Shown here in pieces: positions 1 to 64,000 of a stretch of 64,000 bases of DNA. The stretch covers positions 1,426,001 to 1,490,000 of the forward strand of contig JAWWNJ010000028.1 of assembly GCA_037176885.1 (NCBI GenBank), given 5' to 3'. Source of the DNA: Favolaschia claudopus (Eukaryota; Basidiomycota; Agaricomycetes; Agaricales; Mycenaceae). The translations under genes were made by a program, and so were the position numbers. Within the stretch, counting starts at the first letter, position 1, and every line of letters begins with the position of its first letter. Below the pieces are notes generated by a model. The model saw nothing but the letters and a program-made list of their open reading frames with translations, was not told the DNA's origin and searched no databases.

Positions 1-1395
1 GTTGTTTTCTCAAACTCGATGCTTCTGGCCATTTTTTGTGAGAAAAAAAGGGGAGACAAACGAAGGCACTGTATTTGAATGTATGATGTCGGTCCGAGCA
101 GTTTCATTCCAGTATGCGATGAGATCCTGTAATGTTTGCTCTGAGAATCCAAAAAAGCACAAGTCATTCAAACTCCGACACACACGTGTGCGGATGTGAC
201 GTGAGCCAACGTGATCAAACCGAACCATCAATTCTCCTTGTCGTCTTCCTCCACCTTCCCCGCTCTGCTCTGTGTTGCTGCTCTGTCATTCAAGCTGCAA
301 GCCCTCAAAAGTTCTTTCCTCAAGCTCTTAGCCTCAAAACCCCTCAAGCCTGCAAGTTTATGACTGGTTCCTGCTGTGCTTCAAGTTTCAAGAGATTGCT
401 CGTTTTGACTCGCGTCTTGTCCTCGGCTACTTCTATGGGCTTCTATGGCTTGTCTGTGTGGACTCCGACTCTCTTGCGGCGCATTTCAAACTCTCGTAGA
501 CTCGTGCGGATCCGAGGCTGCACTCCGCCGTAGTGAGGTGGATGTGGAGGCTGAGCCGAATCGGTGTGTTATTCTTCTTAGTGCGTCTACTTACTCACTT
601 CGGCTTCTGCAGAGCACTGACCCATGACTCTTTCGACGTCTTTACTTCTGTCTCAATGGTGTCGCCTGCGATTCAGTGCGTTACCCATTTATTCTGTCGT
701 TGCACTCGCTTATATACATCGTAGCTCATACCGCCCGAATATATAACGATGGGGCCGGTGACTGTCGGTGAGCATTATGCTGGATACCTTCTGCATGTGG
801 TCTGGGTCACTAGTGGCTGCAATGTGTATTTTCCTGTAGCCCAATGCACATTTTCTATCATGTACCGAAACGATGAACAGTCAGATACAGGTTGAATTTC
901 AACCAGTTGTAGCCTGCTATTCAGCAAACAATAGGTTGGAAGTTCAGCCACAGCAAAACATCCTGCTATAGGTTGATAAACAGTCTCGCACTGGTTGAAG
1001 TTCTTAAACTAGCTGTAGGATGATTTTTAAAGTTTTCATCCTAGCGTTGGCTACAGCGAATACATCCTACCTAAGGTTGATAATCAATCTACCATAGGCT
1101 GACATTCAATCTAGCGTAGGTTGTTTCTGTAGGTTGCCAATCATCCTACCCGGAAACTTGAGAGTAATAGGTAGTGACCGGGGGCCTGATGGAGGGAGAA
1201 CAAGAAAAATTGTCAAGTCGTGACAGCGTGTAAATTTCCCCACGTCATCGGCGCCGGCAAACAGACTTACCGGCGACACGTGTACTGGGAAAGTGGTTCA
1301 TTTTCAAAAGCGTGTCACACTCATCACACCCTCTCTTCCTTTTCCCCCACCACCACCCTCTCGCATCGCCTCGCATTCTCCCCCTTTCCCTCCGT
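1..1395. other. No supported gene
   Basis: No reading frame here shows a recognisable domain or a believable exon chain. The last ~150 bases before the LTR at 1396 (about 1240-1395) are pyrimidine-rich and look like a fungal promoter or 5' leader. The LTR may therefore have landed just upstream of, or within, a former gene start, but no coding exon can be shown. Confidence 0.5.
886..1150. repeat. Degenerate short repeat array
   Basis: The stretch is built from imperfect copies, in both orientations, of a motif close to TAGGTTGA and its complement TCAACCTA, spaced roughly every 25-35 bases. It also contains local palindromes such as GGTTGAAATTCAACC-like sequence near its left edge. The density of inverted motifs suggests the subterminal region of a MITE or a decayed element. 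No clean terminal repeats or target duplication were found. Confidence 0.4.
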
Positions 1396-2307
1396 TGATA
1401 GACCCGGTATTGGGCCAGGGCTGAATTTATTCATTTTCAGTTCAAGTGCTATTGTATTAAAAGAGTAATACATTAAATACCAAGGGAATACGCTCGTATG
1501 AGGACTGGCGTTTGCCTGAGCGGCCAGTTAAAGGATTATACACTAGTGGGAGGCCTGGTACTGTCTACGACTGCGCTGGTATAGCGTGGAAGTTATAATA
1601 TTCCAGGACAGACCTATCACGAAAGGTCTCTAACCATCCGGAATAGGATTGGGAGTCGCCCTGTGTTCCGACCAAAGGCACAATGAGTGGGATATTACTT
1701 GGGACTTATAAAAACATGCCGAAAGGCCAGAAGGAGTGTTTCCTGGAGGCAAGAGGCTTTCACGAATAATTCTATAAACCAATTACGAGGGATTTGCGGA
1801 CGTAGAATATTCCTACAAGGAACTACACATCATGCCGAGGAGGCTGCCGCCGTATTACGATCAAGGAGCACGGTCCGAGGAGGGACAACCATTAATGCCA
1901 ATTTGGGCAATATTGATTAGGCCGCAGCGGGCCACTGTCATAACATAATGATCGGGATAAGGACTTGGATTGAATGCACTTTTGATCTATTTCCTGTTCC
2001 GGCCACCAAGGATAGGGCGAGGGCATGGCGGGCCCTAGGTTTCTCTCACCATATACCCGTTTGTCAATTGTTCGGTCTCTTATTATTTATTAGTGAAAGG
2101 TATAAAAGGCATCGTTTCCTGTACTGGTACTCCAGTGGATTCCCTCCTCTCGTTGTGAGCGTCAAGCCAGTATTGGCTTCGTGAATAACTAGACGTTGGA
2201 CTCCATTCGAGATAAACTCCAGAAGCTTATTTGTTTTCTTTGGTTTGTTTCGTCAATATATATTGTCTGTTGGATCATCTCTTGAATTGTACGCGTGAAT
2301 ATTGGAA
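1396..2307 (+). mobile_element. Solo LTR, copy 1
   Basis: This ~912 bp segment is nearly identical to 11991-12903, with scattered substitutions only. It begins TGATAGACC and carries a TATA-box-like TATAAAAGG at 2101, about 200 bases before its right end, as expected for the promoter of an LTR. No gag, protease, reverse transcriptase or integrase lies next to it, so it is read as a solo LTR. The exact right edge is uncertain: both copies share sequence to about CGCGTGAATATTGG. Clear 5-bp target duplications are not visible. Confidence 0.7.
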
Positions 2308-3792
2308 CTTTGACCTACGGGACGCGTGAAATTATAAGAACTTTTGACCTACGGGACGCGTGAAACAGTTATTGGACATCTTTCGCGAGTGATATATTGG
2401 CGGCTTACAAGCAACTTAAACACCTAAACCTCTTGAGAAGAGTTACATCTCAAACCTTTGTTGAAACCCACACTTCCTGTGTCAACATAGGATTCGTATA
2501 GACGTTCTCTGTACAAAGTCAGCAATCGCGAAAGCTTAAGTTAGTATATTTTGAGTATTAGGATAGTTGGATTGCCACAGTCTATACTGGACTGGAACCC
2601 CGAACCTCGCACATCGATTTCATAGTGGTTAGGATTATATTTGGGATTTGATTTGGGATTTATTTCCTTTCATTTCTTGGGTGTTTTCCACAGTTGCCCT
2701 ATAGTCAGCGTTTCACCGTGTTGTCTACGTGTTGAGTGCCTATGCAGGTGGTTTGCTCTTTACGCTGACTTGTTCTCTGAGTTTTCTGCTGCACATCCAG
2801 GTCAGTATGTTCCACTGCTGACCCATGCGGACCGCTCTCATCTCCCACAGCCGCCTCTCGTGTCTTCCCTTTGCCTTTGACTTGCTCCCCAATGCCTCCC
2901 GCCCTCATTGATGCCTTCGCTCCAAACGTCCAGACGAAGAGGGCGCCACATAGCACTGTCAAATAGGTTTAAGAGGTGTGTGCTGGTTCTCACCTTTTTT
3001 TCGGTATCTCATCCACCTACCATGCAGTGTCATACCCATGCTTCTCCGCGCCGATTACATGCTCACTCCCTCGACTTCCGTCGGTCCCGAGGCCCCACCC
3101 CCCACTACTTTGCCTTCTACACCCGCCGTCCCACGCTCTCGTCACTTCCCCTCCACCGCCGAGGCCCTGCTGTCTCGTTCACCGCCCTCCTGTTGGCACA
3201 TCATATGTACCTACTGACAGAAGTACATCATATACCTCTGCTCCCCACCCTTTATAGTGCTCCGTCCCGCCGTTTACCCTCACTGATATTCTGAGGTCTG
3301 CCTTTCTTTTTCTCTTCCATATATTCTATGTACTCATTGCCCCGTAGACCTCAAGGAGTTGAGTACACTTTGAGCTCGCAACTGGACAGAACCGAGGTAT
3401 GTGGATATGCAAACATTTCCCTTCTGTGCGCTGAAATTTGTCTCAGTGCCCATGCTGTTGGCCCACCTCTCGGCGATCCGTGCCGCGTTGCTGCTGAATG
3501 AGTGTGTTGTCTGGATTCAATGTAGTACCTGTGTAATCAGTAGTTAGCGATGAATGCAATTGGTCTTTTATCCGTTCTTGATCGTCAATCTCGATGAAAT
3601 GTGAAGTGAAACTGTCAATGAGTGCTGGAAACTTTTCGAAACCCCGCAGATATTTTGTGTAGAAGTTCTCAAAAAGTTTCGGAAGTTATCTGTTGAGAAG
3701 ATATTTTAGGTAAATTATGAAACTGTGCAAAACTGTCGATATTTTCTGATATTTTCTGATACTTTTAGCGAAAATATCTGGGGAGGGTTTTC
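2308..3792. other. No supported gene; possible element remnants
   Basis: After the LTR, a short unit GACCTACGGGACGCGTGAA occurs twice in tandem around 2312-2365. Around 2892-3220 there are short proline- and serine-rich reading frames that look like decayed coding sequence, but none has a recognisable domain. The rest (3300-3792) is AT-richer, with short repeats near 3740-3780. No gene is called. Confidence 0.45.
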
Positions 3793-4010
3793 CTGATGTA
3801 GGCTATTAATATAATGCCTTTCTCCTGTAATGGGTTTTACGGTCAACAGCTTGGAGCTCACTCTGACCCTCCTTAGTGTCACCAACAGAGGTACTGACTT
3901 CCTATTGATAGTCAAGTGAGACTATAGTCGTGGTGGGTAGTTGGGGTATTTGGGGCCGCACTTGACTTAAAATAGCCAGATATAACGCGCAAAAATCGCC
4001 AGTCGTTACA
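3793..4010 (-). mobile_element. LTR fragment (TGTAACGAC type), inverted
   Basis: Read on the minus strand from 4010, this ~218 bp block starts TGTAACGACTGG. It matches 5993-6213 on the plus strand at high identity, then diverges. TGTAACGAC is a usual type of LTR start. Together with the plus-strand copy it forms an inverted pair about 2 kb apart, with both copies reading outward. Confidence 0.6.
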
Positions 4011-4740
4011 ACGGGGAGAGCCTGAGGATGGTGAATGAGCCCCGACGTAGATGAGTAAGAAGCTTTGGTATGATCTTGAGCTAAGTCTGGGCTTATGTAC
4101 TATGTCTGTGGTTATGGAGAATTGATCAAGTTTTCAAGTTGCAGAAAGAGAGGAAAAAAGAGGGAAAAAGGGGAAAGATTCATAGATACCTTAGGTTGAA
4201 TGTGCAACACAGTCTTCACATCTAACCCTTGTGCAGCCAGTGGATTGAGCAAATTACTGTCTTGATTTCATCTTGATTCATTTCCCTAATTGAGTAAACA
4301 TTCAGCGAATTCAAGACTATGTCTATTCGGGTTTAGTTCCCAAAGCGACATAGGACAAGCCAATGGAATTCAAGATTGGTAACCAGCAACTCCCGCCATC
4401 AACTGCCAGCGCACTTTCCCGTCTCAATTTGCTAATCCTGCTCTGCTTTCATCTTGTCTCTGCACCCATGTCCGCCTGGAACTTCTTGGTTTCTTCCGAG
4501 TCTTGTCTCTCTTCTTCAAACTGGGGCTCTTAAAAGTCAAAACTGGCAGGAATAAACTCTGCGAATCGACATCTCATTCTCCGAGCCATGTCATCTACAC
4601 ATTGGAAGCTCGGCCGGTCTTCCCACCTTGAAGAACAAGTTGCGGTATAACAGATTTGCTCGGATGGGATCCGGCCCATTGGATTTCAAACACGGAACCT
4701 GTGGCTTCAAATCTGGCCCAGCAACTAAGGATGGACACGG
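4011..4740. other. No supported gene
   Basis: Only short, unconvincing reading frames are present in this stretch between two LTR-type repeats. No domain, RNA gene or clean repeat boundary was recognised. Confidence 0.5.
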
Positions 4741-5970
4741 TGACAGACCTGGTATTGGGCTACGCCTGAATTTATGTATTTTCAGGCTAGTTACAACAGT
4801 ACCATCTGTCACCGGTTGTCACGGTGTGGTAAGGACTCGTCATGATCATCAGTCGGAGTTTGAATGACTTGTGCTCATTTCACGACGATGCCCGTACTTG
4901 CTTCCCTTCGACAACGAGAACCCTGTGGACTATTCACCTCAAAATCAGCCGGAAATGTCTTGGAAAGTACTTTCCCCATATTCAAAATAAACACAACAAA
5001 TAATGTGCTCATCTGCAAGATGTCTGCATGCTTGGCATTGCTTGCAAGACCGGATCCCAAGACAAAGACGCCGAAAGACGCGATCTCAAAGACGAAAGAC
5101 GCACTGCACAAGACAAAGTTGGTCAAAGACATAAGATGCCAAAGACACATGTGTAGTTTTACTGATGTGTGTCATAAACATTTCATCCGTTTGCATAAGG
5201 TTGGTGGTTCCATTCTGCCTTTTGGCAGTTTTTGATCTTGTCATAATTCTCAGTGGCTGTTCCCTTCCACGGCTATATTGCAATATGGGTATTATTGGCC
5301 GCCCGACCGAGCATCGACTGTATCGCAATACTGCAGCTGGCCGCGGTCGACCGTATTGCAATATAGGTACAGTCTCTACATCTTTAAGACTCATTAGAAC
5401 TCGAGAGGTGTTACCAGGAGCAGGAGGCTTCCGCGGAAGGTCAAGGACAGGATTATAATTCAGGAACGTTGAAGACCCAAGGGAAGAGAGTGTCCCTTAT
5501 TCACGCAATACTAGTTGGAGCAAGTAGATCATCAATTGGATAGCACAGAGGGCTATTGAATCATGGCCGGAGATAAGGCGGGTGCCGGAGGTAGAACAAT
5601 GGTATCTAGTGGATGCTGGAGGTAAAGGCGTAAATCCCTCATCACTGTCGGAGGAAAGCCTTTAACAAGTAAAACTGAATGAGGTCTGGACCAAGAGGGT
5701 CCGGAGTTACCAACATTATACCCATAAGATTGTTTGTTTATCATCTCATATTTATTGCTGTGAATGTATATAAAGCACTGTATCATTTACTGGAGCTCTA
5801 GTGGATTCCCCCCTCTCGTTGTGAGCGTCAAGCCAGTGTTGGCTTCGTGAATAACTAGACGTTGGACTTCATTCGAGATAAACTCCAGAAGCTTATTTGT
5901 TTCTTTTGTTTGTTTTCGTTACAATATACTGTCTGTTGGATCAAATCTTGAGTTATACGCGTGAACATCT
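4741..5970 (+). mobile_element. Divergent LTR related to copies 1 and 2
   Basis: The left end (TGACAGACCTGGTATTGGGC) and the right ~200 bp (from about 5755, including a GTATATAAAGC promoter-like site and the conserved block around 5800-5965) match the two full LTRs at 1396 and 11991. The ~1 kb in between does not. This is a diverged or rearranged member of the same LTR family. The boundaries and the unity of the segment are inferred. Confidence 0.5.
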
Positions 5971-5992
5971 TGTTGAGAATCAATACAAACGC

Positions 5993-7455
5993 TGTAACGA
6001 CTGGCCATTTTTGCGCGTTATATCTGGCTATTTTAAGTCAAGTGCGGCCCTAAACAACCCAACTACCCGCCACGACTATAGTCTTACTCGACTATCAATA
6101 GGAAGTCAGTACCTCTGTTGGTGACATTAAGGAGGGTCAAAGTGAGCTCCGAGCTGTTGACCGTACAACCCATCACAGGAGAAGGGCATTATAATAATAG
6201 CCTACTGCAGTACTATGGATCTGTTCCATAACAGAACCCTCAGAAGAGTGACGAAGAGTCAAGTACTTGTGTACTACGGACTTGGACGAAGGTCTACAAG
6301 GATGTAGAAGGCGCCGCGGTGGACATCAGAATCAACATCAGTCAATGGACAGATGCCGCGGGCTGCCGACTATAAATAGACGGCTGGGACAGCGGAAAGG
6401 GATCTCATACAGGGGATGCCGAAGTCAGGATCAGAAGGCAGAGTCATGGCAAGACATGAGGTCTTTGACAGGAGTGATGATGTTGTGATGCTGAAGCCGA
6501 ACAAGTGCGGCAACTTCATTAGAAATCTATTTCTATATTGGAGTCAGTGCGGATGACTTGGTGGCTTGATAAATTAGACAACAGACGGGTCCGTGAAATC
6601 GCGAGTGAATTGGAATGTCCCAAGAATAGTCTTAGGAGTCAGTAGAGGCGTTGATGGCACCACCAGAAGGGTTGCCGCCAGTGACGGATTGACGGGATCA
6701 CCAATGATGGTGTTCCGCAGGCTTCCACAATTCAGTGATTCAACCGTGAGAGTCATAACTGCTGACTTTCAACCATTGGATCGACAAGCCAAGAGGCTGC
6801 CGAAGGTCCTCCGGGACACCCAAATACCAATATACCATCTCTCTACTCAATTGGATTGACATTGCTTACTCTGTACTATTTATGTGATGTATTTCTTGGC
6901 ATTAGTATAAAAGGACCTGTATTTCTCGTTGAGCTGGAGGACATTGCGCTCAGTCTATTGGACAGTGTTGGTGAACTCAGGCAGCAACGTAGAGGCATAT
7001 ATAAAGATATTGTCTACTCGTTTGTCTTAATAGAAACTGTGTTGAAGTTCAAGTCAAGTGTGAATCCTAAGCATTCGTTTCGAGAGCGTTCACCCGCGGA
7101 GGCTTCGCCTTTGAGTAGCTTTGTCGTGGTACTAGTGTGCTAGGAACTGCCTGCCTCTATAATCCGCGGACTGTCTATTTCGTTGTGAGGATACGTGTGC
7201 TCGAGAGTGAACTAGTATCTCCCTGAGTCTGAAGAGAGTGGAACTGTCCATCCGCTAAAGCATTGCGTTGGAACTGCTGGCGCATAACCTGAAGGGATCT
7301 GATTCGTCCTCGTCTGAAAGGCTTGTGCTATATAAAGGAGTGTCAAACGTCCCTGGAAATTGGAGGTTCAGGTCTATAGTGCGACTGGTGCTATAAGAAT
7401 TGTACAGTCTGCCGCGGGAACTGCCTACTGTGCAATCTATAGTTTGAAATAAATT
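5993..7455 (+). mobile_element. LTR-like element (TGTAACGAC type)
   Basis: It starts TGTAACGACTGG immediately downstream of the previous LTR remnant. It carries a TATAAAAGG promoter-like motif at about 6906 and has no coding capacity for retroelement proteins. The first ~220 bp recur inverted at 3793-4010. The right end is not proven. The segment runs up to the stop codon of the hAT transposase gene at 7459, so it may include that gene's 3' flank. Confidence 0.45.
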
Positions 7456-7458
7456 CAA

Positions 7459-10400
7459 CTAATCCTCGAGCTCGTTATCAGTGCCCATCTCGACGTCCGA
7501 ATCGTGAACCTCGACAACTTCCTTTGCCTTCTCCTTACCCTTCCCCTTGCTGGTCTTTGCACTCTTCTTTGTCACGCTCTGTTCAGCGGTGGTCTTCTTC
7601 CCGCGCCTTAGTTTCTTCTCCATGATCTGAACCGCATCTTTGGAAGACGGCATCAAGGGAGTTCCAATCCAAGAGCCCAGCGCAACCCGAGCTTTGAAAG
7701 TCTGGGAACTGGTCTGATGCTGCAGATGGTTGAGCTGGAGGCGACCATTTGAGAAAGCACGTTCAGCATCGACAGACGAAGCTGGTGATAAATCAGATCA
7801 ACATTGAAAAACATTGTAGCGGTAATGATATACCTGGGGCGGACAAGAAATCTAAAGCCATGCGGGCCAGTTGAGGCCGAGTCGGTAATGCATTCTCCCA
7901 GTAACGGAGGACGCCCACTCTGTACCCACCCTCTGCTTCCGACAGCGTGATCTCGGCCGCAGAAACTGGAGGAGCAGCCAAATAGGCTTCAATGGAGTCG
8001 GGATTGAGACTCACTCCCTGCGGCGCGTCGCGTTTGCTGGCCCATCTATTGACCTGATCACAGTGAATACAATGTAAAGCTTGGATGAGAAGGATTGATT
8101 TAAATACCTTAGCGGGGGGAGCTGGAGCGTCAACGGCTGCCTGGGTAGTCGGAGAGACTTTTGGAGCATAAGACTCTGACCAGCGCAGCTGTACGATCCT
8201 GTCTGCCTCTTTGCGATCCGCCTCGACCCAGCCATCATTCCAAATGAACCATTCCATTTTCTTGTCAGGACACATTACTTAACGGATTTAAGTATTGACT
8301 CCTACACCACGAAATTCACGCTCACCTATCGCGATCCGATAAACCTCACAATCATCTGTCAACGCATAATACTTCCCAACAATCTCAAGCGCTGCCAACG
8401 CTGCTATGCGAGTAACAGTGTGCAAGGTAGCATCATGTGAAATATTGGTGAGCTGCGCCTCCAGGTCTTCGAGCATGGGTATGACTTCATAAACAAGCGG
8501 CACTTCTGCGCGCGAGAAAAGCCGTGTAAGCTCCTCAAAAATCTATGAATCACAGTGTCGTTACGAGTGAGCGCGGCTGATAATAAATACAGACAGTCTG
8601 ACTCACCACCAGAACTTCGCAAAGCTCCTTCGCGAGTGCCCACTGTTTGGGAGTTAAGGCATACTCCGATAAGCCGTCCGAGGTCAGCTGTTTCACAGGG
8701 GTTTTGAATTGGACATGAGCAGCGAGGCATACAAGATCGGAGTTCCACCTGGTCGGGACTCGACGATCAAGAGCTACTTTCCCGTTCGCGCTGTCGTTAG
8801 CTTGCACTAGTTTCTCAAATTTTTCCTGCAGTGTGGATGAATCATGTACACGGCGGGCAAGGCCCGCAACCTAAGCATATCGTCAGAATAAGCATGCTGT
8901 GAGATATAGAAGAGATGTCGCCTTCGGGAACAGCAGTAGAGCCTCGGTTTCCTCCTCTTTTGACATGTGAAGAAACCATTCCGACTCTGCTCTCGCAACA
9001 GCTCTTGCTTTGACGGTTTTGATGGCGGAAGCATCGAACTCAGCTTTACCTTCATCCATCAACCCGGGCCTCGTCAAGTTCCACGTCCGCAACGATAGGC
9101 TCATCTGCTTCTTCGGGAACGAGAGAGGTCTCTGCCGGTACGGGGGTTGGGCCAGCGGGTGTCGTTGTTGCGGTTGCTGTAGTACGTTTTCGTTTACTGC
9201 CTGCAGTTGCTTTTGGCTGAGGCTTTTTCTTTGGTTGTTTGAAGAAAAACGAAAGGAAAGCCTAGTATGAACGGGTAAATATTCGAGGACACGAGGCGGT
9301 ATAGCAGGGACACGCACCTTGGCAATTAAGTTGACAGTATGCGGGAAGCACCGTGTTCGAGACAAAGCTCCTCGGTATGTAGGAATGTTCGCGTCGTCAG
9401 CGAGGCTAGTTGCTGTAGAGTCACAGTTGCTGGCATTGTCCATGCACAATGTGTGAAGCTTATTAATCAATATATCAGACTATGTGACCGATCGAAAGGC
9501 AAAACTCGGAACGTACAAGGTGGTCAATACCGAAACGCTTAAAGCATTTGGCAATCTGCTCAGCCAGGTACTCGCCAGTATGTCGTTCTTTCAGACTATC
9601 GAGAAATCACCGCAAGCTGGCCACAAAGAAAACAAATCCTTACCGAATAAACTCGAGAATTGTGCGGTGAATCTTTCCGAGACTAAACCATATAATAACA
9701 ACACCGAGGTATGACGCTACTATTGGAGCAGTCCAACCATCAACAACACAATGGATGGCCCCTTGATAATCCTAGAATAAACCCATGGGCCGTCAGATAC
9801 AATGAAACTGAGATAGAACACAAGTATACTCGAAAATATTCTTTCACTTGCTTCCATCCTTCCTCGTAAAGTGCACGAACATCGCGCGATACAGTAGACG
9901 GCGATGGAACGTTGGTACCGGGACGTAAAAGCTCAACCTCCTCCAGATACAACGGGTCGGTTACGGAGTTGAATGGCCGGTGCAAAGCTGCACATCGTAA
10001 GGCTATAAGGGCGCGATGGTGAGCAGGAGTGTACCGCGATACGGAGCGGTGAAGGTCCTGCTGCGCCCCTTTACTCGAATCGGCGCCAACCTCAACCTTT
10101 CGGCTCTCACAACAAGTTTTCATCGTTCGCGCGAGGTTTGAGGTACCTTGGCTATTCTGTATCCGTTTCCGCCGCTGCACGTTATGATCCTTCGGGTCGA
10201 AACGGCACGTAAATAGAAATATGAGACAGTGTGGATTGCTATCCTTGTCGAGCTGGCGTTCGAGCGAAACGGTGTAATGGTCGTACACGGGTGACTTCCA
10301 AGATTTTTGACTGGCAGCTGGGAGGGAATCTAATGAACAGGGAAGGATTGTTTCAAGTAAGCACGTACCAATTATCTCCTCGTCTGTCAAATGCCATACT

Positions 10401-10711
10401 GCTTTGTCAGTCTTCTCAACGTCTTTATCTTTCGCCTTGCGGGGTTTCGGAGGGGATTGGACCACGGGTACGTCATCACAAGCGATCTTCGTCTGGGATC
10501 GCGTGTTCTTGGATGGCGAGTCGGTAAAGTTGCGTCGGGACGATGTCGGTTCGGGAGTTCGCGGCGGCGCTAGGAATACATTGCCGTGAATATGCCTTGA
10601 GAATAGCGGATCGAACCACTCACCATCCGAGTCCGAATCCGAATTTGAACCACCAGGAAGCCGAATGCGAAGCTGTAGATGTGATAGAGCCCCAATGCCA
10701 AGCTGCGCCAT
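7459..10711 (-). CDS. hAT-family transposase, multi-exon, apparently complete
   Basis: This encodes a cut-and-paste DNA transposase of the hAT superfamily, interrupted by several short introns. From N to C terminus: an acidic, Ser/Asp-rich leader; a BED-type zinc finger at about 10080-10310 (W...SPVYDHY, FTCRFDP, GTSNLAR..KTC); the first catalytic Asp in CVVDGWTAP near 9740; the second in CMDNASNCDS near 9440; the block RVPTRWNSD near 8750; and the dimerisation region SVDAERAFSNGRLQLNH near 7750 followed by ALGSW. The tail is Lys-rich and acidic. The start is the ATG at 10711; upstream in-frame sequence has no ATG. All exons join in frame by eye, so it could be active or only recently silenced. 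Terminal inverted repeats and an 8-bp target duplication were not located. It may be the source of mobility for the small hAT-like elements at 25318 and 36761, but their termini were not matched to it. Confidence 0.85.
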
Positions 10712-11990
10712 GGTAGCAGATCCAATGAGCAATTTGGGACTGTGTCCGAGTGTTGCCAGGATGTGTGATAATTGGTGGGTAGATACCCACGAAGCCAGAT
10801 GGTTTCCAAAACTTCCGCAGCCGTTGTTGACTTAGAAACGACTGGGATTTCAAGTTATAGTCAAGACATGTCAGTGGAAGCGGATTTAAAAACATACTGA
10901 TGGGCATCGATGTGCGCCCCGTTCCGAGAACAAATATAGTAAAAAGATCGGCCTTTACGAGCTTGGCCAGACGATCCTTCCGCATGTTTGCGGGATGTGT
11001 TCAATGGTAAATTCGTCTTTCAAACCACTTGATTTGATTGAGAGACAAATAGTTTGGAATTAAATTCATCCGCTCGAGCAGCGCAACTGCAAGTTCTCGT
11101 TAGTTACATACATGCACAACTTCATGATAGAAAACATACCGTAGAGGAAAAGATTGACAATAATATAGAAATAGATAGTACAAATCGTCCCAGGGAGAGA
11201 CTCCCATTCGAGATCTGTCAATTCGACTTTCCGAAGAGCAGTCGCAAACTCCTTTGAGAAAACATCCCACAGAATCATGGGGAAAAAAATAAGACAGCCA
11301 AACTCAAGACCCAAGAAACCAGGGGTCTAGATGAGACACAGAACCCTGTCGAGGCCGACAAAAGGGCCCTGCGAAACGACCGAGCCGGGCCTACACACCT
11401 CAGAGGAGGAGACTAGAAACAATGAGGGGAACACTCACGAAGAATGTATTGGATAGATATTCCAGGGTCGAACGACATGGTCCAAAATTTGCGACCACAG
11501 TAGATGGAGTGGGGACTGGCCGGTCCCTCGCTTTATAAGTACCTTCGCTCGCTAATTCTCGGAGCCGGATTTGAAAACCACAGATATTTGAAAATGAAGT
11601 GAGATGATCGGAGGACCACAAGGAAAAGAGAAAATTCAAGTATCCCAAAGACAGTGGACATTATTCATTCAGACACAAAGTCGGGCAAGCAGAAAATTCA
11701 TCCTTATGGCCTCCTTCGATGTAGCAATGACATTGCGGGCCAGAATTACAAGAGGCGCCGATTCACAGATTGCCAAGAGGACACGACAATGAAGACATCT
11801 GATTGCGGCGTTGCGCTCATCGGTCCGCGTGCTGCGCAGTGGGGCGTATCAGTATGCTTGTAGACAGTCGTCATCGATGCCGACGATCAGGCGGATGCTA
11901 AGAAGTGAGACAAAGAACTTTGAATTCGACGCTTCGTCTAGGGATGCGTAGAGGGAGCGAGAGATGAGCCTGAATCCACGGGTTATCCGT
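10712..11990. other. No supported gene; 5' side of hAT element
   Basis: Minus-strand frames at about 10740-10985 and 11700-11990 have some coding character, but no recognisable domain and no convincing start. The stretch is expected to include the right terminus of the hAT transposon. It should also hold whatever lay beyond the broken sulfatase gene, but no sulfatase 3' exons (for example a SDNGAE block) were found. Confidence 0.45.
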
Positions 11991-12903
11991 TGATAGACCC
12001 GGTATTGGGCCAGGGCTGAATTTATTCATTTTCAGTTCAAGTGCTATTGTATTAAAAGTGTAATACATTAAATACCAAGGGAATACGCTCGTATGAGGAC
12101 TGGCGTTTGCCTGAGCGGCCAGTTAAAGGATTATACACTAAGTGGGAGGTCTGGCACTGTCTACGACTGCGCTGGTATAGCGTGGAAGTTATAATATTCC
12201 AGAACAGACCTATCACGATAGGTCTCTAACCATCCGGAATAGGATTGGGAGTCGCCCTGTGTTCCGACCAAAGGCAGAATGAGTGGGATATTACTTGGAA
12301 CTTATAAGAACCTGCCGAAAGGCCAGAAGGAGTGTTTCCTGGAGGCAAGAGGCTTTCACGAATAATTCTATAAACCAATTGCGAGGGATTTGCGGACGCG
12401 GAATATTCCTACAAGGAGCTACACGTCATGCCGAGGTGGCTGCCGCCGTATTACGATCAAGGAGCACGGTCCGAGGAGGGACACCCATTGATGCCAATTT
12501 GGGCAATATTGATTAGGCCGCAGCGGGCCACTGTCATAACATAATGATCGGGATAAGGGAGTGGAACTCAATACACTTTTGATCCATTTCCTGTTCTGGC
12601 AACCAAGGATAGGGCGAGGGCATAGCGGGCCCTAGGTTTCTCTCACCATATACCCGTTTGTCAATTGTTCGGTCTCTTATTATTTATTAGTGAAAGGTAT
12701 AAAAGGCATCGTTTCCTGTACTGGTACTCTAGTGGATTCCCTCCTCTCGTTGTGAGCGTCAAGCCAGTATTGGCTTCGTGAACAACTAGACGTTGGACTC
12801 CATTCAAGATAAACTCCAGAAGCTTATTTGTTTCTTTGGTTTGTTTCGTCAATATATACTGTCTGTTGGATCATCTCTTGAATTGTACGCGTGGAATATT
12901 GGA
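11991..12903 (+). mobile_element. Solo LTR, copy 2, inside the sulfatase gene
   Basis: This ~912 bp segment is nearly identical to 1396-2307, with the same TGATAGACC start and a TATAAAAGG at 12698. Its right edge abuts the arylsulfatase gene about ten bases into an intron. No matching target duplication is visible across the two edges (left flank ATCCGT; right flank reads into the sulfatase intron). With the absence of the missing sulfatase exons on the other side, this fits a rearrangement between LTR copies better than a simple insertion. Confidence 0.7.
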
Positions 12904-12919
12904 AATTTTGGGAACTTAC

Positions 12920-14337
<1,418 letters not shown>

Positions 14338-14876
14338 GGCGAGGGGAAAGTGAGCGATTAGGAGCGAGAGACAAAGGAAGACTTTAATATCGACCCACCA
14401 AATGATACCCCCGGGCCGCGCGGAGAGTTGAAATCGAAAGCCACATGGAACAGCGTGGGATCCGGAAGGACGGAAGGATGTGGGTTGAAATCAAAAAGCG
14501 ACGCGTCGTAACGTGACCGCGTCAGGGGCGGTCCGAAAAGGCCGAATTGTTGACTCGAAGGCACAGCCACATGAAACACGGGTTCCTTCTTACTTTCATC
14601 GCCAATCCTTGGTCAATCCACTCATTTCTGGTCTACCAAACCCTCTGAAACCTTTTTTCCTTAGACATCCAGACCTCAGGTCCAAAACCCCTTACGACTT
14701 GCGTAGCAGTCAGCACACACCGAACTGCCGCACCTGATGTCATATAATTGCGCCACGCAGCGGCCCCATGACGCCTTCGGAAGGAAGGAAGGAAGGCAAT
14801 CCCGGAAGACATATCTTTCATTAACGCCCGACTCAAGTGTACCTTTGTGGCAAGCAGCTCTTCTTCCTGCACCAAC
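14338..14876. promoter_or_regulatory. Divergent intergenic region, sulfatase and MFS transporter
   Basis: This shared upstream region lies between two divergently transcribed genes. It has a short GGAA/GAAGG microsatellite near 14777-14796. No specific factor site is claimed. Confidence 0.4.
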
Positions 14877-16946
14877 ATGACGCGCAGAACATCCTTGGGT
14901 GATTTCAGAGCTTACTGTGAGTCGTGTTACTGTAACTATTCAAAATTCTCGTCTCATTTGCTCGCGCAGGGCTCGGAATCGTCGCTTGTATTGGTAAGAG
15001 AGAAATTGTGCCCGTTTTCGATCGCGACTCATGCTAGACAAAAATAGGTGGATTTCTCTTCGGTAAGTGTCCCTTGAATGCATCTGAAGGTGTCTCATTC
15101 ATCCACATTCAGGATATGATTCCGGCCTCATGGGTGAGCGCCCGTGCATTTTCATTCTTAGTGCTGTACATTTACGCCCAACTTTAGGCGCAATTATCAC
15201 TTTCAAGAGTTTCCAGTCCGATTTCCACTACGGCACCGGCTCAGCAACCAAGACAAATTCACTCGTCGTGGGTATCCAACAGGCCGGCGCGTTTGTAGGC
15301 TGCTGGGCTATCTGGCCCGTTGCAGCTCGCTGGGGTCGCCGACGTGCAATCATGGTTTGCTCGGCAATATTTACACTCGGCGCCGTCCTCCAAACGATCA
15401 ACACGCATAGTCTCGCTGCGTTCTATGTCGGTCGCGTCGTCGCTGGATTGGGGCTCGGAGGATCGAGTGTCATCATCAGTATGTTCAGCTCTGAGAACGC
15501 TCCGAAGGAGATTCGTGGGCGATTGGGTGTGTTATTACTGACTTTTTTTCTTTCGCTGCTGACAGGATTTATACAGGGAGTTTCTACCAACTCATGTACA
15601 CATTCGGTATCTTCACTGCATACTGGGTGGACTACGCCGTCGCAAACCGCCTCGGCGCCGTCACGAAGCAATGGCAGATTCCCATCGCGCTGCAAATCGT
15701 CCCCGCAGTCTTGCTCGGGGTCGGTATGCTCACCGTCACGGAGAGTGTCCGGTGGCTGGCTCAGAAGGGCCGCGATGACGAGGCCTGGGAGAGTCTCAAG
15801 TGGATTCGCGCTGACGATTCGGAGGAGACGCGGGCGGAGCTGCAACAGATTCAAGCGTCGATCGCGGAGGATCGGGCTGCGAGGAGTGGGTTCAAGTATT
15901 CGGAGCTGCTAGAGCGGGATAGTTTCACGAGGCTTTGCATTGGTGTTACGGTGTTCTTGTGCCAGCAGTCTGTCGGTGCGACAGCCTTGGTCAGTTTTAT
16001 GTCTGCGCTGCAACGGGGGGTGCTTGCTGATGGGACACGCGTCTTAGGCATACTACGGCCCACAATTTTTCAAGCTCCTCGTCGGACCGGGCTCGTCCAA
16101 CCTCCTCTTGACCGCCATCTTCGGTGCTATCAAGATCTTTGCCTGTGGAGTGTTCGTCCTCTTCTTCTCTGAGCGCATTGGGCGCAAGTCTGTGCGTTGT
16201 CGCTTTGCTTGGAGTTCCTGTCTTTCACAACTGATTTTCAAAACAAAGGCCTTAATTGGCGGAGGCATTTTCATGTCCACCTGCATGATCATCATTACCA
16301 TTCTCACAAAGACCGTCCCCCCTCCCGGCAACGGCGTCGTCACAGGCTCAGGAATTGGGACTGTGTTCCTCATTTATGCCAATATCATGGCGTATAACTT
16401 GTGATTTTCATCTACGTGCTCTTCGCCATGATCCAGTACTGATGTTTTCCTCTCTATCTAGCTCTTGGGGTCCGCTACCCTGGCCGATTGTTAGTGAGAT
16501 ATTCCCCGCTCGCATCAAGGAGATTGGTGTTGCTACTGGTATGTGCTGCTTCGATCTTCTATCACGACCGGTATTGATTCTACCCTCTTCTCGCAGGCGT
16601 TGGCTCGCAATGGCTCTGGAACTTCATGTACTCATTCAGCGTCTCTTATATGGTGCGATCTTCTCCCTTCACGGCTACTCTTGACAGAATTCTCAACTCG
16701 TAATATCAGATGGCTGACATGAACACATACATCTTCCTCTTCTTCGGCATCGCTGACATATTCGTCGTCCTCTTCACGGTGTTTGTCCTCAAGGAGACGC
16801 GTGGGCTGTCGCTCGAAGAGGTTCAGGCTTTGTACGCGTCGGGGCCTGCCAAAGAATACAATGGCGGTAAACGGACGAGTGTAGGATCGGACGGGCGTGC
16901 GTCGTCAATTGACAAGGCTCAGGTTGAGCATGCGGAGAATGTGTAA
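14877..16946 (+). CDS. MFS sugar-transporter family permease
   Basis: This is a major facilitator superfamily sugar:proton-symporter-type permease of the plasma membrane. The ATG at 14877 is followed by several tiny exons with good GT-AG introns that assemble into GLGIVACIGGFLFGYDSGLMG. Hallmarks in order: FGYDSG in TM1, GRRRAIMV in the TM2-3 loop, AAFYVGRVVAGLGLGG, the central loop TESVRWLAQKG (PESPRWL in most relatives), FFSERIGRKS, a GPLPWPIVSEIFPARIKE block in the TM10 region, and the C-terminal KETRGLSLEEVQ. Length (about 530 aa) fits the family. The substrate cannot be read from sequence; quinate, hexose and related permeases share these motifs. Introns lie near 15525-15580, 15990-16050, 16190-16250, 16400-16460, 16540-16595 and 16655-16710. 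No breaks were seen. Confidence 0.88.
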
Positions 16947-17577
16947 AACTTGAAAACTTACGTTAACTAACGCAAGTGATGAAATTCTTATAAGATTCTT
17001 TATGTTGGTGTCTACCCTCTGAAACGTGTGGTGCCTATTTCAATTTCCTCTGAAAATGATAGCTCGCGTTATGCAAATTCGACTGGGGCGAAAAGGCAGA
17101 TTTGACATTAGCGTTTCAGGAACAACGCAGGATGATCACATGGTCGTGTTTGATGAAGATCTGCCAATGCTGTCAGAGCAATTACGGCACCAACTTCCGC
17201 TCTCTCCCACTCGGCCAGTGCCAGCTTGCTTTATTCCCCTTCGAAAAGAGTGTCGCTGGGATATGGGATCGTCCAGCTACATCTCTATGTCGTCTGGGAT
17301 TCGCCTGGCTTGGAATCCCTGTTGCAATTCAAGTCAAGCCAGTAGCCAAGACTTGAAGAACTAGCCGATAAAATCATAAACGTGTACAAGGCACAAAATG
17401 ACCGCAGCTCATATACTGACGAAGACCCTGTCCAAAACCTCACGACAGCCGACATACTCAAGACATTCTGAGACTGCGTTACTGCCCGAGCGAAGCTTCC
17501 AGGTCTATTGTGATGACGTGTACGGCGGAATGGTTAAAATGCGCGAACTATCTTGTCCTCTCTTGTCGTTTACCTCC
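16947..17577. other. Intergenic, no supported gene
   Basis: The reading frame of the downstream SDR stays open upstream to about 17398. The conserved protein begins at the ATG at 17578, so this part is read as a 5' leader. The short frames at 17026-17364 have no recognisable content. Confidence 0.5.
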
Positions 17578-18648
17578 ATGCCTTCCCTCAAACTCACTGA
17601 CGTCCGCGCTTCCAACGCAGCCTGGAAGCCCGCCTACACCCCCGTCGCCATTTTCGTCGGTGGCACCTCGGGCATCGGCCAAGCCGTCGCAGAGACATTC
17701 GCCCGCCAGACCAACGGCAACGCGCACATCGTCCTCATCGGTAGGAACCGCGCCGCTGCGGAATCTATCCTCTCGAAGCTTCCGCCTCCTTCGAAGGAAT
17801 CGCCCAATCTTGCCCCCGAGTTCATGTCCTGCGATCTGTCCCGCGTTCCAAACGTCCATGAGACCGCCGCCGGGCTGTTGAAACGCTTCCCGCAGGGTAT
17901 CAACTTCCTCTTCCTCACTGCCGGCGCTATCTCGCTCTCCGGGCTCGACCCGAATGAAGATGGGATCGATAAACAGCTCGCCTCGCTCTACTACAGCAAA
18001 TGGGCCTTTATCTCCGACCTCCTCCCCGCTCTGCGTGCCGCACAAGCTGCAGGACAAGACGCCCGTGTTTCGGCCATCCACACCGCAGGCCGTGGCGGCC
18101 CCGTCGATCTCTCCGATATTGGCCTCGTCGACACGATGACGAATCTCGGGTTGACGACGGCGGGGAAGCTAATTTCCCATGTGTCTTCGTACCAAGACCT
18201 TATGGTGGAGAGCTTCGGAGAGCGGAACCCTTCGATAACGTTTGCGCATGCGTTCCCTGGGACGGTGGATACGCCCATCATGAAGGCGTCGCCGTCTAGG
18301 ATTTTGAGGATGGTGTATCCTATACGGTACCTCCTCGTGCCGCCGTTGTGGTGGGCGATTTCGCCTGATGAGTGTGGGGAGAGGCAGCTGTATGGGTTAT
18401 TGAATGTAAGCCCCATTCAACTGCTGCTTCCCTCTTCAATCTTGGGCTATTTTCTCGCAATTATCCTATTCTCCTTTGATGACGTCTCACACAATATTCA
18501 CCCACAGGCACCCGCCGGCGCTTCGCGCATCACAGGCGACGGAACCGACATGGGTCCCAACGGACAAGGCGACGAGACGTGGGCCGAGGCGCGGGAGAAG
18601 CTGTGGGCGCACACTGAGAAAGTGGTCGGGAAGGGGCTATCGAGTTAA
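17578..18648 (+). CDS. Short-chain dehydrogenase/reductase
   Basis: This is an NAD(P)-dependent oxidoreductase of the SDR superfamily. MPSLKLTDVRASNAAW leads into the Rossmann strand and cofactor loop GGTSGIGQAVAE, then LIGRNRAAAE (the Arg favours NADP), CDLSR, and the NAG-like motif LFLTAGAIS. The catalytic region is unusual: where YxxxK is expected there is SSYQDLMVESF, so the Tyr is present without the usual Lys spacing. FPGTVDTP follows. An in-frame 102-nt intron (18406-18507, no stop) joins YGLLN to APAGASRITGDG. This subgroup of fungal SDR-like proteins (about 320 aa) often has a modified active site; the substrate is unknown. The ATG at 17578 was chosen over upstream in-frame codons because it starts right before the conserved domain. 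The gene is convergent with the kinase at 18804. Confidence 0.8.
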   Translation: MPSLKLTDVRASNAAWKPAYTPVAIFVGGTSGIGQAVAETFARQTNGNAHIVLIGRNRAAAESILSKLPPPSKESPNLAPEFMSCDLSRVPNVHETAAGLLKRFPQGINFLFLTAGAISLSGLDPNEDGIDKQLASLYYSKWAFISDLLPALRAAQAAGQDARVSAIHTAGRGGPVDLSDIGLVDTMTNLGLTTAGKLISHVSSYQDLMVESFGERNPSITFAHAFPGTVDTPIMKASPSRILRMVYPIRYLLVPPLWWAISPDECGERQLYGLLNVSPIQLLLPSSILGYFLAIILFSFDDVSHNIHPQAPAGASRITGDGTDMGPNGQGDETWAEAREKLWAHTEKVVGKGLSS

Positions 18649-18803
18649 TATCGACATGACTATTCGGTGAGTAGCGGGATTCGAGGCGCTATTGATGTCT
18701 GACTTTACATCGTCTTAGATTTTTTAGGCTGTTTCTTTGGGTTTCATTCAGGACTTCTCGATTTCTCGTGTACAGATGGTGACTGTAAATTGTACTACTT
18801 GTA

Positions 18804-20211
18804 TCAACCGCCGCAATCATTCGGTTTTGTTGTCTTTGTTTGGGTATAGAACGCCCGCATCGCGGGGCTGAGCGGGACGACGGTCGGAGGGGTATACGGT
18901 GGAAGCGCCGGTCTTCCCTTGAGCATGTTCGCGATCTGTCGAGCGAGCTGCCCTGGTCGGTCGTAAATGTGAAAGCGCTGCCCGGGTCTGCGAAGATGCC
19001 AGGAGCTGAGTTTACGAGTGATTTTATCGAATTGCTCGATTACTTCTCCAATGGTTGGACGCAAGGCGGGGTCCTTTTGGGTCATATCATGAATCAGCGG
19101 TTTGAGAAAGCTCAGTGGCCCATGTAACCATAACCTCTAAAACACATGAAATTGTCGATTGACTCATCGGGGGAAAAGCAAAAGACTGTCTCACATCATG
19201 CGTAGCCAACGGAAAGCCTTTATAGACAAAGTGTCGCTTGAGTAGATTGCCGAGGAAGTAAATGTCCGTTGGAAATGGGTTACAAGGAATTTCGTGCCCA
19301 TCCCCTAGGTGTTCGGGAGGTGACTTGTCGCCTCCGCGAATTACATCCTCCATGGGAGGTCCGTGTGCTGGATCATATTGACGTGATAGTCCGAAGTCGA
19401 TGAGGCAAGTGCGAGGCCAACACTCGGTACGCGTGATGTGCCGCGCAAAGTGCTTGAAAGAAGGATCCATCCAGGGTTGGACTGGATGGAAACCGTCGGG
19501 ATATAGTAACGTAGGATCTTGCATGATGTTATTGAGCGTACAGTCCCTGTGAAATTTTATCTAGTTAATATTAATGCTGAGATTGGACTCGCCGAGCGAA
19601 GGGGACGTGCCGGTGAGCGACAAAATTTTCATGCATGTACTGCAGTCCCTAAGGCAGAGGATGAGATCGAGACATAAAACAAGGAACAAATTTGAGAGGA
19701 TACCTCAAATATCTGTCTCCAGCAGGCAATGAGCTCGCCGACCGTTTCGAAGAGGGGTCGTTTGAAGCCCACGAGCTGAGGCATCACCATAATTTGCTTG
19801 TCAGAATCCTCGGGGTCTTGCAGAAGGTCAAGTAGAGGTATGCAGTGGTTTCGCGGATCTCCAATGTGTGGGGGAGAAGAGAATAATCTCGCTATCCCTA
19901 CCTCGTGTGGGTGCAGGCTTGTAGAAACCGATTTGAGCATGACCTTTGTGCCATCCGATGAACGTACGGCGTCCATTATAGTGCGACGCTGGGTATTTTA
20001 TTTTTCAGGGAAAGCACAGGTTTGAAAAAGAGGAAAAAAACGGAATCCTACAAAATAGCATGCTTCGCACTCTTCCAGGTTCCTGCCCCATCTCGTCAAG
20101 AAGGTCATATCTAGACGCGAAGTCGGGATCGAATTTTGGGCGTAGGAAGTCTCGAAGGTTGAGCCAGTATATCTCGGATGGCCCTAGCCCGGGGGGTAAG
20201 CTGGACTTCAT
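18804..20211 (-). CDS. Protein kinase domain protein (Agaricomycete-expanded type)
   Basis: This is a Ser/Thr-kinase-like protein. The start at 20211 gives MKSSLPPGLGPSEIYW, then RPKFDPDFASRYDL. An intron follows, and MDAVRSSDGTKVMLKSV carries the beta-3 Lys. No glycine-rich loop is evident upstream of it, which is usual for this mushroom subfamily. The catalytic loop is HENFVAHRDCTLNNIM (HRD with the metal-binding Asn) near 19545-19620, and DFG is in CLIDFGLSRQYD near 19395. PPEHLGDGHEIPC replaces APE, and the C lobe ends KDPALRPTIGEVIEQFD. About five short introns are present, and length (about 390 aa) fits relatives. All key catalytic residues are present, so it may be active, but no substrate can be inferred. 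It starts 153 bp from the divergently transcribed F-box gene, so the two may share a promoter. Confidence 0.82.
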
Positions 20212-20364
20212 TGCGCGGTGCGCCTGCAAACGATGGCTCAGAAGACCATTGTGACGACACTGTGGACACAAAGAGGATTTGATCGGCAAGTTTTCCCGAC
20301 GCAGGTCACGAAACGCGATCACGCGCCGTCACGGTCACACCACTTCTCGACCTCAACCACCACC

Positions 20365-21627
20365 ATGGTAAGCCTTCTACTGCGTCTTGTAGCCCCACTT
20401 GCTCTGAACTTAATGACTTCGAAGTCAATGAACGCAGTTTTAGGCCTGGATCTCATTCTCGAAGTCCTAGACTGTCTCTGCGTCCCGATCCACTTTCACC
20501 AGCGGGCTTGCGACCTTCCCGTGTTAACTGCATGCAGCCTCGTATGCAAGGAATGGTCTCCACATGCCCAGCGACTCCTATTTCGTCGCGTCATCCTACC
20601 CAACAACATCTACTCCCATCCACACAGCCGAGGCGGCGCACAGAATCCTCTCCCTTCATTTCTAGTAGCAATAGACACAGACACCGAACGCGGGCGCTGG
20701 CTAGCAGAAAGCGTCCTCAGCTTCACTCTCCGACACACCGGACGCAGCTTGACCGCAGACTCCCCTGCGCTCGCCACTGCGCTGCTGCGCATGCCAAATC
20801 TCCGTCACCTCGACGTAACCACTATCTTCTGCGACTTTGACAGCGAGACCCTTCTTCGCCTGCGCACTTCTGGCCCTCGTCTCACGTCTCTCGCAATAAC
20901 GCAGGACTTCTCCCCCTCAGTCGGCCAGCACACCCGCATCATGCACCGCCTCGTCTCGCTCTTCCCCACGCTCAAAATCCTCGAAATCACGTCCGAGCTC
21001 AAGAGTGAGCTAGCGCCGTTCGACCCGCCGCCGAATCTCGCCCTTGAATGCGCGAAATTTAATACCGCGATTGCTGCAGATATCAGCCTCTGCCTCGCGT
21101 CGTTGCTCGATCCCAAGGCAGAAACCCCTCTCCAAGTCTTATGGCACAAATCAAAAGCCGGGCACCCCTCCGTATTAGATGGTATTCTCGCCACACACGG
21201 GAAGCACCTGCGATCCATCGCATTCAAGAGCCTCGATTCCGAAGTTTGTCCTCCCCTCCACCAGTGCTCCATTCTCGAACGCTTCGAATACGGGCGCTAT
21301 CCATCGGCGGATATCCTCGCTGCCCTCCCCAATACGATTACGGCTCTCGGTATATCCGGTTTCCCAGAGCCGGTGTCGAGAATCGATTCTCTTGAGGCCG
21401 CGTTGCTGAGGTTGCCTCGTCTTCGCATCTTGACGTGGTCACTGTGTCTGGCCCCATTCGATTTCTTCGTGGACCAGATGTGCAGGAGGCTTGGAATCCA
21501 ACTGCGGGCGTCTGCAACCGAAGTAGTAAGCTGCGAGTCATTTGCTATTCTGTAATGCTGACGGCTTTCTCAGATGGACGATAACGCAGTGGAATTGGAA
21601 CTGAGACGGAAGTACATTCGAATTTAG
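20365..21627 (+). CDS. F-box/LRR-like protein
   Basis: This is a putative substrate-recognition subunit of an SCF ubiquitin ligase. The N-terminal part LDLILEVLDCLCVP and ACSLVCKEWSPHAQRLLFRRV matches the F-box of mushroom F-box proteins. The remainder is leucine-rich (RMPNLRHLDVTTI, LFPTLKILEIT, LRLPRLRILTW), consistent with degenerate LRR-like repeats. The ATG at 20365 is followed directly by GTAAGC, so an alternative start is the in-frame ATG at 20428; both keep the F-box. A 3' intron of about 47 nt near 21525-21571 adds the exon MDDNAVELELRRKYIRI, ending at TAG 21625-21627. Without splicing it would stop at 21555. It is convergent with the S58 peptidase, with a 13-bp gap. Confidence 0.8.
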
Positions 21628-21640
21628 ACCTCATGTTTAC

Positions 21641-22850
21641 CTACAAATACTTCTCCATCAACGCCTTCACTTGATCCAACGGGAGCGCATTCGACTTCAA
21701 TCCGCCGACGCCCACCATCGACTCCGCCATGCAAAGGGCATTCAAGATCGCCTCCTCCACCGCATCAGCCGTCGCCGAGAACAGCCCGTTGATCGTCTGG
21801 TCGTCGGTGACTTGCACCGTAATCGGCTTCGCCTTCCACGGATCCACACTCGTCCCACTCGCCGTGACCGTCTGAACAGGAATGGGATTCGCCGTGCTGA
21901 ACGCCAGGAAGATATCGCCAGAGGGATTGTGCGCATTCCCCCCGACGCGCGCCAGGCCCATCGTCGCACGTTTGGCGAGCCGCTGCAATTGAGTCGGGTG
22001 TAGTGGCGCATCGGTAGCGATGATGATAATGATGCTGCCGTCTTTTTTGTCTTTAAGCGCCTCGATCTTGTCCATAGACGCGACGGTTTCGGTAGCCTTG
22101 GTGTTCTCGGGGTTCGCCTCAGCGGCCTTGCGCGCCTGTTCTTCGAGGAGCCGCCCGATGGGGGCACCGCCGATGCGGAGGTCGTGCATGCGTCCGTAAT
22201 TCGCTTGGACGAGAACACCGATGGTGTATTCCTCCCTTCCTGCGCTGGGGTCTGCGGGGACGACGCGGCTGGAGCAGCCCGTGCCGCCTTTGTGTCCGTG
22301 GCACATCATACCCGTCCCCCCCACCGGTGTTGCCCTCAGGCACGGCATCCGCGTTGGCCTGCTCGATCCCGCGAACGATATGCGAGGGCTCTACCTTGAG
22401 CGCAGAGATATCGTTCATAATCCCATCAAATGTCTCCCCGACAACAGGCAACAAAAACCAATCCACCGTCCCCTCCTTCGTGCGATGGCGCGGGATGCAG
22501 TATTCGTAGATCCCCGTGTAGGCTGCGCCGACCGAGAACGAATTCGTCAGGATGATCGGCGAGTGGAGGAGGCCGGTTTCGTCGATCCAGTGGGAGCCTG
22601 TTAATTCGCCTGAGCCGTTGAGGCGGAAGATCCCCGCATAGGAGGCGTTGTGGAAGAAATCGGCGCGCGGGAGGATGGTGGTGACGCCGGTGTTGACTGG
22701 GCCGTGGGTTTCGTTGGCGGGCTGGATGATGGATTCGGTGTGGCAGAGGACGCCGGGGACGTCTGTTATCGAGTTCTTGGGGCCTGGGGCGTAGCGGCCA
22801 AGGTAGAGGTTCGGGAGGGCTTCGCGGAGGCGGCAGCGGGGTGAGGACAT
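21641..22850 (-). CDS. Peptidase family S58 (DmpA-like), with one-base frameshift
   Basis: This is an L-aminopeptidase/D-esterase-type Ntn hydrolase that matures by cutting itself before a catalytic Ser or Thr. [20 protein letters not shown] starts at 22850. Family landmarks: [23 protein letters not shown], a [14 protein letters not shown] block, [11 protein letters not shown], the [14 protein letters not shown] segment, and [14 protein letters not shown], whose Gly-Ser is the expected cleavage site with Ser as nucleophile. The frame breaks at 22316-22322: a run of seven Cs on the plus strand (seven Gs in the gene) where six would keep the conserved GGGTGM in frame. Everything before and after is intact, so this is either a recent mutation or a homopolymer sequencing error. 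The protein would be about 400 aa and intronless. Confidence 0.85.
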
Positions 22851-23277
22851 TGTTTTGGTGGACTCTTTTGAGGTTCTGTGTGCAATCGATTGGCAGACTG
22901 ACAGACTTTTTAATGAGGTTGCGGCCCCGACAGACTCACAGAGATCGTCTGGCGGTCCCGGAAGAAACGGTTTATCTTCCCCAAAACAGGAGATGTTCGG
23001 TGATGGCCGGCCCGGGCATTTTGGGTTCAACTTGTTCAAGTACGACCCACGACGCAAAGCCGGGGTTCAATTGGTCGGTCGTGTCCAAGAACAGTGTTAG
23101 ATTCGAAGAGGATACTGAGTACTTGGCTTTCTAGATTAAGTAATTCCTTTATTTCTAAATGATTTCTCAATTCAGACATCGGTTGCTCGGTTGCCAATTC
23201 AATTCCAACGACGCTCAGGCTGTCAGCCGCTGTCTTCTCAGAATCCCCACCCCAATGTTAGAATGGTCCATCCTGAC
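22851..23277. other. Intergenic
   Basis: This is the upstream region of the S58 peptidase and the downstream region of the reductase on the same strand. An in-frame extension of the peptidase reaches back to about 23057 without a better start, so it is read as leader. Nothing else is recognised. Confidence 0.5.
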
Positions 23278-24690
23278 TCAATCCAGAATCACAGCCGGGG
23301 TCTTGATTTCATGCCCTGCGTTACGCCACTGGCTCTCAACCTCAATCAAGGCATCCACTGTGCTCAGAATCGTCTACAATGAAGTTGAGAAAACAATAAC
23401 TTCATATTCGAAGCCCTCCGCACCTCGTCGATACCACGGAAATCCTCAATCTTCATACCAAGCACCTCCTCGACACGCTTGAAATCCATCGGCATCACGT
23501 CCGTGGGGAAGACAGGAGGCGTCGCAGTGACCAGCCTATCTTTCAACGCAGACCGTTTCGCCGCGATCAATTCGATGGTGTCTTTGAGAGAGAGTCCCGT
23601 GGGGGAAGAGAAGACGATTCGCTTGCGGCCGACCTGGGCGGTAGGCGGTGAGTTGAGAGCGCGGATGTGAGCGGAGGCGACATCGCGGATGTCGGCACAG
23701 TGGGTGAAGCCGGGGAAGGGGTTCGGGCTGTCCGGGAAGAGCAGGTTGTAGAGGATGATGTTGGGCGACAGGGAGAAGAAGTCTGGTTTGGGAAGCGGGT
23801 AGTGTGGGGTGAAAGGACCGTAGAGAAATGGGGGATTCACTGACGAGAGAGAAGAGGAGAGTTTGAAATTTTGAACGATGCGGAGTGGGGAGCACTCACG
23901 GGTTGTGATTTCGACGTGTGGGTGCCTGTCCGCCCACTCCCAAAGAGCAACTTCGGCGAACTTCTTCGAGCCTACATATGTCAACATCGGACTCCCGGGC
24001 TGAAGTGCCAATTCCTTTGTCACAGGGTTCCAATCTGTGGTTTTGTACCAGATCGAATGATGAGAGAGTCATCTGGATATTTATGAAGATACTCGTCACC
24101 TTTATCCGTGTAGCTGTTGTTCGGATTCATCACAGTCACAATGGAACTGGTGACGACGATTCGTTTGATGCCTGCCTTCTCCCCTTGAGTGACGACGTTG
24201 AGAGTCCCCTCCACGGCGCTCTGTTGAATATTCAGTCCACCGCAGCCCAATATTTTTCAGACGATTTCAAGCTACCGCAAGCATCACTTTTGGCTCTGCG
24301 CGTCCGGCGAGAGGGGAAGCGACGTGGATGATTGCATCCACGCCAATAAACGCGTCAGGGAACTGGTCATGGGCGACATCCGTAATCTTGACCACCTCAA
24401 CACGTTCTCCATATCTCGAGTAGGTATATTTGATATGGTCTGCTTTCGCTCCACGAGCTGCGCTTCGGGGCGATTGAAGATCAGAGCTGACATCGACGCA
24501 GGACACGGCGAGGGCAACCTACGCGCGAACCCGATAACCTTTCTCCAAAAGTTGAAGGACAACGTGAGAGCCTAGGAAGCCAGATGCGCCGGTGACCTGC
24601 AATGCACGATGCAATATAAATTCATAACTGGATGCGGAATTGAAGGTGCAAGAAACTCACGAAAATGAGCTCTGAGGAAGCAGAAGACAT
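23278..24690 (-). CDS. NAD(P)-dependent reductase, dihydroflavonol-reductase/epimerase type
   Basis: This is an extended short-chain dehydrogenase, like fungal ketone/aldehyde reductases related to plant dihydroflavonol 4-reductase. The first exon encodes MSSASSELIF. After an intron comes the cofactor loop VTGASGFLGSHVV, then LLEKGYRVR. DVAHDQFPDAFIGVDAIIHVASPL is the typical mid-domain. IKRIVVTSSIVTVM carries the catalytic Ser region, and YVGSKKFAE is the YxxxK active site. VNPPFLYGPF follows. A last intron near 23363-23412 (donor GTGCGGAG) joins GIDE to TILSTVDALIEVESQW, ending at TGA 23278-23280; without it the frame ends earlier at 23364. Several short introns, about 340 aa, no lesions seen. 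The physiological substrate is unknown. It is transcribed away from the F-box gene at 25154. Confidence 0.85.
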
Positions 24691-25153
24691 TGCAAGAAAC
24701 TGGTGTTTGATGTCTCGATGTTGAACGAAGTCGAGGTATATATGTTCAGGACTCATTTGTCAGGTTACCGGCCAGACGGCGAATAGTGGCATTGTCATTT
24801 GGAGGGATATTCTACTACAGGCGGCGGGGTGTTGCAAAGATGGAAAAAATTCTCACATCTGAGGAGAGATTACATCGAAGCTTCTCAGTGTTTTGTTCCA
24901 ATTTTGTTCTCAACGGAATCCGGATTCGAAATTGCTTACTTTCCCACTGAGCTAGCTATTTTGAGCGGCGGCGCGCGCAGCCTAGGCCCTTCATGCATAT
25001 TAACAAGCAGGAAGCGACTCGGTAGCTCCACGGTCGGAGACCCAGAGGAGTCGCGCGGATATCATGTGACCGCGTCATCCGGGTGCTCTTGAAAGCTAAC
25101 AGGTCCAAACAACTCAGCTGTTGTCCACCACCAGCCACCACCGCCACTGAAGG
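24691..25153. promoter_or_regulatory. Divergent intergenic region
   Basis: This is the upstream region shared by the reductase (-) and the interrupted F-box gene (+). No supported gene or specific operator was seen. Confidence 0.4.
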
Positions 25154-26988
25154 ATGCCAGCTCTGGCGCAGGAACTGCTCGATGAAATCACCCAGTCGGT
25201 GGATGGTACCCAAAATGTGAAGGCACTCTCCTTGGCCTCTCGCGCATTTCGTTCGTCTAGCCAGCGGCGTCTGTTTAGGACATGGCTCCTCTACGACCGT
25301 GACGCACGCCTCCTTGATAAGGCTCCAACCATTTAGTTTTCGTTTGTGGAATCCGGCAAACCAAACGGAAATGGTTTAAAACCGTTTAGAAACAGTTTTC
25401 GGGGGTCAGAAATGCAATACCCACCAAACTGCATCGTTAACGATGAGAATCAATCATTCTCAGTGCCTGTTCTGCCGTATGTCTCTATTTCAATACCCTG
25501 AATCATTCTCCGAGGGCGGACTTGGGGACGTACCAGCACTTGACCAGCACATTCATGATTCAGGACCAAGCGGGGGTATTTCCTTATTTGGACCAACTAC
25601 CACAATGCGAACGATTGAAGCCCATAACTTAAGGTATTGCGAAGAAAGTGATCTGATGGCGTTGTCAAGGGTGGGGTGATACAAACTCGGTGAGATCACC
25701 ATTTTCTCACCTCATTTACTGCGCTGGGAGACCGCTGATTACCCCCAACATGAAAACTGTTTGTAAACTGTTTCCGCACCCTGGCAAATAAAACGGAAAC
25801 GAAAACGGTTATAACCGTGTGTAAACGTTTACAAACGGAAATGGTTGGAGCCTTACTCCTTGATTTCGAAGAGTTCGCGGGGAATGGTCCGCTCGTCGTC
25901 GCCACCTTTAAAAATGCGCAAAAAATGGCGGACAGTTTTCCTCATCTTCTGGACCACGCGCGAGATCTGACGGTAGATTTGCGCCAAGACGCCCCACTTG
26001 AGTTGCTGGAGGACGTTCTTCTTCCTCATGCTCCTCCGCTCGTCCGCCTCTGCATCAGGAATCAGTTCAGCCTTCATAGGGTCAATATGCGCGACCTCAA
26101 TCTGACTACGTCACCCCTGGCACACCTCTTCTTCCTCCCGACTTTGCGCTCGTTTTCTCTCGAGAACTTCGTTGGAGTGCCACGGTCTTTTATTCCGTTC
26201 GCCATGTCTAGATTCGATGAAGTCAACTTCGTTGATATTGGCATTGAACGCGCACCCGATGATTCACCGCTTCCTCTGCGTCCCATCAAAGCGAAAACGC
26301 TCAATTTTCGTTCCCAGTCAGATATCCTCTACGACAGGGATCGCTTCACGATCATCTTAGACATCGGGTTGGAGAGACATCTCCGAGGGCTCCGAATCCT
26401 GAGATTATCTAGCGGGAACGCCAGCTGGAGGACACTCCTGAAGGAAGGCGATATAACACAAACACTCGAGCATTTGGAGATCAAAGTCAAGTGTGAGTGC
26501 CCCATGAATTCGTTTCTCACTTTGCTGACGACATGACTGTGTATCATGTACTGGCAGATCTACCGCGTTTTTCTGAGTGTGCATTCACGACCCTTCGAGT
26601 TTTGAGGTTGGACTTTCATATTCTCGCCAAAGTCCTCTCCGGGAGCCTCGAAAGCGATGGACTTCCGATGTTCCCGAGCTCTGTCTCGAGTTTCGAGGAC
26701 TTGATGGAATTACTCCCCGTGTCGACACCCGCTCTGGAATCCTTGACGGTATGCATATCCGTCACCGTTATCGTTGGACCCTACTCCTGGCCCGGGCCCG
26801 ACGAAAATGTCGAGCCCTTCCCCAGTTTCGTGTCGATGCAACACTTTCCGAAATTGAACGGTATTCATTTTGCTATTGCTTCTGCGGAGGACGCCGTGGG
26901 ATTTGAAAATTATGCGGAGAGATTGTTCCCTGGACCGTGCGCTGCACATATATTATCCTATTCTACGTTTGATTTCTCGCTTTTTTGA
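25154..26988 (+). pseudogene. F-box/LRR-like gene split by a MITE
   Basis: ATG at 25154 opens MPALAQELLDEITQ...KALSLASRAFRSSSQRRLF, a clear F-box of the mushroom type. At codon ~55 the gene is interrupted by the 538 bp element 25318-25855, which introduces a stop. Beyond it the same frame resumes as DFEEFAGNGPLVVATFKNAQ and continues with leucine-rich sequence (FLPTLRSFSLENF, HLRGLRILRLSSG). An intron at 26493-26557 joins LEIKVK to LPRFSECAF, and the gene ends at 26988. Apart from the insertion no damage is visible, so the insertion looks young. It was presumably an SCF adaptor (about 420 aa), like the gene at 20365. Confidence 0.8.
25318..25855. mobile_element. hAT-like MITE, 538 bp
   Basis: The ends are perfect 17-bp inverted repeats, TAAGGCTCCAACCATTT and its complement. 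They are flanked by an 8-bp direct duplication CTCCTTGA at 25310-25317 and 25856-25863. An 8-bp duplication with a YARNG-type terminus (TAAGG) is the hAT signature. There is no coding capacity. Subterminal AAACGG / CCGTTT motifs recur near both ends, as in hAT binding arrays. It sits in the first exon of an F-box gene. Confidence 0.9.
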
Positions 26989-28029
26989 GGGCACTAAGTA
27001 TCCATGCGCATACATGGTCTCCAGTCTGATTCGAATCATCACAATTGTTACACAAACTACCGCTTGTGCTTTCATCGGATACCTTCGACACATTACTTAC
27101 CGGACTCCCCTTGCCACGACGTCGACGACAAGAACAAACCCATTATCTCACGTAGTCGAACTTACTCAACTATTGCTTTCGACCCCAACTATTTCAATGC
27201 TTGTGACTTTTATCGACTCAACTATAGTGCTAGAGCCCTTGGAGGCTGTTAGACAAGATCTCCGAGTATATCGAAGACTCGCATACTCTGCGCATGCGAC
27301 ACCTTCATCGTCTCCTTCCAATCCTCGCTTCGGCCACGATTATGACCTTCACGGTGTGAATTCCTTCCAGACCTTCAGTTTGAGATCCTCGCCTATCTGG
27401 TCCACGTGGAGGCGAAAAGCTCTGGCCCGTAAAAGAGAAGGAGATGTCTGGCATAGTAAGGCGCTATATTGGTTAGAATGTGTTGCGACTCGGACTCGTG
27501 ATAGCCTGATATGTACGGAGGTATTTGGGAGGTATAGAGCTCAGTATTTTCGCGGTCGGGAGTGTGCAAGCTGCTCTCCGTCGATCCCAAGCGCTGTTAG
27601 GCTCTTCGGCCGATCACTTCGTGAATAAGCATGCTTCGATGTTTTCCAGCGGAAACAAGAATCGCGGAAGATGGTCGTCAGGTGACCGTGTCGTGATGCC
27701 ATCAAACCTCACAAGCTTAAGCACCCCGCCTTCGGCAGGGCCGGCTCGCTGCGCTCGCGTCCCTACCTACGGCTTGTGCACAGCTTGTCGGGGCTCCGCC
27801 CCAAACCCCGCGTGTTCGCGGCGCGCGACGCCGGGGACCCCGTGATTTTCTGTCAAAAGTCACGTTACTAACGTCACCTTGTGTTTTCATGTCATTGTAT
27901 TGTATAGGACGAGACGACACCAGACACATCATTTTCAAAGTTTTTCTCCTCTCCCGTTCTGCCTCCCGATACCGATGGCTTTTGACGCTGGTGATCGAAT
28001 ACCTATACCTAATCCCATCGTCAAGTCTC
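26989..28029. other. No supported gene
   Basis: An open frame of ~200 codons (27016-27628, plus) has no recognisable domain and no conservation signal that can be judged here. A short open frame starting MAFDAGDRIPIPNP at 27975 runs into the left edge of the outer transposon at 28030. Confidence 0.4.
27722..27842. repeat. GC-rich hairpin cluster
   Basis: This ~120 bp island is sharply richer in GC than its flanks. It is made of several small hairpins in a row, including GCC-TTC-GGC, GCTCGCTGCGCTCGC and GGGGC-TCC-GCCCC. Its function and origin are unknown; it could be a short interspersed element or a structured transposon end. Confidence 0.5.
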
Positions 28030-28038
28030 AGCTCTCTG
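28030..28038. repeat. 9-bp target-site duplication, outer transposon (left)
   Basis: AGCTCTCTG here is repeated exactly at 35767-35775, directly outside the two terminal inverted repeats. Confidence 0.9.
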
Positions 28039-28588
28039 TAGTCTCGTGACCAGACTCTTATGACATCCCAAAGGGAACCCTGTCATAGGTTCGGAACAAG
28101 CCGCTTCCTCACACTCACATGACATTCACGTGCGGACACACGGAATTTGAGAAAGGGCTTGTGTCAAGATGTCAAAAAAGGGCAATGTCTTCGTCGCGCC
28201 GTACAGCTTCGAAAAGCGCGCCAATCTCTCTGTGTAAAAGGGATTTATTGTAGCTGGCATGTACAAATGTTAGTCTATCAACTCAGAAATTTGAAAAAAG
28301 CCCGCTCGTTGCCGCAATAGGCTGATGATCTACCGTCTCGAAACGGAAAGTGCCTATATGAATGATGTCGTTTGGAGTCATTGAACGTGTAGTTACACTA
28401 CAAGGGTGAAGATACGATTAAGGAAAGCTTTCTGCAACTTACCGTTTGAAAACTGAAGGTCATTTGAGTGTTCTAGTCGCGAATGATTGACTCGCCGAAT
28501 CCGGCAATATTGGTCATCACCGCGTCGCGTCTTTTTTTCAAGCCTCTAGCACCTACGTTGAATTTTCTCCGCTACCTACCAAGCTAAT

Positions 28589-31100
28589 ATGTCACACCGA
28601 CCACAAAACACACCAATCTCACCACAGACTCCTCGCCGCCGGCCCTTTACTCCTGTGCCACCGCATTCTCCTAGCACTCCTAGGCGGCACGTCCCTCCCC
28701 TCTCGACACGTCTACAGGGCATAAAACCCTGGAAATCCAGCGTAGAAGTCACCAGAAAAATGGTGGTAGACAAGCTCAAACTCACTTACCAACCGGATGA
28801 CTGGCAAATCCATCTCATTATCCGAATTCTCCGTGGCTACGACTCCCTTTTTCTCGCCGGAACTGGGTATGGAAAGAGCTTGATCTTTGAGGCAGTAGCT
28901 GTTCTTGGGGGAAAGAGTCGAATCACCATTGTCATCTGCCCTTTGAAAGCACTCGAGGCCGATCAGGTGTGTGCACAATTCCGATTACAAAGTAGAAAAA
29001 AAACTCACTCACTGCCACTGTCAGGTCAAACAAGCTTGCGAAAAAAATATCAACGCAGTTCTTATCAACGAGGACAACACCAGCGACCCAATCGTCTGGA
29101 AACAAGCTGAAAAGCACGCCCAGCTGGTCTATATTTCCCCCGAAATGGCACTAAGTGACCGTTTTGGGAAACTGTGGACAAATGTCAAATTTCGTACTCG
29201 TGTTAATGCTTTGATCATCGACGAGGCTCACTGTATCGATGAATGGGGCGAAGAATTTCGACCCATGTACCGAGAGCTTCACCGACTGCGCAGCTTCACT
29301 GGCCAGGAAGTCCCGTTTGTTGCGTGTACAGCAACATGCGCGACAAATACTTTCAATGTTATCTGGAGCTCCCTAGGGTTCGGACACCGTCCATTCTGGG
29401 GTCTGGATGTTGGGTCTGATCGGCCTAACCTCTTCTTCCATACTCGCACCCTCACCAATGTCCACAACCCGATTCTCGACGTCTTAAATGTCTTACCGGC
29501 AGACCTCGATGAAAACTCCGACCCCTCTGCAGTCCCAAAAATACTGACCTACCATGGCTCAGTGGCTGGCACAGGGAGCGCAAAGGCAGCATGGAGACGC
29601 GCATTACCTGCTCACCTACGCGGCTGCGTTGTCTCGTATTCTTCCGACATATCCGAGGCTGCCAAGAAAGACATATGGGAAGGATTTCTGTCAGGCCGTT
29701 ATCGGATTCTATGCGCTACAGATGCGGCGGGGATGGGCTGTAATGCGCCAGACGTCGAATTCTCGATTGTATTCGAATGTCCGAGGTCTCTTGCTGTACT
29801 CATTCAGCGGTGGGGACGCGCAGGCCGGAACCGAGTGGGGATTGGGACATGCATGTTCTTCGTACAAAAATGGGCATACAGACCAGCCCCACCAACAGTC
29901 GGTCTTGCGGTGCAGAGGGTCAAAGGCAAGGAGAAGGTGGTGATTGAACCTCAGACTCACACGGCCTCGCGCGCGAAGCTCGATCCGGCTCTCGAGGGAT
30001 TCATCAACTCCGGGACATCCACAGAAGGCAGGTCGTCTCCGAGATCAGAGTACAAGATATTAATCGCTTTATTCATAGCGTGCTCCCACGTCTTTGTCTC
30101 CAAATCTTTTCGACCGGAAACTGGACTTGACACTTATACCAGCTTGACTGACACTTTCTTATCCCGCGCCGGAACTCTTTCCCGTAGCTCCCCGCATGAA
30201 CTCAGCTGGACAGTCTTGGAGCTGAATCGTGCACCACCGCCAACTCGTTGCTGCATCCACTGTAACCCTACATTCCTTGACTGGTGTCAGCCATCAAGCT
30301 CTCGCGATCCCCGCATTTTGAAGTACGCGTCAGACTTCGTTCACCCTCTTCCAGTCCCGCCCTCTCGCCCTTCCTCTCCTGCCTCTGTCATCTCTGATAC
30401 TGGCACCGTGGCGTCACAGCAGTCAAACGAGTTTGAGCCAGTCCGCGGCAAGTCGTCAGTATCCAAAGAAGATAAATCCTCGCTACGAGAACTGCTTATT
30501 ACATGGCGGAAGGACCGACATTTTCGGATGGGAAACAGTCCTTACATCCCATGCGAGGTTCTCCTACCCCCAAAACAGTTGGAGAAGCTGGTTTCATCTT
30601 GCGGCATCTTCCTGAAGTACTCTCTCGTCGAGTCACACCATATTAGGAAAGCGGTGGATTGGGACATGGCAGCCGATGAAGATATTGCGGAAGTGTGTGA
30701 TGTCATCTCGCGCTGGAGGCTGACCCTGGAAATCAGACGGACACCAGAGTCAGCACGTCGGCCGCAAAAGAAGCCACAGACAGCTGCGAGTCCTGCTATC
30801 ACACAGCCGGTATTCACCCCGCTTCCGGTTCGCAACTCTCGTGGGAGTCCACGCGGTGGAGGGCGAGGACGGGGACGAGGAAGAGGCGGCACACCACGCG
30901 CCACTATACCTACTACACCTATTCCGGTCCATACCCCCACCTTTCAAATGCCCCCTTCTCGTTACGACGACTTTTTTTCATCTGTTGCCTCTTCACGGAC
31001 TTATACACCAATACCTCTGCGACACTCCTCTAGTTTGGCATCCAATACTTCTCATTCATATACACCTCCTGTTTCTGGACCTCCGCTATACCAGCCATAA
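28589..31100 (+). CDS. RecQ-like SF2 DNA helicase of the inner transposon
   Basis: This is an ATP-dependent DNA helicase with a RecQ-like core. After a Pro-rich leader (MSHRPQNTPISPQTPRRRP), a Q-motif-like stretch precedes motif I, AGTGYGKSL. Then come motif Ia-like VICPLKALEADQ, motif II DEAHCIDEWGEEFRP (the RecQ form), motif III CTATCA, motif IV-V ILCATDAAGMGCNAPDVE, and motif VI QRWGRAGRNR. An intron at 28967-29024 separates ALEADQ from VKQACEK. Instead of RQC and HRDC domains it has a long Ser/Pro-rich tail with an RGG-like run (GGGRGRGRGRGG near 30860). The core is intact, about 800 aa after splicing; a further intron near 30030-30130 is possible. It lies wholly inside the TIRs, tail-to-tail with the DUF6589 gene. 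Role inferred: unwinding or repair during transposition, or simple cargo. Confidence 0.85.
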
Positions 31101-31114
31101 ATACAATACAATTT

Positions 31115-34113
31115 CTATTCTACACCATCAAAGTCCCCGCCGCCACCTAATGCTCCGGAAGTACCCAATTCATCTCCACTGTGTACATCCGTGAACTCGT
31201 CATATCTAAGAGGATTAGCCTTCAGATTGTCGAAAGCGGTACCCGTATCAAGTGTTGTATCCCGCGTGGTATTTTTTGAAGATGATTCGTCTGGTGGGTA
31301 TCCACCCAGAGCAGGATCAAAGGTTGTGCTCTTGATGAAGTCATAGAACTTCCCGTTCCATTCTTCCGCACCCTTCACAAACACGTCAACAATTGCGGAC
31401 CGTGGTGGTTCGATCGGCGGGGGGTTTTTCGGGGGATTCTTTGGTATTCTTTTTGGCGGAGCGGGGACAAAGTGTCTGGTTTCACTGATGACATGGAACT
31501 TGCGACGCTGCATTTCAGAGACCAAAGCTTCCAGATCTTGGTTGAATTTGACCTCCTTGTGTCTCCGAGCACGATCTGGGTCTCCGAAAAAGTTCGCAAC
31601 CATGTGAGTGACATCGCGAAAAGCTTCAACACAAGCAGAGCCTTTCTGAATGATATACTCAACAGTCACCCCTGAGCCCGAGGCAATGAACACCCCCTGT
31701 GATACCAAAAGTTGTCAATGAATGTGGACAAAAGCATAACGCACACCTTAACCCAATAGTTGAGTTGTTCAAGATATAAATCGGACGCGATAGTCCGACC
31801 AATGATACCCCAGCGATTAATAAACCAAGACCTCTCAAGCGCCGTCCGCAACTTCTCAGGTAGTTCATATTTCCACCGAATCAGAACTTCCGCACATTCT
31901 CGAGCGTAGTTGTGTTGTCCCACCCCACGAAAAGCCAATGTCCAATATTTCAGTACCCGTATGAGCTGCCCAGGGTCCCCAAAGCTGACAGCTTTTTCGA
32001 AGAGACAGAAAAACAGGGCATCACGGATGAAATAAATTGAATGTGCCATCCAATCGTCTCCGGCAGCCTGTGCTGCTTTCGCGGCTGTTGCAGTTGCAAA
32101 ATTTGTTGATATAGCTGATGCGATTTGTTGAATACTTTCCCAAGTCGGCTCCCATTTAGCGAGTTGAGAATACAACGTAAATCCCTGGAGAACCCTATGA
32201 ATAACGGTCAGTCAATACATCGAACAAAGACTAATATAATTTCGTCACTGACATGACACAGTGCAAAATGCGCGCAATCAACGAATGGCGTATAAGAGAC
32301 TTGGCTGCAGCGTAATTTGGCTTGTTGACATCCCATTTTCGATTCAGGAGGCCCTTGTGTGCAGCCAGAGAGGCAGGATCCTCCACAGCACGTCCCAGAT
32401 GTGTTCGCATAATCATATGGGTTGCCTGAAGCGCAAAGTGAAAAGGCGCACTTAATTCCTGTGCGTATTCGAGCCGTTCCATCGCGTTGACATCGTCTGC
32501 CCGATCCCGCCGTGCCGCCCGTAAGTTACTGGATGTAAGCCAGTCACCGACAAAAATCCGCCAAATTGATGACCACCGACTTTCCGGAACAGTGCTTCGC
32601 TTTTGGATTGCGCTGAGGACCTTCACAACTCCTTTCTTTGATCCTTCATTCACGTCGAACACCCCGAATGGTCTAGCATCTGTTTTCGTTGCGGGGATTG
32701 GCCGATCCTTGGGCAACATTCCTCCCACCCGATCAGCAATATCTTTGCGATCTTTCCAGCGATTGTTTCCGGGAGTAAACACGACGATCATCTCCGCAAT
32801 GAGAGCTGTGAACGACTTCCCGATGATCTCGTCGTCCTCCGTGGTTGGTAGAATGTCAGATGGCTTCGCTTTTGCCCGCTGACCCCGGAGCGCAAGCTGC
32901 TCTGCCAGATCGGCTTCCGTAAATGCCTCCACATCCGGGATTCCAACAACTGCACAATTTGTGGCATTGATCATGTCGTTTGTACTCGAAATTCGCTGCT
33001 GTGATTTTCGGATAAAGATGTTGATGTTGTCGAAGATGGAGAAGAAAACTTGGCCGCTGAGAATCAATTGTATGGCCAATTGGATCGCGTCTTCGGTGAT
33101 GCGAGTCTTCACTCGTTCAACAGTCTGGCCTGAGACACAGACTCCAGCGTTGCTCAGCATCTGAATGACACGAGAGCTGGTCCCCGAAATTTTGAAGAAA
33201 AGCCCGAGAATGAGGGGTAGCACATTGGTGGATCGATTACGAACAAAGGCTAGCATTGATATAACTAAGAGAATGACCTAGATTGAAGTTTGAGTTACTT
33301 GTAGACACAAAAACACACGGGACATACAAAAACAGGATTGCGCGAGAAGCCTGGATATTCCGATGACCAGGCACTTTGCGGGACACTTTCAGGGTCAGCT
33401 TCGCCGGACTCCTGCTCGTTCTCGTCGTTGGGATCATCCTCCCAATCATTTCCATCCTCCACTTCATCCTCAGCCATCGACATGGCTGCCTCCCTTTGCC
33501 GCTGTTTCCTGGTACGATTGGGGGAAGTGGAGAATGTGTGAAGTAGCCCCCATGTAAATGGGGCAAGCCCTTGAATTATCTCGATGAGTTTATCGGGCCG
33601 CAGCAATCCCCGAAGCTCTCTAACAGTGAGAGTTTTGAGCCGGATGCGCAGAAGTGGGCTAGTGATGATTCTGTCGCTATCCTGCAGTGCGAGTTCGTGG
33701 GCGCAGGGAATAGACATCTGTCTAATGTACTGCTGCGCCTTGGGCCACCGATCTGCATTCCGCCAAAGGTCGAAGAGCATTGCTGGTGCAAATTGTGACT
33801 CTAGCGTAGATTCGGTCCCAAAGAAGCCCATGAAATGGGATATGCGCCTGGTAACACAAGGTATTTCGGTTGTGAATAGCCAATACACTAGTTGACGAGT
33901 AGAAACAGAGAGGAAGAGCATGAGAGAGAAGATGAGATGGAGCCGATCTTCGAGAGTTAATCCGCTCAAATGACCGGCGGGAAACCGAGAGTTCCAGTAT
34001 GCATCATCATATTTAAGGGTAGCCAGGATAAAGAAGAGTCGATGCCGTCGAAAGTATTGGGCGGAAGGCTGGAAGAGCGAGCTTGAGTGAGTCGTTCTGT
34101 CTGCGTGTCACAA
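31115..34113 (-). CDS. DUF6589-type protein, candidate transposase
   Basis: This large multi-exon protein matches my memory of DUF6589 proteins, which are very numerous in Agaricomycete genomes. Conserved-looking blocks: SIFDNINIFIRKSQQRIS...DMINATNCAVV near 33080-32950, FGVFDVNEGSKKGVV near 32650, IFVGDWLTSSN near 32550, and PFHFALQATHMIMRTHLGRA near 32390. The spaced Asp residues (FDN, FDVNEG, VGDW), with a Glu in MERLEYAQE, could be an RNase-H-like acidic triad; that is inference. Exons run at about 34110-33295, 33256-32231, 32200-31740 and 31690-31115; the last carries a Pro-rich and Gly-rich tail. No good ATG opens the first exon (the open frame reaches back to about 34113), so a short upstream exon is likely. 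Its stop is 14 bp from the helicase stop. Confidence 0.75.
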
Positions 34114-34556
34114 TTGTGTGACTAATGAAACGCGTCGTGTCACATAGTCCCGATTCGGCTCAAATCTTCGTACCGCGTCTGCTGCCTGAGGGGAGGCGAA
34201 AAAATTCTAACTTTTGCTGAGAAAGTTTTGACAAATAGTCGTGTAAAGCCCTAGAGACCCTCAAATTAGAGGCTGTGTTTCAATCCAGCCTCATTCTGTT
34301 CGAGTAGCAAAATGCAAGTGGCCGAGGAAAATGTCTATTCAGATCCCGTAATTTTTGTTCAATTTTTCCAAAAAGTAACCCAGCTTACAGACTTTTGAGT
34401 TCTCAATATGCGACTACTTTACTTCTAGGACATTGGAACTCATCTGAAAGAGATATTCGGGTCCCGAGACATCCCTTCTTTTCGGCAGTTTGGAGCAAGC
34501 CTCTCTCCGAGGAAGTCCGGCTTGTCCGGACCGGAGAAAGGCTTGTTCCGAACCTA

Positions 34557-34808
34557 ACCCTGTCATAAGAGTCTGGAACAATCACCGGCTGTCGAACCAT
34601 ACCATGGCCTTATCAAAATCGATTGCTTTTTCACACACTATGTGGCCTCCTCGGAGCCTCTTCCGAGCTTCCGGATAAGTTTCTCACACGTTTGCCTGCC
34701 CTTCGGCGCGTGTTTAAAGCGTGTTTTCGACGCATTTTTGAGTCCTTGTCCTCTACCAAAGCACACACAACCCTTGCCTTTAGCTCTACAAAGTCTCTGT
34801 GCAAAGAT
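34557..34808. other. Outer-element sequence right of the inner insertion
   Basis: After the second ACCCTGTCA copy the outer element resumes with TAAGAGTCTGG, the partner arm of its subterminal hairpin. It then continues as a leader before the truncated helicase. An in-frame extension upstream to 34623 has no domain. Confidence 0.6.
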
Positions 34809-35747
34809 ATGGACTCAGATGCCTCAAATATTCGACTTACATCTCGTACACATACAAGATCTACATCTACATCCAGTGTTACTTCCTCTGTGTCTACTCC
34901 ATTGCGTCCAAGTGGGCTTCAGGCTATGTCTACAAGCTTTGATTCTCCAGTGAATCCTCTAGCTCCTGTTTCAACTCCCAAACAATTTAGACATGGCTTT
35001 GAAGCTCAACCAAAAGCTTTACCTTTTAAACCATATTCCTTGAATAGCCCAGGCACTCCCACTCAAGCAGCTTTTGTATCAGCACAGAATACTGCCTTAC
35101 AGAATATTCTAACTCTGGATCCTGATCAATGGACTGAGATTGCAAGGGAGGCTAGGCTCATACCTGAACAAGCAAAAGTTCGTTCTTTCCAGGTTCAAGT
35201 CTGTAATGCAATCCTGATGCGGAAAGGGGATTGTGTGGTGATATCAGCCACTGGCTCTGGCAAATCACTTACTTGGACACTCCCTCTCGCTGCGAGAAAA
35301 CAAGGGATTTCCCTTGTTATCACACCCTTTACAAGTCTTGGATTGGAAGGTGAACTCCTGTATGTTTAAGTTCACATCTCCCTCTGTGATACTACTAACA
35401 AATCAATCAGAAGCAACACTGGAAATATATCTTCAAAGTTCATTTACTCAGAGCAGCACAGTCAACAAGACTATGAAGATATAGCTCAAGGTGATATGAT
35501 GGTTGTCTATGTCTGCCCGGAAACACTGGAGAGCCCAGCTTTTGCCAGACTTTTACATTCAGATTCATGGAAGAAAAGATTGTCTGCAATATATCTTGAT
35601 GAGGCACATCTTGTACACCAGGCACGAGGCTGGCGACCTTCATACTCTCGCATCTATCAACTACGAAACATAATTGGGCATGCCATTCCACTTATCTGCC
35701 TCTCCGCTACTTGTCCTAAAGCTTGGGTTCCCTTTGGGATGTCATAA
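34809..35747 (+). pseudogene. Truncated RecQ-like helicase of the outer transposon
   Basis: This is the N-terminal half of an SF2 DNA helicase. ATG at 34809 (MDSDASNIRLTSRTHTRS) opens a Ser/Thr-rich leader. It is followed by RSFQVQVCNAILMRKGD, motif I VISATGSGKSLTW, and VITPFTSLGLEGEL. A 51-nt intron (35360-35410) separates that from MMVVYVCPETL, motif II YLDEAHLVHQARGWRPSYS, and motif III LICLSATCPK. The frame then runs straight into the right TIR and stops at TAA 35745-35747. The whole second RecA domain (motifs IV-VI) is missing, so it cannot be a working helicase. It is only loosely similar to the inner helicase. Its codon use is clearly more AT-rich than neighbouring genes, suggesting a different origin. 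Confidence 0.8.
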
Positions 35748-35775
35748 GAGTCTGGTCACGAGACTAAGCTCTCTG

Positions 35776-36752
35776 GTCGCCATTCTCCCCCATAACTTAG
35801 CACCATAAGCAAAAGTCGTCAAGGAAGTCGTTGAATCAAATTTTCGATAGCTCTGAAAAGACCGCCGGGGCTTCTAACTTCTCGCTTCGAGATTGCACTC
35901 CTCAGGATGCCTTCGGGGTTGATGCGTGGACCGCAAGACAGGGATATCAATGGCTGAGGCTTTCGAACAAGTCTACTCAAAGTCTACTACGGCGCTGTTA
36001 AGCAATCGAGGTACTTATCCGAGTCGTTCTATTCCGCTAAATCAGATTTTTCGCCAGCTGACTCGTTTTACGCAGGATTCTCCTCCTCTCAACGGTTTGT
36101 CTCTCTCTCGCGACGGCGCGCACGGCAAAGACAATATCGTATCCGGAAAAGGAAATCACTTGTGCTTCGACCTTGTGGAGAGAATGGAGCGCATACAACG
36201 CACAGGCTCTAATGAAACATATAAAGCCCTGTGTTCTAAGTTACCACTATCTCAAGCCGTCACACGTCGATATTCACGCCGCTCTCCGACTCTTTGCGGT
36301 ACCTTGAAATCAAGCTCTCCCTCCCTCCCTCCCTCGCTCATTCTCTCTCCAAATCACTCATCGTCGCTTTTCTCGGTCTTTGTCGTGCGTCCACATTCCG
36401 CCCATTCTTTTCGTAAACCTTCTGCATCTCACTCTATACTCGTACACGCCAGATTCATGGGCAAAAAGTCACTGATGATCCTCGGACCGAGTCCGATCCC
36501 AGGCGTCTGTGCTCGGCCGTCGCAGCTCGGCCTCACCTCCCGCTACTCTCGAGGATCCTGCAATTACCATTCCTGGTTGCCGACAAACAACCCGGTCCGA
36601 AAACGCAATGAAACTCTGGTCATCGACATATTTGGAGTGTCACAATTTATAGTTGGAGCGTTCCGGGAGAAAAACACAATGTGTGTCATGGTATTCCTCG
36701 AATTCCCCGCGAACTAAATGTCAAAATGACCCGTCCCGTCCTATAACCCACG
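35776..36752. other. No supported gene
   Basis: An open frame at 35926-36717 (plus, ~260 codons) is Ser/Arg-rich and has no recognisable domain. A CCCT microsatellite lies near 36318-36338. The left part is the continuation of the target into which the outer transposon inserted. Confidence 0.4.
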
Positions 36753-36760
36753 TTCACATT

Positions 36761-37375
36761 TAGTGTTTTGCCGGCCCTGGCTCAAAGCCAGAAGCCAGCC
36801 AAGCCAAGCCATGGCTTGAGCAAGCCAGGCCAAGCCATTTCTCTGGCTTTGTCTGGCTCTGGCTCCTGGCTTGAAAATTTCCGGGCCAAGCCAAGCCAGG
36901 TAAGCCATGGCTTTGGACATTCCCTTTGGCAGGTAAAATCGACTCATATTTAATGAATGGAGGACGCTTTGAGGCAAAGATTACCTGCATAGAATCGTTT
37001 CCCAACACTCCTCTGCAAATTTTCCGACGAACACTACAGATTTCGACGACCAAGTCAGTACCACTTCCAAATTAGGAAGGTCATACTGACGGTCGAGAAG
37101 GGGAAGTTGCAGCGAAAACATCAGGGGAGAGCTCTGCGAGTTTCGATAATGTAAGTATCGTATCTCTGTGCTATAATAATGTTATTCAACCTATATGGCA
37201 CATCAAAATAAAGCAAACCAAAAATTAGTGACAAGCCATGGCCCGAGCCAGCGGCTTTGGCTTGGCCCTGGCTTTCGCTGGCTCACGGCTCTGGCTTCAA
37301 AATATCTGAGCCAAAGCCAGATAAAGCCAGGCCAAAGCCATGGCTTTCGGGCCAAGCCAAGCCAGGAAAACACTA
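36761..37375. mobile_element. hAT-like MITE with subterminal palindromes, 615 bp
   Basis: It is bounded by TAGTGTTTT / AAAACACTA inverted ends, with similarity continuing inward (CCTGGCTTGGCTT against GCCGGCCCTGGCT). An 8-bp direct duplication TTCACATT flanks it at 36753-36760 and 37376-37383. TAGTG fits the hAT YARNG terminus. Both ends hold dense arrays of AAGCCATGGCTT-like palindromes and GCCAAGCC units, typical of transposase-binding subterminal repeats. It has no coding capacity. It lies 66 bp beyond the stop codon of the Zn2Cys6 gene at 37442. Confidence 0.88.
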
Positions 37376-37441
37376 TTCACATTCGAAGTGGATGAATCTG
37401 TAACATACAATACTGGTATCCGTCGCGAAAGCATAGGAAAT

Positions 37442-40262
37442 TCAATCTTTGAAAGGGCTGCTGCTACTCTCATTCCAAGCCTGCGCAGACCTCCACGGAC
37501 ACTGAAGTTTCCAAACCGGTAAAGTGCCTTCGACATCGGCCGCTCGAAAATCCTTGTCGAGTGCAGGCCACAATACACTTCTCCATTCTTCATTGTTGGC
37601 ATCCCAACCCCGGGCTAGATATTCGTGCGGCGGAATGTCCGGCGAGACAGTTTCGCTGCATCGGCGATTGAATCTCGGAACCACCGCCAGAAGCTTGTTA
37701 GTGCTGGGGACAATGGGCTTTTGCACTGTGGCAACGGAAAGCGAAATGGTACCAGACTTGTGTTGATCTTCCTGGGCTAAACAGCTGTATTGATGCAGAT
37801 TTGTCTGGTTGAGCGCTGCGAATCACTCACGTTGAAATTGATAGGAGCTTTTAGCAAGCTTGATCAATTGTTGTTCAGAGATGCAGAGCGCTTTTGGGGT
37901 TCTAATATTGTCAAGGTAATTCTGCAAAACATTGAGCTTTTCAATGAACCTAACTCTCGCAGTCAACTGACGTTTACTGACCGTCAATAATACTAAAACA
38001 CCCCGTATTTTTGCTTTCTCAGTACTTGCTTCCGAGCGATGAAAGATATCCGCGGCAGGGACATCTCTGAAACCTAGCGCAAGTTTAGAGTGGTGGGCGC
38101 AATCGGAATGTTTTCACACACCGGGGGGAACAAATTGATGCCCATTCCTACACGCACTTGGATCGGTTCGGAGTTTTGTCTAAACAGTGCATCCTGCGGC
38201 TGGTATGCGATGTTGTAGGACGAAAACGATCTGCCCCCATTGTCCCATTCGTCGCCTGGTTCGTAATCGACCCTACATTTAGGCAAAACCTGCAGAGGAG
38301 TCAGGATGCGGAAGTTGAATCAAGCGACCTTCCCGCCTTGTTATCAGTGGCTTCCATCGTCAAGTTGTTGTTCCAGTTGTATGAAAACGACGAAGTGAGC
38401 AAGGGACTCCCTTGGGAAAATCCAAAGCTGGCTTTGACCCCTTGTTGAGTTTCTCGCTGTTTTCCGTGTTTGTATATCTTATCCGGTTGTTCAAATCCAC
38501 GGTGCAGGCTAAATGAGGGGTATGAGTCTCAAACATCAAGAAATTGAATTTAAATTACAATGTCCGCTCAACAATTGACGCCGCTCGGTGAGCAATGAAT
38601 CCAAAATTAGCGTATGAACGATCGACTTGGGTTTCGCGCGGCCGCGTTTCGATCGTGATGTCAAACAAAGAAATGACTTCCGGTTGAGATAATGGGCGTG
38701 TCAGATCCGCGAGATCAATAGGTATGTCGGTATCACGATTGATTTTGAACTATGGTGCGAATGAAATGAATATTATTTTATGATGAGTTGTGCTGACCTT
38801 GAAGGAGCAGCCTAGGATAACCGCGTAACGTCGAAGGTCGTCGACTTGGAGATCAAGTTTGACGCGCGTTCTGTGTAGAGGACTCTCCCATTGATCGTCA
38901 GTCGTTGGTGGGCATCCACCGTCTCCACCGTCTCCTCCACCTGCACCACTTCCAAATCTTAGTGCGTCATCCGCTACAGGGTGGCGGTTTTGAGCTGCAG
39001 CATGATCGTAGTTTCCTTCACCATCTTCGTTATCCCCTGGTTTTGTCCGGAGGGTGTGAATCCGTCCTCTTCGTCCCAGGAATGGCTGCGGTTGTTGTCG
39101 CTCGAGTTATATTCGCCGTCCCTCGGATTGTTGTGGGTGTTAAAATTGGGTGGATCGGGTGATCTGAAGCAACCGTCAGAATAGATTTATATCCAGCAAA
39201 ACCCATAGCGCACGAACAGCAAAGTTGGAGCAGGATCGTGATCAGTTGGACGTACTATGACGGAAAAGCCCGACGAGTTTGCGAGTGACTGCACCGTATA
39301 AGCGATATCCGTGTTTTCGACCACACCGAATATTGCCAAGGCAGATTCTTCGGCGGACAGCATACAGGGAAGAAGATTAGTGATTCGCGCTCGAATGCCG
39401 ATGCAACAAGCAGCGTCCCAATTGCTTTCTAGCCATGCTGCCGCATCTTTTGGGTCGTATAGGGCACCACTGATTAAGCCACTGCCAGAATCCAGGGAAC
39501 GCAGACCGTTCGGAGTAAAGGAGTGCTCTGCGGGTCTGGATAGTGGCAATGAGATCAGACAATATCGACCGTAGGAAAGAATAGAACCAAAGACACTCAC
39601 TTCGGTCTGTTTCGTTCGTGAGGCGAGTATATCAAAAAAGCTTCGGACTGTGACTCTTGTCCCCGCTTTCTCAAAGACGTAGCTATAGCCTATAGCAAAG
39701 GATGACAATCCTGTCGCTTCTTGTGACCAAGGTCGCAAAGACGACGGGATGCCGGGCAAAGGAAGGTACTGTGTATCAAGATTAAATGCACTAGTTGGGA
39801 GTTGGTGCGCCGAGCTCGAGCGTGGAGAGTGGTCATCAGAATTGGAATCCGGGAGGGATTGCTGGGGGTGCCCCCATCCTTGTGTGGAGAGAAGGGCATA
39901 GTTGGCAAGACCAGTATTGGAAAGGCTGCTACTAGAAGCCAGAGGGTACGAGGAATGCGAGTAGTAGGTGTACGCAGGTTGACTGCTGGGAGGGTGACTT
40001 GACGCAGTTGGATACACTGACTCAGAAGTCTCGAGTCCAGCGTATTGGCAAGGGAGATTCTTTCGAGAGCAGCGCTCACAGGGTGGCTCATTCATCGCAT
40101 CCTCCGTGACGATGCACTGACAAGCAAAGTCAGGGGAAACAGAGAAGGAGACAGAAAGAGCAATAGGAAGAACACCTTAATCTTCCGCTTTCTACATTGC
40201 AGGCACGCAACGTGGAGCCGTCTTCTCCGGGTAAATAACCCTGACTGTGGACCATCTGCCAT
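37442..40262 (-). CDS. Zn2Cys6 protein with uncharacterised C-terminal region, paralogue 1
   Basis: This is a putative transcription factor. ATG at 40262 gives MADGPQSG then VACLQCRKRKIK. An intron follows and C...EPPCERCSRKNLPC completes the binuclear zinc cluster. Next is a Ser/Tyr/Pro-rich linker (40040-39680) and then a multi-exon C-terminal region I do not recognise. That region holds DPKDAAAWLESNWDAACC, LLPCMLSAEESALAIFG, SLANSSGFSVIVRPTDHD, WESPLHRTRVKLDLQVDD, LSQPEVISLFDITIETRPRE, MPKCRVDYEPGDEWDN, YNIAYQPQ and PPHEYLARGWDANNEEW. It ends at TGA 37442-37444. The same blocks in the same order occur at 43129-45600, and without the same cluster at 53647-56303. Roughly ten exons; joins are approximate and small frame disruptions cannot be excluded. 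A helicase-family MITE lies 27 bp upstream of the ATG and a hAT MITE 66 bp past the stop. Confidence 0.7.
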
Positions 40263-40289
40263 TGTTCCAAGGGCGATCCAATGTCGAAC

Positions 40290-41144
40290 TAGGTTCGGAT
40301 CAAGCCGCCTTCTCAACTCACATGACATTCACGTGCGGACACACGGATTCTGAGAAGGGGCTTGTGCCAAGATCAAGAAAAAGAGGGATGTCTTGAGCTC
40401 AGTCCAGGAGCTCAGCCGTTGGCGGAATCCCTTCTCTGTAAGTGTATAATATGTACCTGAGATGTATTCAAGCAGCATGAGCTACTCAGATTATTATTTT
40501 ATGCCCGTGTTGCTTCAATACAGCCCGCTGATGCTACGCTTCGACGAGCAAGAAAAGGCTGCAAAAATCCTCCACTCAGGAGTCAACATTTGTTTTTTGG
40601 TCCCAAATTTTCCTGAACATATGTATGGATGTCAAGTATGCTTTCTGTGTGATTTTTGAGTTTCTTTATGTCTCTGCGTCCACTAGGAATATGGTTTGCA
40701 ACTTGGCAAGCGCGTTTGTCACGCATGTCACATACGTGACATTTCACCCATCGCAGCGAAATTTGCATTCCTTGGGCGAAGCATTGGATTTCATAGCAAA
40801 ATTGTGGTTGAGAAGTTGTAGTACATAATCATATTGGCCACTCCGAGGCAGAACTAGTTGCATATAGCTGAAAATCAAGGTGATCCATAGAGGTTTAGAA
40901 AATACCGAAACAAGCACAAAGTCCAAAGATAGGACACTAAAATCGAGGTATTTTATCAATTCAGATGCATGAGCATATGGGTATGCTTCTATTAACCAAG
41001 CTTGAACTTGTTTCAAGAGCGTTGGTGCTGAATTACGGGCAGTAGACAATCATGAGGACATTGGCCTTTTTTGGTAGTTTGGACCAAGCCTCTCTCCGAG
41101 TTAGTCCGGCTTGCCCGGACCGGAGAAGGCTTGTTCCGAACCTA
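40290..41144. mobile_element. Non-autonomous element of the helicase/DUF6589 transposon family
   Basis: This 855-bp element has ends TAGGTTCGGATCAAGCC / GGCTTGTTCCGAACCTA and a 9-bp duplication ATGTCGAAC at 40281-40289 and 41145-41153. Its left ~110 bp and right ~90 bp closely match the corresponding ends of the 6.5-kb element at 28086-34556. It contains no coding sequence. It sits just upstream of the Zn2Cys6 gene at 40262 and may alter that gene's promoter. The equivalent sites upstream of the paralogues at 45600 and 63910 lack it. Confidence 0.9.
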
Positions 41145-41153
41145 ATGTCGAAC

Positions 41154-42785
41154 GAAGAATCTGAATCTGGTGAAAAGTGAACGGTGAAGTGAGGGTCTGC
41201 ATAAAGCTATGTAGCCGTTGACACATAGTACGCCGAGGCCGAAAGCTGTGAAATGATCATGTTGAATAGGTTTTCAGATCACTGCGGTTGCCAGGCTCTA
41301 TGTCATTCCCTGATCCAATGAGCGTGCATTCTACGGCACCTACTTTGGCGGCATTGAGATAGATTGAGATCTGAAGCACAGCAGTTGAGAGGGACTCTAT
41401 CGGTGTGAAAAACGGAATAAAATGGAATACTTGCCAGCGCGCTAGCTACTCCAGTGCTATTCCCGTGTCGACAGCAATTCGCGGCACAGAACTGAGAATG
41501 ACGGGACGGTGTAGCCGAAAGGGGACAAACCGACCATCAGCGAAGTCGACAACGAGGCCCTGATTGAGCTGAGGACTCAGGACTAGTGTTGCCGCGGCTC
41601 GGCTTTGGCTAGCTCGGCTCGGGCCGGAGATTTTTTTCGATTTTCTTGCCCTTTTTGGGCCAAGAAACTCGGTGTCACCCGTCACCAAAGTTCAGTTCCC
41701 GACCGGCCGTAACACATAGCGTAAACAACCGGTGCAATCAGTACAGTATGCGTAGGTACGGGTTCCGAACAAGTTGCTATGTGGCTGTCGACAACAACGT
41801 TCTCAACTTGATGAAGCTGGAAGCGGCATGGATGCCGAATATCAAATCGCGCCGAACTCCATCGGCATTGAACTAGAGACGGCGGTTCGTGGGTTCGGCC
41901 AAGTGGTACGGCTGGTTCCCAGCCGCCAGCCTTGAAGGAATCGAGTTTCACCGACTTCAAATGTTCCGGAAGGCACGCAACGTTGACGTTTACTATGGCA
42001 ACGGACCATCTGCCTCAAAATAAACATCACTGATTCACTGCTGGGCCGCTTTCCCACGGTTGAATGTACGTTGAAATAAAGCTGGTAAGGTCGATGAGCG
42101 GCAGAGCCCGCTACGGGTACCCGACCTCGATAAATTTACATTTAAGTAATAGGAAAAAAATGTAACAACAGACGTCTAGACGCTATCGCCAGAATTGGCG
42201 AGAGGACGGTGCAGCTCTTGAACTAGCAAGCAACATTAACAGGACTGTATATAAGGTTGGATGTTGTTCAAGTCAAGTTGCTGAATAATTGAGGAGGAAA
42301 TCAAATAAATTGTATCAAAGAGACCACCGGGGAGGCAAAACAAATCGAAAAATTTAACAGAGAGTCAGGCTTGTCGCTGTCTGACCTGACAGAATCCTGA
42401 GGCAAACCGCAAGTCTTGAGTTGAAAATATAATTGATTCCTCTTTTTCCAATATCCTGGAGGCAGATGAGTTGCATGATGAGCCAGTCATCAGTTTTGAG
42501 AGTGACTCTTGCTGCACAACTCCTCAAGGGTCAGACTCAGAGCAAAAGAGCAAACGAAAGTTCAAGTTGAATTTGAGTTGAATGACACGAGAGAGATCAC
42601 GCAAAAACAGTGCTTGCGCAAAAAATGCTGACGAAAAGGAGAGTTTACTGCAAGATGCCGATTTGAAAGGTCCCCTAAAACCCTTACCTAAAGGTAGCGG
42701 GAATGTCTTCTCTACTTTTGTTCACAAACGACGGGGTATGTACATATTCTATCTTATTCGAAGCGGAGAAATCTTCGACCTACAA
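41154..42785. other. No supported gene
   Basis: This is the 5' region of paralogue 1 and the 3' side of paralogue 2. A short acidic coding-like stretch around 42455-42590 (NILEADELHDEPVISF) has no recognised domain. The first ~100 bases match the upstream regions of the other paralogues. No RNA gene or clean element was seen. Confidence 0.45.
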
Positions 42786-42787
42786 TA

Positions 42788-43087
42788 GGGTGTTTCAGAT
42801 ATCTCAATTCTGCTCAACTTTGGGTCCAACTTTGGTGTCAACTTTGTCCCAACTTGGAGTCCGATTTCGAGGGTCGAGGCCAATTTTTGGGCCGTAGGAA
42901 TGAGCTGAAGTCGAGCGGAAAGTTGGAGAGTGGAAGTTGGAGTGAAAGTCAGGATGCAAGTCGTGGTCCGAAGCACGACTTGCATCCCAACTTCGAAATC
43001 GGACTCAAATTCGAATTTGCAACTTTCAAAATTGGACATCAAGTTGGAACCAAAATCGGGCGCAAAGTTGGGATATCTGAAACACCC
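42788..43087. mobile_element. MITE with TA duplication, 300 bp
   Basis: Inverted ends GGGTGTTTCAGATATCTCAA and its near-complement (one mismatch) are flanked by TA on both sides (42786-42787, 43088-43089). TA duplication suggests the Tc1/mariner group. The interior is made of repeated AACTT / AAGTT-containing units in both orientations. It lies 42 bp beyond the stop of paralogue 2. Confidence 0.8.
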
Positions 43088-43128
43088 TAATACTAATACT
43101 TATCCATCGCGAACTCAGAATAGGAAAT

Positions 43129-45600
43129 TTAATCTTTGAATGGGCTGCTGCTACTCTCATTCCAAGCCTGCACAGACCTCCACGGACACCGAAGATTCCA
43201 AACCGGTAAAGTGCCTTCGAGATCGGCCGCACGAGAATTTTTGTCGAGTGCAGGTCACAGCACACTTCTCCACTCTTCATTGTTGACATCCCAGCCTCGG
43301 GCTAGATGTTCGTGTGGCGGAATGTCCGACGAGACAGTTTCGCTGCGTGGGCGATTGAATCTCGGAACCCCCGTCAGAGGTTTGTTAGTGGCGGGGACAA
43401 TTGGCTTTTGCACTGTGGCAACGGTACTGGAGTTGGACTGATTGTCCTGGGCTAAACAGTTATATTAATGCAGATTTGTCTAGTTTAGCTGTGAATCACT
43501 GACGTTGAAATTGATAGGAGCTTTTAGCAAGCTTGACCAGTTGTTGTTCAGAGATGCAGAGCGCTTTTGGAGTTCTAATGTTGTCAAGGTAATTCTGCAA
43601 TACATTAAGCTGTTCAATTAGCGCTCACTTTCGGAGTCAAATGGCGTCTACTGACCGTCAATAATACTAAAACACCCCGTATTTTTGCTTTCGACGTTGA
43701 ATCCGACACCCAGATCAGTACTTGCTTCCGAGCGATGAAAGATATCCGCGGCAGGGACATCTCTGAAACCTAGCGCAAGTTTAGAGTGGTGGGCGCAATC
43801 GGAATGTTTTCACACACCGGGGGGGACAAATTGATGCCCATTCCTACACGCACTTGGATCGGTTCGGAGTTTTGTCTAAACGGTGCTTCCTGCGGCTGGT
43901 ATGCGATGTTGTAAGATGAAAACGATTTGCCTTCATGGTCCCAATCGTCGCCTGGTTCATAATCGACCCTACATTTAGGCAAAACCTGGAGAGGAGTGAG
44001 GATGTGGAAGGTGAATCAAGAGACCTTCCCACTTTGTTATCAGTGGCTTCCATCGTCAAGTTGTTGTGCCGGTTGTATGGAAACGACGAAGTAAGGAAAG
44101 GCCTTCCTTGAGAAAATCCGAAGCTGGCTTTGACTTCTTGTTGACTTTCTTGGTGGTTTCCGCGTTGATAGATCTCATCCGGTTGTTCAAATCCACGGTG
44201 CAGGCTAGATTAGGGTGGATTACTCTCCAAACATCAAGGAACAAGATTTAAATTACAATGTCCGCTCAGCAATTGACGCCGCTCGGTGAGCAATGAATCC
44301 AAAGTTAGCGTATGAACGATCAACTTGGGTTTCATGAGGCCGCGTTTCAATCGTGATGTCAAACAAAGAAATGACTTCCGGTTGAGATAATGGGCGTGTC
44401 AGGTTCACGTTACGATTGATTTTGAACTATAGTGACAATGAAATGAATATCATTCACGATGAGTTGTACTGACCTGGAAGGAGCAGCCCAGGATAACCGC
44501 GTAGCGTCGGGCGTCATCGGCTTGGAGATCGAGTTTGACGCGCGTTCTGTGTAGAGGGCTCTCCCATTGATCGTCAGTCGTCGGTGGTTGTCCACCGTCT
44601 CCTCCATCTCCTCCACCTGCACCGTCTCCAAATCGTGGGTCATAGCGGATTTGAGGTACAACATGATCGTAGTTTCCTTCGTCGTCTTCGTTCTCCCCTG
44701 GGGTTTGTCCGGAGGTTGAGAATCCGGCTCCGTCCCAAGAATGGCTGCGGTTGTCATTGCTCGACTGATGCCCATCCCTCTGATTGTTGTTGGTGTTGAA
44801 ATCGGGTGGATCGGGTGGTCTGAAGCAATATTCAAAATGAATTTATATTCAGCAAGGCCCATAGCACGCACAACAAGGTTAGAGCAGGATCGTGATCAGT
44901 CGGACGTACTATGACGGAAAAGCCCGACGCGTTTGCCAATGACTGCGCCACATAAGCGATCTCCGTGTTTTCGACCACACCAAATATCACCAAGGCAGAT
45001 TCCTCGGCAGACAGCATACATGGAAGAAGATTAGTGATTTGCGCTCGAATGCTGATGCAACAAGCACTGTCCCAATTGCTTTCGAGCCATTCTGCCGCAT
45101 CTTTAGGGTCGTACAGGGCAGTTGTGCGTTCTTCAATCGAGGCGGAATCCAGGGAACACAGACCATTCGGGGTAGATGAGTATTCTGCAGTTCTAGACAG
45201 TAGCATGAGATTAGACAACATCGATCGCAGGAAGACATGAATAGAAATCAAGAAACCAACAAGAAACTCACTTGGATGTATTCCGTTCATGGGGCGTGTA
45301 AATCAGAAACGCTTCGGACTGTGACTTTGATGCAGGTATCGCTGCGTATGCCGACTTGGAAGTCTCGGAAGTCTCGAACCCAGCGTATTCGCATGGTAGA
45401 TTCTTTAGAGAGCAGCGCGTACAGGGGGACCTACTCATCGGATCCCCCGAGTTGCGGCACTGACAAGCAAAGTCAGGGGAAACAGAGAAAGAGGCAGGAA
45501 AGGAGGGAAAACAAACCTTGACCTTGCGCTTTCGACATTGCAAACAAGAAATGGGGGCCGGGCATCTGATGAGTCCTGCCAACCGTGGACCATCGGCCAT
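43129..45600 (-). CDS. Zn2Cys6 protein with uncharacterised C-terminal region, paralogue 2
   Basis: This is a tandem paralogue of the gene at 37442. ATG at 45600 gives MADGPRLAG, then CLQCRKRKVK, an intron, and C...SPCTRCSLKNLPC (zinc cluster). The linker is much shorter than in paralogue 1. Shared blocks follow: DPKDAAEWLESNWDSACC, LLPCMLSAEESALVIFG, SLANASGFSVIVRPTDHD, WESPLHRTRVKLDLQADD, ETRPHETQVDRSYANFG, FEQPDEIYQRGNHQ, MPKCRVDYEPGDDWDH, YNIAYQPQ and ending PPHEHLARGWDVNNEEW. TAA is at 43129-43131. Intron positions appear the same as in paralogue 1. Nuclear DNA-binding regulator by inference from the zinc cluster; targets are unknown. Minor degeneration cannot be ruled out without alignment. 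Confidence 0.7.
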
Positions 45601-46143
45601 TGTTTCGACCTCAAGCTCGATGCAGGGTCAGATACACAACCTGAATCTAGTATCTACAGAAAAGTAGACGGTGAAGTTAGTGATTACGAGGAGCTGCGGC
45701 ACAGAGTGTTAGTGGATACTTAGGGCTATGCCCTTGACAACCATCCGAGGCTGAAAGTTGCAAGAAAGCTGTGAAATCGAAGCCAAAAACACGTATCTTG
45801 CATCGTTCCCGAGTTGTCCGAGCGTCTATACGATATTCGACTTGTTCGCTCCAACCTAAAGACGATGTTCGGGCAGCAACGTTTCAAAACCTAAGCTGGT
45901 CTACAGGATATCCCGCCGACAATTCTCGGGGGCTTTTCGCGAACTGCAAAGTTGGACTCGAACCATGTACTTAGTACCGAAAGCTGTATAGTGTGCCGAT
46001 TGTCACAGCGTGGGGCGGTGCGCGCCAGTGCGCACCTGGCACCGACTTCAGAGACTTGATGTTTGACAAATACGACAACTACAACGATACTTGGAGAAGG
46101 GGCGGCACAACAACACTAACAGTCAGCTCTCAACATAGTACAT
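45601..46143. other. Intergenic, no supported gene
   Basis: This is the 5' region of paralogue 2 and the 3' flank of the PARP-UBC gene. Nothing further is recognised. Confidence 0.5.
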
Positions 46144-49100
46144 CTATCTAACAAGCTTGTCGAGCCCTTCGGGGACCTAAGAGAAGAGAGGTTAGCTATC
46201 GTACCCAGCGTGAAGCAAAAGGGTTGATACGTACTGTCCAGTTGTGCGTCGCCGCAGCGCGCTTGAAGCCCGCCAGCGCTTCAGAGACAGAGTATGGCCT
46301 GCGCCAAACATGAGTGATCAGTTCTTGACTATGGATGCGCCACATACGAATTCCAGTTGTGCGCCAGCTGTGCAGGACGGGGATCAATATTTGAAATGGC
46401 TAACTTGATCTGCATCAGGACAGCGGAGATACTAGAGGAAGAGTGAGTAAAGAAGTATCACATAGCGTCGAAAGAAGATCGACCTATAGCTAGGCAGCCA
46501 GCCATCCGACGTCAGCAGGTCCATGCAGATCGACCCTCCTGTACGAATGAGAAGTGAGAAACGGCTTTAGACAAGGAGCAGAGACACGACGCACCGCCAG
46601 TGACATGTCCACCTCCACCTTGAATGAAGGGTAAGAAACGAGGCGTGATGATTCTGAAGAACGGTGGCCCAATAGGATACGTAGGTGGGAACCGAATCTC
46701 GAATATCAATGAATTTACGCCCCTACACCACCACGATGTCAGTCTCCTATGCTGCACACCAAGTAGCAAAGATGACACTTACTGTCTCCTCAAGTCTCGC
46801 GCAATGGGCAGCTCCGGGTCAAAGGAATGCATCTCCACGATCCACTGGAAGAGATTATCCCCGATGAACGCTTCGGGCATGTACCATCCCAGCTCCTTCA
46901 ACCCGCCCCTGCTCGTCAAAGCCTTCTCCTGCTCCTTCAGCATCGCCTTCAGCTCGCGCTGTACCGCCATGGTGGACGACGGCGAAGACTCGAAAGGTGG
47001 CGGCATGAGTAAGTCGACAGTGCGCTGCACGTAGTCGGGATCATGCCTCCAATCATCCGCAGGTGGGCCAACAGGAGCGCTACTGCTGCCGCTGGTGCTT
47101 GGCCCAGCAGTAGATGTGCTGTTACTACCCTTGCCCTTCAGCGCAGACGACACCGTTGCGAGCAGCCCCTTCCCCTTACCCTTTGCCTTGGCCGTCTCAG
47201 GAGCAGGTGGCATCGGCTCATCGTCATCGCTGATCTCAATGACCTCCTCTGGCTTGCGATCCTCAAAGATAAAGGTATCCGTAGGATCATGCGGCTCATC
47301 CACAAGCTCATCCCTGCGTAACTGCACAAGCTCCCCAATCTGGTACCCCGGCTGTGGGACCTGCAAGGCCTTGCCAATGAGCGTGATCGGCTGCGCTGGG
47401 TCGAGCTTGACAAGGGGTATGACCGTCTTCTTCTTACTCTTCTTCAACGGGTCGACAGGCGGCGCCTCGAGACCCTTGATGAGGAGATATCGGCTGCACA
47501 CATACCACGTCAGACATCGTAATCCCATGCAAGTCAGCTCATAGGGACATACCACATAATCCACTCTGTATCCTTGACCACGAAATGCGGGTGCGAGCTC
47601 ACGAACTGTTGCGGGAGATTGACTACCTCCGCAAGCGCAACACACGTCGTCGGCCCAAGCTTACTCTTCCGCCAGCATGCACGTCCTGCACCGGCATAGT
47701 GACTCATAGATGTCTGGGCTTCTTTCGCAAGGTATACGCCTGGAAACTATGAGTAAGACGAGACAGACAGAGAGATTGCAAAGAAGGCTACCCACCGTCA
47801 CCGAAAGCGCGTCCGTTGGTAACCGTGCGGTACCACAAGCCATGACGAATGATCTACGCATCGTCCTGAATGAGCGACCTACGGTCAGAGAGACATGTAA
47901 AAGGTCGTACTGAATGCCAGTTTCTGAGCCCCGACCCATGGAAAGCCTGCGGTGCGAGTCAGTCCCTCGCAATGTTAGCAGAAACAAAGCGACAAACATA
48001 TAGACTAGGGTACTTCTTTGCATTCGCGTCCGTGGTCGTGGCATTCTGCAAGGCCTTCTGGAACTTCGCCTCCGCGTCCGGTGCGCCGACGCTGAAACGA
48101 AACTGGCGCCAGCCGGAATCTACGCACGAAAGGACCGTCAGCGATCGATTCGGTCGCTGCAAGATGGAGAAAAGGCTGACGCACCAACACCCTGGATGGA
48201 CTCGTCCTCCGCCATCTCTTCTAGATACGCAGTACACGACGCGACACACCTACTGCGCGTCAGCACGAAGAAACTGGTATAGATGAAGGACATGACAAAC
48301 TCACCAACGCAAGATCGACCATGCAGCCGGTAAGATACTTCCATTCTCCATCTCTTTCAGGCGGGGCTTCGACTTTCCTGGTTTCACCTTGCGCTCCAGA
48401 TGGCGTCTGCGCAAAGTCAGCATCAGCATCGTACGAGCACGGAGCGGACGCACTTCATCTCGTCGATCTAGACACCATGTAAGTGTCAGCGAAGAATTTG
48501 GTACGTAGGCGCGAGACCAACCGGCGGCAGCGTATCAATCAACCCCGCGATACTTGCCCGCATCTACTCAAAAGCATATATCAATCAGCACCTTACTCAT
48601 TCTGGCGAATCAAGGAGCGAAAGAAAGCGACACGCACATACTCAACCGGCAAGTGATCAAAGTCGACCAAGCCATCCAGCCCCACAGTCCAGTTTGCGTC
48701 CGGCACCACTTGCGGCGTATTATTGTGATTATAGTGAAGATTATTCACCGGCACCGTCGTAACGCGACTCTTGTCTGGCTGCGGCACGCGAAGCGCCATG
48801 CCCTTGGGTAGAGGCTCATCCAAAACGCCCTCGGCGGCGGCGGAGTAGCATAGCGAGACGAGGAGGTCGACGGTTGCGGGGTTGTGAATGATTTCGTACT
48901 GGGCGAAGCGTCAGAGGCGAGGCCAAGGTGGATGGAAGTCACTAACCTCTAATGACGCCCCGCGGTTGTGCGCGTAGTACTGATAGGTGCACAGCGGGCG
49001 GGAACACACGTAGGGCTTCAGCGCCTCGAACTCGACGTCGAGCTTGTTGTGGCAGACGAGGCAGTAACGCGTGCAGAGCTGCGGGGCGAGTTGATGAGAT

Positions 49101-51907
49101 AAAAGAGCTGAAGAAACTCTACACTCACCGTCAACCTCCTGACAAGGTAACAAAACGCCGTATACGGCAGATTGATCTCCTCCCCCTTCGCCAGATCCCT
49201 CAACGGATCGTGTGGGAGCGTCCCCAACCTCGCCAGAGCCGCCTCTTCCTTGTCCGCGCGTTGGATGGTCTGCATGGAACGACGTGAGCCATGTGTCATA
49301 GACAGATAAAAGGAAGAAAGGACGTCGAAGGACGAAGAAACACAGTCGAAGTAGGAAGAGACGACAAGAAGAAAGAAACACGAAATGCATACACACCTTC
49401 TTCTCCGTCCCCCAAACGTTCTCCCTCGCCCTCTGCTCCGTCTCAATCACAGCATACATCCTCTCCGCCCCCGCCCACCCAATCCCATAAGCCCTCCTCA
49501 ACTCCACGAGCTTCACAAACTGCGTCTCCATCAAGTTCTCCAACGCCCCACTCAAACTAAATCTCTCGAACCTCTCCTCATCTCCCTCCGTATCCCCTGC
49601 CTCTCCATTCTGCCCGTTCTCGCCTTCCCCACCAGCACCAAACGCATCCCACGCATCGCCCCCTGCATCAAACGAAGGAAACTCCCCATCCGGGATATTC
49701 CCGTCCCCACCCCACTCCAACAACGCCTGCTCCCTCGCCCTCTGCGCTCTCTCCTTCGCCTCCCGCACCTCGTCCTCCGCATCCTTCCCAACGAGCCCAA
49801 ACGTCCGCCCCGCCTCCACCGCGTGCTCCCTGCTCGGTTTATACTTTCCGCACACCCCAACCTGGAACCTCAATTGCATCCCTTTCCGTACATACGCCCC
49901 CTCCGGCGTCAACGCGGGGTACCCCGTCCCCCCACCTCCGGAGTTGAATCCCGATATGAGGAGAACGAGGTGCCGCGCACGGGGAGCGTTAAGCAGTCGA
50001 CGATCCCAAGCAACCAGAGCCTGTGCAGGAATAGTATGCGTCAAGTCGACAGTGGGTATCGATATGCTCATCGCGAAGTCCCCCCTCGGCTCGAAGGCAG
50101 AGGAAGAGGTCGGCGGAACGAAAGGGATGAGCCCAGGCCGATACTCCGACGACACAATCTCTAAAAAGTCCCTCTGCATGCGATCGATGATCCGTTTCTT
50201 CTCCGCCGCAGCAGAGAGACTACTCGACCCGCCGCCACCACCGCCGACCATGTCGTCGTCCGAGAGGATGAACGCCTCGTAGTCATCTTCGTCGTCTTCG
50301 TCGTCCTCTGCGTCCGAGATGATGGTGGCAGCGCTCTTGCCTTTCACCGCCGCGAGAGCTTTGGGTGCTTTAGCGGGCTTGCCGCCCGCGAGCGCGACGA
50401 GGAAGCGTTCGAGGGTGTCGGCGATGGGGAGGGAGGGGCCGGTGACAATTCCGCTAATGGCCTCGTTGACCCTCTCCGGGAGGTCGGTGTCGTCGCTCCA
50501 GCTCATCATGGTGTGGTGTTTGGGGTATTCGGAGGTGTCTGTTGGTTAGATCAATACGTGCGTAGATGTATGTGGGAGATGCGGGAAAAGAAAAATAAAG
50601 AGATAAAAGAGCCTCTTGGGGAATCGTGGGGTGGCAGGCTGCGAAGAGCGGAATGCCTGGTCGGGATAGAGCCTCCCCTTAGGGCTACCGCCAGATAGAG
50701 TTGCCGCGAACCGGGGTTGCCAGCGTACACCAGCTCCTCGCTTTCACCTCGCATCCACTCGAGCAAAGACAAGGGTCTACCATACGGCAGATGCAAGTAT
50801 CTCTCGTCCAGCTAGCAGAGCGCTCCTTCCACGGCATTGCTCACTCCCCCACCGACTCGAACGCATCGATTCGTCCTTCCACGCTACACATACACGACGA
50901 CCGTCCTGGCGCCCGCGAGAACGAGTCCAATCAACGCGGCATCGCGCCTCTCGCAACGCCGTCAAGGTGCGGGAGTAGTCCGACGACAAGAAAATGGGGG
51001 TGAAATGACAAGCAAAGAAAGAAAAGGCAAGAGAGGATAATAACGCATCGATTTCGGCGCTGACCAATACCAGGTCAGCTACTCGCGACGTGTGCGCGCG
51101 TCCGATGTGTGTAGCGTTCGCTTGCGGCTTCGTCGCCGCCCTTTACTGCTCCCGGGTGCGATGCAGCCGCCACAATGACATCTACGTATCGTATTGTAGG
51201 TAGGCGTGAACAAGCTCGCTGTGAGCACACCGCCTCCCATTCAGAGGGAATGATTCATTCATACGCATATAGCGCACACCCCCGATACCATGCAGATCTG
51301 CACCACCACGATACGCTCACAAGGTGCGAGTCCGTAGAAAAGGAAAGACGTCCGCCCATCGACAAACAGAAGCACCATGCGACTTACCCGTAACCGCCAT
51401 GGTGAACCCCGCCAACCGTTCATCGTCCTTTGAGCGGTCCACCACAACCAGATCGATATTGCCTTCATCCTCTCCGGGACGAATCTCTGTGGGAAGTCAT
51501 CAGCAATGGGATCTCTTAATCATAGATACCAGAACGCACTACTGAAAGCAAACCCTCCCAACTCGAGTCCCTGTGCTCTAAGGTCACCGAAATCAGCGAT
51601 GAAGCGCTTCCGCCCCTTGAGATGGCCGTTAGTGATGCTGCTGCTGTGCGCCACAGACGCCGGCGGGGTCGGTGGCGCGTCCATCATAATAATGTCTTCA
51701 TCTACAGCTGCATATACATTCAGATTCATAGTTAATTCCTATATCCTACAAAGACAAGAACGACGTACGAATTTCCATAGTTTTCTGGCGCTTATTACTG
51801 CCACTGCCGCGCCCCAGAGCCTTGCTTTTTGCGTTGTCAGAGTCCGAATCCGAGTCTAGTACAATTACTTCGTTGTTGTTGCGCTGAGTGCGCGTCGTTG
51901 GGGCCAT
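46144..51907 (-). CDS. RWD-like / PARP-type ADP-ribosyltransferase / UBE2Q-type ubiquitin-conjugase fusion
   Basis: This is one large gene of a fusion family known in fungi. Start ATG 51907 (MAPTTRTQRNNNEV); three small 5' exons read IRPGEDEGNIDLVVVDR and then, across an 849-nt intron (50539-51387), DTSEYPKHHTMMSWSDDTD, an RWD-like N-terminal domain. An acidic linker (48911-50509) follows. Next is a Cys-rich block CLVCHNKLDVEFEALKPYVC. Then comes the PARP fold: AFHGSGLRNWHS (catalytic His) near 47930, GRAFGDGVYLAKE...HY (Tyr) near 47750, and ICRYLLI, where Arg stands in place of the polymerase Glu. A Ser/Lys-rich spacer precedes the UBC domain: NSLIFEIRFPPTYPIGPPFFR, TGGGSICMDLLTSDGW (active-site Cys) near 46515, and ending SVSEALAGFKRAAATHNW, VPEGLDKLVR. 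TAG is at 46144-46146. Both enzymatic halves look intact. Prediction: mono-ADP-ribosylation coupled to ubiquitin transfer. Confidence 0.85.
50539..51387 (-). other. Unusually long intron of the PARP-UBC gene
   Basis: The donor GTAAGTCGC and acceptor CCAACAG flank exons that join in phase (FTMAVT-G / D-TSEYPKHH). At 849 nt it is over ten times the usual intron in this window. It holds no recognised domain or clear mobile-element boundary. It may hide an alternative promoter or a decayed insertion. Confidence 0.65.
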
Positions 51908-52796
51908 ATAACCCTTTGAAGCTAGGAAGAGTGCGAGGGAGGACGAAAGGAGGCGCCAAATGTCACACGTCACGTCGTTGCCTCACGCTGTCACGGTCAC
52001 ACTACAGCTTTCGGCAGCGCGCTCATTATGACTCGTAAACTCGACAGCACGTTCGTCTGCTGTGGTTAAATTTGAAAACTTTTCAAACTTGGCAGCCGCG
52101 TCCTGAATTCCTGGGTCTCGCTCGGATTTTTGACCTCAAAACCACGTAAAATTTCACCAAGGCTTGGTTGCAACTTGTTTGGAAGCTTGGGCAAGACTCG
52201 GGCGGTCGGCGTCTTTGAACTGGGAAAAGCGTACCCCCAAGTTAAAATGCAATCTGGTTCAATTCAACTGGAAACAGGGCTCAATTCCTCCTTTCGTTGC
52301 GGTCAATTTTTTCCATCGACTTCAAGTTCGTCCATGAGTAATTTTGGTGATTTCGACGCCGCGATTTAGAACATAACAACATCCATAGGTCACTGGCGTG
52401 TACAACTCGTTCTAGCCCCTGTACACACTGCATACCGACCCCGGCAGTGGAATCCACGTCTGTGCGTCGGGATTTGGTCGGGATCATCACTTAGGAACTT
52501 TGTCGGATTTGAGTGGTAGTCACCTTTTTGTCGCCATGAGCACCATTCATTTCAGACTTCTCTCTGCTCAAGTTGGACAAAGGGCTGTGTTCAGCAGATG
52601 CATCCTACGCTGTGCCTATGATTTCTTTCGAACCCCCGGGCCCCCATCAGGTTTGATTCGTGTCAAAAATCGAAGATTGTATTGCCTCGCCTCGCCAATA
52701 CAGCCTATATAATAGTCACAGAGCACTGTACCGCATGGCCCGCGCCTCCTCTATTCGCCTCCCATCTCTCTGCCCATTCGTGCTTTCGTCCCGACT
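51908..52796. promoter_or_regulatory. Divergent intergenic region
   Basis: This is the upstream region of the PARP-UBC gene (-) and the Zn2Cys6 gene (+). A pyrimidine-rich leader precedes the ATG at 52797, with a TATATAATAG-like site near 52703. No other gene is supported. Confidence 0.4.
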
Positions 52797-53606
52797 ATGT
52801 CCCCACCGACACACCCAAAAGCGGGCGGTAGCGCTGTCCGGTCTAAATCAGGTTGCTACACGTGCAGAATCCGTAGAAAGGTTTGTTCACCAAACTCCAT
52901 TCTCTCTCATCTCTTTGTATATAATATCGCCATATACTCTAGAAATGCGACGAACACCAAAACGAACAAGGACAATGCGACACTTGTGTTCGTCTGCGTA
53001 TCGAGTGTCTAGGATTTGGCGCCAAGCGCCCAGAATGGCTTCAGGTGGGTGCTTGTGCGCCACTATGCATTGTCTGAGGCTAACTCGCTATCAATGCCTT
53101 TGCAGGATCCCACCAGAGTGAATGGTGTACGCGATAAAATCAGGAGCTTCCTGGCATCGCAGGGGATGATCGGAGGCCCTGGTGGAGCTTTTCACTATGG
53201 CCCGGATCTTTCAGAGCAGCTGCTCTTGAATGAAGGCACCACGTCTTCCTCGTCGCAGACGCCACCGCCGCCCACATCAACGCTTTCGCCCACTGACCTC
53301 GCTGGTCGCGAATTACCCAAGGCAGATGCGCCTTCTTTCTACTCCGACTCCTCACATCATATGTCTGTTTCGCTATCGCCAAACGACTCCGCTGAGTCCG
53401 CTTGGTGCAATCTGCCTTCGTTCATCTCGGACAACTCTTCTTCCCAACTCGACTCCACCGGGCTTTCCGCCGACCAGTTCTTCCACGATCCCGCAGCACA
53501 AAATCCTCAAACCCTCTTCGACGACGAACTCATGTCGATGTGGATGGCCGCCCCGACCGACGTCACGTTCGTACCAAGCTCGCTTCTGCACGCTGCCGCG
53601 TTTTGA
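52797..53606 (+). CDS. Zn2Cys6 protein, short
   Basis: ATG at 52797 begins MSPPTHPKAGGSAVRSKSG. CYTCRIRRK, an intron (52881-52942), and KCDEHQNEQGQCDTCVRLRIEC then form a canonical binuclear zinc cluster, followed by FGAKRPEWL. This cluster is of a different subtype from the paralogues at 37442 and 43129. After a second intron (donor GTGGGTGC near 53043) comes a Ser/Pro/Asp-rich tail resembling an activation region (SADQFFHDPAAQNPQTLF, DDELMSMWM), ending HAAAF at 53606. No fungal-trans domain is seen. The protein (~230 aa) may be complete. Alternatively a last-exon intron may link it to 53647-56303, since in the other paralogues a zinc cluster heads that same C-terminal region. Confidence 0.7.
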
Positions 53607-53646
53607 AACTCGGCTCGTAGGAATATAAACAATTGGGACGCGTATA

Positions 53647-56303
53647 TGGGCAATCGGGATATGTCAGGTGTTTCCTTTTTTGCAGATTCCAACAGCTCTC
53701 CGCCGGATATGTATCAAAATGCCTTGCTCGACGATGGGGCACCGAATAACGGTATGCCATCACATTGTTGTGTTTCTCAGTCAACTAACACTATGATTAG
53801 CAGATGATACATCTAGCGATGATGAGCAGCCGCGGGAATCTCCTGCAACATATATCATAATATCACCCGAAGACAAAACTCCTCTGTACGTCAACCAATT
53901 CTTCGACAAAATCATGAATTCATTGTTGACAGGTTCGGGACAACGCAAAATTCGCTCACTATCGGCGGTCCCTTGTCCTCCGAAATCGATCCTGTTATTT
54001 TATCGTTAGCAGATGATGTATTTAGCGATCGTGGGCACCCCCAGCAATCTGCCGCAAAACATCTCTCAATGATAAACGAAGACAAGACTCCTCTGTACGT
54101 CCCCGATTCCCTAACAAAATTCGCAGTTCATCATAAATAGGCTCGGTTCATCGGAAAGCTCATTCACTGACAATGGCCCTTTCGCTCATGAAGCTGAACT
54201 TGCTTTTGGCGGATTATCTGTGTCTATTCATCAATCACTGGACGCAGTACAATGGATAAACGACAACTGGGATATTGATCTGCTCACCTTGATCAGGAAG
54301 GAAGGTTGCGGCGGGCCCATTGCCTCCATGATCTCACCGGTAGAACCATCCCTGACACTATTCGGACGCTACGAGGATGGACGGGTGGAAGCAATGGCGG
54401 AGGCTCTTGCAAGTTGTTCCGGTTTCCCAGTAATGATCCAACCTCAAGAGAACGACCCCACATTGCATCTGCTGTTCGTCCATCTTTCAGTAATGAGTTC
54501 TCATTAACAATGGGAACAACCAGGTCTCACCACTCAGGCGCCAATTCGTCCAATATTTACTCGGGAAATGTCGAGGGAGGTTCTCCGGGCAATGGACCGC
54601 ATGGTCGGGATGTCAGCAGCGAGCCCGCAGGCGGATATCGTCAACATATTCCAGGCGGTGCTGGAAATGGAAATAGAAATAATGGTAGCGGAGCCCCGGA
54701 TCCTGCAGGACCAGGCACCAATCCTGGCCTGAACACCGCTGAGCCACTTCCAAGAAATGTGTTCATGGGCGCCGCGGGAGGTGGCGGTGGCGGAGGCGGA
54801 GGAGGCGAACCGTCCACAGCGAAAGATATATGGCAGAGCCCACTCCACGACACTCACATTGGCCTCCGGTTGAAAATCAGCGCAAATCTGACTTATGGAA
54901 TTAACTTCGACTATACCTTCAAGGCAAGTCAGAACAATGCTCAGCAGACTGATTTGACCGAAATTAATAGTTCATCCATGTACGCAACCCTGAACATGAC
55001 GTGGATCTTACCAATCTCAGCCGTCCTTTGTCTCAACCTGAAGTTTTCGCGTTTATTGAGTTCAAAATTGAGACAAGGCCTCGTGAGACACACGTGGATC
55101 GTTCGTACGGCAGCATCGGTCTTTTGTCCCATCGAAAACAGTCAATTTTCTCTCGTAAATTGTGAGTTTTGATTGTTCTATCGGAGTCTACTAATTTGAC
55201 TTGAATGACCTTCCTCCAGTCTTCCTTGCGGTTTTGACCTACCAGAGCAGATTTACACCCACGGAGAGCATCGACAGTACCAACACGGGCTGAAGGGTTC
55301 CGCCGGCTTTTCTCAAGGGAGTCCTCTAGCAACAATGTCTGCTTCCTACAACTGGAATTCGGAAATGACATGGTCGGCTACGGATAATAAAGTAACGGAC
55401 TCACCTCCTGCAAAATAATTTCTCATGGTTCTGTTCCAAGGTGATGCCAAAGTGTCGCATAGATCACGAGAATGGCGACAGATGGGACAATGAAGACAGA
55501 TCCTACACCTCTTATAATATCGCATATCAGCCTCAGACCGCACAGTTTAATTTCAGGGACCGGCCGGCAATGCCGGCCTCCAGTTTGGAGATGAAAGTAG
55601 GAATGGGCATCAATTTACGGCCGGCTGTAAGTGTCTTACTGTGTTCTGTGTTCCTGCTCATGAAGAAACTTAGGGCTCGAAGACACCTATTCCCAAGATC
55701 TCCTTCGTAAATCGGCATCAGGTGTTGGTTTGGGTTTTTGATCCCTCTCTCCGACCCCAAATACGGGGTATTCTTGTCCTCGTCAGTGTGAGAACAACGC
55801 TCGACGGAGCTCGTTGCCATCTGACTGAATCACAGAGCCTGCTGGACAACATCAAAACTGAAGAGCAACTCTCAATCTACGAAGAGCGAGACATTGAATT
55901 GGGTAAAGCGGCAGGCTTGCCGAGTCCACACAGTGAGTTTACGGATGAGACCCCCTAGCACAATCTCACAAAATTTCGAACACTTTTTTTAGCCGTGGAA
56001 GACGACAAGCCAGGAACGATAGCTCTCTCGGTCGCTCAAGTCGAAAAACCAACTTCCCACGTTTCAACTAAATTCCGACCTTTCGTCAAAGCGCTCTCCA
56101 AGCGCAATCGATCAGCGGCAAAGACTCTTCTGCAGGATGTTCCACCCCAAGAATATCTTGCACGAGGCTGGGATGCCTACAACAATGAGTGGCGAACTGT
56201 TTTATGGCCTACGCTCGATCAGGACTTTCGGGCCGCTGATCCGGAGAACACGCCGAAGGTTTGGCAAATTCAATGTCCATGGAAGACGGTTAAAAGTCCT
56301 TGA
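53647..56303 (+). CDS. Paralogue of the Zn2Cys6-linked C-terminal region, paralogue 3
   Basis: This multi-exon protein shares ordered blocks with the genes at 37442 and 43129: SLDAVQWINDNWDIDLL, MISPVEPSLTLFG, ALASCSGFPVMIQPQEND, WQSPLHDTHIGLRLKISA, LSQPEVFAFIEFKIETRPRE, DLPEQIYTHGEHRQYQ, MPKCRIDHENGDRWDN, YNIAYQPQ, PPQEYLARGWDAYNNEW. A poly-Gly run lies near 54776-54808. Further exons here (HQVLVWVFDPSLRP, and EDDKPGTIALSVAQVEKP) are clearer than in the relatives. The exact 5' end is uncertain: the ATG at 53647 (MGNRDMSGVSFF) is the first candidate. It has no zinc cluster of its own, and an internal exon is duplicated (53800-53890 and 54009-54100). The fold and function of this region are unknown. 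Confidence 0.65.
53800..54100 (+). repeat. Tandem exon duplication
   Basis: 53800-53890 and 54009-54100 are diverged copies of the same ~91-bp unit: GCAGATGAT..., ending GAAGACAA(A/G)ACTCCTCTGTACGT with the splice donor. Both would encode a version of ADDxxSDxxxPxxS followed by EDKTPL. The duplication period is ~209 bp, so the exon was copied together with its intron. Confidence 0.7.
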
Positions 56304-56577
56304 TATAACTGGATAGTATTCTCTGACTTTCTGTATGGTGTAATTAATTTCGGTCATCGTAACCCACAAATGGTACGAGTCGAGATGAATGGCATTTGCA
56401 ATTTCGGGTTACTGTGGCGGATCGAAAATGCATTGATGCCATCACCAGTAGTGCCGTCTGCGCCAAGCAATTAGATTAGTAATGGTGTACATGAAGGTCA
56501 ATGAGTATCGAGTTTTAGACTGAGACCTATAGAACAACCGCCAAATTTCCCAAAATAAGAGACCCAGACCACAACCA

Positions 56578-57982
56578 TCAAACAAGAACTCCGGCGACGA
56601 TGCTGACGAACAACACAGCAAGACCAGTGAACGGTATGCTCATCAAGCTAACTGCGGCACCTTTCGGCGGTGCGCTTTGGTTTCCATTTCCAGACGAGCC
56701 CCCACCCGACGTAGTCGAATTGCCACTTTGCAGACCGGCGCAGTTGCCTCCCGAGGCAATGTAGAACTCGTCCGACAAGGCGACAAAATTTCCGGCATGG
56801 TTCTTGTCAGTGAAGTTGGCGCGGACCTGGAAATAATAAATGGGTCAGCACGCAGAAGAGGCCGACGGTGAGAATACATATACCTTGAAAGCACCAGCCT
56901 CGAGTCTGAACTTGTCAATGGGAAGGAATTGGTACGCTTGGCTCGTGGAGTTCTGACAAGTAGTAGGTATGATTGAAAAGGCATTGAGGTAGGAGAATGC
57001 AGGGAGAATGCAGACACGTACCAGAATAACGGAGCCCACGCTATCCAGTGACGGAGATTTCACGACCTCCATTGTCATTTGGGGAATATTCAATCCACCC
57101 TTGAAAGAATAAATTCAGATCTCGAAAGACCAGGACAAACGAGGCCTCGTACGCCAAACGTGTCATCGATCCATGACGGGGCAATGGTTATCGTTCCAAC
57201 AGTACTGATGTTATTGAGGTAGTACACCATGCCAGCCAGAGGCTGGCCCAACTGCAGCGGGCTGTAGTTTGAATCCGCGACGCTAACGATGGGTGTGAAT
57301 TGCGGCACGGTGCAGACGAAAGCATCGGGCTGAGAAAGGATCCATGTTTTCGACCGAGCGGTGAGTGGGCCGAGAGGCGTCCCTGGATCCGCAGAGGTCG
57401 ATGTCTTTGAGGTGTCGAAGACCGTGCCGTTGACGCGGATGTGGTAGTTGCCTGGGGGAGTCTGTCGATGACAGTTAGCGATAACATGAGAGAGAGTGTG
57501 ATGGATGAACGCACGGCAGCGTGAAGCCAGAAACCAATGTCGTCCGAAATCGGGGAGCCCAGGTCGTTTCCGTGAACGGCTAGAGATGTGTAGGTCAGTA
57601 GAGGAAGTCGTATGGTGAAACAGCGACTGACACATAAGGCTGGCCACCGCCGTTCCATTGTCTAGAATTTGTGATTCATTAAGCAGCACATGAGGTTGGG
57701 ATGGATTCTCATACCTTCAGCAGCGCCGATCATGAGCTCTGAAGTGATATTTCTCAGCTACGTCCGACATTCAGCATATTTGAATTTTTTGCGCGGGTGA
57801 AGTCGCACCTGCCGGAAAACTTGTCCCGGGTTGTAGAAGTACCCATAAGTGATGAAATCCCCCGCCTTAATCGTATTCCCCGCAGGAACATTTACTCTCT
57901 CGATACTTCCAAGGTCGGAGGAATTTTGAGCGGCGACTAGAGCCGTCGAAAAGACGAGTAAGCCAAAAGGGAAGAGAGTCAT
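56578..57982 (-). CDS. Predicted GPI-anchored surface protein
   Basis: The start at 57982 gives the signal peptide MTLFPFGLLVFSTALVAAQN. The mature part is assembled from about six exons: SIERVNVPAGNTIKAGDFITYGY, LRNITSELMIGAAEG, SLAVHGNDLGSPISDDIGFW, a large exon with PPGNYHIRVNGTVFDT and QFTPIVSVADSNYSPLQLGQ, then LNIPQMTMEVVKSPSLD and YQFLPIDKFRLEAGAFKV. The end is Ser/Gly-rich (SGNSTTSGGGSSGNGN), then a hydrophobic tail to the stop at 56578, the usual layout of a GPI-attachment signal. Many N-glycosylation sequons are present. It resembles small beta-sandwich cell-wall proteins with paired extracellular modules, but no family is claimed. No lesions seen. Confidence 0.75.
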
Positions 57983-59346
57983 TTTTCCCCACTGAGCGTG
58001 GAAAGGGCACTAGAAAATGTACTGACCGTACTTTGGACATTAAATATTGACGGCGAAGTTAGGGTTCTGCACAACAAACCAGATATACGCCACCAGAAAG
58101 CAACGAAAGTCCAAAACGAAGATGATTATCAGTTTCGTTTGTCCCTCATAAGCATCAGTTAACGGTCGAGGCGCACCTTTGAATTCTTTTTTGACAGATC
58201 TCAACTCGAGCTGTTATTAATGTATCAGTCTTGCGTAAAATCGAAGCGCTGGGTCAAGCACAGACAATGATTCACCTGAACTTTGCCATTTGGTCCAGGT
58301 AGCGAAATTTCGCGTCGTAGAATTGTATCGTCGAATCCTGAAAATTCCTAGATGAAATCATGAAGGAACTAGCTAGCCCTCCAAAATGTTCTTGAGGCTG
58401 CGTTGTCAATTCTGTCAGAAGTAAGACTCGCGTGGGATATCGCACCTCAGAGCCTGCCACTGCCCCGCCGCAAAATCAAGCCGGCGATACGATCTTCTGC
58501 TGCCGCCTGCGTCCTATTCAGCGGAAAACCGAACCAAACTGCGCGGCGATGCACACAGACTCCCGCTATTCGGCGCAGTTTTCATTAATCGCAGGAACAT
58601 ATCAAGGTGAACCCCAAACCTATAGTCACGTTTTAAAAAATGTAGGAGTCCGTACAGAAGCCAACAAACGTTTGCTGATTTGCTGTTCGAGTGCTACAGA
58701 GGCTAGAGGTTGACTCGATCATTGATTCATTGGGTGATCTGTCGATACCATGCTTCTTCCATTCATAGCTTTTGTCGATGGAAGGGATATTTCGGCGATG
58801 ACTGTTACTACTAAGTAGTGCTGGAACAAAATTTTACAGGCTGGATTAAGTATCTCACCCGGAGAGTGGGGGAGAGCCGAGGAGCGTTCGAAAGCTTGAG
58901 CGATATATGCATGGTCAAACAGTCGGCACAGATTTTAGTTGTGGTCGAAGAGCAATTGAAGAGGCGAGGCGCAATGGGCGGTGGCAAAGGGAAGGATGGT
59001 GACCGTCAAGTGACCGTGACTGATGTCGGACGCGGTCACGAGGGCGGCTGTGAGTCGTGACGCGACGAATGCTTTTTGAAAACTGAGCCGTAGGATTAGC
59101 GTCAGAAATGTCTAGGCACTGCATATGTCGTGTCAGACCAGGGCAGAAACTCAAACCCAGCATCATTAGCACCGGAAGACGATGATCGAAGATTGATTTA
59201 TCATTGTTTCAACCTCAATCTCAATAATACAACGGGCAGACTCGTCAGAGTAACAATTGCTCAGCATGGCAAGGCCAATGCAGATCTGCCCGCCTTCCAT
59301 TCTTCCCGGGACCCCAGCCATCCATCCGTTCGCGACTCGTTGCACT
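57983..59346. other. Intergenic, no supported gene
   Basis: Only short frames without recognisable content are present. The part next to 57983 is the promoter side of the GPI-protein gene. Confidence 0.5.
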
Positions 59347-59890
59347 TCACTGGGGGAATAATCCGTTGACGAGACCATCGATGCGAGTGCACGAGATGCT
59401 CTTGATGGTACCAGCACTAGAGAGGTCCCCCGAGTCATCCGAGAAGAACTCAGAAACAACACCGATGTCGCTATTGTCTGCGGGGTTGATGAATTGGCAG
59501 TCTGCGAACCTGTTCACAGGGAGTTGCTTTACTTGGACTGGTACATGATAGCTGCGAAATAACGCACGGGAAAGTCTCGCAATCGTCTGAGACATCCATC
59601 ACCATTGACTTGGCGTTGGAGACATTCGTGCAGTCCTGGACGGTCTTGTCCTTAGGGGTACCATTCGAGTCGGCCGCAGAGAAGTTCAGATTCGTGCAGG
59701 TGCCGCTACCGTTGGTACCGGTGCAAACTTGAGGCGGGACGGTGCTGGTGCTGTCGCGCTTCTGCTCATCGAAGAAAAGATCAACAACTGTCTTCCCGAG
59801 ATGTAGACGAAAACATACCGCAGTCGGCGCACCATAAACAGCACCCGAGACGGAAAGAACGAGGGTAATTGCGATCGACGCAAAGTACAT
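59347..59890 (-). CDS. Small secreted protein
   Basis: ATG at 59890 encodes MYFASIAITLVLSVSGAVYG, a clear signal peptide. After an intron (donor GTATGTTTTC near 59815) comes QKRDSTSTVPPQVCTGTNGS with a possible KR processing site, then CTNLNFSAADSNGTPKDKTVQDCTNV. The last exon VNRFADCQFINPADNSDIGVV ends FPQ at 59347. Several Cys residues suggest disulfides in a compact extracellular protein of ~150 aa. The last splice junction near 59550-59575 is unresolved: the visible GTGCGT donor and CAG acceptor keep the wrong frame, so a small lesion or an unusual site is possible. No known family is recognised. Confidence 0.6.
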
Positions 59891-60883
59891 GATGAAAAAA
59901 CAATTGGGAGGAGGTGAAATGAAGAAGATAAAAAGGCGGGTAAGAAAAGGAATGAATCTCACAGACGCAGCTGTCTCGCCTTTATGCCTTCTCTGCCTGT
60001 TTTTCCCGTGCGGATAGTACCATCTATCAAATACCAGACGGTTGGTAGGGACTGAGATCATCACCCGCTTCGTTGAGTTCGTCAAGTTGATACTGCGCAT
60101 GCCTCGATGAGATGAAAATAGCACATTCTGTTTTGTTGCTATTTTGAGTGTTTGCGCTGTCGCAATATCCGCACGAAGAGTCGACGACATCGTGTCGGTT
60201 CTTGCAAAGAGATAATATCCGCCCCGCTGGCGCGGAAATTTGGGTCTCGTCCTCTAGCCCTGGCTCAGCTGCAGACTGCTTAGTGCTTGCTTGGTGCTTC
60301 TTTAAGTGTTCGAATTTCGAAGTGAAGGAAATGGAGTACCTACTGCGAATAAATTATCAAGAGGCTAGGATTCACAGCCGAGAAGATGGCTGGCCGCACT
60401 ATTCAAATCAGATCTACAATACTGTAGACCACGTACTAAGTACTTACCTGAGGGACAAACATGAGCGGACGAAAGGAAGAGGTGATGACGTGCTTCGCGT
60501 CAAACGCGCTCACGTGGCGAAGATCGCCGTCCTGACGGAGATGACTTCCCTATCAACCGTTATCGCATTATCCACGGGCCGGCGATACAAAGACATCTGT
60601 TTCCGTGGTTTCATTCTGTCGCCGATCGCATATCCTGTTCACGTTGCAGACCGCAACATCCACAACTGGCCTCATGATCAGGCTTCGTGCGCGGACGAAC
60701 GTCACGAAGCAGGCTTATTCATCATCATGCGATGCGGGATTCGCATGGCGACGATCCGCAACTCAGAGAAGATATATAATAAAGCGATCTCTCGCATCTG
60801 AATAACCTCCATTGGCAGATTCTTCCTTCCGCCTTTCTCTAAACCTTTCTTCGATTCCAATACCCCACGACTCGAATCTCGAA
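59891..60883. promoter_or_regulatory. Divergent intergenic region
   Basis: This is the upstream region of the small secreted protein (-) and GH43 gene (+). An uninterrupted frame of ~217 codons at 60148-60801 spans it, but with no domain or start context, and it ends just before the GH43 leader. It is treated as chance. A TATATAATA-like site lies at about 60771-60780. Confidence 0.4.
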
Positions 60884-62156
60884 ATGGTTGTTGTCGTTGT
60901 ATCTGTAGCCATCGTGGCTCTCTCAGCAGTTTCGTCTGTGTTATCTGCCGCCGCTCCTGTATCCCCCGTTCGACTGCGTGACGGTCTTGTAAAGAGGGCT
61001 GGAGTAGTTAAGGGTCCCGTTCTCAACACAGATTTCCCTGACCCTGGCATACTGCTTCCCAATGGCCAAGCGCCGTGGTATGCCTGTACGTGTCCTCTTG
61101 CTTTCTTTTACAATGTCGTTGATTTACTTCCATTTGTATTGTAACCAAATAGACTCAACTTCGTCATCGCACGGCAAAGTCCCCTATGCAACATCTCAAG
61201 ATTTCAACACATGGTCCTTGAGAGGCGACGCGCTGCCCAATCCAGGAAGCTGGGTCTCCTCTTCAAACTCTGGTATATGGGCACCCGACGTTCGTCAGAT
61301 CACATCGAGCAAATATGTCATGTGCGTACCGACAACCCTTTCCGAAATATGTCTCCACTGCGCTCCATATTGACGCTCCGGCTCGTGTCAGGTACTACAC
61401 CGGTTTCTCCGCATCCAATAACAACCACTGCATCGGCGCCGCCACATCCTCCACCCCGAGCGGCCCGTTCACTCCCCAATCCGCACCTATCCTGTGCAAT
61501 GCAGGCGCAGGCGGCGTCATCGACGCCTCGGGCTTCCAGGCTCCTGGGGGACAGCTGTACCTCGTCTGGAAAGTCGACGGAAACAGCAAAGGACAACCGA
61601 CGCCCATCTTCATCCAACCTCTCGCATCGGACGGGTTCACCTTGACTGGCTCAGCGACACAGATGATCACAAGCGAAGCTGTCGATGGCGGGATCGTTGA
61701 GGCTCCGAGTTTGGTCTACTGGAGTGGCTGGTATTATCTGTGAGCTCAAGTTTTATTCTGATTCACCTTTGGGATGATTAACAAAAATTGGGATTGATGC
61801 GCACCAGATTCTTCTCATCGAACAGCTACAACTCGCTTGCCTATGACATCAGCTATGCCGTCTCTCAAAGCGCCACCGGCCCATACCGTAAAGTTCAGGC
61901 TCCGAACGCTCCGTTGCTTACTTCGGGCAAATGCGGGACCGCCGGCCCTGGAGGAGCGACTGTCATCAACGTTCTCGGTGCGTTTATCTTGTGTCCTCGT
62001 TCATGAGCTGCACGAATTTTCGAATCGGACGCAGATCAATACGTGAATGCGGCGTTCCACAGCGACATAAACGGACAAAACGCCGGCGGCGGTCGTGCTA
62101 TGTGGCAGATCAGCGGACTAACGCTGAATAACGGTGTCGCGACGATAACTTGCTGA
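60884..62156 (+). CDS. Glycoside hydrolase family 43, arabinan-degrading type
   Basis: This is a secreted five-bladed beta-propeller hydrolase, likely endo-1,5-alpha-L-arabinanase or arabinofuranosidase/xylosidase, acting on plant cell-wall arabinan or xylan. ATG 60884 begins MVVVVVSVAIVALSAVSSVL, a signal peptide, with a likely KR site in GLVKRAG. Catalytic residues: Asp in NTDFPDPGILL (base), Asp in AGGVIDASGF (pKa modulator), Glu in GGIVEAPSLVYWSGWYYL (acid). Four introns join cleanly: PWYA-Y-STSSSHGK, SSKYV-M-YYTGFS, GWYYL-FFSSNSYN, VINVL-D-QYVNAAFHSDI. The end RAMWQISGLTLNNGVATITC stops at 62154-62156. About 320 aa, usual for the family; no breaks. Confidence 0.88.
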
Positions 62157-62916
62157 AGGGGCTAAGGACCGCAATTTGTATTCAAAGAACTTGTATGACT
62201 GTACGAAACGGCGAACCATGCTTACCAATGTAAAGGAGAAGCGACAAGTCTGCTGGGCGAAAACACTGAGTTCACTGTTGACTGCTTCAGCTGAGCGGGG
62301 ATGATCATAGTAGAGATTTGGCGCTCCTGGGAGACGTTGGGAGACGTGTTTCGAAGTTCGTGCGGAGATTGTGAGCATGCGATAAAGCTTCTATTTCCTA
62401 TCCTTAAATTTCTGTTATCGGCGGTCCCTGCGCATCATCAGGGAGAGATTCCAAGAGACGGGAGAGTACAGCGGCGCCAGCCTGGCTGCCACTGGCAGTG
62501 GAGTAGGAGCCTGGATGAACGCCGACTGCAGCCAACTGCGCATCAAAACGTCGGTGCAAGACATCGGTGGTCGTGTGCGCGATATGCTTGGCAAGGGTGA
62601 CGGGCGGTGGTGGATGTTAGGAGTCAAGCTCTTCCGGAGTTTGCCGGTAATTGTCATCTGAGTCACACTGGCAGGTTGTGACGGTTCTTGGTTCTTGACG
62701 TCATCCCTCTGATTCCCTTGGTGAGGGTCCACCGTCAAGTTCGAATTGTATTATTTGCAGCGCAAGATTCCTCAGCCTCCCCCCCAAACGACCACCCTTA
62801 AGCCTTGGTGGACAAGATCGGCCATGAAACCCAAATTACAGTTTTCAAAAGAATCAAAATCAGTGCTCGTTTTGAATCTCCGAGTCCAACTCGGAATCAA
62901 CTTAGTCTTATGTTTA
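62157..62916. other. Mostly empty; unassigned coding-like fragment at 62389-62658
   Basis: A plus-strand open segment at 62389-62658 reads RIIRERFQETGEYSGASLAA...WMNADCSQLRIKTSVQDI, which looks like genuine protein, but it has no ATG. It may be an exon or a gene remnant of unknown family. The remainder holds nothing recognisable. Confidence 0.4.
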
Positions 62917-63347
62917 CCGCGCCCCTCAAACCGCGTCAGCTTCTTATTAGCTAATCTTATATAAGCCGGACATTGCCGATAGCTCATTTCTCCCTCCCAC
63001 TGCTCTGTTATGATGCTAATTCGAGCCCAGACACTCAATACGATGGTCTGAGCATCTTTGCTTTGTCTCCCGAATTTTCACAGTGGTTTGAGCTCAAGTT
63101 GAATGCATTTTGGGCATCTCGGCCGAAACTCCCGAGTCTCACGTGATGAAGACGCGACAACATCTTCTGTACCGCACCGTCTGATTTTAGAGAATCTGAG
63201 TAGACAGGAATGTAGTTTGATTGAATCCATTGATCCTGCTTCAAAGTTGTGATGGGAAAGAATTAGTTTTCGTTGAGATATACGCGCCGTGAAATCTGCT
63301 TATATAATATTAGCTAATAAGAACCTAACGCGGTCGCAGGGGCGCGG
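62917..63347. mobile_element. MITE with long inverted ends and TA duplication, 431 bp
   Basis: Imperfect inverted repeats of ~52 bp lie at 62917-62966 and 63298-63347. They start CCGCGCCCCT and contain TTCTTATTAGCTAAT. TA flanks both sides (62915-62916, 63348-63349). It has no coding capacity. The TA duplication suggests the Tc1/mariner group. Confidence 0.75.
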
Positions 63348-63617
63348 TAACCAACAGACTCTATATAGCGAGGGCACCGAGCTGGTATATATAGAGCGTC
63401 TGTCTACGAGAGACTAGAATCAACTCCGATCTCGACTTGATCTCGACTGACTTGGACTCGAGCCGAGTCTCGACTCGCGCTCCGAAATTCGCGATTCCGA
63501 ATTCAAAACAAATAGTTAGTACAGTCTGAGTAGTTTTATAGAGCTCGTATTTTGACTGCATTCCAAAAATACCACCAAACCTCCAAAACCTTCGGCGGTG
63601 AACTGTCGTCGGTGGAG
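63348..63617. other. No supported gene
   Basis: This is the 3' side of the zinc-cluster stub. A CTCGAC/TCGACT-rich stretch lies near 63420-63475. The conserved C-terminal blocks found in the other paralogues are not present here. Confidence 0.5.
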
Positions 63618-63910
63618 TCAACGACGAGTGCAGTACCCCCAACGTTCCGCGCCCGTGCCGGTTGACCCATCCGCTGGAGCCTTAGGATATTCGCAAGGGA
63701 GATCTTTTCGAGAGCAGCGCTCACAGCGAGGCTCACTTTCTACATCCTCCGAGCCAAGGCACTGCCGGACAAAGTTAATGAAGAAGGAGAAGAAATGGTA
63801 ATTACTCGCACCCTGATCTTTCTCTTCCTACACTGCAGGCAAGAGGGAAAGAGCGGTCTTCTCTTGGGAGTCAAGTTCGGGAGTGCTCCTGACTGTGCAC
63901 CATCGGTCAT
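63618..63910 (-). pseudogene. Zn2Cys6 stub, paralogue 4
   Basis: ATG at 63910 gives MTDGAQSGALPNLTPKRR then SCLQCRKRKIR. An intron follows (donor GTGCGAG, acceptor GGCAG), then CLGSEDVESEPRCERCSRKDLPCEY, a complete zinc cluster closely matching paralogue 1. It then runs PKAPADGSTGTGAERW to a stop at 63618-63620. None of the long C-terminal region follows, so this is a truncated copy, or a cluster-only protein of ~75 aa. Confidence 0.65.
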
Positions 63911-64000
63911 TGTTTCGGCGCAAGTGCGGTTCAAGGTCGAACGCAAAATCTGTCTCTGGTGAATAGTAGAAGGTTCAAACGAGGAGCTACAGGGTCTTAT

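What the first reader, a model, noticed from the sequence alone, without database searches (positions are those of the whole stretch)
28086..34556. A 9-bp-TSD, TIR transposon carrying a RecQ-like helicase paired with a DUF6589-type protein
Perfect 17-bp TIRs and a perfect 9-bp duplication (ACCCTGTCA) enclose exactly two convergent genes, an intact RecQ-like helicase and a DUF6589-type protein. DUF6589 and RecQ-like genes are abundant and mostly unexplained in mushroom genomes; this boundary evidence argues that the pair is transposon machinery. From memory, helicase-bearing Academ elements (AcademH) are the nearest described group, but whether the DUF6589 link is known I cannot say.
Basis: partly seen in the sequence, partly recalled or inferred. 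Interest (0 to 1): 0.9.

Follow-up and report, generated by a model that had tools for sequence, protein, structure and literature searches.

The report
Mushroom transposon carrying RecQ and DUF6589
In the mushroom Favolaschia claudopus a mobile DNA element with many copies carries two genes, a RecQ-type helicase and a protein of the unexplained family DUF6589 that is predicted to be the cut-and-paste enzyme itself, so a gene family common in mushrooms is likely a hidden transposase that would work together with a helicase.

Summary
In detail: 28086-34556 is a 6,471-bp element with perfect 17-bp inverted ends, a perfect 9-bp duplication and two convergent, open genes. Its ends recur at dozens of places in the genome. 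Of 21 distinct copies read at both ends, 19 have an exact 9-bp duplication. It is nested in a second element of the same design (28039-35766). That element's full-length relative (5,501 bp, contig C24) also holds RecQ plus DUF6589 and its own 9-bp duplication. The empty target site exists uninterrupted in other copies. AlphaFold models of two DUF6589 subfamilies resemble DDE transposases (Hermes, P element, Tn5, RAG1), with D281, D443 and E639 98-99% conserved. The Pfam model covers only residues 334-735 of the protein, so it misses the first predicted catalytic Asp. RecQ/DUF6589 linkage recurs in this genome and in other Agaricomycetes. Best reading: an AcademH-type DNA transposon (helicase plus 9-10-bp duplication) whose DDE transposase is what Pfam calls DUF6589. 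Homology to the Academ transposase itself could not be tested. The kind is known; the name DUF6589 was in no held paper.

The parts
28086..34556 (.). inner element, 6,471 bp, complete, potentially autonomous
28077..28085 (.). 9-bp target site duplication ACCCTGTCA, left
34557..34565 (.). 9-bp target site duplication ACCCTGTCA, right
28086..28102 (+). left terminal inverted repeat TAGGTTCGGAACAAGCC
34540..34556 (-). right terminal inverted repeat, 17 of 17 identical
28589..31100 (+). RecQ-like SF2 helicase gene, predicted intron 28967-29024, 817 aa; only the DEAD and Helicase_C core was matched
   Evidence: Pfam; gene model; solved-structure matches
31115..33921 (-). DUF6589 gene (P0001, R3P38DRAFT_2622936, 882 aa); predicted introns 33278-33327, 32195-32252, 31697-31746; predicted DDE transposase
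33029..33031 (-). codon of predicted catalytic Asp 1 (D281 of P0001, FDN), strand b1
   Evidence: coordinate worked out from the exons
32543..32545 (-). codon of predicted catalytic Asp 2 (D443, GDWLT), after strand b4
   Evidence: coordinate worked out
31897..31899 (-). codon of predicted catalytic Glu (E639, NYAREC), in a helix after an all-helical insertion
   Evidence: coordinate worked out
28039..35766 (.). outer element of a second family, interrupted by the inner element; 1,248 bp of its own sequence
28030..28038 (.). 9-bp duplication AGCTCTCTG of the outer element, left
35767..35775 (.). 9-bp duplication AGCTCTCTG of the outer element, right
34623..35747 (+). truncated RecQ-like helicase reading frames of the outer element
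40290..41144 (.). 855-bp non-autonomous copy of the inner family, duplication ATGTCGAAC at 40281-40289 and 41145-41153

Best explanation
This is a DNA transposon whose DUF6589 protein is predicted to be its RNase H-fold DDE transposase and whose RecQ-like helicase likely assists transposition, which makes it most likely an AcademH-type element. Shown: ends, 9-bp duplications, multicopy spread, the empty site, two convergent open genes, and linkage of the two gene types in several families and species. Predicted: the DDE fold and the D281/D443/E639 triad. Inferred, untested: the DUF6589 protein pairs the two ends beginning TAG, releases the element and joins it to target DNA with a 9-bp stagger that repair turns into the duplication; the RecQ-like enzyme unwinds the ends or the strand-transfer product so that second-strand processing and gap repair can finish. 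Short copies without genes would be moved in trans.
Confidence: 0.86

Rival explanations
1. The element is a helicase-bearing DDE transposon but not an Academ: DUF6589 transposases form a separate superfamily that resembles AcademH in duplication length and helicase by convergence.
For: Nearest solved folds are hAT (Hermes) and P element; no Academ sequence was available to compare; a helicase-bearing lineage of another superfamily, KolobokH, is mentioned in print (passage).
Against: Helicase plus 9 or 10-bp duplication is the described AcademH combination (passage), and AcademH is reported from Basidiomycota (passage). Whether any Academ structure is in the fold library is not known to me.
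Confidence: 0.2
2. DUF6589 is cargo or a captured host gene, and the helicase or an unseen enzyme moves the element.
For: Pfam lists DUF6589 without function; the outer element in the window keeps only a helicase fragment.
Against: DUF6589 recurs between 9-bp-duplication ends in at least three diverged families, one without a detected helicase; it has a predicted DDE fold and triad; the six ORFs scanned gave no other domain.
Confidence: 0.06
3. Helicase-driven, Helitron-like rolling-circle or replicative mobility.
For: A helicase is present; a tandem array with 5,970-bp period lies on contig C24.
Against: Perfect inverted repeats and 9-bp duplications, which Helitrons lack (recalled); no HUH nuclease or PIF1 domain in the six ORFs scanned; the helicase is RecQ-type.
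Confidence: 0.03
4. Chance inverted repeat around two neighbouring host genes.
For: None found.
Against: Dozens of places sharing the same ends, and an empty site.
Confidence: 0.005

Closest known systems
AcademH lineage of Academ DNA transposons (Kojima 2020; paper not held, known here from passages citing it)
   Same: Encodes a helicase; 9 or 10-bp duplications; present in Basidiomycota (passages in PMC10045372, and PMC10799480).
   Different: Sequence relation of the DUF6589 protein to the Academ transposase untested; DUF6589 is in no held paper and PF20231 only in an unrelated optics paper.
AcademX
   Same: Same superfamily name if the filing is right.
   Different: AcademX makes 3 or 4-bp duplications and goes with a nuclease instead of a helicase (passage); here 9 bp and a helicase.
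hAT transposase Hermes
   Same: Best solved-fold match; RNase H core with a large helical insertion before the final Glu in the models.
   Different: hAT usually makes 8-bp duplications (passage); no hAT model matched in Pfam.
RecQ family helicases (RecQ, WRN, BLM, RECQL5)
   Same: Helicase core over residues 66-405.
   Different: No RQC, zinc-binding or HRDC domain matched in the frames scanned; encoded inside a transposon.
Academ elements of Marasmius oreades
   Same: Putative non-autonomous Academ elements reported as widespread in an Agaricales genome (passages).
   Different: No RecQ/DUF6589 link stated in the passages seen.

Membership tests
AcademH | encodes a helicase beside the transposase | tested here: met
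   RecQ-like helicase in the inner element and in the full-length outer-family copy
AcademH | 9 or 10-bp target site duplication | tested here: met
   exactly 9 bp in 19 of 21 distinct copies of the inner family and in other families
AcademH | DDD/E transposase with RNase H fold | tested here: met
   by prediction only: two models and conserved D/D/E
AcademH | transposase homologous to Academ transposases | not testable with these tools
   no Academ sequences available; the 2020 paper is not held
AcademH | no XPG-type nuclease (XPG recalled; 'nuclease' for AcademX in the passage) | tested here: met
   six ORFs that span most of the coding stretch were scanned with Pfam, none matched a nuclease; the end stretches were not scanned
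hAT | 8-bp duplication | tested here: not met
   9 bp
hAT | hAT-type transposase by sequence | tested here: inconclusive
   only DUF6589 above cut-off in Pfam, no hAT model at E up to 1; a remote relation is not excluded
Helitron | no inverted repeats, no target duplication; Rep and PIF1 domains (recalled) | tested here: not met
   inverted repeats and duplications present; no such domain in the ORFs scanned
RecQ helicase family | RecQ-type DEAD and Helicase_C core | tested here: met

The most novel reading that the evidence does not exclude
The whole DUF6589 family of mushrooms is a single large clan of DDE transposases, left as an 'unknown domain' because the Pfam model starts after the first catalytic Asp, and it forms its own superfamily in which a RecQ helicase is a second, dedicated transposition enzyme that sets the 9-bp stagger.
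Probability: 0.22. Interest if true: 0.75.

Novelty: new member of a known kind. Interest (0 to 1): 0.56.

Why it matters
DUF6589 has 117 listed matches in this genome alone (102 loci) and homologs across Agaricomycetes, nearly all named hypothetical or uncharacterized. Naming it as the likely DDE transposase of helicase-bearing elements would let many mushroom gene models be moved from host genes to transposons. It also gives a matched pair of open genes with defined ends, on which the question of why some transposons carry a RecQ helicase, and whether it sets duplication length, could be tested directly.

Tried and rejected
De novo search for paired ends around the C46 RecQ/DUF6589 locus found no second end in 8.5 kb; only its DUF6589-side boundary was set, by comparison with C149 and relatives. 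A paired-end scan of the 30 DUF6589 loci gave one hit, with a 7-bp repeat in L065 that I take as chance; the flanks were short and the end-mismatch limit was too strict to find even the L060/L065 pairs. Profile search of solved-structure sequences with the DUF6589 alignment: no match. Kojima 2020 is not held, so Academ homology stayed untested; papers citing it gave only the passages quoted or bare citations. No Academ- or KDZ-named structure appears in the fold lists, which does not exclude them. No genome paper for Favolaschia in the listing. Copies L006/L007 (one insertion on two contigs) and L008 have both ends but no duplication and are counted as misses; copies read at one end only (for example L034-L036) and extra internal left ends in L030 and L031 were left out of the count.

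Full report
OBSERVATION. The window is contig C28:1426001-1490000 of a 264.6-Mb genome. A protein record 100% identical to the minus-strand gene product over 98% of my model names the host as Favolaschia claudopus (P0001; its contig length, 2,061,054, equals that of C28). The 17-bp inverted ends and the 9-bp duplication are as described. The left end matches 44 listed places in the genome, 41 of them starting at the first base. The right end matches 40 listed places, all starting at the first base. Both lists are capped, and they include allelic duplicates (for example C19/C434).

COPIES AND DUPLICATIONS. I read the top eight loci of each end search (L001-L016) plus 20 chosen regions (L017-L036), mostly picked because left and right ends lay at a plausible distance, not for their duplications. 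A script found 19 end pairs whose flanks match over exactly 9 bp and at no other length tried, 5 to 13. Two of these are one insertion on two contigs, and the split pair L019/L020 adds one more (GATGGAATC). That makes 19 of 21 distinct two-ended copies; L006/L007 and L008 have none. These copies range from 103 to 7,441 bp, and L019/L020 spans 14.5 kb.

NESTING AND EMPTY SITE. The inner element lies 47 bp inside an outer element, 28039-35766, with its own 9-bp duplication AGCTCTCTG and a 42-bp perfect inverted repeat. Joining the inner element's flanks gives a sequence that other outer-family copies match across the junction. In the four loci cut out it is present letter for letter over 61 bases with a single ACCCTGTCA; these four are the two ends of one C24 copy, its C110 counterpart and a C115 copy. 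The complete copy at C24:2158642-2164142 is 5,501 bp, is flanked by TGTCGACTC on both sides, and holds helicase reading frames on + and DUF6589 on -. The window's outer element is 99.25% identical to that copy's first 1,206 bp, so it is an internally deleted, non-autonomous derivative.

LINKAGE. DUF6589 gives 117 match rows, merging to 102 loci, from 601 first-look candidates of which 102 were scored. The window helicase gives 71 rows merging to 43 loci. 19 of the 43 lie within 8 kb of a listed DUF6589 locus; about 0.007 are expected per locus by chance. Of the other 24, ten were read and all ten show a DUF6589 profile match beside the helicase: the window, C118, C231, C19, C434, C102 twice, C20, C172 and C30:628111. 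That makes at least 29 of 43; 14 were not read. Of the 30 best DUF6589 loci, 12 have a listed helicase nearby and 7 more show one within their 1.5-kb flanks, so 19 of 30. Genes are convergent in some families and divergent in others. Consecutive locus tags occur in Panaeolus cyanescens, Coprinellus aureogranulatus, Rhodofomes roseus and Candolleomyces efflorescens.

OTHER FAMILIES. Two 99.97%-identical 3,174-bp DUF6589 elements (L060, L065) have duplications GGTCTACCG and CGACTTCAA and no detected helicase. The pattern TAGACTCG-N3 to N6-CCAG, taken from a fourth group of ends, occurs 562 times against 140 for the reversed control. I read ten inverted pairs of the 17 that I count in the printed part of that listing, one of them 5,911 bp around the DUF6589 locus at C5:2142626-2143828. 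All ten have exact 9-bp duplications; two share the same flanks. The ends of these four groups begin TAG or TAA and run into TTCG or CTCG.

MECHANISM. Shown: past mobility, a 9-bp stagger, open genes. Predicted: DDE catalysis by DUF6589. Inferred: helicase assistance and trans-mobilisation of short copies. The helicase is likely not needed in cis (L060/L065).

COMPARISON. A held paper's passage says AcademH generates 9 or 10-bp and AcademX 3 or 4-bp duplications, which its author relates to helicase and nuclease (PMC10045372, passages only). Another says AcademH occurs as low-copy elements in Basidiomycota, Ascomycota and Mucoromycota (PMC10799480, passages only). Both features fit. The 2020 paper itself is not held and transposase homology is untested. 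'DUF6589' occurs in no held paper, and 'PF20231' only in an unrelated optics paper (listing only).

Noticed in passing
window 28039-28085 and 34566-34610: The outer element's end holds a 16-bp inverted repeat (its positions 12-27 and 43-58); the inner element's target ACCCTGTCA is positions 39-47, at the junction of loop and second arm, so it may favour such sites.
   Followed up: partly
L031 269-1321; L030 201-1110: Elements of the inner family appear inserted into the subterminal part of their own family: duplications AGAAAGGGC and AAAAAGGGC at L031 341 and 478, including a 103-bp element that is little more than two ends.
   Followed up: partly
L054, L055 (contig C24, about 1474-1487 kb): Head-to-tail array of RecQ/DUF6589 elements with a 5,970-bp period, units separated by a 9-bp spacer GAGGGGGAA.
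   Followed up: partly
own genome, pattern: Short elements of about 453 bp with TAGACTCG...CCAG ends and 9-bp duplications (nine pairs read), likely moved by DUF6589 elements.
   Followed up: partly
contigs C19/C434, C24/C110, C10/C155: The same insertions or loci occur on two contigs, so the assembly likely holds both haplotypes and copy counts are inflated.
   Followed up: no
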